Source: Halorhabdus sp. BNX81 (lineage in GTDB: Archaea > Halobacteriota > Halobacteria > Halobacteriales > Haloarculaceae). From it: a stretch of 64,000 bases of DNA. How positions within the stretch are numbered: the stretch's first letter is position 1; each line of letters opens with the position of its first letter. This document shows positions 1 through 64,000 of this stretch, piece after piece. The notes beneath the pieces are model-generated. The model saw only the letters and a program-made list of their open reading frames with translations. It searched no databases and was not told the DNA's origin. The stretch is taken from NCBI RefSeq assembly GCF_029229925.1, contig NZ_CP107254.1:372001-436000 (forward strand). The letters run 5' to 3'. A program made the position numbers and the translations under genes.

Positions 1-90
1 TGCGAAGGGGAACGGCCTTTAGTGTGCTGTCTCCGGCGTGGGATGCACGCTTTGGAGACCGCTCGCAGAATCAGGCCACGATCGACCGTC

Positions 91-1002
91 TCAGGCTTCG
101 ATCTTCTTGTAGTCGATGTACTCGCCGCCGCGGAAGTCCTCCAGCAGGTTGATCGCCGCCGTCGTCCCCTCGCCGACCGAGACGTTGACCTGGCGTTGCC
201 CGCCAGTCAGGTCGCCGGCAGCGTAGACGCGGTCGACGCCCGTGTACTGGTCCTCGTCGACGTCGAGGTACGAACCGTCACGCGGAATGCCCAGCATGTC
301 GGCGATGTCGGTCCCGCCCGCCGCGCCGAGCGCGATGAAGACGCCTTCGACGTCGAGTTGCTCGCCCGCGTCGAGTTCGACACCCTCGACGACCTCGTCG
401 CCGACGATGTGATCGACCGGTTCCTCGATGACCGGAATGCCCTCGCCCTCGAGCTGGTCGAGCAGCGCGTCGTCCATGTCGATAGCGTTGCCGTTGGTGA
501 GCACGCGCACGTCGTCGGTGTAATCCAGCAGCATCATCGCCTCCTTTGCGGCGTAGTTGCCCGCACCGACGACCGCGACTGGCTTGTCGCGATAGAAGAA
601 GGCGTCACACTCGACACAGTAGGAGACGCCGCCGCCCTCGTAGTCGTCGACGTGGGGGATCGCCGGCGTCTCGTAGGACGCGCCGGTCGCGAGGATGACG
701 CCCTTCACCTCGTACTCGTCGACCTCGGTCTCGATGCGGTAGCCGTCGCCGTCCTCGCCGACCTGGACGACCTCTTCCTCGACAATTTTCGCGCCGAACT
801 TCGTCGCCTGCTCGCGGCCCACGTCGACGAGTTCGGGGCCGCTCGCGCCCTCCGGGAACCCGTAGACGTTCTCCATCCAGTCGACATCCCTGGTCGTGCC
901 ACCGCCCTTGTCGAAGACAAGCGTTTCCTGATCTGCGCGTGCCGTGTAGACGGCTGCGGCCAATCCAGCCGGACCGCCACCGATGATCGCTACGTCTGCC
1001 AT
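91..1002 (-). CDS. Thioredoxin-reductase-like NAD(P)/FAD oxidoreductase
   Basis: A 303-residue two-dinucleotide-domain flavoprotein of the thioredoxin reductase family. The FAD-binding motif GGGPAG is at about residues 8-13 and the NAD(P)-binding motif VVGAGN at about 144-149. The redox-active pair is Cys129 and Cys132 (CVEC, where classical enzymes have CATC). Length matches the family. I start at the ATG at 1002, which puts MADVAIIGGG at the N terminus; the upstream in-frame ATG would add 24 unconserved residues. It probably reduces a thioredoxin or glutaredoxin-like partner with NAD(P)H in the cytoplasm. The unusual CxxC leaves open a ferredoxin-dependent or another disulfide reductase role. 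It stands alone, convergent with nothing. Confidence 0.9.
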   Translation of the reverse strand: MADVAIIGGGPAGLAAAVYTARADQETLVFDKGGGTTRDVDWMENVYGFPEGASGPELVDVGREQATKFGAKIVEEEVVQVGEDGDGYRIETEVDEYEVKGVILATGASYETPAIPHVDDYEGGGVSYCVECDAFFYRDKPVAVVGAGNYAAKEAMMLLDYTDDVRVLTNGNAIDMDDALLDQLEGEGIPVIEEPVDHIVGDEVVEGVELDAGEQLDVEGVFIALGAAGGTDIADMLGIPRDGSYLDVDEDQYTGVDRVYAAGDLTGGQRQVNVSVGEGTTAAINLLEDFRGGEYIDYKKIEA

Positions 1003-1170
1003 TGTGTATTGATAGTACAATACCGTCGCGTATAAACGACTCGCTTCGGGCGAACTATACGCCGTATTCTGCATGAATAGTCATGTTTTGCGGGCCATTA
1101 TCGCTTGGTAGCAGTCAACAGTTCGAGCACAATATTGCGGGACTTGTGATCAAATGGTGCCGATCCGCGC

Positions 1171-1623
1171 TTAGACCATCCCGAAGAGATTCGCCAGCGC
1201 GATCCCGAGCACCGTGGCGAAGGCGACGTGCAGCAGCGTCAGCGCGGCCGTCGCGGGTCGGGGCAGGTCATAGACCGTCGAGATCGCGACGGCGTCGGCG
1301 AGAACGGTCGCGACGACGACGATCCCGACACCCAACTCGGGGGAGACGAAGCCGACGCTCGCCACGCCGTAGCGCTGGAGCAGCAGCGAGACGACCGCCG
1401 GGACCGCGCCGGCGTAGGCGGCCCGCTGGGAGCGGACCTCGCCGATAAAGAACGTCGCTGCGAGGTGGAGTGTCACGGCGTAGAACACCCACGCCCCGAC
1501 GAAGGTTGCGACCAACAGGACGAGGGTGCTACTGAATGGCCCGCCCTGCAACGGGATCGGTGCGAGAGACACCGCTGGCGCGTCGATCGCAGCGAGAGAG
1601 AAAGACGGGGAGAGCGTCCACAT
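1171..1623 (-). CDS. Uncharacterised small integral membrane protein
   Basis: A 150-residue protein with about four hydrophobic segments. One holds a short conserved-looking stretch, YAVTLHLAATFFIG. The start is the ATG at 1623; an upstream extension would run into a Ser/Pro/Arg-rich stretch that is a shadow of the tbp gene. It lies 35 bp downstream of tbp on the same strand, so the two may be cotranscribed. I do not recognise a catalytic motif and can assign no function beyond a membrane protein of a haloarchaeal type. Confidence 0.75.
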   Translation of the reverse strand: MWTLSPSFSLAAIDAPAVSLAPIPLQGGPFSSTLVLLVATFVGAWVFYAVTLHLAATFFIGEVRSQRAAYAGAVPAVVSLLLQRYGVASVGFVSPELGVGIVVVATVLADAVAISTVYDLPRPATAALTLLHVAFATVLGIALANLFGMV

Positions 1624-1657
1624 ACTCGCGATTCGAGTCGCAGTCGTTTCTGCGTTG

Positions 1658-2218
1658 TTATTCCAGCAGGCCGAGTTCTTCGAGCCGGGAGACGATCTTG
1701 TCGACGGCCTTCTTGGCGTCGTCGGGTTCCTTGCCGCCGGTGATGACGAGCTTTCCGGAGCCAAAGAGGAGTGCGACGACGTCGGGGTCGTCCAGCCGGT
1801 AGACGAGACCGGGGAACTGCTCGGGTTCGTACTCGATGTTCTCCAGTCCCAGCCCGATCGCGATCGCGTTCAGGTTGAGATTCCGGCCCAGATCGGCCGA
1901 GGTGACGATGTTCTGGACGACGATCTCGGGGTCCTCGTCGACCTGAATCTCCAGGTCACGGAGCTTCCCGAACACGATCCGGAGACTCTCGTGGACGTCG
2001 TCGGTACTCTTTGCGCCGGTACAGACGATCTTGCCTGATCGGAAGATCAGCGCCGCCGACTTGGGTTCCTGGGTCCGATAGACGAGGCCGGGGAACTGCT
2101 CGGGGTCGTAATCGGCCCCTTCGAGGTCCATCGCCACGCTCTGGAGATCGAGCTCCTGACCGATACCGGTTGAGGCGACGACGTTTTCGATGTTGATTGT
2201 TTCCTTGGGGTCAACCAT
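1658..2218 (-). CDS. tbp: TATA-box-binding protein TBP
   Basis: A 186-residue archaeal TBP that binds the TATA box and, with TFB, recruits RNA polymerase. It consists of the two direct repeats that form the saddle fold. The motif EQFPGLVYR occurs once in each half (about residues 40-48 and 132-140), each followed by an alternating hydrophobic strand and a GK(I/L)V-x-TG(A/G)K segment. Length is standard. The ATG at 2218 is the first codon and lies about 30 bp downstream of a strong TATA-like sequence, consistent with leaderless transcription. The two TFB genes of this window are its expected partners. Confidence 0.97.
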   Translation of the reverse strand: MVDPKETINIENVVASTGIGQELDLQSVAMDLEGADYDPEQFPGLVYRTQEPKSAALIFRSGKIVCTGAKSTDDVHESLRIVFGKLRDLEIQVDEDPEIVVQNIVTSADLGRNLNLNAIAIGLGLENIEYEPEQFPGLVYRLDDPDVVALLFGSGKLVITGGKEPDDAKKAVDKIVSRLEELGLLE

Positions 2219-2234
2219 GACTCGAACTATAAAT

Positions 2235-2276
2235 CGTATTTAAGGCTTATAAAGGTTGGTATTTAACGTTTATAAG
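2235..2276 (-). promoter_or_regulatory. Tandem duplicated promoter repeat upstream of tbp
   Basis: Two imperfect 19-bp copies, 2235-2253 and 2258-2276, are spaced 23 bp apart. Read on the minus strand, each has the form TTATAA-R-C-S-TTAAATA. Each copy therefore carries two overlapping TATA-like boxes, and the near copy sits at the right distance from the tbp ATG for a leaderless transcript. This may give two start points or a TBP-sensitive autoregulated promoter. The repeat is seen directly; the regulation is inferred. Confidence 0.6.
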
Positions 2277-2430
2277 CACCCCTATATTCGGGGTACGGTC
2301 GTTTTGACGGGCAAATAGACGGGATTTCAGGTGAGAACGATAGGCAGCCATTTCGACCGCGTCCACCACGATCGAACCGTCTTCAGCCCCGATCGCCAGA
2401 ACCAAGCATCGAGCCCTGTTGCTGAGACGC

Positions 2431-3462
2431 GTGTACCTGCTGGAACTCGCCGGTACCGACGACGCCTTTGCCGCCTACGAAGCCGACAGCGCTGCCAGTC
2501 GGGTCACCGTCCGCGGCGGGGGTGTCGCGACTGCCCGCGGGATCACTGATCGGGTGTCACAACTGGCGTTGACCCATCGGGTGAGTGACCTGCTCGGGAC
2601 GGCTGCGCCGAACCTCGACAGCGCTCGCGCGCTGCTCGAAGCGGCCAGCATCGACCGCTCGGGGTCGGTCGCGGTGCGAGCGCGGGACGTCCGCGGCGCG
2701 ACGGGCGTGAGCACGCAGGCCGTCGAGCGCGCGCTCGGTTCGATACTTGTCGAGCGCGGGTTCGCGGTCGATCTCGACGATCCCGACTACGAACTCCGGG
2801 CGGTGTTCGCCGGCCCGCCCTCGACAACTGAGTGGGATGGCGACGGTATCGAAATCGCGCCTGACGCTGGCGAGGACGGACTCTGCGCGCTCGGCTGGCT
2901 CGCGGTCGAACCGGAGCGGGACTTCACCGATCGCGCGCCGACCGATCGCCCGTTCTTCCAGCCGGGGAGCATGGACCCGGCCCTCGCCCGAGCACTGGTC
3001 AACGTTGCCGGCGCACGGCCCGGCGCGCGCGTGCTCGATCCGATGTGCGGGACTGGCGGCCTCCTGCTGGAAGCGACGCGGGTCGGCTCGGCGGTCGTCG
3101 GCGTCGATGCCCTGGAGAAGATGGTTCAGGGGACGCGCGAGAATCTCGTGGCTGCGGGGGCTGACGAGTTCCTTGTCTGCCGGGGCGACGCCAGGCGGCT
3201 TCCGTTCGAGGCTGATACGTTCGATGCCGTCGTCGTCGATGCGCCGTACGGGCGACAGACCAAGGTGTCGGCGGACTCGCTGGCTGTGCTACTCGAAGAT
3301 GCACTCGGGCAAGCCCGTCGGATCGCGCCCCGGGCCGTCGTCGTCGGGGATCGCCCTTGGGCTGCGGTAGCTCGCGAGGCTGGCTGGACCGTCTCGGCCC
3401 AGTTTCAGCGCCGCGTCCACCGCTCGCTCGATCGATTCGTTCACGTACTCGACCGCGGGTAA
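2431..3462 (+). CDS. trmG10: tRNA (guanine(10)-N2)-dimethyltransferase, THUMP-SAM type
   Basis: A 343-residue protein of the archaeal TrmG10 family, which dimethylates G10 of tRNA with S-adenosylmethionine. The N-terminal half is a divergent THUMP-containing region. The C-terminal half has the SAM-binding motif LDPMCGTGGLLLEA and the catalytic motif DAPYGRQ, a variant of DPPYG. I prefer the GTG at 2431, which gives V/MYLLELAG as in relatives; a TTG at 2419 is also open. There is no ATG near the start. It is transcribed divergently from tbp. Confidence 0.9.
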   Translation: MYLLELAGTDDAFAAYEADSAASRVTVRGGGVATARGITDRVSQLALTHRVSDLLGTAAPNLDSARALLEAASIDRSGSVAVRARDVRGATGVSTQAVERALGSILVERGFAVDLDDPDYELRAVFAGPPSTTEWDGDGIEIAPDAGEDGLCALGWLAVEPERDFTDRAPTDRPFFQPGSMDPALARALVNVAGARPGARVLDPMCGTGGLLLEATRVGSAVVGVDALEKMVQGTRENLVAAGADEFLVCRGDARRLPFEADTFDAVVVDAPYGRQTKVSADSLAVLLEDALGQARRIAPRAVVVGDRPWAAVAREAGWTVSAQFQRRVHRSLDRFVHVLDRG

Positions 3463-3510
3463 GTCCGTCAAGCCCTGGCTGCCGCCGAGAGTGCTTCCCC
3501 GTTTCCCCAA

Positions 3511-5202
3511 TCATGCCGCCTGGAGTATCTTCCTCATCATGTCGAGTTCCTGGATGAGATCGTCGTCACCGATCGAATCAGCTTCCCCCTCAAAGTACCC
3601 CCGGAACCGTTCGATCCGGGACTCGTAGGGCGAAGAGACCGCCAGCGGCTGGGACTGCTGTTCCCACTCACCGAGCGGCAGGTCTTCCGGTGGGACCCCG
3701 ATTTCGCTGTCAGCCGTGACCGTGACTCGGTCAGGATCGCGTTCGTGGACCATCCAGTTTCGCAGGAGATCGGCATACCGGGCCAGCAGGACCGCTTTCC
3801 GGATTCCCGTGTTTGCGAAATGTTCCGGCGACTCTTCCGGGAATTCGATGGTCCGCGTCGTCTCGTCCGCCGACCCCGATCGATCCTTCCAGGACGCCCG
3901 CAGCGTCATGTCTCCGCTGGCTTCCCCGTCGAGTTTGACCAGGACCACGCCGCCGCGGGTTTCACCGTCCGATTTCGGGGACGGGAACAGCGTGTTCACT
4001 GAAAGCAGCTCGTCGGTCGCGTCTTCGGCAGCCGTCGAGCCGTACACGGTCGCGATCTCGGCGTCCGCAGCGTCGAGTTCCACCGAGAGATCGTACACGA
4101 GCGGCGTCACCATGTACTCGAACTCCTCGCCGAGATATGTCTCGAATTTCTCGGCGGAGTGGACCGATCGGTAGTTCGCGCCGCGGACGGCGGTGATCTC
4201 GTCGACGAGTTCGGGGTTGAAGTCGACGCCGACGCCGACGAAGCTGGTATGAATCCCGTCTTCGGCGTAGCCCGCGAGACGATCCTGTAGCGCCTGGTCG
4301 TCGGTCTGGCCGGTGTTCGGCATCGCGTCGGTGACGACGATCTGTCTGGTCTCGGCTTCCGTGGGGTCGGCGTCGGCGTACTCGCCGAGCATGTCGGCGG
4401 CCTCGGCCATGCCGTCGGCGATGTTCGTCCCGCCGCCGGCCTGGATGTCCTCACGGATGTGCCCACGGATCGCGTCCATGTCTGTCGTCTCGACCTCCCG
4501 GAGTGGCTTGGCGACGGTCGCCTCGTTGTTGAACAGGACGACTCCCACCCGATCGTCGGGGTCGAGCTGCTCGGTCAGCGCCACCAGGGCGTCCTTGGCG
4601 ACGGCCATCTTCGTCCGGCTGTCTCCCTCCTCGACGGTGTGTCTGTTCCCGAAGCGATCGTAGTAGTACTGGTCGAACTGCGACCCCATCGACCCGGAGA
4701 TGTCGAGGACGATCACGACGTCGAGCCGCTTGCGTTCGAAGGTCGACGTATCCAGCGTCGAGTTGAGTCCGACCGTGAAATAGCGGTCTGTGGACTCGCC
4801 CAGCGGGTCTTCCGTGATCGCCGTCGCGTATGAGGGACAGAACAGCGACGAGCACTCACCTGTCCCGCCAGTGTCGAAGTAGTAGTTGTAGAACAGTCCC
4901 TCGACCGGAAGGCTGTCGGGGAGTGGCAGGTACCCCTCCTCGACGTTGCGCCGGAAGTCCGCGACGTTGCTCGCGCCGCCGGCGGCAAGCCCGAGATCGG
5001 CACTTTCCGCGTTGGCACTCAATTGGACACCGGCCCCGCTACTCGCGTTCAGGCCGTCGGTCCGCTCGGCCGGGTCGTACTGCCAGTCGTCGACCGCGTC
5101 GGATTCCCGATCCTCGTCACCCAGCAGTCCGGCACAGCCGGCAAGCAATCCACCGGTACTGGCCGCACACAGCCGGAGGTACTGTCGCCTGCTGTGAGCC
5201 AT
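3511..5202 (-). CDS. Twin-arginine-exported vWA-domain lipoprotein
   Basis: A 563-residue predicted surface lipoprotein. The N terminus has a twin-arginine signal (SRRQYLRL, residues 4-11) and a lipobox with Cys23 (LLAGC), the usual haloarchaeal arrangement. The region from about 160 to 350 is a von Willebrand factor A domain with a complete MIDAS start, D-I-S-G-S at 167-171, so it should bind a divalent metal and a protein ligand. The C-terminal 200 residues are acidic and carry no recognised motif. No protease or AAA partner gene is adjacent, so its ligand cannot be guessed. The start is the ATG giving the Tat motif. Confidence 0.9.
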   Translation of the reverse strand: MAHSRRQYLRLCAASTGGLLAGCAGLLGDEDRESDAVDDWQYDPAERTDGLNASSGAGVQLSANAESADLGLAAGGASNVADFRRNVEEGYLPLPDSLPVEGLFYNYYFDTGGTGECSSLFCPSYATAITEDPLGESTDRYFTVGLNSTLDTSTFERKRLDVVIVLDISGSMGSQFDQYYYDRFGNRHTVEEGDSRTKMAVAKDALVALTEQLDPDDRVGVVLFNNEATVAKPLREVETTDMDAIRGHIREDIQAGGGTNIADGMAEAADMLGEYADADPTEAETRQIVVTDAMPNTGQTDDQALQDRLAGYAEDGIHTSFVGVGVDFNPELVDEITAVRGANYRSVHSAEKFETYLGEEFEYMVTPLVYDLSVELDAADAEIATVYGSTAAEDATDELLSVNTLFPSPKSDGETRGGVVLVKLDGEASGDMTLRASWKDRSGSADETTRTIEFPEESPEHFANTGIRKAVLLARYADLLRNWMVHERDPDRVTVTADSEIGVPPEDLPLGEWEQQSQPLAVSSPYESRIERFRGYFEGEADSIGDDDLIQELDMMRKILQAA

Positions 5203-5343
5203 GTCCGTCGTTACTGTCGCCGTTTATATTAATACGCTGAACGGTCAAGCGGCTGTTTGATTATCGGCCGTAGCGACGAGCATGCCGGTGACTCGATGGG
5301 CGGGCCATTCCCCCACCCGACCGGGTCGCTCACTCGACCGTCC

Positions 5344-5499
5344 CTATTCGAGGGACTTCGCCCGGTTCTGGAATTCGCCGCCACAGTCTGCACACTCGCC
5401 GGGGTGGGTCTCGGCCTCGACGATCGTCCCACACCCCATGCACTCGAACTGCGAGGTCACGTCCGCGGTGTCGTCCTCGACGTCCTGATTGTGTGGCAT
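5344..5499 (-). CDS. Small rubrerythrin-like zinc/iron-binding protein
   Basis: A 51-residue gene that starts with ATG (MPHNQDVEDD) and ends at TAG. It has two CxxC knuckles, CMGCG and CADCG, in the second half, giving a four-cysteine metal site like the rubredoxin-type domain of rubrerythrin. The acidic composition and size match the small rubrerythrin-like proteins common in haloarchaea. It is flanked by short intergenic regions and lies divergent to the radical SAM gene. The role is unknown; metal binding is inferred from the cysteines. Confidence 0.8.
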   Translation of the reverse strand: MPHNQDVEDDTADVTSQFECMGCGTIVEAETHPGECADCGGEFQNRAKSLE

Positions 5500-5722
5500 C
5501 GTAACATGTCCGGCCGCTATTCTTAAGTATTAATCGTACGAGGAATATGATGGCATATATACACATGGTGTTTCGTGTGGGTCACCCCACGATACTCACT
5601 CCCAGTTAGTCCCGGCGATCGGGCGACGCAGGCGGTTTGCGTTGGACACAACAGGAGTAACCGGCCGGGCTTGCACAAGCCGCACGGCTTTTAGTCGTGA
5701 GTCGGGTATACGGTTTCACGCA

Positions 5723-6763
5723 ATGATTTCAGAGGGCTGCGAGCAGTGTGCCAAGGGCGGGAAGATGGTGATCTTTGTCTACGGCTACTGCGACCAGCGC
5801 GACTGCTTTTACTGTCCGCTCGGCGAGAACCGCAAGAACGTCACCGATGTCTACGCCAACGAGCGGAAAGTCGAGGACGATCAGGACCTCATCGAGGAAG
5901 CAAAGCGCATGGACGCGCTGGGCTCGTCGCTGACCGGCGGCGAACCCCAGGAGGTCATGGACCGCACCTGCCGGTATATCTCCCTGCTCAAAGACGAGTT
6001 CGGCGAGGACCACCACATCCATCTGTATACCGGCATCACCGGGGGGCGCGAGAACATGCGCCGCCTCGCCGAGGCCGGTCTGGACGAGATTCGGTTCCAC
6101 CCGCCCCTGGACATGTGGGGTGACCTCCACGGCACCGAGTGGGAGGATATTCTCTATATCGCCCGCGAGGAAGGGCTCACGCCGGCCTTCGAGATTCCCG
6201 GTATCCGTCCGGAGGACGAGTTCGTCACCTTCGTCGAAGAGGGGGCCGCCGAATTCGTCAACGTCAACGAGTTCGAGATGAGCCAGGGCAACTACCGCCG
6301 GATGCAACAGCAGGGCTTCGACCTGAAGGAGGACCACATGAGCGCCGTCGAGGGGAGCCACGACGTGCTCGACTCGATGGCCAAACACCCGAAAGTCTAC
6401 TTCTGTACGTCGGTGTTCAAAGACGCCGCCCAACATCGTAATCGGCTCAAGCGGATGGCCAAGAACGTCCGTCGTCCCTTCGACGAAACCACCGACGACG
6501 GTACCCTGGTTTACGGCAAGGCCTGGGTCGAGGCCGATCGCCTCGACGAACTCGGCGTCCCCGCGGAGTACTACGTCGAGAAATCCGAGCACGTCGAGAT
6601 GGCGTGGTGGCTCTTAGAGGAGATGATCGAGGAGGGCGATATCGCGGAGGGCGAGATCGTCGAGCAGTATCCGACGGTCGACGGGACGGTGGTCGAGCGG
6701 ACGCCGCTTCCGGAAGTCTCCGCCGAGCGAAGTGAGGCGGTTCGCTCGGATCGAACGGCGTGA
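5723..6763 (+). CDS. Radical SAM protein of the COG2108 type, with altered C terminus
   Basis: A 346-residue radical SAM protein. The cluster motif is C23-x4-C28-x2-C31 (CDQRDCFYC), a variant of the standard Cx3Cx2C, preceded by another pair, C6-x2-C9, which may bind metal. LTGGEP at about 84-89 is the SAM-binding GGE motif. The substrate is unknown; the family is described as related to pyruvate formate-lyase activating enzymes. The start is ATG 5723, leaving a short N-terminal MISEGCEQC. The last 17 residues (EVSAERSEAVRSDRTA after RTPLP) come from a repeat element. A better candidate for the original tail, TPLPDGSIDGTE..., lies displaced downstream at 7065-7145. Confidence 0.85.
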   Translation: MISEGCEQCAKGGKMVIFVYGYCDQRDCFYCPLGENRKNVTDVYANERKVEDDQDLIEEAKRMDALGSSLTGGEPQEVMDRTCRYISLLKDEFGEDHHIHLYTGITGGRENMRRLAEAGLDEIRFHPPLDMWGDLHGTEWEDILYIAREEGLTPAFEIPGIRPEDEFVTFVEEGAAEFVNVNEFEMSQGNYRRMQQQGFDLKEDHMSAVEGSHDVLDSMAKHPKVYFCTSVFKDAAQHRNRLKRMAKNVRRPFDETTDDGTLVYGKAWVEADRLDELGVPAEYYVEKSEHVEMAWWLLEEMIEEGDIAEGEIVEQYPTVDGTVVERTPLPEVSAERSEAVRSDRTA

Positions 6764-7093
6764 GATCCGTGGTAGTTTTGGCCCAGCTTTTGCGACGAGG
6801 GGTAGCCAAGCGAAGCGCGGCTACCCGAGGAGGAAAAGGTGGGACTGGGACGGTGGTCGAGCGGACCCCACTTCCGGAAGTCTCCGCCGAGCGAAGTGAG
6901 GCGGTTCGCCCGGATCGAACGGCGTGAGATCCGTGGTAGTTTTGGCCCAGCTTTTGCGACGAGCGGGTTGCGGGCCGTCGGCCCGCAACCGGGAGCCGTG
7001 GCGGTTCCACCGCCACGCGGTAGCCGAGCGAAGCGCGGCTACCCGAGGAGGAAAAGGTGGGACTGGGACAGTGGTCGAGCGGACGCCGCTTCC
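6683..7093 (+). repeat. Hairpin repeat array inserted in a gene 3' end, three 29-bp tail boxes
   Basis: A 29-bp piece of the radical SAM gene (starting GGGACGGTGGTCGAGCGGAC) occurs at 6683-6711, 6847-6875 and 7065-7093. Between the copies lie two related units, 6712-6846 (135 bp) and 6876-7064 (189 bp). Each unit holds a CCGCC..GGCGG hairpin, a CGGATC..GATCCG hairpin, a T-rich box TTTTGGCCCAGCTTTTGC, a GGTAGCC..GGCTACC hairpin and a closing GAGGAGGAAAAGGTGGGACT. The second unit is the first plus 54 bp with two further hairpins. This looks like tandem copies of a non-coding element with long flanking direct repeats. Confidence 0.85.
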
Positions 7094-7145
7094 TGACGGA
7101 TCGATCGATGGGACTGAGTCGGCCCAGTCTGTTCGAGCCGAGTAG
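7065..7145 (+). pseudogene. Displaced original 3' end of the radical SAM gene
   Basis: This segment translates as TVVERTPLP (identical to the end of the intact gene upstream) followed by DGSIDGTESAQSVRAE and a TAG stop. It has no start codon or promoter of its own. The simplest reading is that it is the former C terminus of the radical SAM gene, separated by about 380 bp of hairpin repeat units. Comparison with homologues would show which tail is ancestral. Confidence 0.6.
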
Positions 7146-7180
7146 GTACGACGGCTCGAGGTCGGGGCCGGGCCCCGCCG

Positions 7181-7972
7181 TCAGCGTCGAACGATCCGTC
7201 GAGCGAGCCAGACACAGCCCACGCCGAGGATAGCGCCGGCGACGACGTCGGTTCCCCAGTGGATGGCCAGGTACATCGTCGAGATCACGACGCTGCCGCC
7301 GACGAGCGTCGCGATCGGGAGCCATCGAGGATAGACACGGCGGGTCCGGTACGCCAGGGCGATCACAGTCACCGACAGGGACGTGTGCAACGACGGGAAG
7401 ACGTTGGTGTTGGCGTTCACTTCACTCACGAGAAACTGCGAACTCGGCCAGTTCGTATACAGGAGTGGCTCCGTGAGGTCCGGGAGCAGGTTTCGTGGGC
7501 CATAGGCGATGAAGACGAGGTACAAGCAAAGCCCGATCGCATAGTTGAGCGCGTAGGCTATCGCCGCCGTCCGGAACCACTCCATGTCGTCGAGAACGAG
7601 ATACGCCACGAGCGGGAACACCAGCACGAAGACGTATCCATAGACGTAGATCAGCGAGAAGTACGTCGTCAGCCACGGGTGGGCGAGCGATTGGATCGCC
7701 GGGACGAGGTTCCCCTCGATCGCATAGATATCGCCAGTGATGTTCCAGCCGATGAGCCAGGAGACTTCCACGCCGACTTCCCGGACGACACTGTTGATGG
7801 CGAGCACGCCGCCGAGTAATGCAAGCGAGGGGATGGCGTTCCGTGCTATCGAGCGATAGTCGGTCCGAAGTCGGGTGAATCGTCGCCACCCGATGACGAC
7901 TGCCGTCGTGACGCTTACCAACACGACGGTGACGGCTATCACCATGCCCAGCAGTGTGATCGGGACCGTCAT
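7181..7972 (-). CDS. PAP2-superfamily membrane phosphatase
   Basis: A 263-residue integral membrane protein with about six hydrophobic segments. It carries the second and third PAP2/AUR1 phosphatase motifs: FPSLHTS at 192-198 and HWGTDVVAG at 238-246, with the two catalytic histidines in each. It should hydrolyse or transfer a lipid-linked phosphate at the membrane, for instance polyprenyl diphosphate or a phospholipid; the substrate is not evident. Its ATG overlaps the stop of the upstream solute-binding-protein gene (ATGA), so the two form an operon. Confidence 0.9.
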   Translation of the reverse strand: MTVPITLLGMVIAVTVVLVSVTTAVVIGWRRFTRLRTDYRSIARNAIPSLALLGGVLAINSVVREVGVEVSWLIGWNITGDIYAIEGNLVPAIQSLAHPWLTTYFSLIYVYGYVFVLVFPLVAYLVLDDMEWFRTAAIAYALNYAIGLCLYLVFIAYGPRNLLPDLTEPLLYTNWPSSQFLVSEVNANTNVFPSLHTSLSVTVIALAYRTRRVYPRWLPIATLVGGSVVISTMYLAIHWGTDVVAGAILGVGCVWLARRIVRR

Positions 7973-9744
7973 CCGCGCAACCGCCCGTCGTCGTCGTAGG
8001 TGTACCCTGCTTCGCGGAACGCGTCCCTGGCTTCGGACACGTCGATCTCACCATCCGATCCGGCGAACGGAACGAACGGATCGTCGCCGTCCCATTCGAA
8101 CTCCGTCGGTTCCCAGGCCGTTCCGGCAAGCGGCGTCGCCGCTGGTGTGGCGTAGCCCTCGAACACTGTCGAGGCGATGTACTCGGAATCGAGGAGTCGA
8201 GCGACCGCCTGCCGGAAGCGAACGTTGCCGAATGGCTCACGCCGTGCGTTGAATCCCACGTGATAGAACGACCGTGAGTCCGTCATGTAGGTCTCGATCG
8301 AGTCGCTGTCGGCCACGCTGTCGAGAACCTTCGGATGGACGGGACTGCCGGTTGCATCGACCGTCCCGTCGGTGACGAGTGAGACTGCCGCCGCGTCCGA
8401 CGGCGCGACCCGGACGTCGAATCGCTCGAACGGGATCGTGAATCGGTCCGGACCGCCACCGACCAGAAAGTGCTCGTCGAACCGCGAGAAAACGACTTGC
8501 TCTCCCGGCGTTCGTGACTCGAACTGTAACGGACCGCTTCCGACCGGGTCGGTGTTTGCCCAGACCAGTGCCTGCGTGATGCCTTCCGAGATGTCGATCC
8601 CGGCGATGTTCGTCTCTCCGGTCTTTTCCTGCCAGACGTGGGACGGAAGCATCGGGACCGTCAGCGCACGGGCTGCGACTGTCTCGACAGTGTCGCCGAA
8701 CCCGAACCGCACGGTCCGGTCGTCGAGACGCTCGACCGACTCGACCAGCGACGTTCGGCCCCGGAATCGGGGCGAGTGCACGGGCATGTCCCCTGTCCCC
8801 AGGCTCGTGTCATCGAGAAACCGATACGTGAAGACGACATCGGCTGCCGTCAGGTTCTGCCCGTCGTGCCAGGACAGTCCTTCCCGGAGGGTGACGGTCG
8901 CCGTCACGCCCAGGTCCGCAGTCCGTCGCCACGTCACGTCGGTGGCCAACCACGGCCTGATCTCGCTGCCCTGCTGTCGGGCGAGTGGATCATAGAGGAG
9001 CTTGGTCAGCGTGTTGGGTCCACGGTACTCGACCGCGATGGGGTTGCAGTTCTTCGTGATGCGGTCGTCCGTCAATACGACCCTGAGCGTCGTTGGATCC
9101 TCGCTCGGAGCGTCTGCAGGGCGATCGACGGCCAGATAGTTGATCGGCCTGTCGAGGCCGTCCACAGACCAGTTGTCGAACCGGTCGGTCCGGACCACAG
9201 TGATGTCCTTGGGGAAACACGCCATGGCGAACGGCTGGATCTCCCCGACGGCCTCTGTGGCCGACGTCACGGCACGTTGTCGGTCATCCGTTGTCGTTGA
9301 TCGCTGATCGACCAACCGCTCGTCGAGTCCGAGGTCGGAGATCCCGAAGGGGTTTTGCCACCCCTGCTCGGTAACGAACCGTGAGTGCAACGCGGGCCGA
9401 AGGAAGTCGGGGTCGTGCTGTGGTGGATATTGGCCCACGTAGACGTCAAAGGACTGGTTCAAGAGGATATCGCGGAGCAACTCCGTATTTGCTACCAACT
9501 CGATCGAAGCGTCGATCCCGGCCGTCGTCATGTGTTTCTGGAGGCGACGCGCGATCTGGACGGCCGCTTCGTCGTCGTCTGCCGGGACTGTCTTGATCGT
9601 CACCGAGACCTGCTCGGGGCTGTCCCGGTTGGTCAGACTCCGGGCGTACTGGAGACAGCCGGCACTGCCAACGGCCGCGCCGAATCCGACGCCGCCCAGC
9701 AGTTTCCGACGCGAGAGGGTGGGGGACACATCCGAAGAGTCCAT
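7969..9744 (-). CDS. Peptide/nickel-type ABC transporter solute-binding lipoprotein
   Basis: A 591-residue family 5 extracellular solute-binding protein. The N terminus has SRRKLLGG (residues 11-18) and a lipobox ending at Cys30 (GSAGC), so it is a Tat-exported lipoprotein. The central region has the family signature TVTLREGLSWHDGQNLTAADV and a later stretch, NARREPFGNVRFRQAVARLL. Relatives bind oligopeptides, nickel or sugars for import. No permease or ATPase genes are adjacent, so this is an orphan receptor; the only operon partner is the PAP2 gene. A TATA-like ATATAG about 28 bp before the ATG supports this start. Confidence 0.92.
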   Translation of the reverse strand: MDSSDVSPTLSRRKLLGGVGFGAAVGSAGCLQYARSLTNRDSPEQVSVTIKTVPADDDEAAVQIARRLQKHMTTAGIDASIELVANTELLRDILLNQSFDVYVGQYPPQHDPDFLRPALHSRFVTEQGWQNPFGISDLGLDERLVDQRSTTTDDRQRAVTSATEAVGEIQPFAMACFPKDITVVRTDRFDNWSVDGLDRPINYLAVDRPADAPSEDPTTLRVVLTDDRITKNCNPIAVEYRGPNTLTKLLYDPLARQQGSEIRPWLATDVTWRRTADLGVTATVTLREGLSWHDGQNLTAADVVFTYRFLDDTSLGTGDMPVHSPRFRGRTSLVESVERLDDRTVRFGFGDTVETVAARALTVPMLPSHVWQEKTGETNIAGIDISEGITQALVWANTDPVGSGPLQFESRTPGEQVVFSRFDEHFLVGGGPDRFTIPFERFDVRVAPSDAAAVSLVTDGTVDATGSPVHPKVLDSVADSDSIETYMTDSRSFYHVGFNARREPFGNVRFRQAVARLLDSEYIASTVFEGYATPAATPLAGTAWEPTEFEWDGDDPFVPFAGSDGEIDVSEARDAFREAGYTYDDDGRLRG

Positions 9745-10001
9745 GGAAGCGGAGGATTACTATATGGTTCTACGTTACGTTACATAACTGTGGCGTCTTT
9801 GCGTTCGTTCCCGCCGAATCGACATAGCGATTGTCAGTAGGGCAGACACCGCCAGCGTCCGGACGGTCCACGTTTTGCCGCCCTATATCGATCTGTATAC
9901 CGTCGGGGACCCGTGTAGACATCGACGAATGAAAGCAGTTATTCGCTCGGGGGCTAATGACGACCCACGATGAGCCATGGAACCCGGGGCACGGTGATAG
10001 T

Positions 10002-11180
10002 ATGCGCGTCGTAGTCAAGTTCGGCGGGACGAGTCTGGGTAGCGGTGATCGGATCGAACGAGCGGCCGACTCGATCGCCGCTGTCGTCGAGCAGGGGCAC
10101 GAAGTCGCCGTCGTGGCCAGCGCGATGGGGTCGACGACGGACCATCTGCTGGAGGAAATCGAGTACGAGGCCGACGAGGCCGATCAGGCCGAAATCGTCA
10201 GCATGGGCGAACGGACCTCCGTTCGGATGCTCAAGGGGGCACTGTCGGCCCGCGGGATCAGTGCGGCCTTTCTCGAACCGGGCAGCGAGGACTGGCCGAT
10301 CATCACCGACGAGTACGGCGAGGTCGACGTCGACGAAACGACCCAACGTGCCCACGCCCTGGCTGGCCAGTTGAAAGATGTTGTGCCGGTTCTCACCGGG
10401 TTCCTGGCCGAGGATCACAGCGGGAACGTCACCACGCTGGGTCGTGGTGGCAGCGACACGACCGCGGTGATGCTCGGGAAGTACATGGATGCAGACGAGG
10501 TCGTCATCGTCACCGACGTCGAGGGCGTCATGACCGGCGATCCGCGGGTCGTCGAGGGGGCCCGCAACGTGGGCGAGATCTCCGTCGACGAACTCCGGAA
10601 CCTCTCCTTTCGGGGCGCGGAGGTCGTCGCACCGAGCGCCCTCTCGTACAAGGACGGCAACATGGACGTCCGCGTCGTTCACTATCAGCACGACAATCTG
10701 CTGAAGGGCGGGACCTCCATCGAGGGCGAGTTCCAGAAACTCATCGATCTCCAGGAAAACCGACTGTGCTGTCTGACCGTCGCGGGCCGGGCGATCCGCA
10801 ACCAGTCGGGGATTCTCGCCCAGCTTACGAACGCTCTCGCCGACGAAGGCATCAACGTCGAGGCCGTCTCCAGCGGGATGGACTCGATCACCTTCTATCT
10901 CGACACCGAGGTGGCAGAGACGGCCGAAGCTATCCTGCACGACGAAGTCGTCGACGCCGACGTCCTCTCGAGTATCACCGTCATCCAGGACGTCGCCGTC
11001 ATCCGCGTGACCGGCGGGGAGCTACCGGATCAGCCGGGTGCGGTCAAACAGGTCATCGATCCCGTCTCGGAAGCCCACATCAACCTGCTGGACGTGATCA
11101 CGAGCGCGACATCGATCGCCGTCTTCGTCCCCTGGGACGATCGCGAACAGGCACTCGAACTGGTTCAAGACGCCCTTTGA
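10002..11180 (+). CDS. lysC: Aspartate kinase
   Basis: A 392-residue monofunctional aspartate kinase, which phosphorylates aspartate as the first step to threonine, methionine and lysine. The N terminus has KFGGTSLGSG at residues 5-14, the kinase domain contains TTLGRGGSDTTA, and the C terminus after about residue 260 holds two ACT domains (GILAQLTNALADEGINVE and GELPDQPGAVKQV), which usually mediate feedback inhibition by end-product amino acids. I chose the ATG at 10002 because it gives MRVVVKFGG; an upstream in-frame ATG at 9957 adds 15 unconserved residues. No other pathway gene is adjacent. Confidence 0.95.
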   Translation: MRVVVKFGGTSLGSGDRIERAADSIAAVVEQGHEVAVVASAMGSTTDHLLEEIEYEADEADQAEIVSMGERTSVRMLKGALSARGISAAFLEPGSEDWPIITDEYGEVDVDETTQRAHALAGQLKDVVPVLTGFLAEDHSGNVTTLGRGGSDTTAVMLGKYMDADEVVIVTDVEGVMTGDPRVVEGARNVGEISVDELRNLSFRGAEVVAPSALSYKDGNMDVRVVHYQHDNLLKGGTSIEGEFQKLIDLQENRLCCLTVAGRAIRNQSGILAQLTNALADEGINVEAVSSGMDSITFYLDTEVAETAEAILHDEVVDADVLSSITVIQDVAVIRVTGGELPDQPGAVKQVIDPVSEAHINLLDVITSATSIAVFVPWDDREQALELVQDAL

Positions 11181-11202
11181 GTCCGCGCCGGGTTGGCACG
11201 TT

Positions 11203-11751
11203 TCACTGCCCGAACAACTCGTAGTACAACACGCCGAGCAGCGTCCGGCCGTCGCGTAACTCGTCGTCCCGGGCCGCCCCGCGGAGGGATTCGACGGTCG
11301 TCGTCCCGACGCGGATCGACTCGTTGTAATCGAGGTCCTGCTCGCCAGTCGGCGTACAGTCCTCGGCGAGGACATAGTGAAAGACGGCGTCCGAGAACCC
11401 GTTGGCGGGTTCGACGGTCGTCAGGTGGTCAATCGTCCCGGCTTCGTACCCAGTCTCTTCTTTGAGTTCGCGGGCGACTGCCGTCCGGAGGTCCTCGTCG
11501 TCGGGCTCGACGCTGCCAGCCGGCAGCCCGTAGTTGACCCGCCGGACAGGCTGTCGCCATTCTTCGATAACGACCACCTCATCGTCCGGTGTCAGTGGCA
11601 GGATCACGACGCTTTCGCCCTCCGACAGATAGTCGAACTCGGTCTCGGTGCCGTCCGGCAGTCGGACCGTCTCTGTGATGACGTCGAACCCCTCGCAGGT
11701 GTAGGTGGTCTCGCTCGATAGCGTCTCCCAGGCGAGTGACTCCTCGGACAT
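11203..11751 (-). CDS. NUDIX hydrolase, ADP-ribose pyrophosphatase-like
   Basis: A 182-residue NUDIX protein. The box is G-S-V-E-P-D-D-E then AVARELKEETGYE, matching Gx5Ex7REuxEExGu, so it should hydrolyse a nucleoside diphosphate linked to another group. The preceding stretch, VVVIEEWRQPVR, is typical of the ADP-ribose pyrophosphatase branch. It is convergent with the aspartate kinase gene, with 22 bp between them. The ATG at 11751 is preceded by an A/T-rich stretch that may hold its promoter. Confidence 0.9.
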   Translation of the reverse strand: MSEESLAWETLSSETTYTCEGFDVITETVRLPDGTETEFDYLSEGESVVILPLTPDDEVVVIEEWRQPVRRVNYGLPAGSVEPDDEDLRTAVARELKEETGYEAGTIDHLTTVEPANGFSDAVFHYVLAEDCTPTGEQDLDYNESIRVGTTTVESLRGAARDDELRDGRTLLGVLYYELFGQ

Positions 11752-12191
11752 ATACTCGGGTTACGTGCCACGGATATAAACTGTCACGGCCCCGGGGATG
11801 CCCCCTTCTGAGAGCGACACGGCAGGGAGGCGCTTCATGCAGGACATCGCCGACGCTCTCGATCCAGGATTCCGTGGCACGCCGAAAAGTCATGGTTGGC
11901 CATTATATAAAAAAGACTATATTTACTGGGACCAGTTCACTCAACCCGGTTGTAGTGGAACCAAACCGCAACCCGGCGAATACATTCTCCATGTGGTCGT
12001 TGTAACAGAATGTACTATTTTCGTAGACATATGAATTATCACTTTTGGATATGGCCATCATACATTCTAAAATACACCTTAACACAAGAATTTGGGTGGG
12101 CTAATATACTCTTCAGAAGCTATCAAGAACTGAAAATCACCCCTCCTTTAATATACCTTATCAGCGAATATGTGGCTGGAGGAAGGCAGCA
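11752..12191. other. Intergenic region with an A+T-rich island
   Basis: The part from about 11880 to 12190 is strongly A+T-rich compared with the surrounding sequence. It has several TATA-like strings (TATATAAAAAAG, CTTTAATATACC), and the reading frames in it are short and look non-coding. The CTTTAATATACC near 12145 lies about 35 bp before the DoxX ATG and is a likely promoter, with a GGAGG ribosome-binding site at about 12178. The rest may be foreign DNA or a regulatory region; I see no tRNA or recognisable gene. Confidence 0.5.
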
Positions 12192-12719
12192 ATGGTAAAT
12201 ACCGAGGTGGACACAACGCTGTTCGGGACGGATGTATCGTACGAGATAGACGGTAGGTGGTTGGCCTACTGGACGTTCCTGTTGCGAGTGGTCGTCGGGT
12301 GGTGGTTCTTCCACGCAGGCATCACGAAGGTGCTTGAGAGTGGCGTCTCATACAACGCCAGTTGGTTCGTCGCCCAGGAGGGGCTGGTTCTCTCGCCGAT
12401 CATGAACCTCTTCCAGTCCGGGATTCCCTATGGGCTTGTCCAGTTCTGGATCCCGGTCGGCGAGACCCTGATCGGACTCGGCCTGCTGGTCGGGTGTCTC
12501 GTCAGGCTCGCGTCCTTTTTCGGCGCGTTCCTGATGATGTTCTTTGTGACCACCAACCGTGGGTTCGCCCACAGTATGGTTAACAGCGACCTGATGGGGC
12601 TGCTGTTGTTCATCACGCTGATCGTGCTGGCTGCCGGTCGCGTGTGGGGTATCGATGCATACCTCGAACGGCTGGACATCGTCCAAAAGTATCCCCGACT
12701 GCGGTACCTGCTCGGCTAA
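12192..12719 (+). CDS. DoxX-family membrane protein
   Basis: A 175-residue protein with four hydrophobic segments and the DoxX-type N-terminal signature RVVVGWWFFHAGITKVLE. Relatives include the small subunit of archaeal thiosulfate:quinone oxidoreductase and many membrane proteins of unknown function linked to redox stress. A GGAGG motif about 10 bp upstream supports the ATG at 12192. It is followed after 14 bp by a small membrane protein gene that has its own strong Shine-Dalgarno, so the pair probably forms a complex. No terminal oxidase genes are nearby. Confidence 0.88.
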   Translation: MVNTEVDTTLFGTDVSYEIDGRWLAYWTFLLRVVVGWWFFHAGITKVLESGVSYNASWFVAQEGLVLSPIMNLFQSGIPYGLVQFWIPVGETLIGLGLLVGCLVRLASFFGAFLMMFFVTTNRGFAHSMVNSDLMGLLLFITLIVLAAGRVWGIDAYLERLDIVQKYPRLRYLLG

Positions 12720-12733
12720 GGAGGTGACAAAAT

Positions 12734-13021
12734 ATGGCAACTAACACAGCAACCGACGAAACGCTGGCTGACCAGATCGCGATGGCCGTTGGCGGAGGGC
12801 TCCTCCTTGTGAGTGTCTTCGTGATGGGCCTCATCGAAGTGATCACCGGCAGCCCGTACAATCCAGTTCGGGAGGTCGTCGAAGGTGGGCGATCGATGAT
12901 CGTGGTCAACGAGGCTGCGACGTTCGGTCCCTACATTCGCGGGCTCCTGTTGACACTCGGCCTGGTCGTCCTCGGCGTGTTCGCGATCTACGCGTTCGCG
13001 ACCAAGCAACACCTCGAGTAA
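12734..13021 (+). CDS. Small two-helix membrane protein paired with DoxX
   Basis: A 95-residue protein with two hydrophobic helices (about residues 20-37 and 70-88) separated by a polar loop. AAGGAGGTGACAA just upstream is an unusually strong Shine-Dalgarno for this genome and fixes the ATG at 12734. Translation is probably coupled with the DoxX gene 14 bp upstream. No known domain is recognised; a subunit or partner role for the DoxX protein is inferred only from the gene order. Confidence 0.75.
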   Translation: MATNTATDETLADQIAMAVGGGLLLVSVFVMGLIEVITGSPYNPVREVVEGGRSMIVVNEAATFGPYIRGLLLTLGLVVLGVFAIYAFATKQHLE

Positions 13022-13102
13022 CGCCGCTGCATTTCGATCTCTTTTCCGGCAAATCTAGGCGGACCGAAGGAAAGTTCCGTCTGGGTCCCCGAGACAGCAC
13101 TA

Positions 13103-14347
13103 ATGACGGTACGTGAAACAGGGGACGTAGACGTCGGGTCGATCCGGGACGACTTCCCCGTGCTGGAGCGGGAGTTCGAGGGGACACCGCTGGTCTATCT
13201 CGACAACGCGGCGACGACACAGACGCCCCAGCGGGTCATCGACACTATCAGTGAGTACTACGAGACCTACAACGCAAACGTCCATCGGGGCCTCCATCAG
13301 CTCAGCCAGGAGGCCAGTGTGGCTTACGAGGAGGCCCACGACACTGTCGCCGAATTCGTCGGCGCGAGCGGCCGCGAGGAACTCGTCTTCACCGGCAACA
13401 CGACCGAATCGGAGAATCTGGTGGCCTACGCGTGGGGACTGCACGAACTCGGCCCCGGCGACGAGGTCGTCCTCACGGAGATGGAACACCACGCGTCGCT
13501 GGTGACCTGGCAACAGATCGCCAAGCGGACCGGCGCGACGGTGCGATACATCCGGGTTACCGACGAGGGTCACCTCGACATGGAGCACGCCAAAGAGCTG
13601 ATCGGCCCCGAGACGGCGATGGTCTCGGTGGTCCACGTCTCGAACACGCTCGGGACGATCAACCCCGTCGCCGACCTCGCCGAGCTGGCCCACGCCGAGG
13701 ACGCGCTCATCTTCGTCGACGGCGCCCAGGCCGTCCCGAACCGGCCGGTCGACGTGAAAGCGATCGACGCTGACTTCTATGCCTTCTCCGGTCACAAGAT
13801 GGCCGGACCGACCGGGATCGGGTGTCTCTACGGCAAGCAAGCGACCCTCGAGGACATGGAGCCGTTCAACTACGGCGGCGATATGATCACGAAAGTCACG
13901 TTCGATGATGCTACCTGGAACGAACTGCCCTGGAAGTTCGAGGCCGGGACACCCAAGATTGCCCAGGGGATCGCCCTGGCGGAGGCCGCCGACTACCTCG
14001 CTGACATTGGGATGGACCGAATCGCCCGCCACGAGAACGAACTCGCCCAGTATGCCATCGACCGCCTCGGGGAGTTCGACGACATCGAGATCTACGGCCC
14101 ACCGGCCGGCGAGGAACGCGGTGGCCTGGTCTCGTTCAATCTGGAATCAGTCCACGCCCACGACCTCTCCTCGATTCTCAACGACTACGCGGTCGCCATC
14201 CGGGCCGGCGATCACTGCACCCAGCCGCTGCACGACAAACTCGGCGTTGCTGCCAGCGCGCGTGCCTCGTTTTACCTCTACAACACGACTGACGAGATCG
14301 ACGTGCTGATCGAGGCGATCGACGACGCCCGAGAGCTGTTTGGGTGA
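13103..14347 (+). CDS. sufS: Cysteine desulfurase SufS
   Basis: A 414-residue class V PLP enzyme of the SufS group, which takes sulfur from cysteine for iron-sulfur cluster assembly. The PLP lysine is K232 in FSGHKMAGPTG, and the active-site cysteine is C372 in GDHCTQPLH, in the long-lobe position typical of SufS. VYLDNAATTQTP near the N terminus is also a family hallmark. SufU follows 1.6 kb downstream on the same strand with an opposite-strand gene between. The 3' end of the gene is partly repeated downstream behind a hairpin element. Confidence 0.95.
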   Translation: MTVRETGDVDVGSIRDDFPVLEREFEGTPLVYLDNAATTQTPQRVIDTISEYYETYNANVHRGLHQLSQEASVAYEEAHDTVAEFVGASGREELVFTGNTTESENLVAYAWGLHELGPGDEVVLTEMEHHASLVTWQQIAKRTGATVRYIRVTDEGHLDMEHAKELIGPETAMVSVVHVSNTLGTINPVADLAELAHAEDALIFVDGAQAVPNRPVDVKAIDADFYAFSGHKMAGPTGIGCLYGKQATLEDMEPFNYGGDMITKVTFDDATWNELPWKFEAGTPKIAQGIALAEAADYLADIGMDRIARHENELAQYAIDRLGEFDDIEIYGPPAGEERGGLVSFNLESVHAHDLSSILNDYAVAIRAGDHCTQPLHDKLGVAASARASFYLYNTTDEIDVLIEAIDDARELFG

Positions 14348-14488
14348 GCATACGCGGCCTGTGGCCGCGTTTCGCCGGTCCCGAGGCGTAGCCGAGGGAT
14401 CGGTTTTTTTGGTCCAGATTTTTGCCGCGAGTGGTCGCCGAAGGCGACCCGAGCGGGAAAAAGGTGGTCGACGACGCCCGCGAGCTGT
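14319..14488 (+). repeat. Hairpin element behind sufS, flanked by copies of the sufS 3' end
   Basis: A 21-bp piece of the sufS end, 14319-14339, recurs at 14468-14488 with one mismatch. Between the copies lie a GCGGCC..GGCCGC hairpin, a TCCC..GGGA hairpin, a T-rich box TTTTTTTGGTCCAGATTTTTG, a GTCGCC-GAA-GGCGAC hairpin and CGAGCGGGAAAAAGGTGG. The order and the two boxes match those of the units behind the radical SAM gene at 6.7-7.1 kb, although the hairpin stems differ in sequence. The T-run next to a hairpin could end sufS transcription. Confidence 0.8.
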
Positions 14489-14522
14489 CGGTTAGAGTGA
14501 CGGCAAGCGCGGTTTGTCGGCG

Positions 14523-15797
14523 TCACTCGGCGGCGTCGGGCGAACCCCACTCCCACTTGGTGCGGTCGATCTTCTCATCGAGGGTTGCCAGTCGCGTCTC
14601 GAAGGGATCGTCGTCGACGGACGCCCACTTCTCGGCGACGGCCTGTGCGTCCCGAAGGGTGTCGGCCGCCTGTCCGTACAGCGAGCGGGCGGCCTCGGCG
14701 TCGTCGTCCTCGCAGTTTTCACCTTCGTCTTCGAGGCGCTCGGCGTGCTCGACTAGTGCCTCGACGGTGTTTTCGGCGATTCCCTCGAGTTCGCTCTCGG
14801 TCGACAGCTCCGGGAGGTCGGCTGTTCGATCCCAGTCCGTCTCGTGGGCGGCGTCGAACCGCCGGTATGCCTCCAGCCAGCGTGTCGCCGCAGTCTCCGG
14901 GTCGTCCGCGTTTCTGGCCGCGTCGAGTGCGTCCTGGCTTGCCTCGACGTAACCGGTATCGAGCCCCGCGACACCCTCAACGAACGCCTCGACGCGGTCG
15001 ATCACGCTCTCGGAAACGTGATCGAACCGTTCGCCGACGTTCGCGAGCGTATCAGCTGCTGTGGCCGCTGTCGTATAGGACCGACAGAAGGCTTCGTAAT
15101 CGTCCTCGCCCGTCGACTCCGCTGTTTCGAGTGCTGCCTCGCCGCGTTCGATCCAGGTGGTGACGTATCGCCGCTCGAACTCCCGCTCGGCCTCGGTCAC
15201 CCGGTCACCCAGCTTCTCGCGTGGGGCCATCTCGGCGTTGGCTGCCTCGTGGCGCGCCTCGGAGAGCTTCGAGCGGGTTCGGACCAACCGGTTTTCCGTG
15301 GGTTCGTCCGCCCGGATGCGCTCCTCCAGCGTGTCGAGGCGCTCCATGGCGGTCTCGATGGCATCGTCGACCGTTCGGTAGGTCTCGGCGACGGTCTCGA
15401 CATACGTCGCCGTCGATTCGAGATCGCCCGCGGTCGGCGAGAAGGTGATCGACTCCGTATCGTGGCCGACGACCACCGTCTCGTTCAACAGCCCGGAGTC
15501 GACCTCGCAGGTCGTGATCGCGTCCATCTCGAAGGTGATCTCGGCCTCTTCTGGCTGGTCGCCGAGGATGATCACTACCCGTTCGTCGGTCGCGAGGAGA
15601 TACGCGGCGTGGTCCCCATCGGGCTCGACGGTCGTGGTCCGGCCGTCCGTCTCGTGCTCAACGCCGTCGCTCGCCAGCACGTGCTCGGGCTGTTCGCCGT
15701 TGTCCAGCAACTCGGCGAACGCGGCCGGGTCGAGATCCGCGTCTGTCTCTCCACCCCCAATCAACGAGTCGGATAGGTCGTTCACTCTGTCGAACAT
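14523..15797 (-). CDS. Uncharacterised coiled-coil protein with PH-like N-terminal region
   Basis: A 424-residue acidic protein. Residues about 40-130 hold a beta-rich stretch (YLLATDERVVIILGD and following) that resembles the bacterial PH-like fold. The remainder is almost entirely alpha-helical, rich in Ala, Glu and Arg, and likely coiled coil or helical repeats. There is no signal peptide or membrane segment. The start is ATG 15797 (MFDRVNDLSDS); a longer frame upstream lacks conservation features. It sits between sufS and sufU on the opposite strand, which says little. Function unknown. Confidence 0.75.
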   Translation of the reverse strand: MFDRVNDLSDSLIGGGETDADLDPAAFAELLDNGEQPEHVLASDGVEHETDGRTTTVEPDGDHAAYLLATDERVVIILGDQPEEAEITFEMDAITTCEVDSGLLNETVVVGHDTESITFSPTAGDLESTATYVETVAETYRTVDDAIETAMERLDTLEERIRADEPTENRLVRTRSKLSEARHEAANAEMAPREKLGDRVTEAEREFERRYVTTWIERGEAALETAESTGEDDYEAFCRSYTTAATAADTLANVGERFDHVSESVIDRVEAFVEGVAGLDTGYVEASQDALDAARNADDPETAATRWLEAYRRFDAAHETDWDRTADLPELSTESELEGIAENTVEALVEHAERLEDEGENCEDDDAEAARSLYGQAADTLRDAQAVAEKWASVDDDPFETRLATLDEKIDRTKWEWGSPDAAE

Positions 15798-15958
15798 TGA
15801 TGTCTCGCCCCTCGCCGGGACCGCTCCATACTGTGACCTGTGATATTGTAGGGTATTAATAATACGCTTTTCGGCCACACTCTCACACCGGCTCACGTCA
15901 GCATGCCAACTCATCCCGCGGAACGTTTTTCGGCCGGTATCACCTATCCGGCACTACT

Positions 15959-16399
15959 ATGGGAATCGGCGGCAGCGACATGTACCGACAGCAGATCCTC
16001 GATCACTACAAGAACCCGCGGAACCACGGCGAACTCGACGATGCCACGTTCTCTCACACCGGCGAGAACCCGATGTGTGGAGACACCATCGAGATGGACA
16101 TCGTCCTCGATGACGACGAGGAGACCATCGAAGCCGTCGCCTTCCGCGGCGACGGGTGTGCGATCTCTCAGGCCTCGGCGTCGATGCTCTCCGAACGGCT
16201 TCAGGGAATGACGATCGAGGAACTGGAAGCACTGGATCGGGACGACGTCATCGACATGCTCGGGGTGGACATCTCGCCGATGCGCGTCAAATGTGCCGTC
16301 CTCGCCGAGAAGGTCGCCCAGGACGGCGCGGAGATCTACTTCGGCGAGAAGGACCTCGACATGACTTCGACCGAGGACGACGACGCTCACGAGGAGTAG
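15959..16399 (+). CDS. sufU: Iron-sulfur assembly scaffold protein SufU
   Basis: A 146-residue NifU/IscU-like protein of the SufU type. The three conserved cysteines are present: C40 in PMCGD, C67 in GDGCAIS and C112 in RVKCAV, with Asp42 following the first. SufU binds zinc and accepts sulfur from SufS, which is encoded 1.6 kb upstream. The short gap between C67 and C112 and the MYRQQILDHYKNPRN start are typical. The ATG at 15959 lies behind an A/T-containing stretch. The acidic tail is a haloarchaeal adaptation. Confidence 0.93.
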   Translation: MGIGGSDMYRQQILDHYKNPRNHGELDDATFSHTGENPMCGDTIEMDIVLDDDEETIEAVAFRGDGCAISQASASMLSERLQGMTIEELEALDRDDVIDMLGVDISPMRVKCAVLAEKVAQDGAEIYFGEKDLDMTSTEDDDAHEE

Positions 16400-16443
16400 C
16401 CGGTCGATCGGTTTTTCCGGGCCGCACTCTCCGTCTCGGCTGT

Positions 16444-16806
16444 TCACTCGGCTCGCTCGATCAGCGTCGGCTCTTCGTCAGCGTGGGTAAGTTCGACCGC
16501 GTGATCGGTGTGTCTGGCGTGGGTCTGTGCCCACCGTCGCGCTCCGCGCTCGTCGAGGCGCTGGACTGATTCGGGACACTGTCGGCAGTCTGCCTGCCAG
16601 GTCGAGACGCCGTCGGGGAAGTGCCCGGTGTGCCGTTGGTGATCGAGGGCGAACTGTTCGAGCGCCTGGTTGCCGACCGCGAGTTCCTCCAGTTCGTAGG
16701 CCAGGTCCCACTCGCGCCCGCAACGCTCGCAAGTGATCGTCGGTACGTCCTCGATATCCGCAGGGCCGAGTGGACCAGCTGGCCCCTCGTCGCTGTCGTT
16801 TGGCAT
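16444..16806 (-). CDS. Uncharacterised protein with two CxxC zinc knuckles
   Basis: A 120-residue acidic protein beginning MPNDSDEGPA. It has CERCGREW at about residues 24-31 and CRQCPE further on, giving four cysteines, together with several histidines in the second half (HQRHTGHF, HARHTDH). A zinc site is likely. I chose ATG 16806; a longer frame upstream reads through the heme-protein tail repeat and is spurious. It converges with sufU. No function is recognised. Confidence 0.7.
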   Translation of the reverse strand: MPNDSDEGPAGPLGPADIEDVPTITCERCGREWDLAYELEELAVGNQALEQFALDHQRHTGHFPDGVSTWQADCRQCPESVQRLDERGARRWAQTHARHTDHAVELTHADEEPTLIERAE

Positions 16807-16855
16807 AGCGATCACTGGGTAGCGACACACTTGAGGATTCGCGTCGGCGGACCGA

Positions 16856-16913
16856 TCACGCCAGGAAGACGTGCCGTGGCTGGTCCGCCAGGACTTCACG
16901 CCCCCATTCGACG
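16856..16913 (-). repeat. Detached copy of the heme-protein gene 3' end
   Basis: Positions 16858-16913 are identical over 56 bp to 17914-17969, the last codons of the HemQ/PitA gene. The copy encodes VEWGREVLADQPRHVFLA followed by its own stop codon (TGA rather than TAG), and it has no start. It lies just beyond the HepT/MntA toxin-antitoxin pair, so the two copies bracket that module as direct repeats 1,056 bp apart. This suggests insertion at, or recombination through, the 3' end of the heme-protein gene. Confidence 0.85.
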
Positions 16914-16988
16914 ATATCCTGAACGTTCCCGGACTGATGGCTGGCTGACCGCTCTTGGCGTCGTCGGCTCCCCACTCGAACGGCAGGC

Positions 16989-17417
16989 TCAGTTTGCTTG
17001 TTCGTGCCACCAGGTCGCGACTTGCCGGCTGAAATCGTCGTATACGCCGAGATCAGTTTGGAGGTATTCGTACACTTGCTTCGGTCGCACGGTGCCGTAT
17101 TCGTGAGCGAGAATATTCCGAAAGCCCACCGCGTCGATCAGTGTCGACGCGGTTTCTTCACGAATGACGCCGTTGTCTCGAAGCACGTTCACTGCTCCTT
17201 TCGAGGTATTTCCCTCGTATCCGAAGTCCGTCGACGCAATGTGCTTTGGGAGGTCGACCGATGCCTGGATCGCGTTTTCGAACATGCGTTCGACTGCCCG
17301 TTGCTGGGTAATGTCCTCCAGGAACGGTTCCCTCCCGAGGTCCTGCTTTGCCCGTAGTTCGCTATGGTACTGTTCGATCTGTTCGAGTTTCGTCCCGATG
17401 ACGGCGGCGTCAGCCAC
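16989..17417 (-). CDS. hepT: HepT-type HEPN toxin
   Basis: A 142-residue HEPN-domain protein. The ribonuclease motif Rx4HxY is complete: R100, H105 and Y107 in RNILAHEY. In the HepT/MntA systems studied, the HEPN protein is an RNase or tRNA-targeting toxin, and the tyrosine of this motif is AMPylated by the MNT partner to neutralise it. I place the start at GTG 17417, which overlaps the end of mntA by 8 bp (GTGGCTGA); an ATG at 17453 would give 44 bp of overlap. The module is flanked by 56-bp direct repeats. Confidence 0.88.
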   Translation of the reverse strand: MADAAVIGTKLEQIEQYHSELRAKQDLGREPFLEDITQQRAVERMFENAIQASVDLPKHIASTDFGYEGNTSKGAVNVLRDNGVIREETASTLIDAVGFRNILAHEYGTVRPKQVYEYLQTDLGVYDDFSRQVATWWHEQAN

Positions 17418-17841
17418 GCAGTCCCTCCTCCGCGATTCGACGAATGCGATCACGGTGGTTCTCGGCTAACTGTTCGCGCTTGCGCTCGAACTCGGCCGCA
17501 ATGTTCTCACGGTATGTCCGGAAGGCCGCGTCGTTTCCACAGAGCAGTTCCCCGCTGACAGCCGCCTGAGCGAACTCGAGCGACAACTCCTCGATATCGG
17601 AAACATCGACGAACGGGAGTTCACTGTCCTGAAGCTGGCCGGAAAGTCGATACTGCTTTCGAAACCGTTCCTCGGGGGAGAGGCGATCGGTGAACTTGAC
17701 GGCGATGTCGATATCCGAGGACGAACTCGCTGTCCCGGTAACTCGCGAACCGAAGGCGACGACGAACTCGACGTCCGGATCGTTACACAGTCGCTGTTTG
17801 ACTGCGGACGGGAGTGGGTCACTGCCGCTGTTCGTCGCCAT
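17410..17841 (-). CDS. mntA: MntA-type nucleotidyltransferase antitoxin
   Basis: A 143-residue minimal nucleotidyltransferase. The signature GSx10DxD is intact: G31, S32, D43 and D45 in AFGSRVTGTASSSSDIDIAV. Studied MntA proteins add AMP to the tyrosine in the HEPN partner and so act as antitoxin. The gene precedes hepT with an 8-bp overlap, the normal order. A TTTTGTAACAAAAG stretch just upstream of the ATG is nearly palindromic (TTTTGT..ACAAAA) and may be an operator. Confidence 0.9.
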   Translation of the reverse strand: MATNSGSDPLPSAVKQRLCNDPDVEFVVAFGSRVTGTASSSSDIDIAVKFTDRLSPEERFRKQYRLSGQLQDSELPFVDVSDIEELSLEFAQAAVSGELLCGNDAAFRTYRENIAAEFERKREQLAENHRDRIRRIAEEGLRG

Positions 17842-17848
17842 AGATGCT

Positions 17849-17864
17849 ATTCGAACGTTTTGTT
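17849..17864. promoter_or_regulatory. Palindrome upstream of the mntA-hepT operon
   Basis: The region just before the mntA start holds a TTTTGT-T-ACAAAA inverted repeat in an A/T-rich pocket, close to where the TATA box and start site should be. Its position fits an operator for autoregulation by the toxin-antitoxin complex, as is common for such modules. The boundaries are approximate and the function is inferred. Confidence 0.4.
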
Positions 17865-17911
17865 ACAAAAGTATTCCCTCCGGTTCTACAGCCGGATCGG
17901 GGCCAAGTGGT

Positions 17912-19972
17912 CTACGCCAGGAAGACGTGCCGTGGCTGGTCCGCCAGGACTTCACGCCCCCATTCGACGGTCTCACGGAAGTCATCCGAACGGAAGAAGG
18001 CCATCGCGTCCTCGCGGGCGTCCCAGTTCGACGCGATGAACATGTCGGTCTCGTCGTCGTCGTTGACCAGCAACGCCGTCCCCCGGTGGCCGTCCATCTC
18101 GGCGAGTTTCTCGCCGACGGCCCCGAAGGTCTCGACGAACTCCTCGCGGTAGTCGGGTCTGACCTGGTAGAACATCCCCATCGTGCCGAAGCCCTCGCCC
18201 TCGCCGGCGCGGGCAAGCACGCCGGGCAATTCCGCCAGGGCGTCGGCCGCGTCCTCGGCGTCCGCGGCGTCCTCCCAGAGGCTGACGATCGCGGTCGCCT
18301 CGCCATCGCCGACGGCGGTCACTTCGCCCACTTCGGGCTCGTAGATCGCGGTCCTGACGTGGCCCTCGGCGTCGGCGAAGTGGTCCCGGAGTCCCCCGAC
18401 GGGGTCGGCGAGTTCGTCGGGTGCGGCCTCGGAGTAGACCACCATGGCGTAGACATCCTCGCCGTGGGGCTGGCCGGCGTAGACGCCTGCCTCGGACAGT
18501 TCAGCCCGGACTGACGCGGCTGCTTGTTCGTCCGTCCCTGCCTCGGTGGTCGCGCCGTGGTCTTCCTTGCCGCCGTCCGCCGCGTCTCCGGCGTCGAGGA
18601 CGCCGCCGTATTGCTCGGTGATGCCGGGGAGATCACCCAGGAAGCCCGCCGCCGTTTCGGCGGCGTCCTCGGCTGTCCAGACCGAGACGACGGCCGACCG
18701 GCCGCCGGAGGCCCGCACGAGCGTGGCGACGTGGCGGTCGTAGTGGTCGAAGTTCCCCCTGAGTCCGTCGACCTCCTCGGCGAGTTCGGCGGCGTCGGCG
18801 TCCGAATAGAACAGGAGGCCGTACTCGCCGCCCTTGTAATCCTCGCCGGCCCGGAGGCCGAGCTGGAAGAGTCGCTCGGGCAGATCATCGACCTCCGAGT
18901 AGGAGACATCGCCGACTGACGGGCGGCCGCCACCGCCGGGATGGCCGTCCTCGTCCGATTGCTCGCCCGCGTCGCCGGGGTGACCCCCGTCTTCGCCCGT
19001 CTCGTGGCCGGACGGGTGGCCGTCGGCAGAGTCGTCCGTCTCGGGATGTCCACCGGGGTGGCCCCCGGAGTGTGCGCTTTCACCGTGCTCCTCCGCATCG
19101 TGCTCGCCGCCACCGTGCCCGTCGGCAGCGTCTTCGGGTGTAGCAGGGACGTTCGAGTGGTCCGCGGACGAGTGTTCGTCGTCACCGGCAATCGTCTCGC
19201 CGGCCATGTACGCCGCCAGGTCGGCGGGTTCCATTCGGCGACCGACCCAGAACGGGCCAAAGTCGGCGTACTTCGAACTGGAGGGGTCGAATCGCATCTC
19301 GTAGAGGAGTTCCTTGACGTCGGTGAGGTCGTCGGCCCACAGCGTCACGCCCCACTCCCAGTCGTCCATCCCGATTGCGCCGGTGATCATCTGGGTCACC
19401 TTGCCGGCGTACTCCCGCCCGATCACGCCGTGGGTGTCCATGTGTTCGGCGCGCTCCTCGAAGGGCAGGTCGTACCAGTTGTATTCGGGATCGCGGCGCT
19501 TGTCCATCGGATAGAAACTGACGTGTTCGGCGTCGGGAATCTCCGGTTCGAGCCGCGAGCGCATGTATCGCGCCAGCCCGGAGTCGTCCTCAACTTCGCC
19601 CTCGATGAACTCCCGGCCCTTCTTGGAGTACCCCGAGGCCTCGGTGACGGAGACAAAGGAGTCAGTCCGTTCGGTGAAGCCGGCGAACTCCGTCTGTTCG
19701 AATCGACGCTGGAGGCGGTCGATGGCGGTTGTCGTCGGCCGGAGGTGGACGATCAGGAGGTCGGCCTCGTGTCCCAGCATGGCGTAGACGGCCGAGTCGC
19801 CGTCTGCGGCGTCGGCGACCGCCGTGGCTTTCTGGAGGTGAGATTGCCCCTCGTCGATCGCGCGGTCGCGTACTCGCTTGGGGGCGTCCCGCCAGGCGTC
19901 CCAGTCGATCGTCCTGAAGTCATGCAGTGCATACCAGCCTTCGAGCGTCGGTGGTGCGCGGCGTCTGACCAT
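17912..19972 (-). CDS. pitA: HemQ/PitA-like heme protein: Cld domain, His-rich linker, repeated middle domain, ABM domain
   Basis: A 686-residue fusion. Residues 1-250 form a chlorite-dismutase/HemQ-type domain (GWYALHDFRTIDWDAW, WGVTLWADDLTDVKELLYEMR). Residues about 265-350 are a linker rich in His, Gly, Asp and Glu. Two related domains follow at about 355-455 and 485-590, both with a LLFYS/MVVYS and LRxxFxD pattern. The last 95 residues form an antibiotic-biosynthesis-monooxygenase-type domain (GMFYQVRPDYREEFVETF). Haloarchaeal PitA proteins join Cld and ABM domains and are linked to heme synthesis. This one is longer because of the doubled middle domain. The His-rich linker may bind metal or heme. 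Confidence 0.85.
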   Translation of the reverse strand: MVRRRAPPTLEGWYALHDFRTIDWDAWRDAPKRVRDRAIDEGQSHLQKATAVADAADGDSAVYAMLGHEADLLIVHLRPTTTAIDRLQRRFEQTEFAGFTERTDSFVSVTEASGYSKKGREFIEGEVEDDSGLARYMRSRLEPEIPDAEHVSFYPMDKRRDPEYNWYDLPFEERAEHMDTHGVIGREYAGKVTQMITGAIGMDDWEWGVTLWADDLTDVKELLYEMRFDPSSSKYADFGPFWVGRRMEPADLAAYMAGETIAGDDEHSSADHSNVPATPEDAADGHGGGEHDAEEHGESAHSGGHPGGHPETDDSADGHPSGHETGEDGGHPGDAGEQSDEDGHPGGGGRPSVGDVSYSEVDDLPERLFQLGLRAGEDYKGGEYGLLFYSDADAAELAEEVDGLRGNFDHYDRHVATLVRASGGRSAVVSVWTAEDAAETAAGFLGDLPGITEQYGGVLDAGDAADGGKEDHGATTEAGTDEQAAASVRAELSEAGVYAGQPHGEDVYAMVVYSEAAPDELADPVGGLRDHFADAEGHVRTAIYEPEVGEVTAVGDGEATAIVSLWEDAADAEDAADALAELPGVLARAGEGEGFGTMGMFYQVRPDYREEFVETFGAVGEKLAEMDGHRGTALLVNDDDETDMFIASNWDAREDAMAFFRSDDFRETVEWGREVLADQPRHVFLA
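17914..17969 (-). repeat. In-gene copy of the 56-bp direct repeat flanking the toxin-antitoxin pair
   Basis: These 56 bp are the 3' end of the heme-protein gene and are identical to 16858-16913. Together the copies enclose hepT and mntA. Confidence 0.85.
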
Positions 19973-20073
19973 GTCCGACTGTTGGTCCCGACTGATAAGG
20001 AACCTTGGCCTCCCGTCGAATGCCGCCTCGAAGCGAGACCCCGGCGTGGGGCACAGTCACAGACTCAGCAGTC

Positions 20074-20097
20074 GGGGGTGGGTTTTTAACCCCCACC
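20074..20097 (+). promoter_or_regulatory. Palindromic TATA region before a wHTH gene
   Basis: A G/C-rich inverted repeat, GGTGGG..CCCACC (20077-20082 with 20092-20097), surrounds TTTTTAA, which lies about 28 bp upstream of the GTG start of the wHTH gene. A regulator bound here would block TBP/TFB access, so autoregulation by the adjacent wHTH protein is plausible. Confidence 0.45.
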
Positions 20098-20112
20098 GCA
20101 CTGACTTGGCCT

Positions 20113-20466
20113 GTGAGCGGCGACAGCGAGACCGCCGAATTGCTCGCCCTCCTCGAGGATGAGTACGCCCGCGAGATCCTCACAGCCACGAGTGCCCAAC
20201 CTATGTCAGCAGAACGGCTCAGTCAGCACTGTGACGCGTCGGATTCGACGATCTACCGGCGCGTCGACCGGCTGAAAAACCACGACCTGATCGACGAACA
20301 GACACAGTTCGATCCGGACGGCCACCATTACAGCGTCTACATCTCCTGCCTCGAATCGGTCACTGTCTCCTTCGAAGACGGGGAGTGTCGGATCGAACTC
20401 GAACGACGCCGCCCGGCCGAGGAAGACCCGGCCGATCGCTTCACCAGGATGTGGCAGGACCTATGA
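20113..20466 (+). CDS. ArsR-like winged helix-turn-helix regulator
   Basis: A 117-residue regulator. The core SAERLSQHCDASDSTIYRRVDRLKNHDLI is a clear winged HTH, with LLALLEDEYAREIL before it as the first helix. There is no sensor domain; the C terminus is acidic. The start is GTG 20113, about 28 bp after a TATA box inside a palindrome; the longer upstream frame crosses that promoter. Its stop overlaps the start of the following membrane protein gene (ATGA), a regulator/membrane-protein pairing that is widespread in haloarchaea. The signal sensed is unknown. Confidence 0.85.
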   Translation: MSGDSETAELLALLEDEYAREILTATSAQPMSAERLSQHCDASDSTIYRRVDRLKNHDLIDEQTQFDPDGHHYSVYISCLESVTVSFEDGECRIELERRRPAEEDPADRFTRMWQDL

Positions 20467-20774
20467 TCGACAGTGTCGACCCCGTCGAGGTTGCATCGAT
20501 CTCGATCCCGCTGGCGTCGGCCGTCCTGGGGCTGGTCATCGGCTACCAGGCCTACCGGGGATTTCGCCGCAACGATAGCACCTCGATGCGATACCTCTCG
20601 ATCGGCCTGATCCTGCTGACAGCCGTGTCGTTCTCACTGGCTGCCTTCGGGGGGCTGTTTCTTCGCCTGGAGATCCTCCCGGAATCCGTCGCGACACCGA
20701 TACGTCTCGTTGCCAGGGTCTCGCAGTTCACCGGGCTTGCCTTCATTACCTACTCGCTGTATCGGCGTCCCTGA
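20463..20774 (+). CDS. Small three-helix membrane protein paired with wHTH
   Basis: A 103-residue protein with three hydrophobic segments (about residues 10-27, 43-65 and 78-98). The ATG at 20463 overlaps the stop of the upstream wHTH gene by four bases, so they are translationally coupled. Such pairs recur in haloarchaea, where the membrane protein has no known function but may be the regulator's signal input. No catalytic motif is visible. Confidence 0.8.
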   Translation: MIDSVDPVEVASISIPLASAVLGLVIGYQAYRGFRRNDSTSMRYLSIGLILLTAVSFSLAAFGGLFLRLEILPESVATPIRLVARVSQFTGLAFITYSLYRRP

Positions 20775-20971
20775 CTCGGCTGGGGCTCGTGGTGATCTCT
20801 TGGTCGGTATCACGTCATTCCAGTTTACAACGGTCGCTTGGATAGCCGTCGAGTGACGCCATACAAACTAGCCAGCGCGCTGCACGGGGGCCGCAATAGC
20901 GCAACAGACGGCGGGCACTTTCAGGGCGTTGCTCATGACGGCGGCACCGTCAGTCGATCTTCCAGCAGCGA

Positions 20972-21937
20972 TCAGCTGTGGATGCCCATCGCTTCGATCT
21001 GCTCCTGATAGCGGTTCCGGATCGTGACTTCCGTCACCTGGGCGACGTCGGCAACCTCCCGTTGAGTCTTCTTCTCGTTGCAAAGCAGCGAGGCGGCGTA
21101 GATCGCGGCGGCCGCATAGCCGGTCGGGGACTTGCCCGACAGCAGCCCCTTCTCGGCGGTGGTCTCGATGATCTCGTTGGCCTTGCTCTGGACTTCCTCG
21201 CTCAGTTCGAGTTCCGAACAGAACCGGGGGACGTACTTCTTGGGGTCGACGGGCTCCATCTCGAGGCCGAGTTCCTGGGAGATGTACCGATAGGTACGGC
21301 CGATCTCCTTGCGTTCGACGCGGGAGACTTCGCTTATCTCCTCCAAGCTCCGGGGGATGCCTTCCTTCCGACAGGCAGCGTACAGCGCCGAGGTCGCGAC
21401 CCCTTCGATCGATCGGCCACGGATGAGGTCGTCGTCCAGCGCCCGTCGATAGATGACCGAGGCGACCTCCCGTACGGACCGGGGAACGCCAAGCGCCGAC
21501 GCCATCCGGTCGATCTCGCTCAGGGCGAACTGGAGGTTGCGCTCGCCCGCGTCCTTCGTCCGGATGCGTTCCTGCCACTTTCGCAGGCGGTGCATCTGGC
21601 TGCGCTTCTTACTGGAGATCGAACGCCCGTAGGCGTCCTTGTCCTTCCAGTCGATGGTCGTGGTCAGCCCCTTGTCGTGCATCGTCTGGGTCGTCGGCGC
21701 GCCCACGCGGGACTTCTCCTGCCGTTCCTGGTGGTTGAACGCCCGCCACTCGGGACCGGGGTCGATGTTCCCCTCCTCGACGACCAGTCCACAGTCCTCA
21801 CAGATCAACTCGCCCCGGTCCGCGTCCTTCACCAGGCTATCGGATCCGCACTCCGGACACTCCTCCACCCCCTCTTGTTCGTCGGTTTCGGTCTCGGACT
21901 CGCGCTCGCGCTCCCGCTGGCGGGTAGACCGTGTCAT
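20972..21937 (-). CDS. tfb: Transcription initiation factor TFB
   Basis: A 321-residue TFIIB homologue. The N terminus has a zinc ribbon (CPECGSD and CEDCGLV, about residues 28-50), then the B-finger/linker (RSVGAPTT-like [15 protein letters not shown]), and two cyclin-fold repeats ([22 protein letters not shown] and [16 protein letters not shown]). TFB bridges TBP on the promoter and RNA polymerase. I start at ATG 21937; CCTTAAG about 33 bp upstream is a likely TATA box. It is one of two TFB genes in the window; haloarchaea use several TFBs for global programme switching. Confidence 0.95.
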
Positions 21938-22142
21938 CGCACTTATATAGTAGCAGTGTAATCCCACTTAAGGCTTTGGCATACTTTCAGTCACCTACCA
22001 GGTAGGGCAATCCGCCGTCGGTTGTTCGGCGTCGATCGCCCCGCTATCCCCTATCATTGATCATGTCGCTGTCCGATTGACTGGTCCTCACCTGGGGCGA
22101 TCGGATCCTTCCAGCCCGGAGCGTGGCCCCGGGTCGACGCGG

Positions 22143-22367
22143 TCACTCCCCACGTACACCGCGATAGAGCACGTAGGCGACGAACGCCGTCACGTACGCG
22201 ATCGCGAGCGCTTTGGCGACCCCGGAGAGGAAGCGTGTGCGTGTGGTTTCGAGGACTGCGATCAGGAGAATCACGACGGGGCCAGTCAGCAACAGTCCGT
22301 CGTAGATGCGATCGTCGGCCCCGGACTCGAGGACAGCCGAGACGAACGGCAGCGCCGAGAGCTTCAT
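22143..22367 (-). CDS. Small membrane protein coupled to TrkH
   Basis: A 74-residue protein (start MKLSALPFVSA) with two hydrophobic segments, roughly residues 25-40 and 52-67. Its ATG overlaps the trkH stop codon (ATGA at 22364-22367), so it is the last gene of the potassium operon. It may be an accessory subunit of the K+ transporter; that is inferred from coupling only. Confidence 0.7.
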   Translation of the reverse strand: MKLSALPFVSAVLESGADDRIYDGLLLTGPVVILLIAVLETTRTRFLSGVAKALAIAYVTAFVAYVLYRGVRGE

Positions 22368-23905
22368 TGATACATCCCTCCGCGACTCAACAGCGTCCGG
22401 GCCGCGACCAGGACCGGGATGATCTCCAGGCGACCGATCCACATGTGGCCGAGGAAGGATATTTTGCCGAGGGTTGGGAGCGATTCGGGCCCGGTAATGC
22501 CCGAGGAGAGGCCGACGTTACCCTGGGCGCTGGCGACCTCGAAGAACGCGTTCGCCAGTGAGAACTCCTCTGCGGGTAAGATGACCAGCAGCAGAACCGT
22601 CCCGACGACGAGAAACGTCGTCCAGAGGACGGCGATGATCGCCGCCTCGACGAACTCCCGGTTTGCCTCCGCCTCGGTGAGTCGGCGGTCGTCGATGTCG
22701 AGCCGACGGACGGCGCTGTCGGGGTAGAAGACGTCGCCGATCTGATAGCGGATCCCCTTGATCAGGGTCAGCCCGCGGATGAGCTTGATTCCGCCGACGG
22801 TTGAGCCGGCTGCGCCGCCGACGAACATGCCGAAGGCGACGAGCAACTGGGCCTGGGCCGGCCACGCGCCGAGGGCGACGTTCGTCGCGTCGACGGCCGT
22901 CTGAAACCCGGTACAGGTCGCCGCCGAGACGAACTGAAAGCCCCCGTAGCGCAGTGCGGACAGGGGGGAGTCGTAGGGGCCGACGTAGAGGAACGCCCAC
23001 AGCAGCGCCGACCCCAGACTCATGTAGATGAACACCCACCGGGTCTGGAGATCCTCGTAGATGTTCCGGAGGTCCCCCTGCAGGATGAGGTAGTGGACGG
23101 GAAAGGCGATCGATCCGAGCAGCATGATCGGGATCAACACGGCGTCGATGAGGGCACTGTCGTAGGTCGCGATCGAGTTGTCGGTGATCGAGAACCCGCC
23201 CGTGGCGAGGCCGGTCATCGCGTGGTTGATCGCCCCCCAGATCGGCATCCCGGCCGCGAACAGCGCGAGGATCGAAACGAACGTGAAGAGGATGAAGATC
23301 CACCAGATCGTCCGGACCGTCGAGACGATGCTCGGGTGGATCTTCTCCGAACGCGCCTCGCTCTCGTAGAGTGTGAGCGACCCCGATCCGGGGCGAGCCA
23401 GGATCGCCGTGGTGAGGACGATCACGCCCACGCCGCCGATCCACTCGCTGAACGTCCGCCACCACTGCAGCGTCCGCGGGAGCACTGCTTCGTCGTCGGT
23501 CATCGTCAGCCCGGTCCCGGTGAAGCCGCTCATGCTCTCGAAGACGGCGTTCAGGGGGTCCCGGAAGGCCGACAGCGTCGGCGTCCCCTCCAGTCCCGTC
23601 GGGAGGCCGAGGTGGACGCCCCAGGCGACCAGCAGGAACGGGACCGACCCGAAGACGCCCACGAACAGCCACCCCGTTGCGGCGACGACCATGCCGTGCA
23701 GCCGCGAGGGCGAGTCGGCCTCGGCAAAGCGGCGATGGAGCCCGTAGCCGACGGCCAGCGGGACGAGCGCCGAGACGCCGAAGGCGAGCGCGCCGAACCA
23801 CTCGCCCCAGACGAGCGGGACGACGATCGAGACGATCATCAGGCCGCCGAGTGCTTCGAGGATCCGCCCCACGTCGCGTCCGATCGTCGCTGTTGTTCCG
23901 TTCAT
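22364..23905 (-). CDS. trkH: TrkH-family potassium uptake membrane protein
   Basis: A 513-residue K+ translocating subunit of the Trk/Ktr type. It has many hydrophobic segments and four pore-loop filters, of which the first, SMSGFTGTGLT, and the last region, SSGITGPESLP, are recognisable. TrkH works with cytoplasmic RCK proteins (TrkA) that bind nucleotides and gate it; one such gene lies immediately upstream at 23991. The ATG at 23905 (MNGTTATIGRD) is chosen over an earlier one. A second TrkH, only distantly similar, is at 31904. Confidence 0.93.
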   Translation of the reverse strand: MNGTTATIGRDVGRILEALGGLMIVSIVVPLVWGEWFGALAFGVSALVPLAVGYGLHRRFAEADSPSRLHGMVVAATGWLFVGVFGSVPFLLVAWGVHLGLPTGLEGTPTLSAFRDPLNAVFESMSGFTGTGLTMTDDEAVLPRTLQWWRTFSEWIGGVGVIVLTTAILARPGSGSLTLYESEARSEKIHPSIVSTVRTIWWIFILFTFVSILALFAAGMPIWGAINHAMTGLATGGFSITDNSIATYDSALIDAVLIPIMLLGSIAFPVHYLILQGDLRNIYEDLQTRWVFIYMSLGSALLWAFLYVGPYDSPLSALRYGGFQFVSAATCTGFQTAVDATNVALGAWPAQAQLLVAFGMFVGGAAGSTVGGIKLIRGLTLIKGIRYQIGDVFYPDSAVRRLDIDDRRLTEAEANREFVEAAIIAVLWTTFLVVGTVLLLVILPAEEFSLANAFFEVASAQGNVGLSSGITGPESLPTLGKISFLGHMWIGRLEIIPVLVAARTLLSRGGMYQ

Positions 23906-23990
23906 GGCTGTGTCCTCGCGGTGGTCGTGTCGATACCCGCCCACCGGACTGTGCTCGCCCAGTCACTCTCTCGTCCGGTACTCATGTGTG

Positions 23991-24680
23991 TTACTCGTCG
24001 TTGCGGTCCTCGTAATGGCCAAAGATGTCGGTGATCGCCGGTTCGGCACCGACGGCGGAGTAGACGGTCAGGAGATCGCCCGCGTGGATGGTCGTGTTCC
24101 CGCGCGGCGTGATCGGCTCGCTGGCCCCCTCGCGTTCGATCGCGACGACGAGGACGTCATCAGAGAGCAGGTCCTCGTCGGCGGTCTCCTGGAGAGTCTT
24201 CCCCGCGACAGGTGCGTTGTCAGTGACGGTGATCTCGAAGACTTCGGCGTCCTCGCCGATCCGCATGTAATCGACGATCGCCGGTCGTGCGACCGCACGG
24301 TAGAGGTACTCGGCGATGAGTTCCTGGGGGTTCTCCATCGTATTGACGCCGATCTGCTTGAAGAGGCTCATGTGCTCGGGGTTGTGGACCACCGAGAGGA
24401 TCGCCGGAATGTCGTACTCCTTGGCGAGCAGACAGACCATGATGTTGGTCGCGTCTCGATCGGTCGTCGAGACGATCGCGTCGGCCTGTGCGGCTCCGGC
24501 GTCCTCGAGCGTGGCGTTCTTGGTCGCGTCGGCTTCCAGAACGAGACAGTCGAAGCGGTCGGCCGCTCGGTTGGCCCGTTCGGTGTTGTGCTCGATGACG
24601 ACGACCTCGTTGCCCGATCGCGTCGCGATGTCGATCAGCGGCGTGCCGATGTCGCCCGCGCCGACAATGATGATGTACAT
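23991..24680 (-). CDS. trkA: TrkA-type RCK potassium channel regulator (copy 1)
   Basis: A 229-residue single-unit TrkA protein: an RCK_N Rossmann domain (VGAGDIGTPL at 6-15) followed by a TrkA_C domain (about 140-220). It should bind NAD(H) or ATP and gate the TrkH encoded next. It is very similar to the protein at 27718-28404, with about nine of ten residues shared in the first half and fewer in the C-terminal domain. It lies 6 bp downstream of the permease-UspA gene, so it is in the operon. Confidence 0.92.
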   Translation of the reverse strand: MYIIIVGAGDIGTPLIDIATRSGNEVVVIEHNTERANRAADRFDCLVLEADATKNATLEDAGAAQADAIVSTTDRDATNIMVCLLAKEYDIPAILSVVHNPEHMSLFKQIGVNTMENPQELIAEYLYRAVARPAIVDYMRIGEDAEVFEITVTDNAPVAGKTLQETADEDLLSDDVLVVAIEREGASEPITPRGNTTIHAGDLLTVYSAVGAEPAITDIFGHYEDRNDE

Positions 24681-24686
24681 GCGTTA

Positions 24687-27065
24687 TCAGCCCTCCAATC
24701 GTTTGATGAGTGCGTCCCGTATGGACATTGGTGAACGCTCCGATCCGCGCGCCACCACGACCGTTCGATCGAGTTCCGCTCCGAGCTGCTCGGGCAGCGA
24801 CCCGAACAGCGCCTGGGTGACGGCGCTTTCTCTGGTCGCGCCGACGCAGATCGTATCGTACGCGGTGGCCGCTTCGAGGATCGCTTCCTCGGTGTCTGCA
24901 TCGACGACGACTCGCGTTTCGTAGGCCGTCTCGGTCACCGATGCGCGCTCGATGACGTTCTCGATGAGTGCCTCGCCGGTTTCGACGGGCTCGGCCGCGT
25001 CTCCCTCGTCTTCGGCCGGCGGTTGGACGTTCACCAACGTCAGAGATGCGTTCTCCGTGGCGGCGACGTACTCGGCGGCTCGACGTGTGGCGACCGGCGC
25101 GTGTGGTCCCTCTCCCACCAGGACCATGACGTCCTCGCACTCGTCGGGTTCGGGGCCGCGTTTGACGAGCGTGACGTCACACGACGCGTGGCCGACGATG
25201 GGGTCGATCGTCGATCCGAGCACGTGTTCGCGACGACTGCGCCGCCCCGTCCAGCCGAGCAGTACCTGGTCGGCGTTCTCCTCCTCGACGACGTTCAGCA
25301 CCGCCGACGCGGCGTCGCGGCCGACGATCGCCCGCGTCCGCAGGCCGACGTCGAGGTCGGCCGCCACGTCGCGGGCGGCCGCCAGCAGTTCCCGCTGGCG
25401 GTCGACGCGTTCCTCCTCGAAGGTGAGGTCCTGGGCGAGGGAGGTCTGGTCGGGCACTTCGATGACGTTGACGGCGACGATCTCGGCCTCCCCGTCGTGA
25501 GCGTGAGCACTCGCCGCGGCCTTCCGGAGCAGATCGCGCTCAGTGTCGGGATTCGCCACCGAGACGACGACCCGGTAGACGTCGTCGCTGTCCGCGGCGG
25601 TCGCTGTCTCGGGCGCGATCGCCTCGCCGACGAGGCTCATCGCCGGTGCGCGCTCGCGAGCGTACAGATAGTACCAGGCGACGCCAAAGGCGATCAGGAC
25701 AATCCCGATCGTCCCGACGACCGTCAACTGGAACGGGAACGTCAGGCTCAGACCGGCGGTCGCAAGCGTGTACGGGACCACATTCGTGGACATCTGGACC
25801 AGCACGCCGAGACAGGCCGCCGCCCCGAGGATGGGGACGACGGGGTACAGCACCGACGGGATCCGGAACGACGGGTCGTAGGCGTCGGGGTTCGCCCGCC
25901 GGAGGACGACGACGGCGACGTGGACAAGCGAGTAGGTCACCAGGTACATGAAACTCGCTACCTCGGCGAGCGTACCGATGCCGACGCCGACGGCGATGAG
26001 AACCAGGGTGATGATTCCGGTCACCGTTATCGCGCGATACGGCGTCCGGAAGCGGTCGTGGACCTCGTTGAGCCAGTCGACCAGGATCTTGTCCCGGCCC
26101 ATCGCGAAGTTGACCCGGGCTGCCGAGAGGATCGACGCGTTCGCGCTGGATATCGTCGCCAGGACGGCTCCGAGGATCATGACGGTGCCGCCAGCCGCGG
26201 CGAGCAACGACGGCGACACCCCGGGGACAACGGACGCGAACCCGGGCAGGATATCCTCGGCGACGATCTTGACCGGGACCTCGGAGTCCGCCAGCACGTC
26301 GAGCGGGATCGTCCCGGTCGAGACGAACATGACGCCGACGTAGAGGATGGTCGGCGTGACGACGGCGGCGATCATCGCCAGCGGGAGGTTTCGGCTCGGG
26401 TTCTTGATCTCCTCGGCGCTCGTCGCGATCACCTCGAAGCCGATGAACGAGACGTAGACCGTCCCGACCGTGGCGGCCACCGCCGGCCAGCCCTCGGGGT
26501 TGAACTCGCCGATCGTCGGACCGCTGAGCAACCCCAGCGAGAGGAACCCGACGATCAACACAACCAGTGTGATGACGATGACGTTCTGGAGGTCGCCGGT
26601 CTCCTTGACGCCGTAGTAGTTGACGCCCGTCAGGAGGGCGGCCATCCCCAGCGCGGCGACGGTCTTGCCGATGCCGGTCATCTCGGCGAGGATGTCGACG
26701 TGTGGCGTCAACAGAGGCAGGAGGTACTGCCCGAACCCGAGCATGTAGAACGCGCTCGCGAAGGTCAACCCGGCCCACATCCCCCAGCCGACGATGCTGC
26801 CGAAGAAGGGGCCAAGCGCCCGGTTGACGTAGTAGTAGCTCCCGCCGGCCTTGGGCATCCCCGTGGCGAGTTCCGACAGCGAGAGGGCGGCGAGCAGCGA
26901 GACGACACCGCCCAGGGCAAAGGAGACCATCGCCGCCGGTCCCGCCGCCTCTGCGGCGATGCTCGGCAGCACGAAGATGCCCGCGCCGATCATCGTCCCG
27001 AGGCCGATGGTGTAGGCCTCCAGAAAGCCGAGGTCGCGGGCCAGTTCCTGTTCGCTCCCGCTCAT
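24687..27065 (-). CDS. APC-superfamily amino acid permease fused to UspA domains
   Basis: A 792-residue protein. Residues 1-470 form a 12-helix APC permease (LGTMIGAGIFVLPS near residue 17 is the helix-1 unwound substrate site). From about 500 onward the chain has two UspA-like domains, the second with the GxGPHAPVATRRAAEY and ARGSERSP elements, ending MSIRDALIKRLEG. Haloarchaea have several such permease-Usp fusions; the Usp part probably senses nucleotide or stress state and regulates transport. It lies within the Trk operon next to two more UspA genes. The substrate is unknown. Confidence 0.9.
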   Translation of the reverse strand: MSGSEQELARDLGFLEAYTIGLGTMIGAGIFVLPSIAAEAAGPAAMVSFALGGVVSLLAALSLSELATGMPKAGGSYYYVNRALGPFFGSIVGWGMWAGLTFASAFYMLGFGQYLLPLLTPHVDILAEMTGIGKTVAALGMAALLTGVNYYGVKETGDLQNVIVITLVVLIVGFLSLGLLSGPTIGEFNPEGWPAVAATVGTVYVSFIGFEVIATSAEEIKNPSRNLPLAMIAAVVTPTILYVGVMFVSTGTIPLDVLADSEVPVKIVAEDILPGFASVVPGVSPSLLAAAGGTVMILGAVLATISSANASILSAARVNFAMGRDKILVDWLNEVHDRFRTPYRAITVTGIITLVLIAVGVGIGTLAEVASFMYLVTYSLVHVAVVVLRRANPDAYDPSFRIPSVLYPVVPILGAAACLGVLVQMSTNVVPYTLATAGLSLTFPFQLTVVGTIGIVLIAFGVAWYYLYARERAPAMSLVGEAIAPETATAADSDDVYRVVVSVANPDTERDLLRKAAASAHAHDGEAEIVAVNVIEVPDQTSLAQDLTFEEERVDRQRELLAAARDVAADLDVGLRTRAIVGRDAASAVLNVVEEENADQVLLGWTGRRSRREHVLGSTIDPIVGHASCDVTLVKRGPEPDECEDVMVLVGEGPHAPVATRRAAEYVAATENASLTLVNVQPPAEDEGDAAEPVETGEALIENVIERASVTETAYETRVVVDADTEEAILEAATAYDTICVGATRESAVTQALFGSLPEQLGAELDRTVVVARGSERSPMSIRDALIKRLEG

Positions 27066-27117
27066 CGGCTGGTCCCTCCTCGATACGGACTGGTCGCGTC
27101 TGCAGTTGTCTCGACGA

Positions 27118-27534
27118 TCATTCGTCTGGTTGTTCCGGCAGTGCGATCACCGGTCGGTCCGACTCCGTGATCAGTCTGAGTGCGGTGTCCCCCGACAGGA
27201 ACTGCGTGAGTCGCCCCCCGCCACGCGGGTGGAACGCGATGGCGGTCGCCTCGCGGTCGGTGGCGACCTCGAATACCCCCTCGACTACGTCGGTGTGATA
27301 CGTGAGCTCCGTGTTTGCGTCCGGGATCACCTCCCGAAACGCCTCGAAAGCTTCCTCGGCTCGCTGCTCGGCCTGTTCGAGCGGGATCGTGTCCAGTGAC
27401 CCGCCCCCCTTCTCGACGACGTGGACTGCAGTCACCTTCTCGACGGCGTAGGCCTGGAGTGCCGTCGCCGTGGCGTGGGCGTCCTCGGCGTCGTCGACCG
27501 GCACGACGAGGTGGCCCGTCAGTGACTCGGGCAT
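27118..27534 (-). CDS. UspA-family universal stress protein
   Basis: A 138-residue Usp domain: VVPVDDAEDAHATA at the start and AIAFHPRGGGRLTQFLSGDTA near the end, a divergent form of the G-x2-G-x9-G-S/T ATP-binding loop. It is 52 bp upstream of the permease-Usp fusion and probably in the same operon. It resembles the Usp at 28473-28916, and the two may form a heterodimer or regulate K+ and amino acid uptake together; that is inferred. Confidence 0.88.
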   Translation of the reverse strand: MPESLTGHLVVPVDDAEDAHATATALQAYAVEKVTAVHVVEKGGGSLDTIPLEQAEQRAEEAFEAFREVIPDANTELTYHTDVVEGVFEVATDREATAIAFHPRGGGRLTQFLSGDTALRLITESDRPVIALPEQPDE

Positions 27535-27717
27535 GGATCAGTGCCCCCGGTTCGACGATCGGTCGACCCGTGCTGTCCGCGCTGTCACGGTAGATGGGGC
27601 GATCATACCCGGACCCACAGACTGGACCGGCTAATAAATGACGGAGTCCCAAATCACCGCCTCGATCGCTGGACGTTTCGCCAGTGCGTGCGGTGGGGAC
27701 CGCGTCGGTCGAGTGTT

Positions 27718-28404
27718 TCATGCTGTCTGGTCTTCGTAATGGCCAAAGACGTCCGTGAGTTCCGGGTCGGCCCCGCGTGCCGAGTACACCGTCAACAGAT
27801 CGTTCGGCCGGATCCGGACGTTCCCGCGGGGCGTCAGTGGCCTGTCCTCCCCTTCACGGTCGATGGCGACGATCAGCGTATCCTCGGGGAGGATGTCACC
27901 CTCTCCTGCTTCAGTGAGTGTCTTCCCGGCAATGGGTGCGTTCTCGGTGACGGCGATCTCGAACACCTCGGCGTCCTCGCCGATACGCATGTAATCGACG
28001 ATCGCCGGCCGTGCGACCGACCGGTAGAGGTACTCGGCGATGAGTTGCTGGGGGTTCTCGATGGTGTTCACCCCGATCTGCTCGAAGAGGCTCATGTGCT
28101 CGGGGTTGTGCACGACCGAGAGGATCGACGGCACCTCGTACTCCGTGGCGAGCAGACAGACCATGACGTTGGTCGCGTCCCGGTCGGTCGTCGAGACCAC
28201 GGCGTCGGCCTGCTCGACGCCGGCCTCTTCTAAGGTGTTGTTGGTCGTCGCGTCCGCCTCGAGGACGAGACAGTCGAAGCGATCGGCCGCCCGGTTGGCC
28301 CGTTCGGCGTTGCGCTCGATGACGACGACCTCGTTGCCTGATCGCGTTGCGATGTCGATCAGTGGCGTCCCGATGTCTCCCGCACCGACGATGATGACGT
28401 ACAT
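27718..28404 (-). CDS. trkA: TrkA-type RCK potassium channel regulator (copy 2)
   Basis: A 228-residue RCK_N plus TrkA_C protein, MYVIIVGAGDIGTPL at the start. It is the close paralogue of the gene at 23991-24680, from which it is separated by the permease and a UspA gene; a local duplication followed by limited divergence is likely. It has no TrkH gene directly beside it, so it may share TrkH at 22364 with copy 1 or gate the permease-Usp protein. The 183-bp gap to the next gene downstream may hold a promoter. Confidence 0.92.
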   Translation of the reverse strand: MYVIIVGAGDIGTPLIDIATRSGNEVVVIERNAERANRAADRFDCLVLEADATTNNTLEEAGVEQADAVVSTTDRDATNVMVCLLATEYEVPSILSVVHNPEHMSLFEQIGVNTIENPQQLIAEYLYRSVARPAIVDYMRIGEDAEVFEIAVTENAPIAGKTLTEAGEGDILPEDTLIVAIDREGEDRPLTPRGNVRIRPNDLLTVYSARGADPELTDVFGHYEDQTA

Positions 28405-28472
28405 AGCTCCTATTCAGTATGTTCACTCAGCTAGATCGGCCGATACCGACGCTCTCAAACCGGCACGTTCGC

Positions 28473-28916
28473 TCACGCCTCGCTCACCTCTCGATCGGGA
28501 AGGACGACGACCGGCACGTCGCTCTCGTGGACGAGGTTGTGGGTCACGTCGCCCGAGAGGAGTTGCTTCCATCGACTACCGCCCCGCGGCGTGAACACGA
28601 TTGCGCTCGCCGCGACGTCGTCCGCCGTCTCGACGAGCGTCCCCGCGACGTCGGTCCCGTAGCGGATCTCCGTTTCGAGGGTGGCGTCGACCCCGTCGAG
28701 TCCCTCGGTGACGATCCCGAACATTGCCTCGGCGTCCGTCTCGCGCTGTTCGATCGAGGCCTTGTCGAGTGCGCCGTCGGCCTTCTCGATGACGTGGACC
28801 GCGATTACTGTTCGATCCGGTGCGTCGATGTATGGCGCGAGTGCGGCCGCCGTCGCCGCCGCGTCGTCGCGACTCGCGACCGGAACCACCACGCGCCCGA
28901 GGAGCGACTCGTCCAC
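28473..28916 (-). CDS. UspA-family universal stress protein
   Basis: A 147-residue Usp protein, start V/MDESLLGRVVVPVASRDDA, with AIVFTPRGGSRWKQLLSGDVT as the nucleotide-binding loop. I start at GTG 28916, one base after the stop codon of the gene upstream (TGA-C-GTG), so the two are coupled. A longer frame from an upstream ATG overlaps that gene and is unlikely. It is similar to the Usp at 27118-27534. Confidence 0.85.
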   Translation of the reverse strand: MDESLLGRVVVPVASRDDAAATAAALAPYIDAPDRTVIAVHVIEKADGALDKASIEQRETDAEAMFGIVTEGLDGVDATLETEIRYGTDVAGTLVETADDVAASAIVFTPRGGSRWKQLLSGDVTHNLVHESDVPVVVLPDREVSEA

Positions 28917-28917
28917 G

Positions 28918-29415
28918 TCAGGTCTCCTCCTCGTCGAAGACGCGGCCGAGATAGTGCCACTTGTATTTGCCCTCGTCGTCGACGTGTGGTTCCCACTGGA
29001 CCATGTATGCGAAGGGGCCACGTGCCGCGCCCGTTTCGTCCGGCCGCTCGACGACGACGGTCGTGTACGGTCCTTCGTCTTCCATTCGGACGAGTTCCTC
29101 GTTGTCCCGGGCTTCGATGACCGCCGTTAGCGGTGGGCGGTCCTCGAGGCACTGACGAGCGTACGTGACGACCCCCCGCAGCAACTCGTCGTCACTCGTG
29201 TCGAGTGCCTCCACGACCGCCTCGTCGAGTTCGACCTCCTCGCCGACGAACGTCTCGCCCGTCTCCAGGGGCACCTCCTCGTTCAGTGGTGGATGTGCTT
29301 CGAGACGTGCCTGGGCGTCGTGGACGATCTCTCGAAGCTGCCGGTCGCTACTGTCGTCGAGCGCCGCCTGGACGTCCTCGGGGACGTCCGGCGACTCGTC
29401 GTCTGGCTGGGTCAT
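28918..29415 (-). CDS. Uncharacterised acidic protein heading the Trk/Usp operon
   Basis: A 165-residue acidic soluble protein with no signal or membrane segment. The N-terminal half is helical (VQAALDDSSDRQLREIVHDAQ, then a similar DELLRGVVTYARQCLE), suggesting two related helical repeats; the C-terminal part is beta-rich (YTTVVVERPDE, GPFAYMVQWEPHVDDEG). It is the first gene of the eight-gene minus-strand operon and is coupled to the Usp gene. I do not recognise a family; a regulatory role in K+ or stress transport is a guess from position. Confidence 0.75.
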   Translation of the reverse strand: MTQPDDESPDVPEDVQAALDDSSDRQLREIVHDAQARLEAHPPLNEEVPLETGETFVGEEVELDEAVVEALDTSDDELLRGVVTYARQCLEDRPPLTAVIEARDNEELVRMEDEGPYTTVVVERPDETGAARGPFAYMVQWEPHVDDEGKYKWHYLGRVFDEEET

Positions 29416-29464
29416 GGGTGGTGGCCGTGTCCGCCGATCACTGTCTACCTGCCGCTAGATTATC

Positions 29465-29601
29465 GAAAAGGTATATATCCACGGATTCTGTTTTCGATAC
29501 GAAAATGAATGCCGTGTATGGACAAACTCCGAAAATAGTAGCGGATAGATTATATTTCGAGTGGACGGGTTCGTCAGCCACTGATATATCGGGAGGTAAT
29601 T
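29465..29601. promoter_or_regulatory. Divergent A+T-rich promoter region with TTTTCG-ATA-CGAAAA palindrome
   Basis: This pocket between the divergent Trk/Usp operon and the Lrp-type gene is A/T-rich. It has TATA-like strings facing each way (ATATATAC near 29471, GATTATATTTC near 29547). An exact 15-bp inverted repeat, TTTTCG-ATA-CGAAAA, lies at 29491-29505, and a half-site, TCGAAAAGG, at about 29463. An Lrp-type regulator gene begins 100 bp away, so this is a good candidate operator for joint control of both Trk sets. Binding is inferred. Confidence 0.6.
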
Positions 29602-30369
29602 ATGCGGGACGGTCGTAGCGCGCGCATGGACCATCGCCTCGACGAGATCGACAAGCGCATCCTCTACTATCTGGCGGCGGACGCCCGGAACACGGCGGCC
29701 CCGGAGATCGCCGAGGAGATGGAGGTGACGGCGGCGACGATCCGCAACCGGATCCGCCAGCTCGAGACGGAGGGGATCCTGCGGGGGTATCTCGCGGACA
29801 TCGACTACAAAGCCATCGAGGGGCACGTCACCTACGAGTTCCGGTGTACGGCTCCGATCCCGGATCGCGATCACCTCGCACAGGCAGCCCTGGACATCTC
29901 GGGCGTCGTTGCCGCCAGGGAGTTGATGGCCGGGACGACGAATCTCACGATCACGGTCGTCGGGACCGATACGGACGACATCGGGCGGATCGCGGCCGAA
30001 CTGTCGGATCTCGGACTGACGATCGAGGACGAGAGTGTCATCGAGGAGCAGTACTTCCGGCCCTACGATCCGTTCGGTCCCGAGGACGCCCCGAAGGGGC
30101 CGTCGCTGACGGACTTCATGGGGCTTGCCGGCGGCGCGGAGGTCGTCGAATTCACGGTCTCGGAGGGGGCCGAGATCGCCGACCGAACCATCGAGGACGC
30201 CGTCGAGTCGGACTTGCTGGCCGACGAAATGTTGGTGGTCGGCATCGAACGCGACGGGGACGTCCTCACGCCGAAAGGCGAGACGGTCATTCGGGCAGGC
30301 GACGTCGTCTCGCTGTTTTCGAAGACTGGGCTGGAGACGGACGCGCTGACGGTGTTCGGGGCCCAGTAA
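29602..30369 (+). CDS. Lrp/AsnC-type regulator with TrkA_C domain
   Basis: A 255-residue regulator: an Lrp-type HTH (LDEIDKRILYYLAADARN, VTAATIRNRIRQLETEGIL), an AsnC-like middle domain to about residue 150, and a C-terminal TrkA_C domain (EVVEFTVSEGAEIADRTIEDA to VSLFSKTG). The fusion suggests that it senses a ligand bound by TrkA_C, perhaps a cyclic nucleotide, and controls the Trk genes on both sides. A GGGAGGT motif 6 bp before ATG 29602 favours that start; ATG 29626 is the alternative. The 3' end is partially repeated just downstream. Confidence 0.88.
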   Translation: MRDGRSARMDHRLDEIDKRILYYLAADARNTAAPEIAEEMEVTAATIRNRIRQLETEGILRGYLADIDYKAIEGHVTYEFRCTAPIPDRDHLAQAALDISGVVAARELMAGTTNLTITVVGTDTDDIGRIAAELSDLGLTIEDESVIEEQYFRPYDPFGPEDAPKGPSLTDFMGLAGGAEVVEFTVSEGAEIADRTIEDAVESDLLADEMLVVGIERDGDVLTPKGETVIRAGDVVSLFSKTGLETDALTVFGAQ

Positions 30370-30404
30370 GCTCGATCGGCCTGACAGTGTTCGGGACGCA
30401 GTGA
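30346..30404 (+). repeat. Tandem copy of the Lrp/TrkA_C gene 3' end
   Basis: The last 24 bp of the gene (30346-30369, encoding LTVFGAQ and TAA) are followed at 30381-30404 by a copy matching 20 of 24 bases, encoding LTVFGTQ and TGA. The copies are 35 bp apart. Neither hairpin nor T-rich box is present between them. Confidence 0.7.
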
Positions 30405-30560
30405 GCGACTGCGCAACGGCGACGGGCAACCCCGGTCCGTTTCCGTGTCGTGTTCATCGATCACGACCAAGAGTACGCTTCATAGCCGGCGTCGGAGTTC
30501 CGGAGGAAAACACACTTCCCGGACGGGGGGGTAGTTGGCGACAATGATGGAGGGGCCCGG

Positions 30561-31907
30561 ATGCGCGTGATCGTTGTCGGTGCCGGCGAAGTCGGGTCGA
30601 GCATCGCCGCTAGCCTGGCCGACGAACACGAAGTCGTCGTGGTCGACGTCGACGGTGATCGCGTCGAGGCGCTGACCTACGATCTGGACGTGCTTGCGAT
30701 CGAGGGCGACGGGGCGGCCATTGAGACGTTACAGGAGGGCGGTCTGGCGGCCGCCGAACTGTTGATCGCCGTCACGGACGACGACGAGACCAACATCGTC
30801 TCCTGTGGGACCGCAAAGACCCTCGACGACGTCACGACCATCGCCCGCGTTCGCAATACCAAGTACTTAGACACCTGGGAGAACGCCGAGGGGGCGCTCG
30901 GCGTCGACGTCATGGTCGGGACGAACCTGCTGACGGCCCGGAAGATCGCCAGTATCATCGGCCTCCCGGCCGCCAGGGACGTCGACAGTTTCGCTGACGG
31001 CACCATCCAGATGGCCGAGTTCGAACTCGCCGCGGGGAGTCCCGTCGCCGGACAGACCGTCGCCGAGGCCGACCGATTCGACGATCTCACCTTCGCGGCG
31101 ATCATCTGTCCCGACGACGAGGCGGATTGTGAGGAGATCGTCATCCCGCGCGGTGACACTCGACTGTCGGCTGGCGACGAAGTCATCGTGATCGGGACCG
31201 ACGAGGCGGTGACGGCGTTCAGCCACGCCGTCGCGCCGGACGACGACTACCACGACGTGTTGCTCGTCGGCGGGAGTTCGGTGGGTTACCAGACCGCACG
31301 GCTCCTCGAACAACGCGGTATTCGGGCCAAGCTGATCGAACGCGACCCCGAACGGGCGCAGTTCCTCGCCGAGTCGCTGCCGAAGACGACGGTCCTCGAA
31401 GCGGATGCTACCGATCGGGACTTCCTGGAGAGCGAGAACATCGATGCGGTCGACGTCGTCGTCACGACCCTAGAGTCCGACGAGGCGAACCTGCTTGCCG
31501 GGCTGTTCGCCAAGCGGTTGGGTGCCGACCGGGCGATCGCCGTCGTCGAGGAGGGGTCGTACGTCGACCTGTTCGAAACTGTCGGCATCGACGTGGCCGT
31601 CCAGCCCCGCGAGGTGGCTGCCGAGGAGATCACGCGGTTCACGCGCGAGGAACACGCCGAGAACGTGGCGATCATCGAGAGCGACCGCGCGGAAGTCATC
31701 GAGATCGAGATCGACGACGAGAGTGTCTTTTGCGACCGGACCATCCAGTCGGCCGCCGCAGACTTGCCCGGCGGCGTCGTCGTGGGTGCGATCGTCCGCG
31801 ACGGCGAGTTCGTCCGGCCACGGGGAGACACGGTCGTCCACGCAGGCGATCACGTCGTCTTCTTCGTCGAAGCCACTGCCCTCGAAGAGACACTCGCCAA
31901 AATATGA
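30561..31907 (+). CDS. trkA: TrkA, two-RCK potassium transporter regulator
   Basis: A 448-residue TrkA with two RCK_N/TrkA_C units, the second starting at about residue 230. The first Rossmann motif is VGAGEVG (5-11); the second is degenerate (VGGSSVG). It binds NAD(H) and gates TrkH. Its stop codon overlaps the trkH start (ATGA at 31904-31907), so the two are translationally coupled. ATG 30561 gives the normal MRVIVVGAGEVG start. Confidence 0.95.
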   Translation: MRVIVVGAGEVGSSIAASLADEHEVVVVDVDGDRVEALTYDLDVLAIEGDGAAIETLQEGGLAAAELLIAVTDDDETNIVSCGTAKTLDDVTTIARVRNTKYLDTWENAEGALGVDVMVGTNLLTARKIASIIGLPAARDVDSFADGTIQMAEFELAAGSPVAGQTVAEADRFDDLTFAAIICPDDEADCEEIVIPRGDTRLSAGDEVIVIGTDEAVTAFSHAVAPDDDYHDVLLVGGSSVGYQTARLLEQRGIRAKLIERDPERAQFLAESLPKTTVLEADATDRDFLESENIDAVDVVVTTLESDEANLLAGLFAKRLGADRAIAVVEEGSYVDLFETVGIDVAVQPREVAAEEITRFTREEHAENVAIIESDRAEVIEIEIDDESVFCDRTIQSAAADLPGGVVVGAIVRDGEFVRPRGDTVVHAGDHVVFFVEATALEETLAKI

Positions 31908-33442
31908 ACGGCCACCTTCGGGTCGACTGGCGGGCCAGCCTCTCGCTGACGGGCCGGGTGCTGTTGTACCTGGCGGTCCCACTCCTGTTGCCGCTGGTGA
32001 CGGCCCTGCTCTATGGCGAAGGCTGGATGCCGTTTCTGGCGACCATCGTCGTGACGACGCTGCTCGGATACGGCCTCTCCCAACTCGACGACGACCGGGA
32101 CATCGGTGCACGCGAGGGCTTTCTGATGGTCGCGTCGACGTGGCTCGCGGTCGCACTCGTCGGGACGCTCCCGTATCTGCTCGCGGAGCACGGCACGGCG
32201 TCGACGCTTAGCTGGCCCCACGTCCCGAACGCGCTGTTCGAGTCGATGAGCGGCTTCACGACGACCGGGGCGACGGTCATGAAGAACATCGGCGTCGAGC
32301 ACCACTCCCACGCGCTCCTGATCTGGCGACAGCTCACCCAGTGGCTCGGCGGGATGGGGATCGTCGTGCTCGCGGTGGCGATCCTGCCCGAACTCTCGGT
32401 CGGTGGGGCACAGTTGATGGACGCCGAAGCGCCCGGCCCCGGCATCGAGAAGCTCACGCCGCGGATCGCCGAGACGGCCCGGGTACTGTGGATCGCCTAC
32501 TTCGCCTTTACCGTCCTCGAAATGGCGCTTTTGTACGGCCTCCATCTCGCCGGCTTCGCCAAGGAGATGACGCTGTTCAACGCGATCTCGCATGGCCTGA
32601 CGACGCTGCCGACCGGCGGGTTCTCGCCGGAGGCCTACTCGATCGAGGTGTTCTCGGCGGCCGTCCAGTGGGCGATCATCCCGTTCATGGTCGTCGCCGG
32701 AACGAACTTCGCGCTGTTCTGGGGGCTGGTCCGGGGCGACCCACGGTCGCTGCTGGCAGACGAGGAGTTCCGCTTTTACACCGGCGCGATGGCGTCTCTG
32801 ACCGCCGTCGTCACGGTGGTGCTCTTCGTGGGGTCGAGCCTCCCCGGTACTGTCGGTCTTGCGGGCGTCGAGCAGTCACTTCGGCACGGCCTCTTCCAGG
32901 TGGTCTCGATCGTCACCACCACGGGGTACGCAAGTTTCGACTTCAACGGCTGGTCGATGACCGCCCAGTATCTGCTGCTCTTTGGGATGTTCCTCGGCGG
33001 CTCGGCAGGATCGACCGGCGGCGCGATCAAGATGGTCCGGTGGCTGGTGATCGCCAAGTCGATCAAGCGGGAACTGTTCACGACGGTCCATCCCGAGGCC
33101 GTCAAGCCCGTCCGACTCGGTGGCCGGGCGCTCGACGAGTCGGCGATCCGGGGGATCCACGCCTTCACGCTGCTGTACATTGCGCTGTTCTTCCTCAGCG
33201 TCGTCGTCCTCATGCTCGACGCCGGGCGGATCGGCATGGAACTGCAAGTCCTCGATGGCATGAGCGCGATCGCGGCGACCATCGGCAACGTCGGGCCGGG
33301 ATTCGGCGCTGTCGGGCCGATGGAGAACTACCTCTCGTTCCCCTGGACCTCGAAATTCCTGATGGTCTTTCTGATGTGGATCGGCCGACTGGAGATCTTC
33401 CCCGTGCTCGTGCTGCTGACGCGGGCCTACTGGCGGTCCTAA
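31904..33442 (+). CDS. trkH: TrkH-family potassium uptake membrane protein
   Basis: A 512-residue polytopic K+ transporter subunit. The first pore loop carries SMSGFTTTGATV, and a later one has GGSAGSTGGAIKM. Start ATG 31904 overlaps the end of trkA. It is a different branch from the TrkH at 22364, which together with the TrkA proteins gives this cluster two complete K+ uptake systems, as expected for a salt-in organism. Confidence 0.95.
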   Translation: MNGHLRVDWRASLSLTGRVLLYLAVPLLLPLVTALLYGEGWMPFLATIVVTTLLGYGLSQLDDDRDIGAREGFLMVASTWLAVALVGTLPYLLAEHGTASTLSWPHVPNALFESMSGFTTTGATVMKNIGVEHHSHALLIWRQLTQWLGGMGIVVLAVAILPELSVGGAQLMDAEAPGPGIEKLTPRIAETARVLWIAYFAFTVLEMALLYGLHLAGFAKEMTLFNAISHGLTTLPTGGFSPEAYSIEVFSAAVQWAIIPFMVVAGTNFALFWGLVRGDPRSLLADEEFRFYTGAMASLTAVVTVVLFVGSSLPGTVGLAGVEQSLRHGLFQVVSIVTTTGYASFDFNGWSMTAQYLLLFGMFLGGSAGSTGGAIKMVRWLVIAKSIKRELFTTVHPEAVKPVRLGGRALDESAIRGIHAFTLLYIALFFLSVVVLMLDAGRIGMELQVLDGMSAIAATIGNVGPGFGAVGPMENYLSFPWTSKFLMVFLMWIGRLEIFPVLVLLTRAYWRS

Positions 33443-33544
33443 CGCCGGCCTCGTCTGTTTTTGGGATCGCGCTCCGTCGCGACCCGGTCGACCGACTGTC
33501 ACCGACCGGAAAGCCCTAACCGCTCGCCCGGATAGCCCCCCCCA

Positions 33545-34141
33545 ATGCCGGTCATCGAGTGCGACCCGGCGGCCGCCCGCGAACGGCTGGAAGCCGCGGG
33601 CATCGCCGTCGAGTCGGGCAACACCGATCACGAGCGCTGGCGGGCCGAGTCCGATGGAGCGACCGCCGTCGCCTACGACGGGAAAGTCGTCGTGCAGGGC
33701 AGCGATCCCGGGAAACTGACCGCGGTCCTGACCGACGAGGGCGGGCGCGCGCACGTCTACGTCGACGGGGCCTCGCGTGGCAACCCCGGCCCGGCGGCCA
33801 TCGGCTGGGTGATTCTCACCGGCGACGGCGGCATCGTCACCGAGGGGGGCAAACGCATCGGCTCGACGACCAACAACCGCGCGGAGTACGAGGCGCTGAT
33901 TCACGCGCTGGAAATCGCCGCCGACTACGGCTTCGATTCCGTCGAAGTCCGCAGTGACTCCGAACTGGCCGTCCGCCAGGTTCGCGGTGAGTGGGACACC
34001 AACGATCCCGACCTCCGCGAGCGCCGCGTCCGGGTGCGGGAACTGTTTCGCGAATTCGACGACTGGTCGATCGAACACGTCCCCCGGGAGATCAACGAGC
34101 GCGCCGATTCACTCGCCAACGAGGCGTTCGAGGATGGGTAA
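33545..34141 (+). CDS. rnhA: Ribonuclease HI
   Basis: A 198-residue RNase HI, which degrades RNA in RNA/DNA hybrids. The catalytic carboxylates are D74 (YVDGAS), E114 (NRAEYEAL), D138 (RSDSEL) and D188 (ERADSLA). About 65 residues precede the catalytic domain, as in other haloarchaeal forms. The last 22 bp of the gene are duplicated in tandem, and the copy provides the ribosome-binding site and start of the next gene. Confidence 0.93.
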   Translation: MPVIECDPAAARERLEAAGIAVESGNTDHERWRAESDGATAVAYDGKVVVQGSDPGKLTAVLTDEGGRAHVYVDGASRGNPGPAAIGWVILTGDGGIVTEGGKRIGSTTNNRAEYEALIHALEIAADYGFDSVEVRSDSELAVRQVRGEWDTNDPDLRERRVRVRELFREFDDWSIEHVPREINERADSLANEAFEDG

Positions 34142-34164
34142 GGAGGCGTTCGAGGATGGCTGAG
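34121..34164 (+). repeat. Tandem 22-bp duplication of the rnhA 3' end
   Basis: 34121-34142 (GAGGCGTTCGAGGATGGGTA + AG) is repeated directly at 34143-34164 with two differences. The junction forms AAGGAGG at 34140-34146, and the second copy contains the ATG (34156) of the downstream gene, in the ATGGCTGAG that corresponds to the last codons of rnhA. Confidence 0.9.
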
Positions 34165-34767
34165 GGAGATTCGACAGACAGCGATACGACAGCCGGTGAC
34201 CTCCCGGCCGACGTGATCGAGACAGTCGAGCGACTCACCCGCCACGCGCGTCGCGCCGACGAGGAACGCGCCACGGGGCTTCGGGACCGCCGTGACGAAC
34301 TGCTGGCCGACCACGGCTTCGAGGCGCGCATCCGCTCGGAACGCGACGGCGACGTGCTGGTGTGTTATCCGACGGAATGGCTCGACGACGGGGAGGTCGT
34401 GCTCGATCGGATCGACGACCGTTCGCGCGCGGTCGAGCGCCCGCTCGACCCCGAAACCGACGCGGACTGGGAGACCGTCGACGCCGACAACCGCGCTGTC
34501 GTCGACGCGGTTGCGGAACGCCACGGCTCGGTCCGCGCCGCGAACGTGGCGGCGTTCGCCGACTTCATGAGCAACCATCACGCACTGCGGATCGCCGACG
34601 CGACCGCCGATCACGTCGCCGAGTTTCGTGCGGAATACTTCCCGCGCAACGCCTTCCCCGACGACGAGCAGCGTGCGGTCCTCACGGAGTCACTCGAACA
34701 CGCGTTCGAAGTCGTCGACGGCGAGTGTCCGTCGATCGACCGCGAGGCCAACGGCTATGACGTGTGA
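34156..34767 (+). CDS. Uncharacterised rnhA-operon protein
   Basis: A 203-residue acidic soluble protein that follows rnhA after 14 bp; this pair is conserved in haloarchaea, where the second gene is simply named rnhA operon protein. There is a helical N terminus (VIETVERLTRHARRADEERA), a beta region (VLVCYPTEWLDDGEVV) and a C-terminal helical part. A PTEW-LDDGEVVLDRIDD segment looks conserved. The start is ATG 34156 behind AAGGAGG. The role is unknown; an involvement in RNA or DNA metabolism is inferred from its neighbour. Confidence 0.8.
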   Translation: MAEGDSTDSDTTAGDLPADVIETVERLTRHARRADEERATGLRDRRDELLADHGFEARIRSERDGDVLVCYPTEWLDDGEVVLDRIDDRSRAVERPLDPETDADWETVDADNRAVVDAVAERHGSVRAANVAAFADFMSNHHALRIADATADHVAEFRAEYFPRNAFPDDEQRAVLTESLEHAFEVVDGECPSIDREANGYDV

Positions 34768-34817
34768 AAAAAGTCAACGCGAACTGCGCTGACGGACCGC
34801 GAATACTGTTCGGGACC

Positions 34818-35177
34818 TCAGGCCGCGTCTTCGAGCAGCTCTCGGATGTCGTCGGCGCGCGATTCCTCGGTGACCATCTTGCCGAACTCCCAGGCCAGTT
34901 GTTCGAGGAGGACTTCGTAGCCCTTCTCGGTGACGCTGTATTCGTTAGTTCGCTTGTCGAGCTCGCTCTTCTCGACGAGTTCCATCTCGACGAGGTCGTC
35001 GAGGTTCGGGTACAGCCGGCCGTGGTTGACGTCGGAGTCGTAGTACGTTTCGAGCTCGCGCTTGACGGCGAGGCCGTAGCGCGCTTCCTCGGCCAGGATG
35101 ACCAGGATGTTCTGCTGGAACGCACTGAGTTCTCGGGCAATGCTTGGAGGCGCGACTTCGGTTTGTGCCTCTGACAT
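34818..35177 (-). CDS. PadR-family transcriptional regulator
   Basis: A 119-residue winged HTH regulator of the PadR type. GLAVKRELETYYDSDVNHGRL is the recognition region and LVEKSELDKRTNEYSVTEKG the wing. A C-terminal helix follows for dimerisation. The start is ATG 35177 (MSEAQTEV), leaderless; TTTAACCTTTGTTAC lies about 25-35 bp upstream and contains the promoter. It is convergent with the rnhA operon gene. Its target is not evident; in haloarchaea many PadR genes are autoregulated. Confidence 0.88.
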   Translation of the reverse strand: MSEAQTEVAPPSIARELSAFQQNILVILAEEARYGLAVKRELETYYDSDVNHGRLYPNLDDLVEMELVEKSELDKRTNEYSVTEKGYEVLLEQLAWEFGKMVTEESRADDIRELLEDAA

Positions 35178-35459
35178 AACTAAAGGAATGTCATCCGGAC
35201 ATTTAACCTTTGTTACCTGTGGTCGGAGCGGCACGAATCTTTTCATCACTCTCTAAGAACGGTTCTGATTCGGTTAGCGCTCTTCTAACGACTGCTTTCT
35301 GTGAGTCCTCTTCTGAAAATACTGTTCCGAAGGGGTGGCACATGGCACCGAGGGACGATTTGCCGATCCGATAAATATCAAGATTGATATTCGGGTTGTC
35401 TTCGGGCTGGAACTCCCGACTCGAAAGGTCTTTTTGGTGGCCCCCGCCAGAGTCAGGTG

Positions 35460-35996
35460 ATGGTAAACCTCTTCGAAGCCCTCGAAGCGGGGCCGAACCC
35501 GCCCGAGGAGATCTACGCGGTCGTAGAGTGCCTCAAAGGCGAGCGCAACAAGTACGAGTACGACAAGGGCCTGCCGGGCGTCGTGTTGGATCGCGTCCTC
35601 CACAGCAACGTCCACTACCCCAGCGACTACGGGTTCATCCCGCAGTCCCATTACGACGACGACGATCCGCTGGACGTCCTCGTGCTCGTCGAGGACCAGA
35701 CGTTCCCGGGCTGTGTCATCGAGGCCCGCCCGGTCGCGCTGATGCAGATGGATGACGACGGCGAACAGGACGACAAGGTCATCGCCGTCCCCACCGAGGA
35801 CCCCCGCTACGACCACATCGAGGATCTCGATGACATCCCCCAGCAGACCCTCGACGAGATCGACGAGTTCTTCGCGACCTACAAGAACTTGGAGGAAGGC
35901 AAGGAAGTCGAGACGCTGGGCTGGGAGGACGCGGCCGCCGCCAAAGACGCCATCGAGCACTCCCGCGAGCTCTACGAGGAGAAGATCGCCGAGTAA
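35460..35996 (+). CDS. ppa: Inorganic pyrophosphatase (soluble, family I)
   Basis: A 178-residue family I pyrophosphatase, which hydrolyses PPi with Mg2+ and pulls nucleic-acid and aminoacyl-tRNA synthesis forward. Signature residues are visible: ERNKYEYDK, YPSDYGFIP and the metal site DDDDPLDVLVLV. Length is typical. The ATG at 35460 (MVNLFEALEAG) is preferred over a GTG three bases before. The gene stands alone with an A/T-containing promoter about 70 bp upstream (ATAAATATCAAG). Confidence 0.96.
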   Translation: MVNLFEALEAGPNPPEEIYAVVECLKGERNKYEYDKGLPGVVLDRVLHSNVHYPSDYGFIPQSHYDDDDPLDVLVLVEDQTFPGCVIEARPVALMQMDDDGEQDDKVIAVPTEDPRYDHIEDLDDIPQQTLDEIDEFFATYKNLEEGKEVETLGWEDAAAAKDAIEHSRELYEEKIAE

Positions 35997-36051
35997 CGCA
36001 GTCACAGCTACGATTCCCGCCGGTTATACCCCGCCACCGCGCCCATGCGGT

Positions 36052-36069
36052 ATAATTATGGGTAATTAT
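36052..36069. promoter_or_regulatory. ATAATTA-TGGG-TAATTAT inverted repeat
   Basis: A perfect 7-bp-arm inverted repeat, 36052-36058 with 36063-36069, forms an A/T pocket in G/C-rich DNA between ppa and the phosphodiesterase gene. It can be a TATA-box region with an operator for the short open frame that follows, or for the gene at 36304 about 240 bp downstream. Confidence 0.5.
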
Positions 36070-36099
36070 TTGCGTGTCCCGGCCCTGTTTTCGAGTGTG

Positions 36100-36216
36100 A
36101 TGGCAACCGAACGCCAAGCGGTCGGGATCGCTCACTACACCGTCGTCCCGGAGAACTTCAAACCGGCCGATTCAGCCCCCATGCCGGCCGAGCGTTCGGC
36201 CGATCGGGGCGACTGA
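36100..36216 (+). CDS. Possible 38-residue protein
   Basis: A short frame beginning MATERQAVGIAHYT and ending in TGA. It starts about 35 bp downstream of the A/T-rich inverted repeat, as a leaderless transcript would, but the sequence has no recognisable domain and could be non-coding. I list it because the promoter-like element has no other nearby start. Confidence 0.25.
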   Translation: MATERQAVGIAHYTVVPENFKPADSAPMPAERSADRGD

Positions 36217-36303
36217 CGGTGCAAGCCTTGCCGCCGTCGCGGTTAGCCGTCGGCCTCGGCCCCTAGAAGAACCTTCTTGTGTCAGACCACAGTATCGCGA
36301 GAT

Positions 36304-37647
36304 ATGGGTCTATTCGATCGGATACGCGGCGACGACGATCCGCGAGTCGCCTTTTTCGGCATCGATGGCGTCCCGTATAGCCTGATCGCCGAACACGACG
36401 AGGAGTTCGAGCACCTGCACGCACTCGCAACGGAGGGCGCGGGCGGGGCGATCGACAGTATCGTGCCGCCGGAATCGTCGGCCTGCTGGCCGTCGCTGAC
36501 GACTGGCGTCAACCCCGGCGAAACCGGCGTCTACGGCTTCCAGGACCGGGAAGTCGGCTCTGCGGAGACGTACGTCCCGATGGGGCGTGACGTCCAGGCC
36601 ACGCGGCTCTGGGATCGCGTCCAGTCGGCTGGCCGGGACGCAACGGTGCTGAACGTCCCCGTCACGTTCCCGCCACAGCGTGACGTCCAGCGGATGGTTT
36701 CGGGTTTTCTCTCCCCGGGCGTCGAGGAGGCCGCCTACCCGGATGAACTACGGGATACCCTGGAGGAGTTGGAGTACCGGATCGATGTCAACGCCAAACT
36801 CGGCCACGACGACGACAAGAGCGACTTCCTCGCGGACGCCCACGAGACCCTCGAAAAACGCTTCGAGGCGTTCAAACATTACATCGAGGCCGACGACTGG
36901 GACCTGTTTTTCGGCGTCTTCATGACGACCGACCGGGTCAACCACTTCCTGTTCAAACACTACGAGGAGGACGGCGAGTACAAGGAAGAATTCCTCGAGT
37001 TCTATCGGACGGTCGATCAGTACCTGGGTGAGCTCCGCGAGTTGCTGGATGACGACGTGACGATGATGGTCGCCAGCGATCACGGGTTTACCACACTCGA
37101 TTACGAGGTTCACCTCAACGAGTGGCTGGAGCAGGAGGGATGGCTCACGTTCGACACTGACGACCACGAGGAGCTTGCTGACCTCGACGAATCGACGAAG
37201 GCGTACTCGCTGATTCCCGGTCGGTTCTACATCAACCTGGAGGAGCGAGAAGCCAACGGCGGCGTCCCCGAGGAGGATTACGAGGACGTCCGGGCCGACC
37301 TCAAAGCGAAGCTACAAGCCCTCGAGGGGCCGGACGGGAATCCGGTCGCCGACCGGGTCGTCACCAAGGAGGACGCGTTCCGGGGCGACCACGACGACAT
37401 CGCGCCGGATCTGGTCGTGATCCCGAACCACGGCTTCGACCTGAAGGCCGGGTTCAAGGGGAGCGAGTCGGTCTTCGGCACCGGCCCGCGCAACGGGATG
37501 CACAGCTTCGACAACGCCAGTTTGCTGATCGAAGACGACGACGCGACCGTCTCGGGCGCTGACCTGTACGACGTCGCCCCGACGATCCTCTCGCTCATGG
37601 ACGTCGAGTACGATCGTACCGACTTCGACGGGTCGAGCCTGGTCTGA
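36304..37647 (+). CDS. Alkaline-phosphatase-superfamily phosphodiesterase
   Basis: A 447-residue protein of the type I phosphodiesterase/nucleotide pyrophosphatase group. FFGIDGVPYSLI near residue 15 gives the first metal ligand (Asp); ESSACWPSLTTGVNPG near 60 carries the nucleophile Ser/Thr region; and MMVASDHGF near 260 supplies a metal-binding Asp-His. It should hydrolyse a phosphodiester or phosphonate; the substrate is unknown. No signal peptide is present, so it acts in the cytoplasm. ATG 36304 (MGLFDRIRG) is preferred over an upstream start. Confidence 0.88.
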   Translation: MGLFDRIRGDDDPRVAFFGIDGVPYSLIAEHDEEFEHLHALATEGAGGAIDSIVPPESSACWPSLTTGVNPGETGVYGFQDREVGSAETYVPMGRDVQATRLWDRVQSAGRDATVLNVPVTFPPQRDVQRMVSGFLSPGVEEAAYPDELRDTLEELEYRIDVNAKLGHDDDKSDFLADAHETLEKRFEAFKHYIEADDWDLFFGVFMTTDRVNHFLFKHYEEDGEYKEEFLEFYRTVDQYLGELRELLDDDVTMMVASDHGFTTLDYEVHLNEWLEQEGWLTFDTDDHEELADLDESTKAYSLIPGRFYINLEEREANGGVPEEDYEDVRADLKAKLQALEGPDGNPVADRVVTKEDAFRGDHDDIAPDLVVIPNHGFDLKAGFKGSESVFGTGPRNGMHSFDNASLLIEDDDATVSGADLYDVAPTILSLMDVEYDRTDFDGSSLV

Positions 37648-37695
37648 AGCGCCGTCCCGCACCTTTTTGCGCCGACACCCCCTACCCCCGCATGG

Positions 37696-38343
37696 ATGGA
37701 TCTGGATCTGGACCCGGACCTGGGCGAGTCGCTGTCGGCCGAGGCCGAGCAGCGCGGTTTCGCGACGACCGAGGCGTACGTCCACTGGCTGCTCGAACAC
37801 CGCCAGTCGGTTCTGCAGCCGCCTGGTGAACGCATCGAGGCGCGCCTCGAACAGCTAGAGGGCCGCATCGAGTCGTTGACGCTGGCGCTGGAAGACGCCG
37901 GCGTCGAGCAGTCACCGGTGGCTACCAGTTCCGAGCCCGCGGCCTGGTTCGATGCGTCCCGGGAGACCGACACGTGGGACGACACAAGCAGTGGCGCGGC
38001 TACCGACACGGCGACGGGGACGCCCGGGACTGAGCCGACGCCCCAGGAACCCGATGCCGATGCCCCCGACGACGCCGCGGACCAAACCGGCTTCGCGTTC
38101 GGCGACGAAGCGGACGCCGAGGCGGCGACCGACGAGTCCGTCTCGGAGTTCGCGTATTCGGACGACCTCGAACCGCCCGGTGAGTCGACTGCGGAAGCTC
38201 CGGAACCGGCCTCGGAGCCCGAGGACGGGGCCGACGACGACGAGATCGCCGACGCCATCGCGGACATCGACATCGACGAGGAGGAGGCGACGGACACCGA
38301 AAGTGCGGAGGCAGAGCGCGCGAACGAACCCGATAACGAGTAG
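37696..38343 (+). CDS. Acidic protein with N-terminal coiled coil
   Basis: A 215-residue very acidic protein. The first 50 residues (MDLDLDPDLGES to FATTEAYVHWLLEHR) resemble the short helical region of CopG-like proteins, residues 50-75 form a coiled coil (ERIEARLEQLEGRIESL), and the rest is low-complexity Asp/Glu/Ala/Pro sequence, probably disordered. It lies immediately before the convergent cetZ gene. Function unknown. Confidence 0.65.
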   Translation: MDLDLDPDLGESLSAEAEQRGFATTEAYVHWLLEHRQSVLQPPGERIEARLEQLEGRIESLTLALEDAGVEQSPVATSSEPAAWFDASRETDTWDDTSSGAATDTATGTPGTEPTPQEPDADAPDDAADQTGFAFGDEADAEAATDESVSEFAYSDDLEPPGESTAEAPEPASEPEDGADDDEIADAIADIDIDEEEATDTESAEAERANEPDNE

Positions 38344-38361
38344 CGGTCGGGACGACTGTTT

Positions 38362-39441
38362 TTAAAAGAGGTTTTCGAGATCGTCGTTCTGGAAGTCCGC
38401 TGTCGGCTCGGCCTGTTGGTCGGCGGCCTGTTCGTAGGCTTCGGCGGCCCGGTCGAGAAACGCCTGGAGCCGTTTCGAGCGCTCGACGCCCCCGAGCAAC
38501 ACCAGCGCGGCGAGCCGGTCGCTATCGAGCGGGAAGTCACCGCCGCGAACTTCGAGGCTGCCGGTCTCGTCTTCGAGCCAGCTTCGGGCGCGCTCGACGC
38601 CCTTCCGGGAAATGCGATCCGGTTCGCCCGCGATCACGAGCAGTGCTGTCTCGGCCTTGACGGCGTTCGGGAGGCTGGTTCCGGTCAGGAGGGCGTTGCG
38701 GGCCAGGCTCGTGATCGTGTTGATGTTTTCGGCGCTGTCCTCGCTGGCCGCGGCGCTCGCGTAGCCGAGTGCCGCGATGCCGCCCGGCCGGAGCGTATTG
38801 ATGACTTCGCTGGAGTCGACGACGCTCTCGCCGACCCCGTCGATGACTTCACCGGAAGCGAGCAGCAAGCCGATGCGCTGGGCGATCTGGCGGTTGATCG
38901 TCTCGAAGCCTTCCTCGACGCTCTCGTCGGCGCTCTGCCAGGCGTCGTTGTCGACCAAAAGCGTCGCGTCGGCCTCGCGAGCGACGGTCTTCAGCGACCG
39001 ACCGGCGTTGGCCTGGTAGATCGACCCCTCGCTGCGGCCGGGCAGCACGCCGAGGACGTAGACGGGGATGTCGTAGATCCGCTTGAGTTCCTTCGCCAGG
39101 ACGGGTGCGCCGCCGCTCCCGGTACCCCCGCCCAGTCCGGCGACGACGAAGATACCCTCCGCCTGGGAGGTGATCCGGCCGTCGAGACCGTCGAGGACTT
39201 CCGTGGCCTCGCTCTGCATGATCTCCGCGCCGAGTTCGTTGTCGCCGCCGACCCCGTGGCCCTTGACCCGGTCCTGGCCGATCAACATCGTGTCGATCTC
39301 CAGGGGTTGGAGGTCCGCCCGGGCGGTGTTCACCGCGAGCGCGGCCCGGATCGCGTCAAATCCCATCTCGTAATCGTAAGTAGCCAGTGCCTGCGTGAGT
39401 TTTCCCCCGGCCTGGCCGAGACCAATCAGGACGACCTTCAT
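38362..39441 (-). CDS. cetZ: CetZ tubulin/FtsZ-family protein
   Basis: A 359-residue tubulin-superfamily GTPase of the archaeal CetZ group. The GTP-binding tubulin signature GGGTGSG is at 104-110, and the N-terminal MKVVLIGLGQAGGKL is diagnostic for CetZ rather than FtsZ. CetZ proteins form filaments that control cell shape and, in Haloferax, motility. The C terminus ends DDLENLF, a short conserved tail. It stands alone, facing a DUF5791 gene divergently. Confidence 0.93.
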   Translation of the reverse strand: MKVVLIGLGQAGGKLTQALATYDYEMGFDAIRAALAVNTARADLQPLEIDTMLIGQDRVKGHGVGGDNELGAEIMQSEATEVLDGLDGRITSQAEGIFVVAGLGGGTGSGGAPVLAKELKRIYDIPVYVLGVLPGRSEGSIYQANAGRSLKTVAREADATLLVDNDAWQSADESVEEGFETINRQIAQRIGLLLASGEVIDGVGESVVDSSEVINTLRPGGIAALGYASAAASEDSAENINTITSLARNALLTGTSLPNAVKAETALLVIAGEPDRISRKGVERARSWLEDETGSLEVRGGDFPLDSDRLAALVLLGGVERSKRLQAFLDRAAEAYEQAADQQAEPTADFQNDDLENLF

Positions 39442-39542
39442 ACTCCAGGGTTGGCCTACCGACTATTCAAACCTTGTGACAGTTCGGCGATGGTCGTGTC
39501 ATCAGTGCCCGCGCGCAAAACTACCGGTGGCGACGCCTCCTT

Positions 39543-39568
39543 GTAGGGCCCAACCCTACCGGGCCCTA
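39543..39568 (+). promoter_or_regulatory. Alternative hairpins overlapping the start codon of the next gene
   Basis: Two mutually exclusive stems can form. GTAGGG (39543-39548) can pair with CCCTAC (39554-39559), or TAGGGCCC (39544-39551) with GGGCCCTA (39561-39568). The second stem reaches into the ATG at 39568. If the transcript includes this region, the switch would expose or hide the start; on DNA it could be an operator. Confidence 0.45.
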
Positions 39569-39990
39569 TGCTCGCAGCTGTGGACGTTGACGGCCACGAT
39601 GCGCCGTCACTCCGTCGTGCGTACGAGGCGGTCGTCACGGACGCCGTCGAAACGGTCGGGGAACACGCCGTCGTCGAAGGGACTGCGCTCGACGGCGACA
39701 CTGTCAGCGCACTCGCCGACGAGGACGCCGAATCGCCGACGCTCACTCTCGCGGAAGCGGCCGCTATCGTGGCTCTCTCCACGGACCGTGACGCCGACGC
39801 CATCGCCGCCGAGGCGCGCGATCGGCTGTTGCTCGAACTGTCGAGCGCCGTTCTCGATGTGGACGCGCTCGCCCAGGGGCTCGATGGCGACGCGACTCCC
39901 AAGGAACTCCAGGCAAAGATGGAGGGACGCCATCCGATGAACCTCGCGGAGTACGCCGAGATTCGGGTCTTCGTCGCGGGGGAACGGTGA
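39568..39990 (+). CDS. Haloarchaeal DUF5791-like protein
   Basis: A 140-residue soluble acidic protein. The C terminus, PKELQAKMEGRHPMNLAEYA, and the middle LTLAEAAAIVALS are as I remember from the DUF5791 family, which has no known function. It is coupled to the SDR gene downstream by a GTGA overlap. The ATG at 39568 overlaps a strong palindrome. Predicted all-helical, no catalytic motif. Confidence 0.75.
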   Translation: MLAAVDVDGHDAPSLRRAYEAVVTDAVETVGEHAVVEGTALDGDTVSALADEDAESPTLTLAEAAAIVALSTDRDADAIAAEARDRLLLELSSAVLDVDALAQGLDGDATPKELQAKMEGRHPMNLAEYAEIRVFVAGER

Positions 39991-40886
39991 CCCGCGTCGC
40001 CATTCTGGGGTGTGGCTACGTCGGGTGTGAACTCGCCCGCCAACTCGGCGAGGCCGGCCATCACGTCGTCGGCGTTCGCCGGTCGGATGCGGGACTCGCG
40101 GCGGTCGAAGAAGCCGGGGCTGAACCTGTCCGGGCCGACGTCACGGACGCCGATTCCCTGGAATCGGTCCCGGACGCCGAGTGGGTGGTCTTCGCCGCGA
40201 GCGCCGGCGGCCGTGACGCCGACGCCGCCCGCGAGACCTACGTCGAGGGCCTTCGGACGGCGATCGATCACTTCGCCGGTCGGGACAACGCGCCCGATCG
40301 GTTCGTCTACACGTCGAGTACGGGCGTCTACGGCGACCACGACGGCGAGTGGGTCGACGAGGAGACCCCCCTCGACCCCGGCGACGAGCGGACCGAAATC
40401 CTGGCCGAGGCCGAACGGCTGGCCCGTGAGCGCCCGCCGGCGGGCATCGACGGGACGGTCGCCCGCTTTGGCGGGTTGTACGGCCCGGATCGCTACCGCT
40501 TACAGCGATACCTCGACGGCCCGGTCACGGCCGGCGTGCTCAACATGGTCCATCGCGACGACGCCGCCGGCGCGGTCCGGTTCCTGCTCTCTACCGACCG
40601 CGGCCGTGGCGAACTCGTCAACGTCGTCGACGACGAACCGGTAGAGAAGTGGGGATTCGCCGACTGGCTGGCCGAACAGTGTGACGTCGAGTTCCCGCCG
40701 AAACAGACGGTCGAACAACGACTCGCCGACGTCGACCGGGCGTCGACCCGCCGGCGAATCCGCTCGAGCAAACGCGTCAGCAACGACCGACTCCGGGCGG
40801 ACGGCTACGAGTTTGCGTTCCCGACCTATCGCGAGGGCTATCGCGCGGCGATCGATCGCTATCGGGCCGAGGACGGGGGATCCTGA
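39987..40886 (+). CDS. NAD-dependent epimerase/dehydratase (extended SDR)
   Basis: A 299-residue SDR. The N-terminal GCGYVGCELARQLGE is the NAD(P)-binding Rossmann motif, and VYTSSTGVYGDHDGEW gives the catalytic region, although the usual YxxxK is not obvious. It resembles YeeZ-like proteins, which modify nucleotide sugars or similar molecules. The GTG start at 39987 overlaps the stop of the DUF5791-like gene, so they are cotranscribed. The substrate is unknown. Confidence 0.85.
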   Translation: MTRVAILGCGYVGCELARQLGEAGHHVVGVRRSDAGLAAVEEAGAEPVRADVTDADSLESVPDAEWVVFAASAGGRDADAARETYVEGLRTAIDHFAGRDNAPDRFVYTSSTGVYGDHDGEWVDEETPLDPGDERTEILAEAERLARERPPAGIDGTVARFGGLYGPDRYRLQRYLDGPVTAGVLNMVHRDDAAGAVRFLLSTDRGRGELVNVVDDEPVEKWGFADWLAEQCDVEFPPKQTVEQRLADVDRASTRRRIRSSKRVSNDRLRADGYEFAFPTYREGYRAAIDRYRAEDGGS

Positions 40887-41043
40887 GCGCCCCTTCCCCT
40901 CGAACGACGCACTCGCCACAGACTGCCACCCAGCGGATCGCTGCCGGCTGTGCCGTCGGTTATGTCGGGTTTCTACCGTCCGCATTTGTTTTGACCCTTC
41001 TCTAAACGATCTCTCGTGTGTTTGCCGAACCTTCTTAACAGAT

Positions 41044-41060
41044 CGGAGAGACAGTCTCCG
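41044..41060. promoter_or_regulatory. CGGAGA-GACAG-TCTCCG inverted repeat before the DHH gene
   Basis: A 6-bp-arm inverted repeat ends two bases before the ATG at 41063. TTCTTAAC about 30 bp upstream of the ATG is the likely TATA box, so the repeat would lie across the transcription start, a good place for an operator. Confidence 0.4.
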
Positions 41061-41062
41061 GT

Positions 41063-42250
41063 ATGTCGGTCCCGGGCCCCGCTGCTGGCGCGGTCGGACA
41101 GGTGGGTGTGGAAGAGTTCCTCGACCGCGTGACAGCCGATCCATTGCTCGCCGCGGCAGTGATCGTTGCCGTCCTCCTCGTGCTCATCGGTCTTGCCCTG
41201 ATTGTCCGCAGAGTTCGGCGATCCCCCGGGCAACGCCTCCGTCGAATCCTGGCGGACCACGATCGGGTGAGCGTCCTGATGCATCCAAATCCCGATCCTG
41301 ACGCGATGGCGGCCGCCCAGGGCGTCGCGGAACTCGCGTCGGCCGTCGATACCGAAGCCGTCCTCCAGCACGCGGGCCAGATTCGCCACCAGGAGAACCG
41401 CGCGTTCGAGACCGTCCTCGATCTCGACCTCGAACAGATCGAGACAGCCGGCGATATCGACGCCGATCCGATCGTCCTCGTCGACCACAACGAAGCGCGT
41501 GGGTTCCCCGGTGCGGACGGGATCGAACCCGTCGCCGTCATCGACCATCATCCCGGTGACGGCACCGGGACGGTGTTCACCGACATCCGGCCGGAGTACG
41601 GGGCCTGTGCGACGATCGTCGCCGAGTATTTCGAGGAACAGGGTATCGAGCCGGGTGATCCCGACGCGGAGGAGTCAAGCGACGGTTGTACGCTCCCGAC
41701 GGCGGCGGCCACGGGACTGCTCTATGGCATCCAGGCGGACACGAACCATCTGACGAAAGGCTGTTCGCCCGCCGAGTTCGGTGCCGCATCGTACCTCTAT
41801 GCGGGGATCGACGAGGAGGCACTCGACCGGATTGCCAACCCGGAAGTCGACACCGAGGTGCTCGAAGTCAAAGCCCGGGCGATCACCGCACGGGACGTTC
41901 GTGGTGCCTTTGCGTGTAGCGACGTCGGGACGATCTCGAACGTCGACGCAATTCCGCAGGCGGCCGACGAACTCCTGCGACTGGAAGGTGTGACGGCGAT
42001 CGTCGTCTTTGGCGAAGTCGAGGACACGCTTCACCTCTCGGGGCGTTCGCGTGACGATCGCGTTCACATGGGCAAGGCCCTGCAGGCGGCTGTCGAGGAC
42101 ATTCCCATGGCCGAGGCCGGCGGGCACGCCCGAATGGGCGGGGGCCAGATCAGCGTCGAGCACATGAACGGCCTCGGGCCGGGCGAGGGCGTGACGCGGG
42201 CGGACGTCCAGGAGCGACTGTTCGAGGCGATGACAGGCGACCGGCAGTGA
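41063..42250 (+). CDS. DHH-family phosphoesterase with membrane anchor
   Basis: A 395-residue protein. One hydrophobic helix at about residues 30-47 anchors it, with the rest cytoplasmic. The DHH domain carries HPNPDPDAMAAA, VDHNE and DHHPGDG (metal ligands), and the DHHA1 domain at the end has GGHARMGGGQ. The family cleaves short oligonucleotides or cyclic dinucleotides (NrnA/GdpP-like). A degradation role for cyclic di-AMP or nanoRNA at the membrane is plausible but unproven. TTCTTAAC about 30 bp upstream supports the ATG. Confidence 0.9.
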   Translation: MSVPGPAAGAVGQVGVEEFLDRVTADPLLAAAVIVAVLLVLIGLALIVRRVRRSPGQRLRRILADHDRVSVLMHPNPDPDAMAAAQGVAELASAVDTEAVLQHAGQIRHQENRAFETVLDLDLEQIETAGDIDADPIVLVDHNEARGFPGADGIEPVAVIDHHPGDGTGTVFTDIRPEYGACATIVAEYFEEQGIEPGDPDAEESSDGCTLPTAAATGLLYGIQADTNHLTKGCSPAEFGAASYLYAGIDEEALDRIANPEVDTEVLEVKARAITARDVRGAFACSDVGTISNVDAIPQAADELLRLEGVTAIVVFGEVEDTLHLSGRSRDDRVHMGKALQAAVEDIPMAEAGGHARMGGGQISVEHMNGLGPGEGVTRADVQERLFEAMTGDRQ

Positions 42251-42313
42251 CACGATCCGCTGGAACAGATCCGCTCAGTGGCTGTAAATCATCTCTCTGG
42301 GGGTATGACTGGC

Positions 42314-42484
42314 TTAGCCGACCTGCTTCCACTCGCGGCCACACCCCGGACAGACGCGAACCGAAACGACTTCGTCGGGGTCGTTTTCGGTCGCCAACTC
42401 CTCCTCGCATTCGACACATTGTAACCGCTCGTAGGTGTCTTTCTCCAGATCCCCGGATCGCAGCCCCTTCCTGACAGATTCCAT
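42314..42484 (-). CDS. HVO_0758-family zinc finger protein
   Basis: A 56-residue zinc-finger protein, MESVRKGLRSGDLEKDTYER at the start, with CVECEEEL and CPGCGREW as the two CxxC knuckles. It matches the small haloarchaeal HVO_0758 family in sequence and length. The start codon ATG 42484 lies inside an inverted repeat, CATACG-AAGA-CGTATG (42482-42497), which could be an operator. It is convergent with the DHH gene. Confidence 0.9.
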   Translation of the reverse strand: MESVRKGLRSGDLEKDTYERLQCVECEEELATENDPDEVVSVRVCPGCGREWKQVG

Positions 42485-42497
42485 ACGAAGACGTATG
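42482..42497. promoter_or_regulatory. Inverted repeat over the zinc-finger start codon
   Basis: CATACG (42482-42487) and CGTATG (42492-42497) with a 4-bp loop form a perfect repeat that contains the start codon of the HVO_0758-type gene. In a leaderless gene this position covers the transcription start, so a protein bound here could repress it. Confidence 0.4.
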
Positions 42498-42601
42498 CGA
42501 CCATGTGACAAAAAGCCCGCGCTCGTCACCGGTGGCGGGTGAGCCGGCGAAACCGGCGGTTGTCAGTCCCTTTTTTGACCTGCCGGCCGGAGACCTACTG
42601 A

Positions 42602-43699
42602 ATGGAGTACGTTCAAGAACGGATCGCCACCCTCCACGATTTCGATGGGGCGACCCCGCCAGCCCCGACTGACCGCGCCGTCGTGATCGTCCCGATGACC
42701 GCGCGCGATCACGCCAGTCTGGCCGCCGAACGCGTGCTCTCGACGCTCGAAACCGTCGATCCGGGGCAGGTGATCGTCGCCCTTCGGGCCGACACGGACC
42801 GGGTCGGCGAGATCGCGGGGTGGCTGTCGTCGTTCGATCTGTCGCTGGAAGTACTGTGGTGTAGTGCCCCCGCTGTCGAGACGGCGCTCGCGGACGCGGG
42901 CCTCGACGGGCGTCACGGGAAGGGCCGTGACGTCTGGCTCGCGCTCGGACTCGCCGCCGAGCGCGGTGAGTACGTCGTCGTCCACGATGCCGATACGGAG
43001 AACTATGCACCTACCCACGTCCCCCGGTTGCTCTTCCCGCTGTCGCGGGGCTTTGTGTTCTCGAAGGCGTACTACGCCCGCGTCGAGAACGACCGACTGT
43101 ACGGTCGCCTCTTTCGGCTGTTTTACGTGCCGTTGCTCCGCGCGCTCGCCGATGCCCACGACGTGCCGGTCGTCGAATATCTCGGGGCCTTCCGGTACGC
43201 GCTCGCGGGGGAGTTCGCGGCGACGAGCGGGCTGGTCCGGCAACTCCGGCCACCACGCGGCTGGGGGCTCGAAGTCGGCACGCTCGGCGATGCCTTCGAG
43301 GTAGCCGGGTTCGCAAATACCGCACAGGTCGATCTCGGCATGCACGAACACGACCACCGGGCTGTCGGCGGGTCGGACGGGCTGGGCGATATGGCCCGTG
43401 AAGTCGCCGCGACGCTCTTTCGGACGCTGGAAGGAAACGGTGTTCATCCCGACTACGCGTCGCTGGGAGACCGCTACCGGACGGCGGCGCGGACGGCCGT
43501 CGACCAGTACGCCGCCGATGCCGCGTTCAACGGCCTCACCTACGAACGGGCGAACGAACGCACGCAGATCGAGGCGTACGCGTCGGCGATCGAGCCGCCC
43601 GTCGATGACGACCGACTGCCGGCCTGGGCGGACGCGGCACTCGAGCCGGACCGAATCGCGACACTCGCAAGCGAATCGCTTGCGGACCATCGCCGTTGA
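42602..43699 (+). CDS. Glycosyltransferase family 2-like, GPGS-type
   Basis: A 365-residue GT-A protein. The nucleotide-sugar site includes VVIVPMTARDHASLAAERVL at the N terminus, GKGRDVWLALGLAAE as a middle helix, and the metal-binding DADTEN (about residues 129-134). GWGLEVGTL near 220 is typical of glucosyl-3-phosphoglycerate and mannosyl-3-phosphoglycerate synthases, which make compatible solutes. Whether the product here is a solute or a lipid-linked sugar is not evident. ATG 42602 is the natural start. Confidence 0.83.
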   Translation: MEYVQERIATLHDFDGATPPAPTDRAVVIVPMTARDHASLAAERVLSTLETVDPGQVIVALRADTDRVGEIAGWLSSFDLSLEVLWCSAPAVETALADAGLDGRHGKGRDVWLALGLAAERGEYVVVHDADTENYAPTHVPRLLFPLSRGFVFSKAYYARVENDRLYGRLFRLFYVPLLRALADAHDVPVVEYLGAFRYALAGEFAATSGLVRQLRPPRGWGLEVGTLGDAFEVAGFANTAQVDLGMHEHDHRAVGGSDGLGDMAREVAATLFRTLEGNGVHPDYASLGDRYRTAARTAVDQYAADAAFNGLTYERANERTQIEAYASAIEPPVDDDRLPAWADAALEPDRIATLASESLADHRR

Positions 43700-43766
43700 T
43701 CCCGTCGACAGGCCTCCCGGGCCCGTACCCGTCGGGCTAAAGGGGGATGGGATCCCACAACCGGGT

Positions 43767-44243
43767 ATGGACTTCTCAGCGGACGACCTGGCCGGGGTCG
43801 TCGACCTGTTCGGGGCGCTCCCGCCGGCGACGCTCCGGGACGCCCTCGCGGAACTCGCGTTCAAGCAGGGCGACCACCGGGACCCCTCCGAGTTCGACGC
43901 TGTCGTCGACGCTGCCATCGAGTCGTATCACCTGCTCGAACTCCCCGGCGACCAGCCGCTGGTCGTGGTCGGCCCCGTCGCGTTTCCAACGTTGCCCGAG
44001 GGAGCCCGTGATCTGCCACACATTCTGGATGTCCCCGACCGATCGATCGATCCCGAACGGCGCGGGACCGCCGCCGAACGCCGGTTTCGGAGCGATGCCG
44101 GCCAGGCCGTCGCGGCGGACGATCACGACCGCATCGAGACACTTCTGGACGTGAGTTACGAACTCGAAGCCTGGGGGCCGGTCGACCTCGAAGCGACCCG
44201 CGAACGGCTCGACGATGCCCTCGAAGGTACCGATTCGGGGTGA
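43767..44243 (+). CDS. Uncharacterised haloarchaeal protein next to a NUDIX gene
   Basis: A 158-residue acidic soluble protein. MDFSADDLAGVVDLFGALPP at the start and DALAELAFKQGD suggest helical repeats; no catalytic motif is visible. It is followed after about 40 bp by the NUDIX gene. I recall a similar pair in other haloarchaea but cannot name a function. ATG 43767 is chosen over longer frames upstream, which run antisense to the glycosyltransferase. Confidence 0.7.
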   Translation: MDFSADDLAGVVDLFGALPPATLRDALAELAFKQGDHRDPSEFDAVVDAAIESYHLLELPGDQPLVVVGPVAFPTLPEGARDLPHILDVPDRSIDPERRGTAAERRFRSDAGQAVAADDHDRIETLLDVSYELEAWGPVDLEATRERLDDALEGTDSG

Positions 44244-44284
44244 GCGACGAGCGAATTAAGAGTCGTGACCGCGTTCGTTCCCGT

Positions 44285-44875
44285 ATGGATCTCGGCCCGG
44301 TTGCTGACCACGATCCCACCGGCGTGGCTGCTCCACGCGAAGCGGCGGTGCTGGTCGGGGTCGTCGAGACGCGCGCTGGACCGCAGTTGCTTTTCACCCA
44401 GCGAGCCGACCATCTCGACGACCATCCCGGCCAGATGAGCTTTCCGGGCGGGGGCTACGAGCCGGCGGACGCTGATCTCGCGGAGACGGCACGCAGAGAG
44501 GCAGACGAGGAAGTCGGGCTCGAACCGACCGAAGTGTCGCTCGTTGGCCGACTCGACGACATCCGAACTATCAGTGAGTATTCGATCCGGCCGTTCGTGG
44601 GCCGTATTCCGGATCGACCGTACGAGCCTACTGACGACGAAGTCGCCGAGATCGCGATCCTCCCGGTGGATGCGCTGACCGATCTCGACAACTACGAGAC
44701 GGAATGTCGTGAGCATCCGGAACACGGCTCAATTCAGCTCCACTATTTCCACGTCAACGGCTACACCGTCTGGGGGGCGACCGCCCGCATCCTCCGACAG
44801 TTTCTCGAACTCACGACCGAGTGGCGAGTGCCACAGACGTTGGACTGTCGGCCCGAGGCGAACTCCTCGACGTGA
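44285..44875 (+). CDS. NUDIX hydrolase, coenzyme A pyrophosphatase-like
   Basis: A 196-residue NUDIX protein. GQMSFPGGGYEPAD is the characteristic UPF0035/CoA-pyrophosphatase stretch, and the NUDIX box continues ARREADEEVGLEP. It should split CoA or a related dinucleotide. The start is ATG 44285, about 28 bp after a GAATTAAG TATA-like site; a GTG at 44240 overlapping the previous stop is the alternative. It ends 55 bp before the TnpB element. Confidence 0.88.
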   Translation: MDLGPVADHDPTGVAAPREAAVLVGVVETRAGPQLLFTQRADHLDDHPGQMSFPGGGYEPADADLAETARREADEEVGLEPTEVSLVGRLDDIRTISEYSIRPFVGRIPDRPYEPTDDEVAEIAILPVDALTDLDNYETECREHPEHGSIQLHYFHVNGYTVWGATARILRQFLELTTEWRVPQTLDCRPEANSST

Positions 44876-44929
44876 TCAGCGCGGGGGCCGCCGGCCGATT
44901 GCTGTTCGGGGCGTCGATCACAGCGGTAC

Positions 44930-46298
<1,369 letters not shown>

Positions 46299-46318
<20 letters not shown>

Positions 46319-46757
46319 CGCTGTCGTCGCTCTCGGTGGTTCCGTCGCTTTCGTCAGTCACGTCGACCGTCGTGCCGTCGTCGCTCTTGGGAACTCGAAC
46401 CTGAAGCGTGCCGTTTTCGGCGAGTGTCGCCGACGTGTCTTCGCCGTCGATCGCCGCGTCCGGCGGGAGTTGAACGTGTCCGTCGAGGGTCAATCCACGG
46501 CCCGGGAACAGCATTTCGAAGCCCTCACGTGGCTCGCGGAACCGGTCGAGTCGCACTTCGACAGTCCGGCCCGACAACTGGACCTGCACGTCGCTGCTTG
46601 TCGCGTCCGGGGCGTCGAAGACCGCAAGATAGGCATCGTCGCTCTCCAAGAGGTCGACGGGGAGGGGTGTTCGTTCCTGGGCCTTGCCGACCGCACGGCC
46701 GACGTTTTCGAGGACTGTCTCGCCGATCTCTTCGGTGAACTCGCGGAGCTGATTCAT
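46299..46757 (-). CDS. hsp20: Hsp20-family small heat-shock protein with IS-derived C terminus
   Basis: A 152-residue alpha-crystallin-type chaperone. The core has VDLLESDDAYLAVFDAPD, an acidic strand region, and GTLQVRVPK near the end. The last residues, ATHR, and the TGA stop are read from the TnpB element's right-end hairpin, so the gene's original C terminus was removed or changed. Such proteins normally end with a short I-x-I motif, which is lacking here. ATG 46757 (MNQLREFTEEIGE) is chosen over a longer frame. The gene is probably still functional because the truncation is in the acidic tail. Confidence 0.85.
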
Positions 46758-46889
46758 GTCCCCTATTTTGGTCGGCGTCTCCTTAGCCGTTGTGCCCGGG
46801 GTGAGACGACAGAAATCCGCCGGCAGCGATATCGGTCGTGGTGCCAGCGGTTCCCGTGCGTTCAACCGAGGGCTGATCGACTTTTGCAG

Positions 46890-47375
46890 CTACTGTGGTG
46901 TCGATCCGTCTTCCGGTCGCTCGGTGCCAAAGAGCGCGGAGATCGAAGCGATACCGACACCGTATGGCACACAGATCCAAAAGAGGACCGTGTACGTGTT
47001 GAACTCGCCGGTGACGGAGGCGATCGCCCCGGCGAGCAACGCGATACCCCCGAGGGCGAGAATACCGAACCGCTCCAACAGCGTCCCGTCCCCCTCATCG
47101 GTTGGCTGAGGGGGCGATCCTTCGTCACGTTCGTCGGTTGACTGCAACGCCGGTTCTTCCTCGGCTCCGCCCATCGGCATGCGAATGAATATGGCGCCCG
47201 CCAGGGCACCGAGCACGGCGATGGCTGCCGCCGGTGGCAGTTCGAGCACCGACAGGTCGAGTATCGCCGGTCTGATGTCCTCGCCCCAGAGACCGACTCC
47301 GAGTACTGCCGACGGCAACAACACGTAGCCGACCAGTTTTGGAACTAACCGTCGATCCAGGCGTGTTGTATCCAT
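46890..47375 (-). CDS. Uncharacterised membrane protein
   Basis: A 161-residue protein with four hydrophobic segments (about residues 13-30, 43-62, 103-120 and 128-148) and an acidic loop (EEEPALQSTDERDEG) between the second and third. ATG 47375 gives MDTTRLDRRLVPK. It sits between hsp20 and the divergent radical SAM gene. No domain is recognised. Confidence 0.7.
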   Translation of the reverse strand: MDTTRLDRRLVPKLVGYVLLPSAVLGVGLWGEDIRPAILDLSVLELPPAAAIAVLGALAGAIFIRMPMGGAEEEPALQSTDERDEGSPPQPTDEGDGTLLERFGILALGGIALLAGAIASVTGEFNTYTVLFWICVPYGVGIASISALFGTERPEDGSTPQ

Positions 47376-47558
47376 GTGTGACCTCTTCTCTCGCCGGACA
47401 AAAACAGTTTGTCCCACCATTCGCTGGCTACCGGGCCGCGATCTGATCATTCGGCGGGCTATCGCTCCCGGCTGGGGAAGCCGGTGACCGTGATGGGGCC
47501 AGGGGCCACGATGGCGGTAGAGACACGGTTTTACGCTTCCGGCGGGTATCCAATTCCG

Positions 47559-49280
47559 ATGACTGACCCCGCGGCTCTCACTGTCACGATCGTCGATGGC
47601 TACGTCGACGAACCGGCACACTTCGGGGTGCCACCATACATCTCCACGTATCCTCGCTACGTCGCCGGCGCGCTGGTCGATGCAGGCGTTCCCCACGAGT
47701 CGATCACCTATCACACGATCGACGGTCTCCGCGAGGAAAATTGCCGCTGGCAGGCGGTCGAAGAAGCCGATCTGACGGTCTACGTCGGCGGGATGACCGT
47801 CCCCGGTAACTACGTCGGCGGGACGCCGGCCGAACCCGACGAAGTTCGGCGGATCGCCTGGACGGCCGACGGGACGACCATTTTGGGCGGCCCGGTCCGG
47901 TTCGGTGTCGGTGACGAAAACGAGGGGGCGAGCGAACCCGAACGCGACGATCTGGACTTCGACTTTCTGGCCGGTGCGGACATCGAGGCGGCCGTTTTCG
48001 ATCTCGTCGAGAATGGCCTGGAAGGATTCGAGCCCCGCTATCGCACGATGGCCGAATCCTCACGCTGGGCGCGTGAGGGGGCGTTTATCGTCGAACAGCA
48101 TCCCAACCACCCCGAGTATCTCATCTGCGAGATCGAGACCGGGCGCGGGTGTGCCTACCGGTGTTCGTTCTGTACCGAACCGCTCTATGGCGACGCTTCC
48201 TTCCGGGAACCGAACGCGATCATCAGCGAGGTCGACGCACTTTCCGACCACGGGGTCGTGAACTTTCGGCTTGGCCGGCAGGCCGACATCCTCGCGTACG
48301 GCGGCGACGGCGAAGCCCCGAACCCAGACGCCCTCCGGAAGTTGTACGGTGGCATCCGCGAGGTCGCGCCCGATCTGGAGACGCTGCATCTCGACAATAT
48401 GAACCCGATCACGGTCGTGAAGTGGCCTGAAAAGGCCCGCGAGGGTATCCGGATCATCGCCGAGCACAACACGCCCGGCGACACCGCGGCCTTCGGCGTC
48501 GAGTCGGCCGATCCCGCCGTACAAAGTGACAACAACCTCAACGTCACCGCCGACGAGGCCTTCGAAGCGGTCCGGATCGTCAACGAGGAAGGGGGGTTTC
48601 GACCGGGAGCACGGAGCGAAGCGCCCGGAACCGGGCCGTCGACGGCTGCAGACGCCCGCGGCCTGCCGAAGCTCCTGCCCGGGATCAACTTCGTCCACGG
48701 GTTGAAAGGCGAGACAGCGGAGACGTTCGAACACAACAAGCGGTTCCTCGAGCGGATTCTCGACGAGGGACTCATGATCCGGCGGGTCAACATTCGCCAG
48801 GTCATGGCGTTCCCGGGGACCGAGATGGACGAGACGGGTGCCGAGATCGCGCAGGACCACAGTGAGTTATTCCAGCAGTACAAACGCGAGGTCCGCGAGG
48901 AGATCGACAACCCCATGCTCCAGCGGGTCGCACCCCCGGGGACGGTTCTCGAAGACGTGCATCTCGAATACCACCAGGACGGCAAGACCTTCGGCCGGCA
49001 GTTGGGAACCTACCCCCTGCTCGTTGGCATTCCGGGCGAACGCCCGCTCGGGAAGACGATCGACGTGGCGATCACCGACCACGGGTATCGCTCTGTGACG
49101 GGTGTGCCCCACCCACTCGACCTCAACGCGGCGTCGATGGACGAACTCCAGGCGTTGCCCGGGATCGGGTCACAGACTGCGGGGAACATCATCGTCGGAC
49201 GGCCCTACGACGCACCGCCGGCCATCGAGGGTGTCGACTTCGAGGCGTTCACCACGATCGGACGTGAGTCGCCGCGTTAG
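47559..49280 (+). CDS. Radical SAM protein with C-terminal helix-hairpin-helix (COG1031)
   Basis: A 573-residue radical SAM protein. The N-terminal 190 residues form a B12-binding-like Rossmann region (VTIVDGYVDEPAHFG), the cluster motif is CAYRCSFC, and the C terminus has an HhH unit (LNAASMDELQALPGIGSQTA). The family is conserved in archaea, with an unknown substrate; the HhH suggests a nucleic-acid substrate. A low-complexity insertion, RPGARSEAPGTGPSTAADA, at about residues 350-370 is encoded by a hairpin with the loop GAGCGAAGCG. ATG 47559 (MTDPAALTVT) is chosen as the start. Confidence 0.85.
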   Translation: MTDPAALTVTIVDGYVDEPAHFGVPPYISTYPRYVAGALVDAGVPHESITYHTIDGLREENCRWQAVEEADLTVYVGGMTVPGNYVGGTPAEPDEVRRIAWTADGTTILGGPVRFGVGDENEGASEPERDDLDFDFLAGADIEAAVFDLVENGLEGFEPRYRTMAESSRWAREGAFIVEQHPNHPEYLICEIETGRGCAYRCSFCTEPLYGDASFREPNAIISEVDALSDHGVVNFRLGRQADILAYGGDGEAPNPDALRKLYGGIREVAPDLETLHLDNMNPITVVKWPEKAREGIRIIAEHNTPGDTAAFGVESADPAVQSDNNLNVTADEAFEAVRIVNEEGGFRPGARSEAPGTGPSTAADARGLPKLLPGINFVHGLKGETAETFEHNKRFLERILDEGLMIRRVNIRQVMAFPGTEMDETGAEIAQDHSELFQQYKREVREEIDNPMLQRVAPPGTVLEDVHLEYHQDGKTFGRQLGTYPLLVGIPGERPLGKTIDVAITDHGYRSVTGVPHPLDLNAASMDELQALPGIGSQTAGNIIVGRPYDAPPAIEGVDFEAFTTIGRESPR

Positions 49281-49285
49281 CCTGC

Positions 49286-50488
49286 CTACTCCTCGAAGAA
49301 CACGAGCGTGAGCACCACGATGACCGCCATCAGCCCGGCAAGCAGGAAGTAGCCTTCGTCGAAGTAACCCCGTTCGGCGATCACACCGAACAGGACGGGT
49401 CCCGCTGCGCCCAGCGTCGCCGCCGTGGTCCGAACGACGCCCAGTCCGGTCCCGCGGGCTGCATCCGAAAACGCCTCCGAGAGGAACGATTGCGTGATCG
49501 CCCCCGAGCCAAGCATCGTGCTCACGAGGGCCGTGATCACGACGATCGCCGCGAGGCTGTCGACGACCGGGAGCAATCCCAGTCCGATGATCGGCCCGAT
49601 GAAGACGGCGACCAGCGATCGGCGCGGCCCGATCCGATCGTAGGCGGCACCCGCGGCCGGCTTTACGACGACGCCGAAGGCAAAAAACAGGCTAAAGAGG
49701 AGCCCGGCGGTCGTCTCCGAGAGTGGTTTCTGCTCGGCGAGATACGTCGGATAGAGCCCGGTGAACGACTGCCAGACGAGGATGTACAGAAAGAGGATAA
49801 AGGCGAAAAAGAGGATGTTGCCCTCCCGGAGGTCGGCGAGCAGTTCCCGCAGGGTTTCGCCGGCAGACGCCTCGCTGGGCTCCGTCGAGCCGGTCTGGCC
49901 CGGGAGGACGACCACGAGAACCAGCGAGGCAACGACCAGGCCCGGGACCATCATGCCGAGGCCCGCCTGCCAGGCGACCGCGGCGGCCACCGCGCCGGCG
50001 AGCGGGGGAAAGACTGTCTGTCCGAGGTCGCCCGTCGCCATCGTCACGCCGAGCGCGCTGCCGATCCGGTCCGGGTACATGTCGGTGAGGATCGTGATCC
50101 GCGCGATCGGATACAGCGACTGCCCGACGCCGACGAGGGCAGTGGCGGCGAAGAGGATACCGGCCGTCGGGGCGGCCACGACCAGCGAGACGCCCAGGGC
50201 GGCGACCAGCGTCCCGGCGGCCATCACGCTTCGCTCGCTGAAGCGATCCGCGAGCATGCCGCTGGGCAGTTGCCCGAGCGCGGAGCCCAGCCAGAGGACC
50301 GTCACCAGCAACCCGGCGACCGAAAGCGGGAGGCCGAAGTCGTCCCGGAGGGTCGGCAGGAGGACGGGATAGATCATCCGTGTCCCGAGCAGCAACCCCC
50401 ACGTGCCCGCAATGGCTCCGAGTGGGGGGCCTCTGCCCTCGCTCCAGAGTATCTTTGCCTCCCGGCCGATCGACATGAGCGGGTTCAT
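49286..50488 (-). CDS. MFS transporter
   Basis: A 400-residue permease with twelve hydrophobic segments. Between helices 2 and 3 is GMLADRFSERSVM, the MFS A-motif, and GAAYDRIGPRRSL is its counterpart in the second half. The substrate is unknown. ATG 50488 (MNPLMSIGREAKI) is used; longer frames read over the divergent promoter. It is convergent with the radical SAM gene, ending 5 bp from it. Confidence 0.9.
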   Translation of the reverse strand: MNPLMSIGREAKILWSEGRGPPLGAIAGTWGLLLGTRMIYPVLLPTLRDDFGLPLSVAGLLVTVLWLGSALGQLPSGMLADRFSERSVMAAGTLVAALGVSLVVAAPTAGILFAATALVGVGQSLYPIARITILTDMYPDRIGSALGVTMATGDLGQTVFPPLAGAVAAAVAWQAGLGMMVPGLVVASLVLVVVLPGQTGSTEPSEASAGETLRELLADLREGNILFFAFILFLYILVWQSFTGLYPTYLAEQKPLSETTAGLLFSLFFAFGVVVKPAAGAAYDRIGPRRSLVAVFIGPIIGLGLLPVVDSLAAIVVITALVSTMLGSGAITQSFLSEAFSDAARGTGLGVVRTTAATLGAAGPVLFGVIAERGYFDEGYFLLAGLMAVIVVLTLVFFEE

Positions 50489-50681
50489 CGCGACGCCATC
50501 ACCTGTCGCTCGTTCACGGCTTTTCCGTCGGGCGTCGTCGTACCTGTGTGTTCTGTTTCCGCGCCGGCGAGTCCGTGTGTCACGAACACACGGGCGGCCG
50601 GTCGTGATCGCCATGGACCACGCCCTGGACCGGTCGTGGGTAACAGAAGGTTCTTGGTAACTCGCGGCCGTGTATGTATCA

Positions 50682-52505
50682 ATGAATCGGGCAGTCGAGG
50701 TCAGCGTCGTGCTCCCCGCGTACGACGAGGCCGAGACCATCGAGGGGACCGTCAGCGCGACGCTCGATCGGCTGGCGGCGTTTCTCCCCGCGGGCTCCTT
50801 CGAGGTGATCGTCGCCGAGGACGGGTGTTCCGATCGCACACCCGAGATCGCGGCGCGACTGGCGCGTGAGGACGACCGGATTCGGCACGTCCACAGCGAC
50901 GAACGCCTCGGTCGCGGCGGTGCGCTGGAGTACGCCTTCCGACAGGCCGACGGTGACACACTCGTCTACTTCGATACCGATCTGGCGACGGACATGGCCC
51001 ACCTCGAAAAACTGGTCGAGAGCGTCCGAACGGCGGGCTACGACGTAGCGACGGGCTCGCGGATGCTCCCGGACAGCGACGCCGACCGGCCGGCCAAACG
51101 CGGCGTGCCGAGCCGGGGATACAACGCCCTCGTTCGGTTGGTCCTCCGATCTGACCTGGCTGATCACCAGTGTGGCTTCAAAGCCTTCAGTCGGGAGGCG
51201 TTCGAGGAACTGGCCAACGCAGTCGAGGACGACCACTGGTTCTGGGACACGGAGATGCTCGTCCGCGCCCAGCGCCGCGGACTTGACGTGAATGAGTTTC
51301 CCGTCGACTGGACGCCGAAAGGCGACTCGAAGGTCGATCTCGTCCGGGACGTCCTGGGGATGGGGGGCCAGATCCTCCGGACGTTCTGGCAGCTTTCCGT
51401 AAGCCCACGGATCACCCGCACTCGGAGTATGGTCGCCGCGAGCGGCCTGATCATGCTCGCGCTCGCGCTTATGACGGTGTATCTCGATCCCTCCGCCGAT
51501 GTTCTCGAAGAGATGCAACGTGGTGACCCCATGTTGATCGGGACCGCCGCGCTCGTGTATCTCAGTTCCTGGCCGCTTCGGGGCTATCGGTATCGGGACA
51601 TTCTTGCCGAGTTGGGCTATGATTCCGATGTCGGGTTTCTGACGGGTGCGGTCTTCATCAGCCAGACCGGCAACCTCGTGTTTCCGGCGCGACTCGGTGA
51701 CGGCGTCCGGGCGTACGTCATGAAGGCCCGCCGGTCGGTCCCCTATTCATCGGGGTTTGCCTCCCTCGCCGTCGAGCGTGTCTTTGATCTTCTGACGATT
51801 GCGGCCCTTGCCGGCGTCGTGCTCGTCGGATTTGCAGCGTTTGATCCCTCGGCACTTGCGGATCTCATTGCGGCGCTGACTAGCGGACGCGAGAGTGGAC
51901 GGCGGGGCGTGGTGGTGGCGGCCGCTGTGGGCCTTCTCGCGATCGGCGTGACTGCGTTGACCGTCCTGACGGCCCGTTCGGATCGGAATCTCGTTCGGGG
52001 GACGCTCGATAGACTCAGCGACGACGCCTACGCCGGGTACGTCGCCGGTGTCATCGAGGACTTTACCGGTGACGTCCAGACTGTCGCCGCGAACCCGACC
52101 GCGTTCGGCCGTGTTGCCGCCTCAAGTGTCCTCATCTGGACGATCGATGTCGTGACCGCGATTGTCGTTTTCGCTGCCTTCGACGTCCCATCCTCTTTGG
52201 GGATGCTCGTTGTCGTGAGTTTCTTCGCAGTCAGTGTCGGCAATCTTGCGAAGGTTCTCCCGCTGTCGCCCGGCGGTATCGGGCTCTATGAGGGTGTTTT
52301 CTCGGTCTTCGTCCTCGCCTTTATCCCGACAGTCACCTGGGAACTCGCACTCGCGGTCGCAGTCGTGGATCACGCCGTCAAGAATATCGTTACGGTTGCC
52401 GGTGGATCTGTCTCAATGGCCTGGCTCAACGTCTCGCTGACGACGGCCGTCGAGGAGAGTGCCGACGCCGAGGACAGCATCGACGCGGTCGCGGCGCAAG
52501 ACTGA
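50682..52505 (+). CDS. aglD: AglD-like glycosyltransferase with flippase-like membrane domain
   Basis: A 607-residue protein. The first 240 residues are a GT2 dolichol-phosphate-sugar synthase: VSVVLPAYDEAETIEGTVSA, EDGCSDRT, and the metal site DTDLATD. The rest has about eight hydrophobic segments in the LPG_synthase_TM/UPF0104 arrangement. In Haloferax volcanii AglD has this same layout and charges dolichol phosphate with the last mannose of the N-glycan. ATG 50682 (MNRAVEVSVV) is chosen. Its proximity to a CTAG methylase gene resembles the Haloferax order (HVO_0798 and HVO_0794), as I recall it. Confidence 0.88.
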   Translation: MNRAVEVSVVLPAYDEAETIEGTVSATLDRLAAFLPAGSFEVIVAEDGCSDRTPEIAARLAREDDRIRHVHSDERLGRGGALEYAFRQADGDTLVYFDTDLATDMAHLEKLVESVRTAGYDVATGSRMLPDSDADRPAKRGVPSRGYNALVRLVLRSDLADHQCGFKAFSREAFEELANAVEDDHWFWDTEMLVRAQRRGLDVNEFPVDWTPKGDSKVDLVRDVLGMGGQILRTFWQLSVSPRITRTRSMVAASGLIMLALALMTVYLDPSADVLEEMQRGDPMLIGTAALVYLSSWPLRGYRYRDILAELGYDSDVGFLTGAVFISQTGNLVFPARLGDGVRAYVMKARRSVPYSSGFASLAVERVFDLLTIAALAGVVLVGFAAFDPSALADLIAALTSGRESGRRGVVVAAAVGLLAIGVTALTVLTARSDRNLVRGTLDRLSDDAYAGYVAGVIEDFTGDVQTVAANPTAFGRVAASSVLIWTIDVVTAIVVFAAFDVPSSLGMLVVVSFFAVSVGNLAKVLPLSPGGIGLYEGVFSVFVLAFIPTVTWELALAVAVVDHAVKNIVTVAGGSVSMAWLNVSLTTAVEESADAEDSIDAVAAQD

Positions 52506-52512
52506 ATCCGGT

Positions 52513-52542
52513 GGCCCTGGCCGAGGCCGACGGGCCAGGGCC
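52513..52542 (+). terminator. Strong hairpin after aglD-like gene
   Basis: GGCCCTGGCC (52513-52522) and GGCCAGGGCC (52533-52542) can form a 10-bp stem just after the stop codon. No T-run follows, so it may stabilise or end the transcript rather than act as a classical terminator. Confidence 0.45.
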
Positions 52543-52721
52543 GGGAGTGATGACCCGGGGGGGACATGATCGCCACTGTCGACCGACTCGCCACCCCCGC
52601 CCACTCATTTATTCGTTCCGGTGACTCTTCCCTGAGAGCTACTATCATGTACTTTAATGGCTGTGTGAACCGTCACCAAATACCGGCTTCGACCGCTCGG
52701 GCGCCAGGAATCCGTCGACCA

Positions 52722-52745
52722 CCGAAACACTTTAATAAGTTTCGG
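52722..52745 (+). promoter_or_regulatory. Palindromic TATA promoter of tfb
   Basis: CCGAAAC (52722-52728) and GTTTCGG (52739-52745) form a perfect 7-bp inverted repeat enclosing ACTTTAATAA, whose TTTAATA fits a TATA box with CGAAA as the BRE. A dimeric regulator could occlude the promoter, and the BRE could be read in either orientation by TFB. The repeat is seen; regulation is inferred. Confidence 0.6.
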
Positions 52746-52819
52746 ACTAACCCCTGTTCACCGAACGACTACCCGGGTTTTTCCGGCGACGTGCCCGGCT
52801 AGCTTCCGCCTTCAGACCC

Positions 52820-53791
52820 ATGAGCGAGACAAACACCAGAACCCGACTCGATCAGTCGACGAACGTAGCTGAAGACGAAGAGGAGACCGAAGATGTCAAC
52901 TGCCCCGAGTGTGGCGGGAACCTCATCTCCGACACCGAACGCGGCGAGACCGTCTGCCAGGGCTGTGGACTCGTCGTCGAAGAGGACGAGATCGATCCCG
53001 GTCCCGAATGGCGTGCTTTCGACGCCAAGGAGAAGGACCAGAAGTCCCGCGTCGGTGCGCCGACGACGAACATGATGCACGACAAGGGGCTGTCGACCAA
53101 CATCGACTGGCGCGACAAGGACGCCTACGGAAACTCGCTGGGCTCCCGGCAGCGCGAGAAGATGCAGCGCCTCCGGAAGTGGAACGAGCGCTTCCGGACG
53201 CGTGACTCCAAGGAGCGCAACCTCAAGCAGGCACTCGGCGAGATCGACCGGATGGCCTCGGCGCTTGGGCTCCCGGAGAACGTCCGGGAGACCGCGTCGG
53301 TCATCTATCGGCGGGCGCTCGACGAGGATCTGCTTCCCGGTCGATCGATCGAGGGCGTTTCGACGGCCTCGGTGTACGCCGCCGCCCGCCAGGCCGGTGT
53401 CCCGCGGAGCCTCGACGAACTCACCGACGTCTCCCGGGTCGAGAAAGACGAGATCGCCCGCACGTATCGCTACGTCGTCCGGGAACTCGGCCTCGAAGTC
53501 CGCCCCGCCGATCCCGAGAGCTACGTGCCCCGATTCACCTCGGATCTCGAACTCTCAGAGGAGGCCGAACGGCGTGCGCGGGAACTGCTCGCCAACGCCA
53601 AAGAGGAGGGCGTTCACTCCGGAAAGAGCCCCGTCGGGCTCGCCGCGGCCGCGATCTACGCCGCCTCGCTGTTGACCAACGAGAAGACCACCCAGGCTGC
53701 CGTCAGCGAGGTTGCGGACATCTCCGAAGTCACGATCCGGAACCGCTATCACGAACTGCTGGAAGCCGAGCAGTCGATCCCGGCCGCCTGA
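52820..53791 (+). CDS. tfb: Transcription initiation factor TFB (second copy)
   Basis: A 323-residue TFIIB homologue, similar to the product at 20972-21937 ([15 protein letters not shown], cyclin folds [22 protein letters not shown] and [16 protein letters not shown]). The zinc ribbon is CPECGGN and CQGCGLV. The two differ mainly in the N-terminal tail and in the recognition helix regions, so they may serve different promoter sets. ATG 52820 (MSETNTRTR) follows a palindromic promoter about 80 bp upstream. Confidence 0.95.
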   Translation: MSETNTRTRLDQSTNVAEDEEETEDVNCPECGGNLISDTERGETVCQGCGLVVEEDEIDPGPEWRAFDAKEKDQKSRVGAPTTNMMHDKGLSTNIDWRDKDAYGNSLGSRQREKMQRLRKWNERFRTRDSKERNLKQALGEIDRMASALGLPENVRETASVIYRRALDEDLLPGRSIEGVSTASVYAAARQAGVPRSLDELTDVSRVEKDEIARTYRYVVRELGLEVRPADPESYVPRFTSDLELSEEAERRARELLANAKEEGVHSGKSPVGLAAAAIYAASLLTNEKTTQAAVSEVADISEVTIRNRYHELLEAEQSIPAA

Positions 53792-53902
53792 TTTTTCGCC
53801 GTCGCCGATCAGCCGCTTCGCCCGACTGCCGACCGCGAGGGCTATCAGACCTGATAACCGAAGAGTCACGTTTAATCCGCCGGCCACACCGAACTACAGT
53901 AT

Positions 53903-54796
53903 ATGGCTTCAGAATCAGAGGGTCAACTGGACTCGGCTGCCGAGGCCGGTGGCTCGGCCTCGACAGCGGAGATCGGCGACGCGATCGACGAACTGCTGCG
54001 GACATCCGAGAACGTCTCCCGGAGTTCCCAGCAGATCAGCGAACTCGCACACGAACAGTCCGAGAACATGCAGGAGGTCGCCGGCGAGGTCTCGAACCTC
54101 TCGGCGACGGTCGAGGAAGTCGCCTCCAGCGCCAACGAAGTCAAGGCCGTCAGCCAGCAGGCCAGCCAACTCGCCGATCAGGGGCGGGACGTGGCCGACG
54201 ACGCCATCGACGCCATGGAAGGTGTCGACGAGGCCAACGAGGAGGTCTCGACCGATGTCGAACAGTTGCGCGATCGCATCGACGAGATCGACGAGATCGT
54301 CGAGGTCATCAACGACATCGCCGACCAGACCAACATGCTCGCACTGAACGCGTCGATCGAGGCCGCGCGTGCCGGTGAAGCAGGCGAAGGGTTCGCCGTC
54401 GTCGCCGACGAGGTCAAGAGTCTCGCCGAGGAGTCCCAGCAGAACGCCACCGAAATCGAAGAGATGGTCGCCGACATCAAGGCCGAGACCGACTCGACCG
54501 TCGAGAGCATCGGTGAGGCCAACGACCAGGTCGAGGAAGGGATCGAACAGGTCGACGAGACGGTCGATATCCTCAAGAAGATCGACCAGGCCGTCACCGA
54601 GGCCGCCGAAGGGGCCCAGGAGGTCGCCGAGGCGACCGACGACCAGGCTGCAAGCACCGAGGAGGTCGCCTCGATGGTCGATCGGACCGCCGAGACCGCC
54701 GAGGAAGTCGCCGACGAGATCGAGGATATCGCCGCCGCCAACGAACAGCAGGCGGCGAAGGTCAACGAACTCGAATCGCTGCTCGACCACAGCTGA
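53903..54796 (+). CDS. Soluble methyl-accepting chemotaxis-type transducer, signalling domain only
   Basis: A 297-residue all-helical protein that is essentially the cytoplasmic signalling hairpin of a chemoreceptor. The highly conserved tip region is present, [20 protein letters not shown] and [16 protein letters not shown], the site that contacts CheA and CheW. There are no membrane helices and no sensor domain, so the input must come from a partner protein or the cytoplasm. Glutamate-rich heptads on both sides could be methylated. No che genes are adjacent. ATG 53903 ([10 protein letters not shown]) is used. Confidence 0.9.
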
Positions 54797-54897
54797 AGCC
54801 GTTTCGCACCGTTGGTGGACTCTTTCCGTGCACCTCCCGGTTGTTTCCCTGCCCCCCGGATCACAACCCACGTTAGGCTCCGGGTCGAGGCACGAGT

Positions 54898-55932
54898 ATG
54901 AAAACCGACCACGCCGTGGTGACGGACGACGCCCGTACACTGGCGTTGCCCGCGGATTCGGTCGACCTCGTGGTCACCTCGCCGCCCTACCCCATGATCG
55001 AGATGTGGGACGACATCTTTGCCGCGCTCGACCCCGCAATCGGCGACGCGCTCGACGCAGACGACGGCCAGCGCGCCTTCGAGGCGATGCACGACGTGCT
55101 CGATACTGTCTGGGCACAACTCGATCGCGTCCTCGTCGACGGTGGGATCGCCGCGATCAACGTCGGCGACGCCACGCGAACGCTCGACCGATTCCGGCAG
55201 TACCCAAACGCCGGCGAGATCACTCGCCGGATGGTCGATTACGGGTTCGATCCGCTCCCCGATATCGTCTGGCGCAAGCCAGCCAATAGCGGCGCGAAGT
55301 TCATGGGCTCGGGGATGGTGCCGCCTAACGCCTACCCCACGCTCGAACACGAGTCGATCCTGCTCTTTCGAAACGGCCCACGCCGGTCGTTTCCGCCGGG
55401 TGACCAAACCCGTTACGAGAGCGCTTATTTCTGGGAGGAGCGCAACCGATGGTTCTCGGATCTCTGGGAGATAACCGGCACGGCCCAGGGTCTCGACGCC
55501 GGACTCCGCGAACGTTCGGGGGCGTTCCCTGTCGAGGTTCCCCTTCGTTTGATCCGGATGTTCTCAGTTTACGGCGACACCGTCCTCGATCCCTTCTGGG
55601 GGACCGGCACGACGACGCTCGCGGCGATGCTCGCCGGCCGGGAGTCCGTGGGCTACGAACGCGACGCCGACCTCCGGGCGGCCTTCGACGACCGCATCGA
55701 GGGCCTGCCCGACCGGTCCCGCCAGCGGGCGACCCGACGGCTCGAGCGACACCGCGAGTGGGTCAACGAGCGCCAGGACTCGGGCGAGGACCTGGGCTAC
55801 GAGAACGACCACTACGACACGCCGGTCCGGACGAAACAGGAGCGCCAGCTCCGGCTGTACGCCGTCGAGTCGGTCGCGGAGACGGCGGAGGGGTATTCGG
55901 TGAGGCACACGCCGATCGAGAACCTGGAGTAA
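54898..55932 (+). CDS. Orphan DNA N4-cytosine methyltransferase, probably CTAG-specific (Zim-like)
   Basis: A 344-residue beta-class DNA methyltransferase. TSPPY at 27-31 is the catalytic motif, and DPFWGTGTTTLAA near 230 the SAM-binding motif; the catalytic motif comes first, as in beta-class enzymes. No restriction gene is adjacent. Its nearness to the aglD-like gene and its type fit the conserved haloarchaeal orphan enzyme that methylates CTAG. CTAG is visibly rare in this window. Specificity is inferred. ATG 54898 is preceded by a short A/T-poor stretch. Confidence 0.82.
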   Translation: MKTDHAVVTDDARTLALPADSVDLVVTSPPYPMIEMWDDIFAALDPAIGDALDADDGQRAFEAMHDVLDTVWAQLDRVLVDGGIAAINVGDATRTLDRFRQYPNAGEITRRMVDYGFDPLPDIVWRKPANSGAKFMGSGMVPPNAYPTLEHESILLFRNGPRRSFPPGDQTRYESAYFWEERNRWFSDLWEITGTAQGLDAGLRERSGAFPVEVPLRLIRMFSVYGDTVLDPFWGTGTTTLAAMLAGRESVGYERDADLRAAFDDRIEGLPDRSRQRATRRLERHREWVNERQDSGEDLGYENDHYDTPVRTKQERQLRLYAVESVAETAEGYSVRHTPIENLE

Positions 55933-55953
55933 GCGCAACGACCAGACCGCTTC

Positions 55954-56292
55954 TCAACCGTCGGGTGCGGGCATGTACTGATGGAGCGATTCGATGGCTT
56001 CCCGGACGAGCGACTGTGACAGCAACCCCTGCTGGTCGTCCAGGTCACGCTCTTTGATCGTGGTCACGTACCAGGGTGAGATGTACGCTCGCGTTTTCGA
56101 TCCACCCTGGATCCACGCGTCGTCAGGGACGGGGATCCCTTCCGGATGTTGCTGGGTCGTCATGCCGACGACGATAGATTCGACGCTTCCGAACGGATGA
56201 GACGAGTCACTGACGATCAGCCACGGACGGTACGCCGGATCGGATTTGTGTGGTGCTGGCCCCCACCAGACTTCCCCCTGCACGTAGCTCAT
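55954..56292 (-). CDS. MazF/PemK-like toxin
   Basis: A 112-residue protein: MSYVQGEVWWGPAPHKSDPA, then RPWLIVSDSSHPFGSV, and IVVGMTTQ, the PemK/MazF pattern of RNA endoribonucleases. It lies 7 bp downstream of a small wHTH gene on the same strand, so the pair is a likely type II toxin-antitoxin system with an atypical antitoxin. ATG 56292 is chosen; a longer frame overlaps the antitoxin. The catalytic Arg is probably R29 in YRPWL; the position is approximate. Confidence 0.82.
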   Translation of the reverse strand: MSYVQGEVWWGPAPHKSDPAYRPWLIVSDSSHPFGSVESIVVGMTTQQHPEGIPVPDDAWIQGGSKTRAYISPWYVTTIKERDLDDQQGLLSQSLVREAIESLHQYMPAPDG

Positions 56293-56299
56293 TGTCCAC

Positions 56300-56653
56300 T
56301 CACTCGTCGTCCGAATCGACGCCGGGGCCCCACTCGTCGGGATCCTCTGCACCGAGCCGATCCGAGGCTGCTCGCGCGGTCGACATCGCACTCAGCGTCT
56401 TCTCGACATCGGCCTCCTCGGTGATCGCCCAGTAATCGCCCCGGTGTCGGACGAGCCCACGCTCCTCGAGACGGGAGAGGACGACCCCGACGCTCCCCCG
56501 CTTGACGTCGGTCGCCTCGTGGATCTCCTTCGGCGTGTACGCCTGCTCCGGGGACGACGCCAGAAACGAAAGGATCGCCTCCGCGTTTGTCGGTCCGCCG
56601 GCCCGGAGTTCTCCGGGTGGACTCTCCTCGAACCGTTTGATGTTGATCGGCAT
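56300..56653 (-). CDS. Winged-helix DNA-binding protein, probable antitoxin partner
   Basis: A 117-residue protein with a winged HTH: TPKEIHEATDVKRGSVGVVL then RLEERGLVRHRGDYWAI, and an acidic C terminus. It precedes the MazF-like gene by 7 bp. The wHTH domain could bind the operon promoter, where ACGTACGT (palindromic) occurs about 10 bp upstream of the ATG, and the acidic tail could block the toxin. Type II assignment is inferred. ATG 56653 (MPINIKRFEES) is used. Confidence 0.8.
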   Translation of the reverse strand: MPINIKRFEESPPGELRAGGPTNAEAILSFLASSPEQAYTPKEIHEATDVKRGSVGVVLSRLEERGLVRHRGDYWAITEEADVEKTLSAMSTARAASDRLGAEDPDEWGPGVDSDDE

Positions 56654-56830
56654 ACCGTAACGTACGTAATCGATTGTAATAGCTGTAATGGTGGCGACGG
56701 TGGCGTGTCTCCCGTGGTCCGGTCGGTCCTGCTAACTTGTTGCCGGCGACGTTCGCTGATTTGGATCAGCGGACCATCTCAGCGCTGTCCGAGGCGGGGT
56801 GCTTTTGCCCCGCGGCCACCGACGCCCGGT

Positions 56831-57505
56831 ATGCACTTCGACTCGTTCCGCCTGGCGGCCGCGACGGCTGACCTCGGCGAGGAACCGGCCGCCCGCGAGC
56901 ACGCCGATCTGGTCGAGTTCCGGATGGACATGGCCGGAGAGCCGCTCACACAACTCTCGAACTACGACGGCGAGCTGCCGCTGCTCGTGACCAATCGCCC
57001 CGAGTGGGAGGGTGGCGAGGCCGCGGACGCCGGTCGCCTCGCCGCGCTCGAAGCGGCCGTCACCGACGACGCCGTCGCGGCCGTCGACGTCGAACTCGCG
57101 ACCGCGCGTGAGGGTGACGCCGACGCATTGATCGAGACCGCCCGTGAGCACGAGGTTCGCGTGATCGTCTCCACGCACGACTTCGAGGCGACGCCGCCGA
57201 TGGGCGACCTTCAGGAGATGTTGCGTGAAGCTGCGCAATTCGGCGACGTGGGCAAACTCGCCGTCACCGCCGAGACGCCCGACGACGTGCTGGACCTGCT
57301 GGTGGCGACGCGGGCGGCCACCGTCGAAGGCCACACCGTGGCGACGATGGCGATGGGCGAGGCCGGCCGCCACTCCCGGGCGGTCGCCCCGCTGTATGGC
57401 TCCCGGATCGGCTACGCGCCGGTCGACCCCGACGCGGCGACCGCCCCTGGGCAGTACGATCTCGCGACGCTCGCCGATCTCGTCGCCGAACTCGATAGCC
57501 AGTGA
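56831..57505 (+). CDS. aroD: 3-dehydroquinate dehydratase, type I
   Basis: A 224-residue type I dehydroquinase, third step of the shikimate pathway. ADLVEFRMDMA gives the substrate-binding Arg, IVSTHDFEATPP carries the catalytic His, and GKLAVTAETPDD the Schiff-base Lys. Length is typical for archaea. ATG 56831 (MHFDSFRLAA) is the natural start; an upstream frame is antisense to the wHTH gene. The remaining steps specific to the archaeal pathway are encoded nearby at 58073 and 59336. Confidence 0.93.
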   Translation: MHFDSFRLAAATADLGEEPAAREHADLVEFRMDMAGEPLTQLSNYDGELPLLVTNRPEWEGGEAADAGRLAALEAAVTDDAVAAVDVELATAREGDADALIETAREHEVRVIVSTHDFEATPPMGDLQEMLREAAQFGDVGKLAVTAETPDDVLDLLVATRAATVEGHTVATMAMGEAGRHSRAVAPLYGSRIGYAPVDPDAATAPGQYDLATLADLVAELDSQ

Positions 57506-57560
57506 GTGCCACGAGAGGGCTTAGTCAGGTTTACGTCCGGTCGACCATACAGTCAAGGCA

Positions 57561-58025
57561 GTGACTGAGACTGCGTCGGCAAGGCGCCCGTGGCTGGCGA
57601 TCGCGCTGTCGGTGGTATTCCCGGGATTGGGCCACGTCTACCTGCGGGAGTGGATCCGGACGGGGCTGTGGCTCGTCCTCCTGTTCGCCACCGCCTGGCT
57701 GGTGATCCCGCCGGAGATCATCCCTCAGGAGACCTCCTACGACGCGATCATGCAGGCCAGCCGGAACATCCCCCGAAACGCGTCCCTGCTGATCGTCGGC
57801 CTTCGCGTTCTCAACGTGATCGACGCGTACGTCCTCGCGCGCCAGAGTACCCGTGAGGAGGCCATCGAGTCCGGCCGGCAGTGTCCCGAATGTGGCCACG
57901 ATCTGGCCGACGAAGACGACGACCTCACGTTCTGCCCGTGGTGTGCGACGGAACTCCAAGACACGGACGAGGCGGAATCGGATTCGAACGCGGCGGAGCG
58001 CTCGGATGCGGATATCGAGAGATAG
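57561..58025 (+). CDS. Membrane protein with C-terminal zinc ribbon
   Basis: A 154-residue protein. Two or three hydrophobic segments in the first 95 residues include SVVFPGLGHVYLREWIRTG, a TM2-like stretch, and a zinc ribbon follows at about 108-131 (CPECGHDL and CPWCATEL). The start is GTG 57561, about 55 bp after aroD; cotranscription is possible. The role is unknown; the layout resembles small membrane proteins with a zinc-ribbon tail that are common in haloarchaea. Confidence 0.8.
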   Translation: MTETASARRPWLAIALSVVFPGLGHVYLREWIRTGLWLVLLFATAWLVIPPEIIPQETSYDAIMQASRNIPRNASLLIVGLRVLNVIDAYVLARQSTREEAIESGRQCPECGHDLADEDDDLTFCPWCATELQDTDEAESDSNAAERSDADIER

Positions 58026-58072
58026 GTCCGGTCCCGCCGGAGAGACGACCAACGCCAAGAGACGGAGAATCG

Positions 58073-59236
58073 CTATTTCTCGATGATGCTCTCCTCGACG
58101 GCCTCGCCGAAGTGCCGGGCCGTGTCCTCGTGGTAGACCAGCACCTCGTCGCCGACTTCCAGGTCCGTCACGGCGATCCGGCCGTCCGGCGTGGCGACCT
58201 TGATCGTCTCGGCGTTCTGCAGTAGCGTCTCGATCCGGTCGCCCCCCGCTGTTTCGGCCTGAATCCGGAACATCGGGCGCTTCTCGATCTTCGCCCGACC
58301 GACGATCGCCTCGCGGGTATTGCCATCCCGATCGACGACCTGTACCTCGTCGCCGCTCGCGAGTTCCGAGAGGTACGTCGTTTCGCCACCCGGCGTCCGG
58401 GCGTAGGCATGGACCGCGCCGGCGTTGACCCGGAAGGGCCGGGAGGCGACGTACGGCGACTCGGCGGTCTCGGCGTGGACGAAAAAGAGGCCACGGGCCA
58501 TCGAGCCCACCAGCATCCCCTCGTCGTGATCCATGATCGATCCCGTATCCACACAGACCCGGTCGGCCGAGCCGGTCTGTTCGATCGCCGTGATCTCGGC
58601 GTACTCCAGGTCGAGGGTCTCCCGACCGACGGCGTCCCGCACCTCGACGGTTTCCCGAATTTCGTCGGGGTTGTCGGTGTCCAGCAGGACGGCGTCGGCA
58701 CCGATCTCCAGGGTCTCGTACGCCGTCCGGGCGTCCTCGGCGGTCTGAACACCGGCGATCAGTTCCGTCTCCTCGCCGACCCGGGCGATGAGATTCTCTA
58801 AGGGAATGATCTGCCAGTCGTCGGCGACGACCATCGTGTAGTCGGCGGCCTCGGCGACTGCCTCGGCGAAGGCCTCGTAGTCCTCGTCGAAGATGCGGAC
58901 GTATCCCCCGTTTGCCCCGCCGCTGCGGAGCGCCGAGAGATCGGCCGATCCCGAGAAATCAGAGGGGAGCCCGACCGTGCCGTCGCCCTCGCCGTCCTTG
59001 CCGACGATCACTGCGTCGGCGGTCGACTCGGCCGTCCCCTCGGCGTCCATGACGTGGACGTCGTCGCCGGCGAAGGCGGCGACGTTGATGTCTCCGAGCT
59101 CGCGGACGCGTTCGACGTCGTGTTCGTCGACGAGTACCCAGTCGACGCCGGCTTCGAGGCCGGCGGTGATGCGTCGCTTGCGCGCTTCCCAGTCGCCGAC
59201 GGCGTCGTCGGCCTTGAGCCAGACGGAGCGTGTCAT
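58073..59236 (-). CDS. 3-dehydroquinate synthase II
   Basis: A 387-residue archaeal type II dehydroquinate synthase (the MJ1249/AroB' family), which makes 3-dehydroquinate from ADH by oxidative deamination with NAD+. Typical segments are [19 protein letters not shown] at the N terminus, [19 protein letters not shown] and [20 protein letters not shown]. It works directly on the product of the ADH synthase encoded upstream at 59336. ATG 59236 is the start; the gap to the upstream gene is 99 bp. Confidence 0.95.
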
Positions 59237-59335
59237 GTGTCCACGCTCGCTCCGGGCCGGCTTGAACGTGGCGGATTCGACGGTCCGGCTCGCTCGAACC
59301 TGTTTCAGGACAGTCTCCCGGCTGCAGACACGCTT

Positions 59336-60130
59336 TCAAGCGTCGACGCTGAGGCCGGCGGTTTCGACCGCTTCGTCGACCCTGGCATCGTCGTGAACGA
59401 CCGCCGAGATGGCGCGAGTGATCGCCTCGGGATCTTCGTGCTGGAAGATCGACCGCCCCATCGAGATACCGGCCGCGCCCCCGTCAATCGCGCCGCGAAC
59501 CATTTCCAGGGTCTCTTTGTCGGTTCCTTTCGAGCCACCCGCGATGACGACTGGCTTGGCCGATGCGGCGGCGACCCGTTCAAAGGAGTCCGCGTCGCCG
59601 CTGTAGGCCGTTTTGATCACGTCGGCACCGACTTCCTCGGCGAGCCGAACGGCGTGAGCCAGGGAATCGGGATCCGACTCGTCGATGCCGTCGCCGCGGG
59701 CGTAGGCCATCGCGAGCACGGGCATCCCGAGACGATCGGCCTCGCTCGTCACTTCGGCGAGCTGGGTGAGCTGGTCGGGCTCGTATTCGCTGCCGACGTT
59801 GATATGAAAGGAGACGGCGTCGGCCCCGGCCCGAACGGCGTCCTCGACGGTTCCAGTCTTGCGTTTGTCTTCCTCGTCGGGACCGATCGTCGTCGAGCCG
59901 TTGAGATGGACGATGTAGCCCGCGCCGTTCAGGTTGCCGTGGACGCGGTCGGCGACGCCTTTCTGGGTCAGGACGGCGTCGGCCCCACCGCGCGTGATCC
60001 CTTCGACGGTCGATTCGAGATCTTCGAGCCCTGTTACAGGCCCCATCGTCAGGCCATGGTCCATCGGAACGACGAGATATCGGCCCCCTGTACCAATGCG
60101 TGTCAGGCGTGCGTCTTTCCCGGCAGTCAT
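59336..60130 (-). CDS. 2-amino-3,7-dideoxy-D-threo-hept-6-ulosonate (ADH) synthase
   Basis: A 264-residue class I aldolase-fold enzyme (AroA'/MJ0400 family). It catalyses the first step of the archaeal shikimate route, a transaldol reaction between 6-deoxy-5-ketofructose-1-phosphate and aspartate semialdehyde. MDHGLTMGPV, DAVSFHINVG, DVIKTAYSGD (Schiff-base Lys) and GISMGRSIFQ are family motifs. ATG 60130 (MTAGKDARL) is chosen. The next gene downstream is dehydroquinate synthase II. The aspartate kinase at 10 kb supplies the same aspartate-derived precursor. Confidence 0.93.
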   Translation of the reverse strand: MTAGKDARLTRIGTGGRYLVVPMDHGLTMGPVTGLEDLESTVEGITRGGADAVLTQKGVADRVHGNLNGAGYIVHLNGSTTIGPDEEDKRKTGTVEDAVRAGADAVSFHINVGSEYEPDQLTQLAEVTSEADRLGMPVLAMAYARGDGIDESDPDSLAHAVRLAEEVGADVIKTAYSGDADSFERVAAASAKPVVIAGGSKGTDKETLEMVRGAIDGGAAGISMGRSIFQHEDPEAITRAISAVVHDDARVDEAVETAGLSVDA

Positions 60131-60253
60131 TGTGTGATGCTGTGGCAAGTGACGGTAATGGGCGTTCCGGTCCCGGCGTCCGCGAACGGCTATCGCGATT
60201 TATCTTTCAATACAACAAGATTTATTAGATGGCGTCTGACCACAGTACAACGT

Positions 60254-61015
60254 ATGCATCGCGCAGTCCCCGCTGCCCTCCTGGTTGCCCTGATCGCCCT
60301 CGCGGGGTGTGGCATGCTCGGCGACAGTCAGCCGCCGAGCGACGACCGCGCCCTCGAAGTCAGAAACGAGACGGTCGACGCCCTCGCCGACGTTGATACG
60401 TATCGCATGTCGATGGACGTTGGCGTCTCGGCGTCCGCCGAAGGGCGGTCGGTGTCGATCTCCGCTGGCGGCGACGGCGTCGTCAACCGGACGAGCCAGC
60501 TAATGCGGATGAAAACCACTGTCGAGGATCGGAGCACGACCAGCTATCTCGACAGTCGGACCGCCTACACGAAGTGTCCCAGCCCGCCGACCGGGTGGGG
60601 CGTCGAGAACCAGTCGACCGACGCCGAGTGGCTAACGTTGACGCCGCTGGGCCGACAGGTCGAGATATTCAACCGGACGAACGTTTACTGGGACGGGACG
60701 GCGACGATCGACGGACACGATACCGCGGTCATCGTCGCGTACCCAACCCAGAAGACACTCTCCTCGCTCCCCGGCGAGAGCCAGACCGACCTCACGAACA
60801 CGGACGGAAACATCGAGAACATCACCGCCAAGCTGTGGGTCGATCAGGAGACGGCCCAGCCCGTCCGATCGCTGCTGCAACTCAAGATATCGGGGAATGG
60901 CGGGGAGGCCACGGCAAACGTAATGCTCGACTATGAGGAGTACGGCGAGGCGATCGACGTTCATATTCCCAAGATCGTTGGCGAGACGTGGTCTGGCGGC
61001 TGTCCCGGCGCGTGA
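60254..61015 (+). CDS. Predicted lipoprotein inserted among trp/aro genes
   Basis: A 253-residue secreted protein. A hydrophobic signal (ALLVALIALAGCG) with lipobox Cys at about residue 19 begins it, and the rest resembles the LolA/LppX-like beta fold with repeated VDALADVDTYRMSMDVGVSA-type start and a late TAKLWVDQETAQPVRSLLQ stretch. It probably binds a hydrophobic ligand at the cell surface. It is transcribed opposite to its neighbours trpA and ADH synthase, which in many haloarchaea lie closer together. TTTATTAG about 30 bp upstream is the likely TATA box. Confidence 0.82.
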   Translation: MHRAVPAALLVALIALAGCGMLGDSQPPSDDRALEVRNETVDALADVDTYRMSMDVGVSASAEGRSVSISAGGDGVVNRTSQLMRMKTTVEDRSTTSYLDSRTAYTKCPSPPTGWGVENQSTDAEWLTLTPLGRQVEIFNRTNVYWDGTATIDGHDTAVIVAYPTQKTLSSLPGESQTDLTNTDGNIENITAKLWVDQETAQPVRSLLQLKISGNGGEATANVMLDYEEYGEAIDVHIPKIVGETWSGGCPGA

Positions 61016-61056
61016 TCGGCTGTCTGTTCGATCCCACAGACACTGTCCGAACTCGT

Positions 61057-61892
61057 TCAGTCGCTCGATTCCGCCGTGGGCACTCCGCGGAGTGCCCCCT
61101 CTTTGAGTTCCCGGGCCTTCGCTTCGAGCCGATCAGCAACCGCTTCGGTCGACTCACCGCTTTCGGCCCCTTCGGCCACGATGTCGACCAGGGCGCTCCC
61201 GACGATGATCCCGTCAGCACCGGCCGAGACGATCCGTTCGGCGTGCTCGCCGGTTTTGATGCCGAAGCCGACGGCCTTCGGGACGTCCCATTCCCGGAGG
61301 CGTGCGAGACTCTCGTCGGTCTGATCGCTGACGTCCTCGCGCGCGCCGGTCGTCCCGAGTCGCGCCTGGACGTAGACGTACCCCGAGACCTGCTCCATGA
61401 TGGTTTCGAGGCGGTCGCCGCGGGTCGTCGGCGCGACGATGAAGACCAGATCCAGCCCGTATTCGTCGCAGGCATCCCGCAACGGGTCGGCTTCCTCGGC
61501 CGGCAGGTCCGGGACGACCAGTCCCGCGATGCCCGCCTCGGCGGCCCGTTCGACGAACGGTCGGGGCCCTGACTCACTACCGTATTGATAAATCAGGTTG
61601 TAGTAGGTCATACAGACCAGCGGGATCTCGACGTCCAACTCCTCGACGAACGAAAAGAAACGATCGGGCGTCATCCCGCCTTCCAGCGACCGGACGATCG
61701 CGTTCTGGATCGTCGGCCCCTCGGCGATCGGTTCCGAGAACGGCAGGCCGAGTTCGATGATGTCGGCCCCGCCGCGTTCTAAGGCCTCGATATATTCCAG
61801 GGAAGCCTCGTACTCCGGATCGCCAGCCACCAGATACGGGATGAACGCCGGTTCGCCCGCCTCGAAGACGGCCCCGATCTCGCTGTTTGCGG

Positions 61893-61896
<4 letters not shown>
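61057..61896 (-). CDS. trpA: Tryptophan synthase alpha chain
   Basis: A 279-residue alpha subunit, which cleaves indole-3-glycerol phosphate to indole. [18 protein letters not shown] carries the catalytic Glu region, and [13 protein letters not shown] and VGSALVD the phosphate site. Its ATG overlaps the trpB stop (ATGA at 61893-61896), so the two are coupled, matching the physical complex of the subunits. Confidence 0.97.
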
Positions 61897-63143
<1,247 letters not shown>

Positions 63144-63165
63144 TGATCGTCAGCTCCGTCAGTTG

Positions 63166-63951
63166 TCATTGGTTGTGTGTCTCCGTCGGTGTGGTAAGTG
63201 CTTGCGTGTTCGTCGCCACGTCGCCGTCCATGATCGCCGAGCCGATCAACAGCCCATCGGCACCGGCCGCGCGCATCCGCTGGACGTCCGCCGGCGTCTC
63301 GATCCCACTCTCGGCGATCAGCGTCACGTCGTCGGGAACTGCGGGCGCGACCGACTCGAACGTTTCGAGGTCGACGACGAGTTTTGCCAGGTCGCGGTTG
63401 TTCACGCCGATGATCTCCGCGCCGGCGTCGACCGCGGCCGCGACTTCCGATCGGGCGTGTGCCTCGACGAGGACCTGGAACCCGCGGTCGCGCGCGGCGT
63501 CGAGCAGGTCTTCGAGGTCGTCCGTGCCGTCCTCCTCGAGAAACCGGACGATGAGAAGGACGAGATCGGCTTCGACCACGTCGAGTTGAGCCTCGTGGAG
63601 GATGAAGTCCTTCCGGAGGACGGGCACGTCGACGGCGTCCCGGACGCGCCGCAACGTTTCGGGCGACCCCCCGAAGTGCTCGGGTTCGGTCAGCACCGAC
63701 AGTGCCGCCGCCCCGTTCTCGACCATGGCCGTTGCGAGCTCGACCGGATCGCCGTCGTGTCGGCCCTCTGTGGTCGGACTCGTTGGCTTGACCTCCGTGA
63801 TCGTCGGCACCCGACCGTCGCGCTCGGCGCGATCGAACGCGTCAGCGAGGGACCGCGGCGTCACGTCCACCGTACCCGACGCGCCGCCACGATCTCTCGC
63901 TGCCGAGAGGATCGATCGCACGTCAGGCGCTATTTCATCACTGGCGTCCAT
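63166..63951 (-). CDS. trpC: Indole-3-glycerol phosphate synthase
   Basis: A 261-residue TIM-barrel enzyme, third from last in tryptophan synthesis. [11 protein letters not shown] corresponds to the EKKP-type motif; FVLRKDFI appears as [15 protein letters not shown]; and [14 protein letters not shown] and [15 protein letters not shown] are also typical. It is the first visible gene of the trpCBA run. ATG 63951 ([10 protein letters not shown]) is leaderless or nearly so, behind the GTACACTAACGTAC sequence. Confidence 0.96.
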
Positions 63952-64000
63952 TACCGTACACTAACGTACAGACATGGACATAAGGCTTGCGACATTCCGG
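63952..64000 (-). promoter_or_regulatory. trpC promoter region
   Basis: Just upstream of trpC lies GTACACTAACGTAC, an imperfect inverted repeat (GTAC..GTAC), followed by CTTAT, TATA-like on the minus strand at about -30. It may hold a regulator site for the trp operon; the window ends at 64000, so the full promoter cannot be seen. Confidence 0.35.

Follow-up and report, generated by a model that had tools for sequence, protein, structure and literature searches.

The window analysed here, a 64,000-nucleotide stretch of the haloarchaeon Halorhabdus sp. BNX81, carries a gene for a haloarchaeal ribonuclease HI (rnhA) followed on the same strand by a DUF7108 gene, with a short tandem repeat at the junction between the two (Table 1). 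The rnhA product scores 354.9 bits against the NCBIfam model NF041306 (cut-off 300) over residues 1–197 of 198, which places it in that family, and it also matches the Pfam families RVT_3 and RNase_H. The downstream protein contains both DUF7108 domains, PF23418 at 109.8 bits and PF23420 at 121.2 bits (cut-offs 27), and we take it to be the product named "rnhA operon protein". Its tblastn alignments begin at residue 1 in the sister species G006 (locus L004) and in the next closest relative G005 (locus L005), and ATG 34156, which a first-pass annotation had given as the start of the gene, holds up as the most likely one. Elsewhere in the same genome lies a second, distant RNase H-like gene (L002, G000:C1:2127634-2127924), with 48% identity over 98 residues.

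Table 1. Features at the rnhA/DUF7108 junction, in window coordinates.
Feature	Position	Strand	Remarks
rnhA, haloarchaeal RNase HI, 198 aa	33545..34141	+	stop TAA 34139-34141; ORF, NCBIfam, Pfam
Copy 1 of 22-bp unit, GAGGCGTTCGAGGATGGGTAAG	34121..34142	+	rnhA end and old DUF7108 start ATG 34134-34136
Mini-ORF, ATG...TGA, MGKEAFEDG	34134..34163	+	translation; made by duplication
AAGGAGG, Shine-Dalgarno-like site	34140..34146	+	at copy junction, overlaps rnhA stop; 9 nt before ATG 34156
Copy 2 of 22-bp unit, GAGGCGTTCGAGGATGGCTGAG	34143..34164	+	present DUF7108 start; identical to G005 single copy
DUF7108 gene, 203 aa	34156..34767	+	start ATG 34156, stop TGA 34765-34767

Direct reading and a repeat finder both confirmed the repeat. 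The 17 bases GAGGCGTTCGAGGATGG recur exactly at a spacing of 22 (34121-34137 and 34143-34159), and the repeat finder returned 22-base copies at 34118-34139 and 34140-34161 that match at 20 of 22 positions; in the register of the first-pass annotation (34121-34142 and 34143-34164), the 17 exact bases are followed by two differences in five. That annotation had described the last 22 bp of rnhA as tandemly duplicated, and the duplication is where it was placed, with the count off by one: the unit comprises the final 21 bases of rnhA, including the stop, and one further base. Read from 34118, the junction runs AAC GAG GCG TTC GAG GAT GGG TAA to the end of rnhA, then GGAGGCGTTCGAGG, then ATG GCT GAG at the start of the DUF7108 gene, and the AAGGAGG reported at the copy junction is indeed found there. 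The repeat is absent from the output of Tandem Repeats Finder at a score of 30. An assembly artefact is ruled out, as the sister species G006 has the same duplication.

The window has two exact repeats 13 nt or longer at a spacing of 12-60, namely the junction repeat and a 14-mer at 47780, and simulated windows contained 0.17-0.5 such repeats each (Markov models of order 1, 3 and 5, 12 windows each). An exact repeat of at least 17 nt at this spacing was found in none of the 36 simulations. A survey of 464 kb of the same genome (the window plus 400 kb of sampled sequence, with CRISPR set aside) yielded eight non-CRISPR exact repeats of at least 14 nt at spacings of 10-80, and together the simulations and this survey rule out a chance repeat. 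The spacing is divisible by three in seven of the eight, as expected within genes; the junction repeat, at 22, is the sole exception. A 19-mer spanning the junction occurs once in the genome (G000) with up to two mismatches allowed, and the junction repeat is not found at several genomic places in the manner of MIRU-like elements. Near the end of one sampled stretch we also observed a CRISPR array (L092:19445-19900, about G000:C1 199445-199900) with the 30-nt repeat GTTTCAGACGGACCCTCGTGGGGTTGAAGC at a period of 65/66.

Across 84 related loci (294,604 bases) the same kind of search gave 17 repeat entries, some arrays being entered more than once. Seven of these 17, from the four loci L023, L029, L031 and L070, have spacings not divisible by three, and frame-breaking short tandem repeats are therefore not unknown near haloarchaeal genes. 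In Haloferacaceae archaeon XH8 (L031:1290-1442) an exact 34-bp unit is present in about 4.5 copies roughly 60 bp before rnhA begins, and in Natrarchaeobius chitinivorans (L023:227-285) a 22-bp unit, equal in period to the window repeat and unrelated to it in sequence, is present in about 2.6 copies well upstream of rnhA.

A DUF7108 relative adjoins rnhA at all 87 rnhA loci examined, giving 85 distinct junctions once two loci repeating a genome are removed (L006 and L009, taken as the genomes of L012 and L010 from their identical junctions and identities). The rows L003, at the same place as the window's own L001, and L002, the distant RNase H-like gene described above, were also left out, and at every locus a script called the start codon on the basis of frame and position. 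At 74 of the 85 junctions the DUF7108 start lies inside the rnhA tail, with overlaps of 8 nt (57 junctions), 14 nt (nine), 11 nt (six), 17 nt (one) and 4 nt (one). Ten junctions have a gap instead, including those of the window and G006, and L023, with no assignable start, was counted neither as overlap nor as gap. Two Halosimplex genomes (L061 and L071) lost the overlap by another route, their rnhA-tail ATG being altered and their starts lying 4 and 22 bases past the stop.

Within the genus, five of seven genomes keep the overlap (ATGGCTGA or ATGACTGA; the junction of L007, L008, L010 and L012 is ATGACTGA), and two, the window genome and G006, carry the duplication, reading ATGGGTAAGGAGGCGTTC..ATGGCTGAG in the junction alignment. 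G005 reads ATGGCTGAGGGAG, with no repeat, and its DUF7108 ATG sits in the rnhA codons GAT GGC, ahead of the rnhA stop. The −8 nt overlap class, in which the downstream start lies within the upstream gene (ATGNNTGA/ATGNNTAA), does not extend to the two carriers, which have a 14-nt gap. Among 293 genomes of the order, only G000 and G006 contain the exact junction-spanning 19-mer. Visual inspection and a repeat scan showed no such duplication at any of the other 83 distinct junctions; the scan (at least 14 exact bases) misses G006's own copy, with its two substitutions, and weaker old duplications could escape it.

In a DNA tree of rnhA and DUF7108 from the seven genomes of the genus, built with the repeat region removed, both carriers form one clade (99/99) and G005 comes next; a 16-row protein tree lacked the resolution to group the carriers. 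Adjacent copies in G000 and G006, and a single copy in G005 and the outgroups, identify a short tandem duplication, and one such event on the branch leading to the window genome and G006 explains everything. These comparisons establish the ancestry and the polarity of the repeat.

Two sets of boundaries fit the duplicated unit equally well, AAC..GGCT and GAGG..TGAG, each with two mismatches. With GAGG..TGAG, AGGAGG arises directly at the junction and is accompanied by two later changes, GGC to GGG and TGA to TAA, both silent in rnhA; with AAC..GGCT, a later C-to-G change made AGGAGG. The stronger Shine-Dalgarno (SD) site therefore came either with the duplication itself or after one later base change. 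Both proteins are unchanged because the unit included the stop of rnhA as well as the start of DUF7108: rnhA runs through copy 1 to a stop directly after the same final glycine, and the DUF7108 gene retains its ATG and everything downstream in copy 2. Of 2,090 tandem duplications simulated at the L005 junction, 574 preserve both proteins with the start codon within the unit, and these occur in all three length classes. A stop-start overlap thus tolerates insertions that would break a gene a few codons upstream.

Two things changed with the event: the genes, once overlapping by 8 nt, came to lie 14 nt apart, and the SD site was altered. The genome's own 16S rRNA gene ends in GGATCACCTCCT. In most relatives the rnhA codons provide a GAGG that lies nine bases ahead of the start, and in the duplication carriers this has become AGGAGG with the register unchanged. 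The window's site has a duplex energy of −10.0 kcal/mol, against −5.9 kcal/mol for that GAGG, and of the 84 junctions compared only L049 has a lower energy than the window. Since the ATG is present in the relatives' single-copy tails, the copied segment brought with it an existing start codon and a weak SD (GAGG). The first-pass annotation had the repeat build the ribosome-binding site; the junction does yield AAGGAGG, but the weak GAGG predates the copy. RNA folding gave no clear message, with a predicted openness of 0.19 for ATG 34156 versus 0.35 for the L005 ATG, and of 0.80 for the SD in the window versus 0.46 in L005.

Work on H. volcanii bears on both changes. Reinitiation efficiency in reporters is given as 40-60% at 13/14-nt gaps and as abolished at 22-23 nt (PMC10666635), and removing the SD cut reinitiation in six of seven pairs, with one pair rising (PMC6728339). 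Distal operon genes are enriched in SD motifs at a distance of 4-6 nt (8-mer count) upstream (PMC3986360), and by our own reckoning GGAGG with its 9-nt spacer matches the 6-nt peak of that study. A stronger SD need not give more initiation, because the same study describes the SD as playing no part in initiation at a 5'-UTR in H. volcanii (PMC3986360).

We consider it highly probable that a single 22-bp duplication across the 8-nt rnhA/DUF7108 overlap kept both proteins and left a 14-nt gap with a stronger SD. The ancestor of the window genome and G006 would have had rnhA and DUF7108 overlapping by 8 nt (ATGGCTGA), and a single 22-bp tandem duplication there, its unit spanning stop and start, would have converted the overlap to a 14-nt gap and GAGG to AGGAGG. 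Most likely, DUF7108 would still be fed by ribosomes that have just finished rnhA, by termination-reinitiation in a weakened form, to which the stronger SD would contribute. The start at 34156 in vivo, the mode of initiation and any selective value are our inferences.

The duplication may instead be a neutral indel, either because most DUF7108 translation uses a separate leaderless transcript or because so small a change has no consequence, a reading that we hold to be possible without favouring it. The majority of haloarchaeal transcripts are described as leaderless (PMC3986360), and the frame-breaking repeats near rnhA at L023, L029, L031 and L070 imply that indels of this type are unremarkable outside reading frames. 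However, the 14-nt gap is too short for a terminator and a promoter, although a promoter inside rnhA is possible, and the H. volcanii reporters react strongly to gaps of this kind (PMC10666635).

The duplication also created a mini-ORF with an 8-nt overlap at each end: its ATG, the old DUF7108 start, overlaps the rnhA stop (ATGGGTAA), and its stop (TGA 34161-34163) overlaps the present DUF7108 start (ATGGCTGA). Because 22 is of the form 3n+1, the frame opened at ATG 34134 continues in copy 2 in what had been the rnhA frame, giving nine codons with the SD of the next gene inside; in G006 the mini-ORF is also open and reads MGKEAFGNG. In sequence it has the layout of a BCD-like mini-cistron, a short ORF with an SD whose stop overlaps the next start. 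Ribosomes terminating on rnhA might restart at ATG 34134, make the 9-residue peptide and restart again at ATG 34156, in which case the duplication would have doubled a coupling device rather than breaking it, with AAGGAGG placed within the mini-cistron. We regard this relay as somewhat unlikely. The two 8-nt overlaps and the frame open in both species are consistent with it, and a review describes short ORFs that feed ribosomes to a coupled gene, as well as the mycobacterial MIRU, mobile repeats whose insertion brings in an ORF spaced at −4 (PMC12548453). However, 206 of 208 protein-preserving 3n+1 duplications simulated at the L005 junction yield such a mini-ORF mechanically, so finding one is not evidence of selection, and the two substitutions that alone separate the species in copy 2 both alter the peptide. 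It is also doubtful that stop-start tandem duplication is a general protein-neutral route by which operons exchange coupling through an overlap for a two-step relay or for initiation driven by the SD; were this true, one 3n+1 event would copy a coupling device and insert a translated nine-codon mini-cistron with the proteins kept.

That the repeat created both the ribosome-binding site and the start codon of DUF7108, as the first-pass annotation had proposed, is very improbable. AAGGAGG and ATG 34156 do lie within the repeat, and the GAGG..TGAG boundaries give AGGAGG directly, but all five other members of the genus examined have the rnhA-tail ATG without the repeat, starting the same protein, and GAGG at the same spacing was scored in each of them. 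A start codon built by copying the rnhA tail is ruled out by the position of the ATG inside rnhA in 74 of the 85 distinct junctions: single-copy relatives start at the same ATG, and the comparison returned in G005 a genome that lacks the repeat and has the same start, the very finding that the first-pass annotation had named as contradicting its proposal. Direct repeats are readily lost by slippage, which would favour an ancestral two-copy state reduced to one copy in the relatives, but this has a negligible probability, being ruled out by the DNA tree, in which the carriers are nested within the genus, and finding the repeat at 0 of 83 other distinct junctions.

A single duplication across the overlap, the reading we prefer, has no counterpart that we found in open-licence PMC text on tandem duplication of stop-start overlaps, and one model of how gene overlaps originate treats start- or stop-codon loss, with indels outside its simulation (PMC3887535). 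The locus is a clear single-branch case in which a duplication parts an overlapping pair at no protein cost and renews a translation signal. The rnhA/DUF7108 overlap was undone in one step with the proteins untouched, sister species stand on either side of the event, and the locus amounts to a natural experiment on how translation is coupled, though one of limited interest.

In bicistronic design (BCD), the SD of a gene lies inside a short leader cistron, and the stop of that cistron overlaps the start of the gene. The mini-ORF has the same layout, but BCD is engineered, whereas the mini-ORF is a duplication by-product fed by a long upstream gene. The MIRU elements, the nearest parallel to the mini-ORF that we met in the literature, are alike in placing extra DNA at a start/stop junction, with a short ORF coupled to the next gene and expression suffering little (PMC12548453); they are mobile and repeated with a −4 nt spacing, whereas in the window, which is archaeal, one duplication took place locally and its overlaps are of −8 nt. 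SD sites are most frequent where genes lie 9-15 bp apart, and there they sit in the spacer (Palleja 2009, PMC2784483), a pattern that the window's 14-nt gap and SD fit; that pattern is statistical, whereas the window records one event shifting a pair from the overlap class into the 9-15 bp class. A further close system is that of the overlapping unidirectional gene pairs of H. volcanii, which use termination-reinitiation (Huber 2019, PMC6728339; Huber 2023, PMC10666635) and include 62 pairs of the −8 nt class (PMC10666635), the class of the window's relatives. The 14-nt gap of the window equals the artificial 13/14-nt constructs made in that species (PMC10666635), but it came from an evolutionary tandem duplication with an SD gain, whereas theirs came from introduced stop codons. 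The locus is thus a natural counterpart of the H. volcanii 13/14-nt reporters, and it opens to testing what replaces coupling after an overlap is lost.
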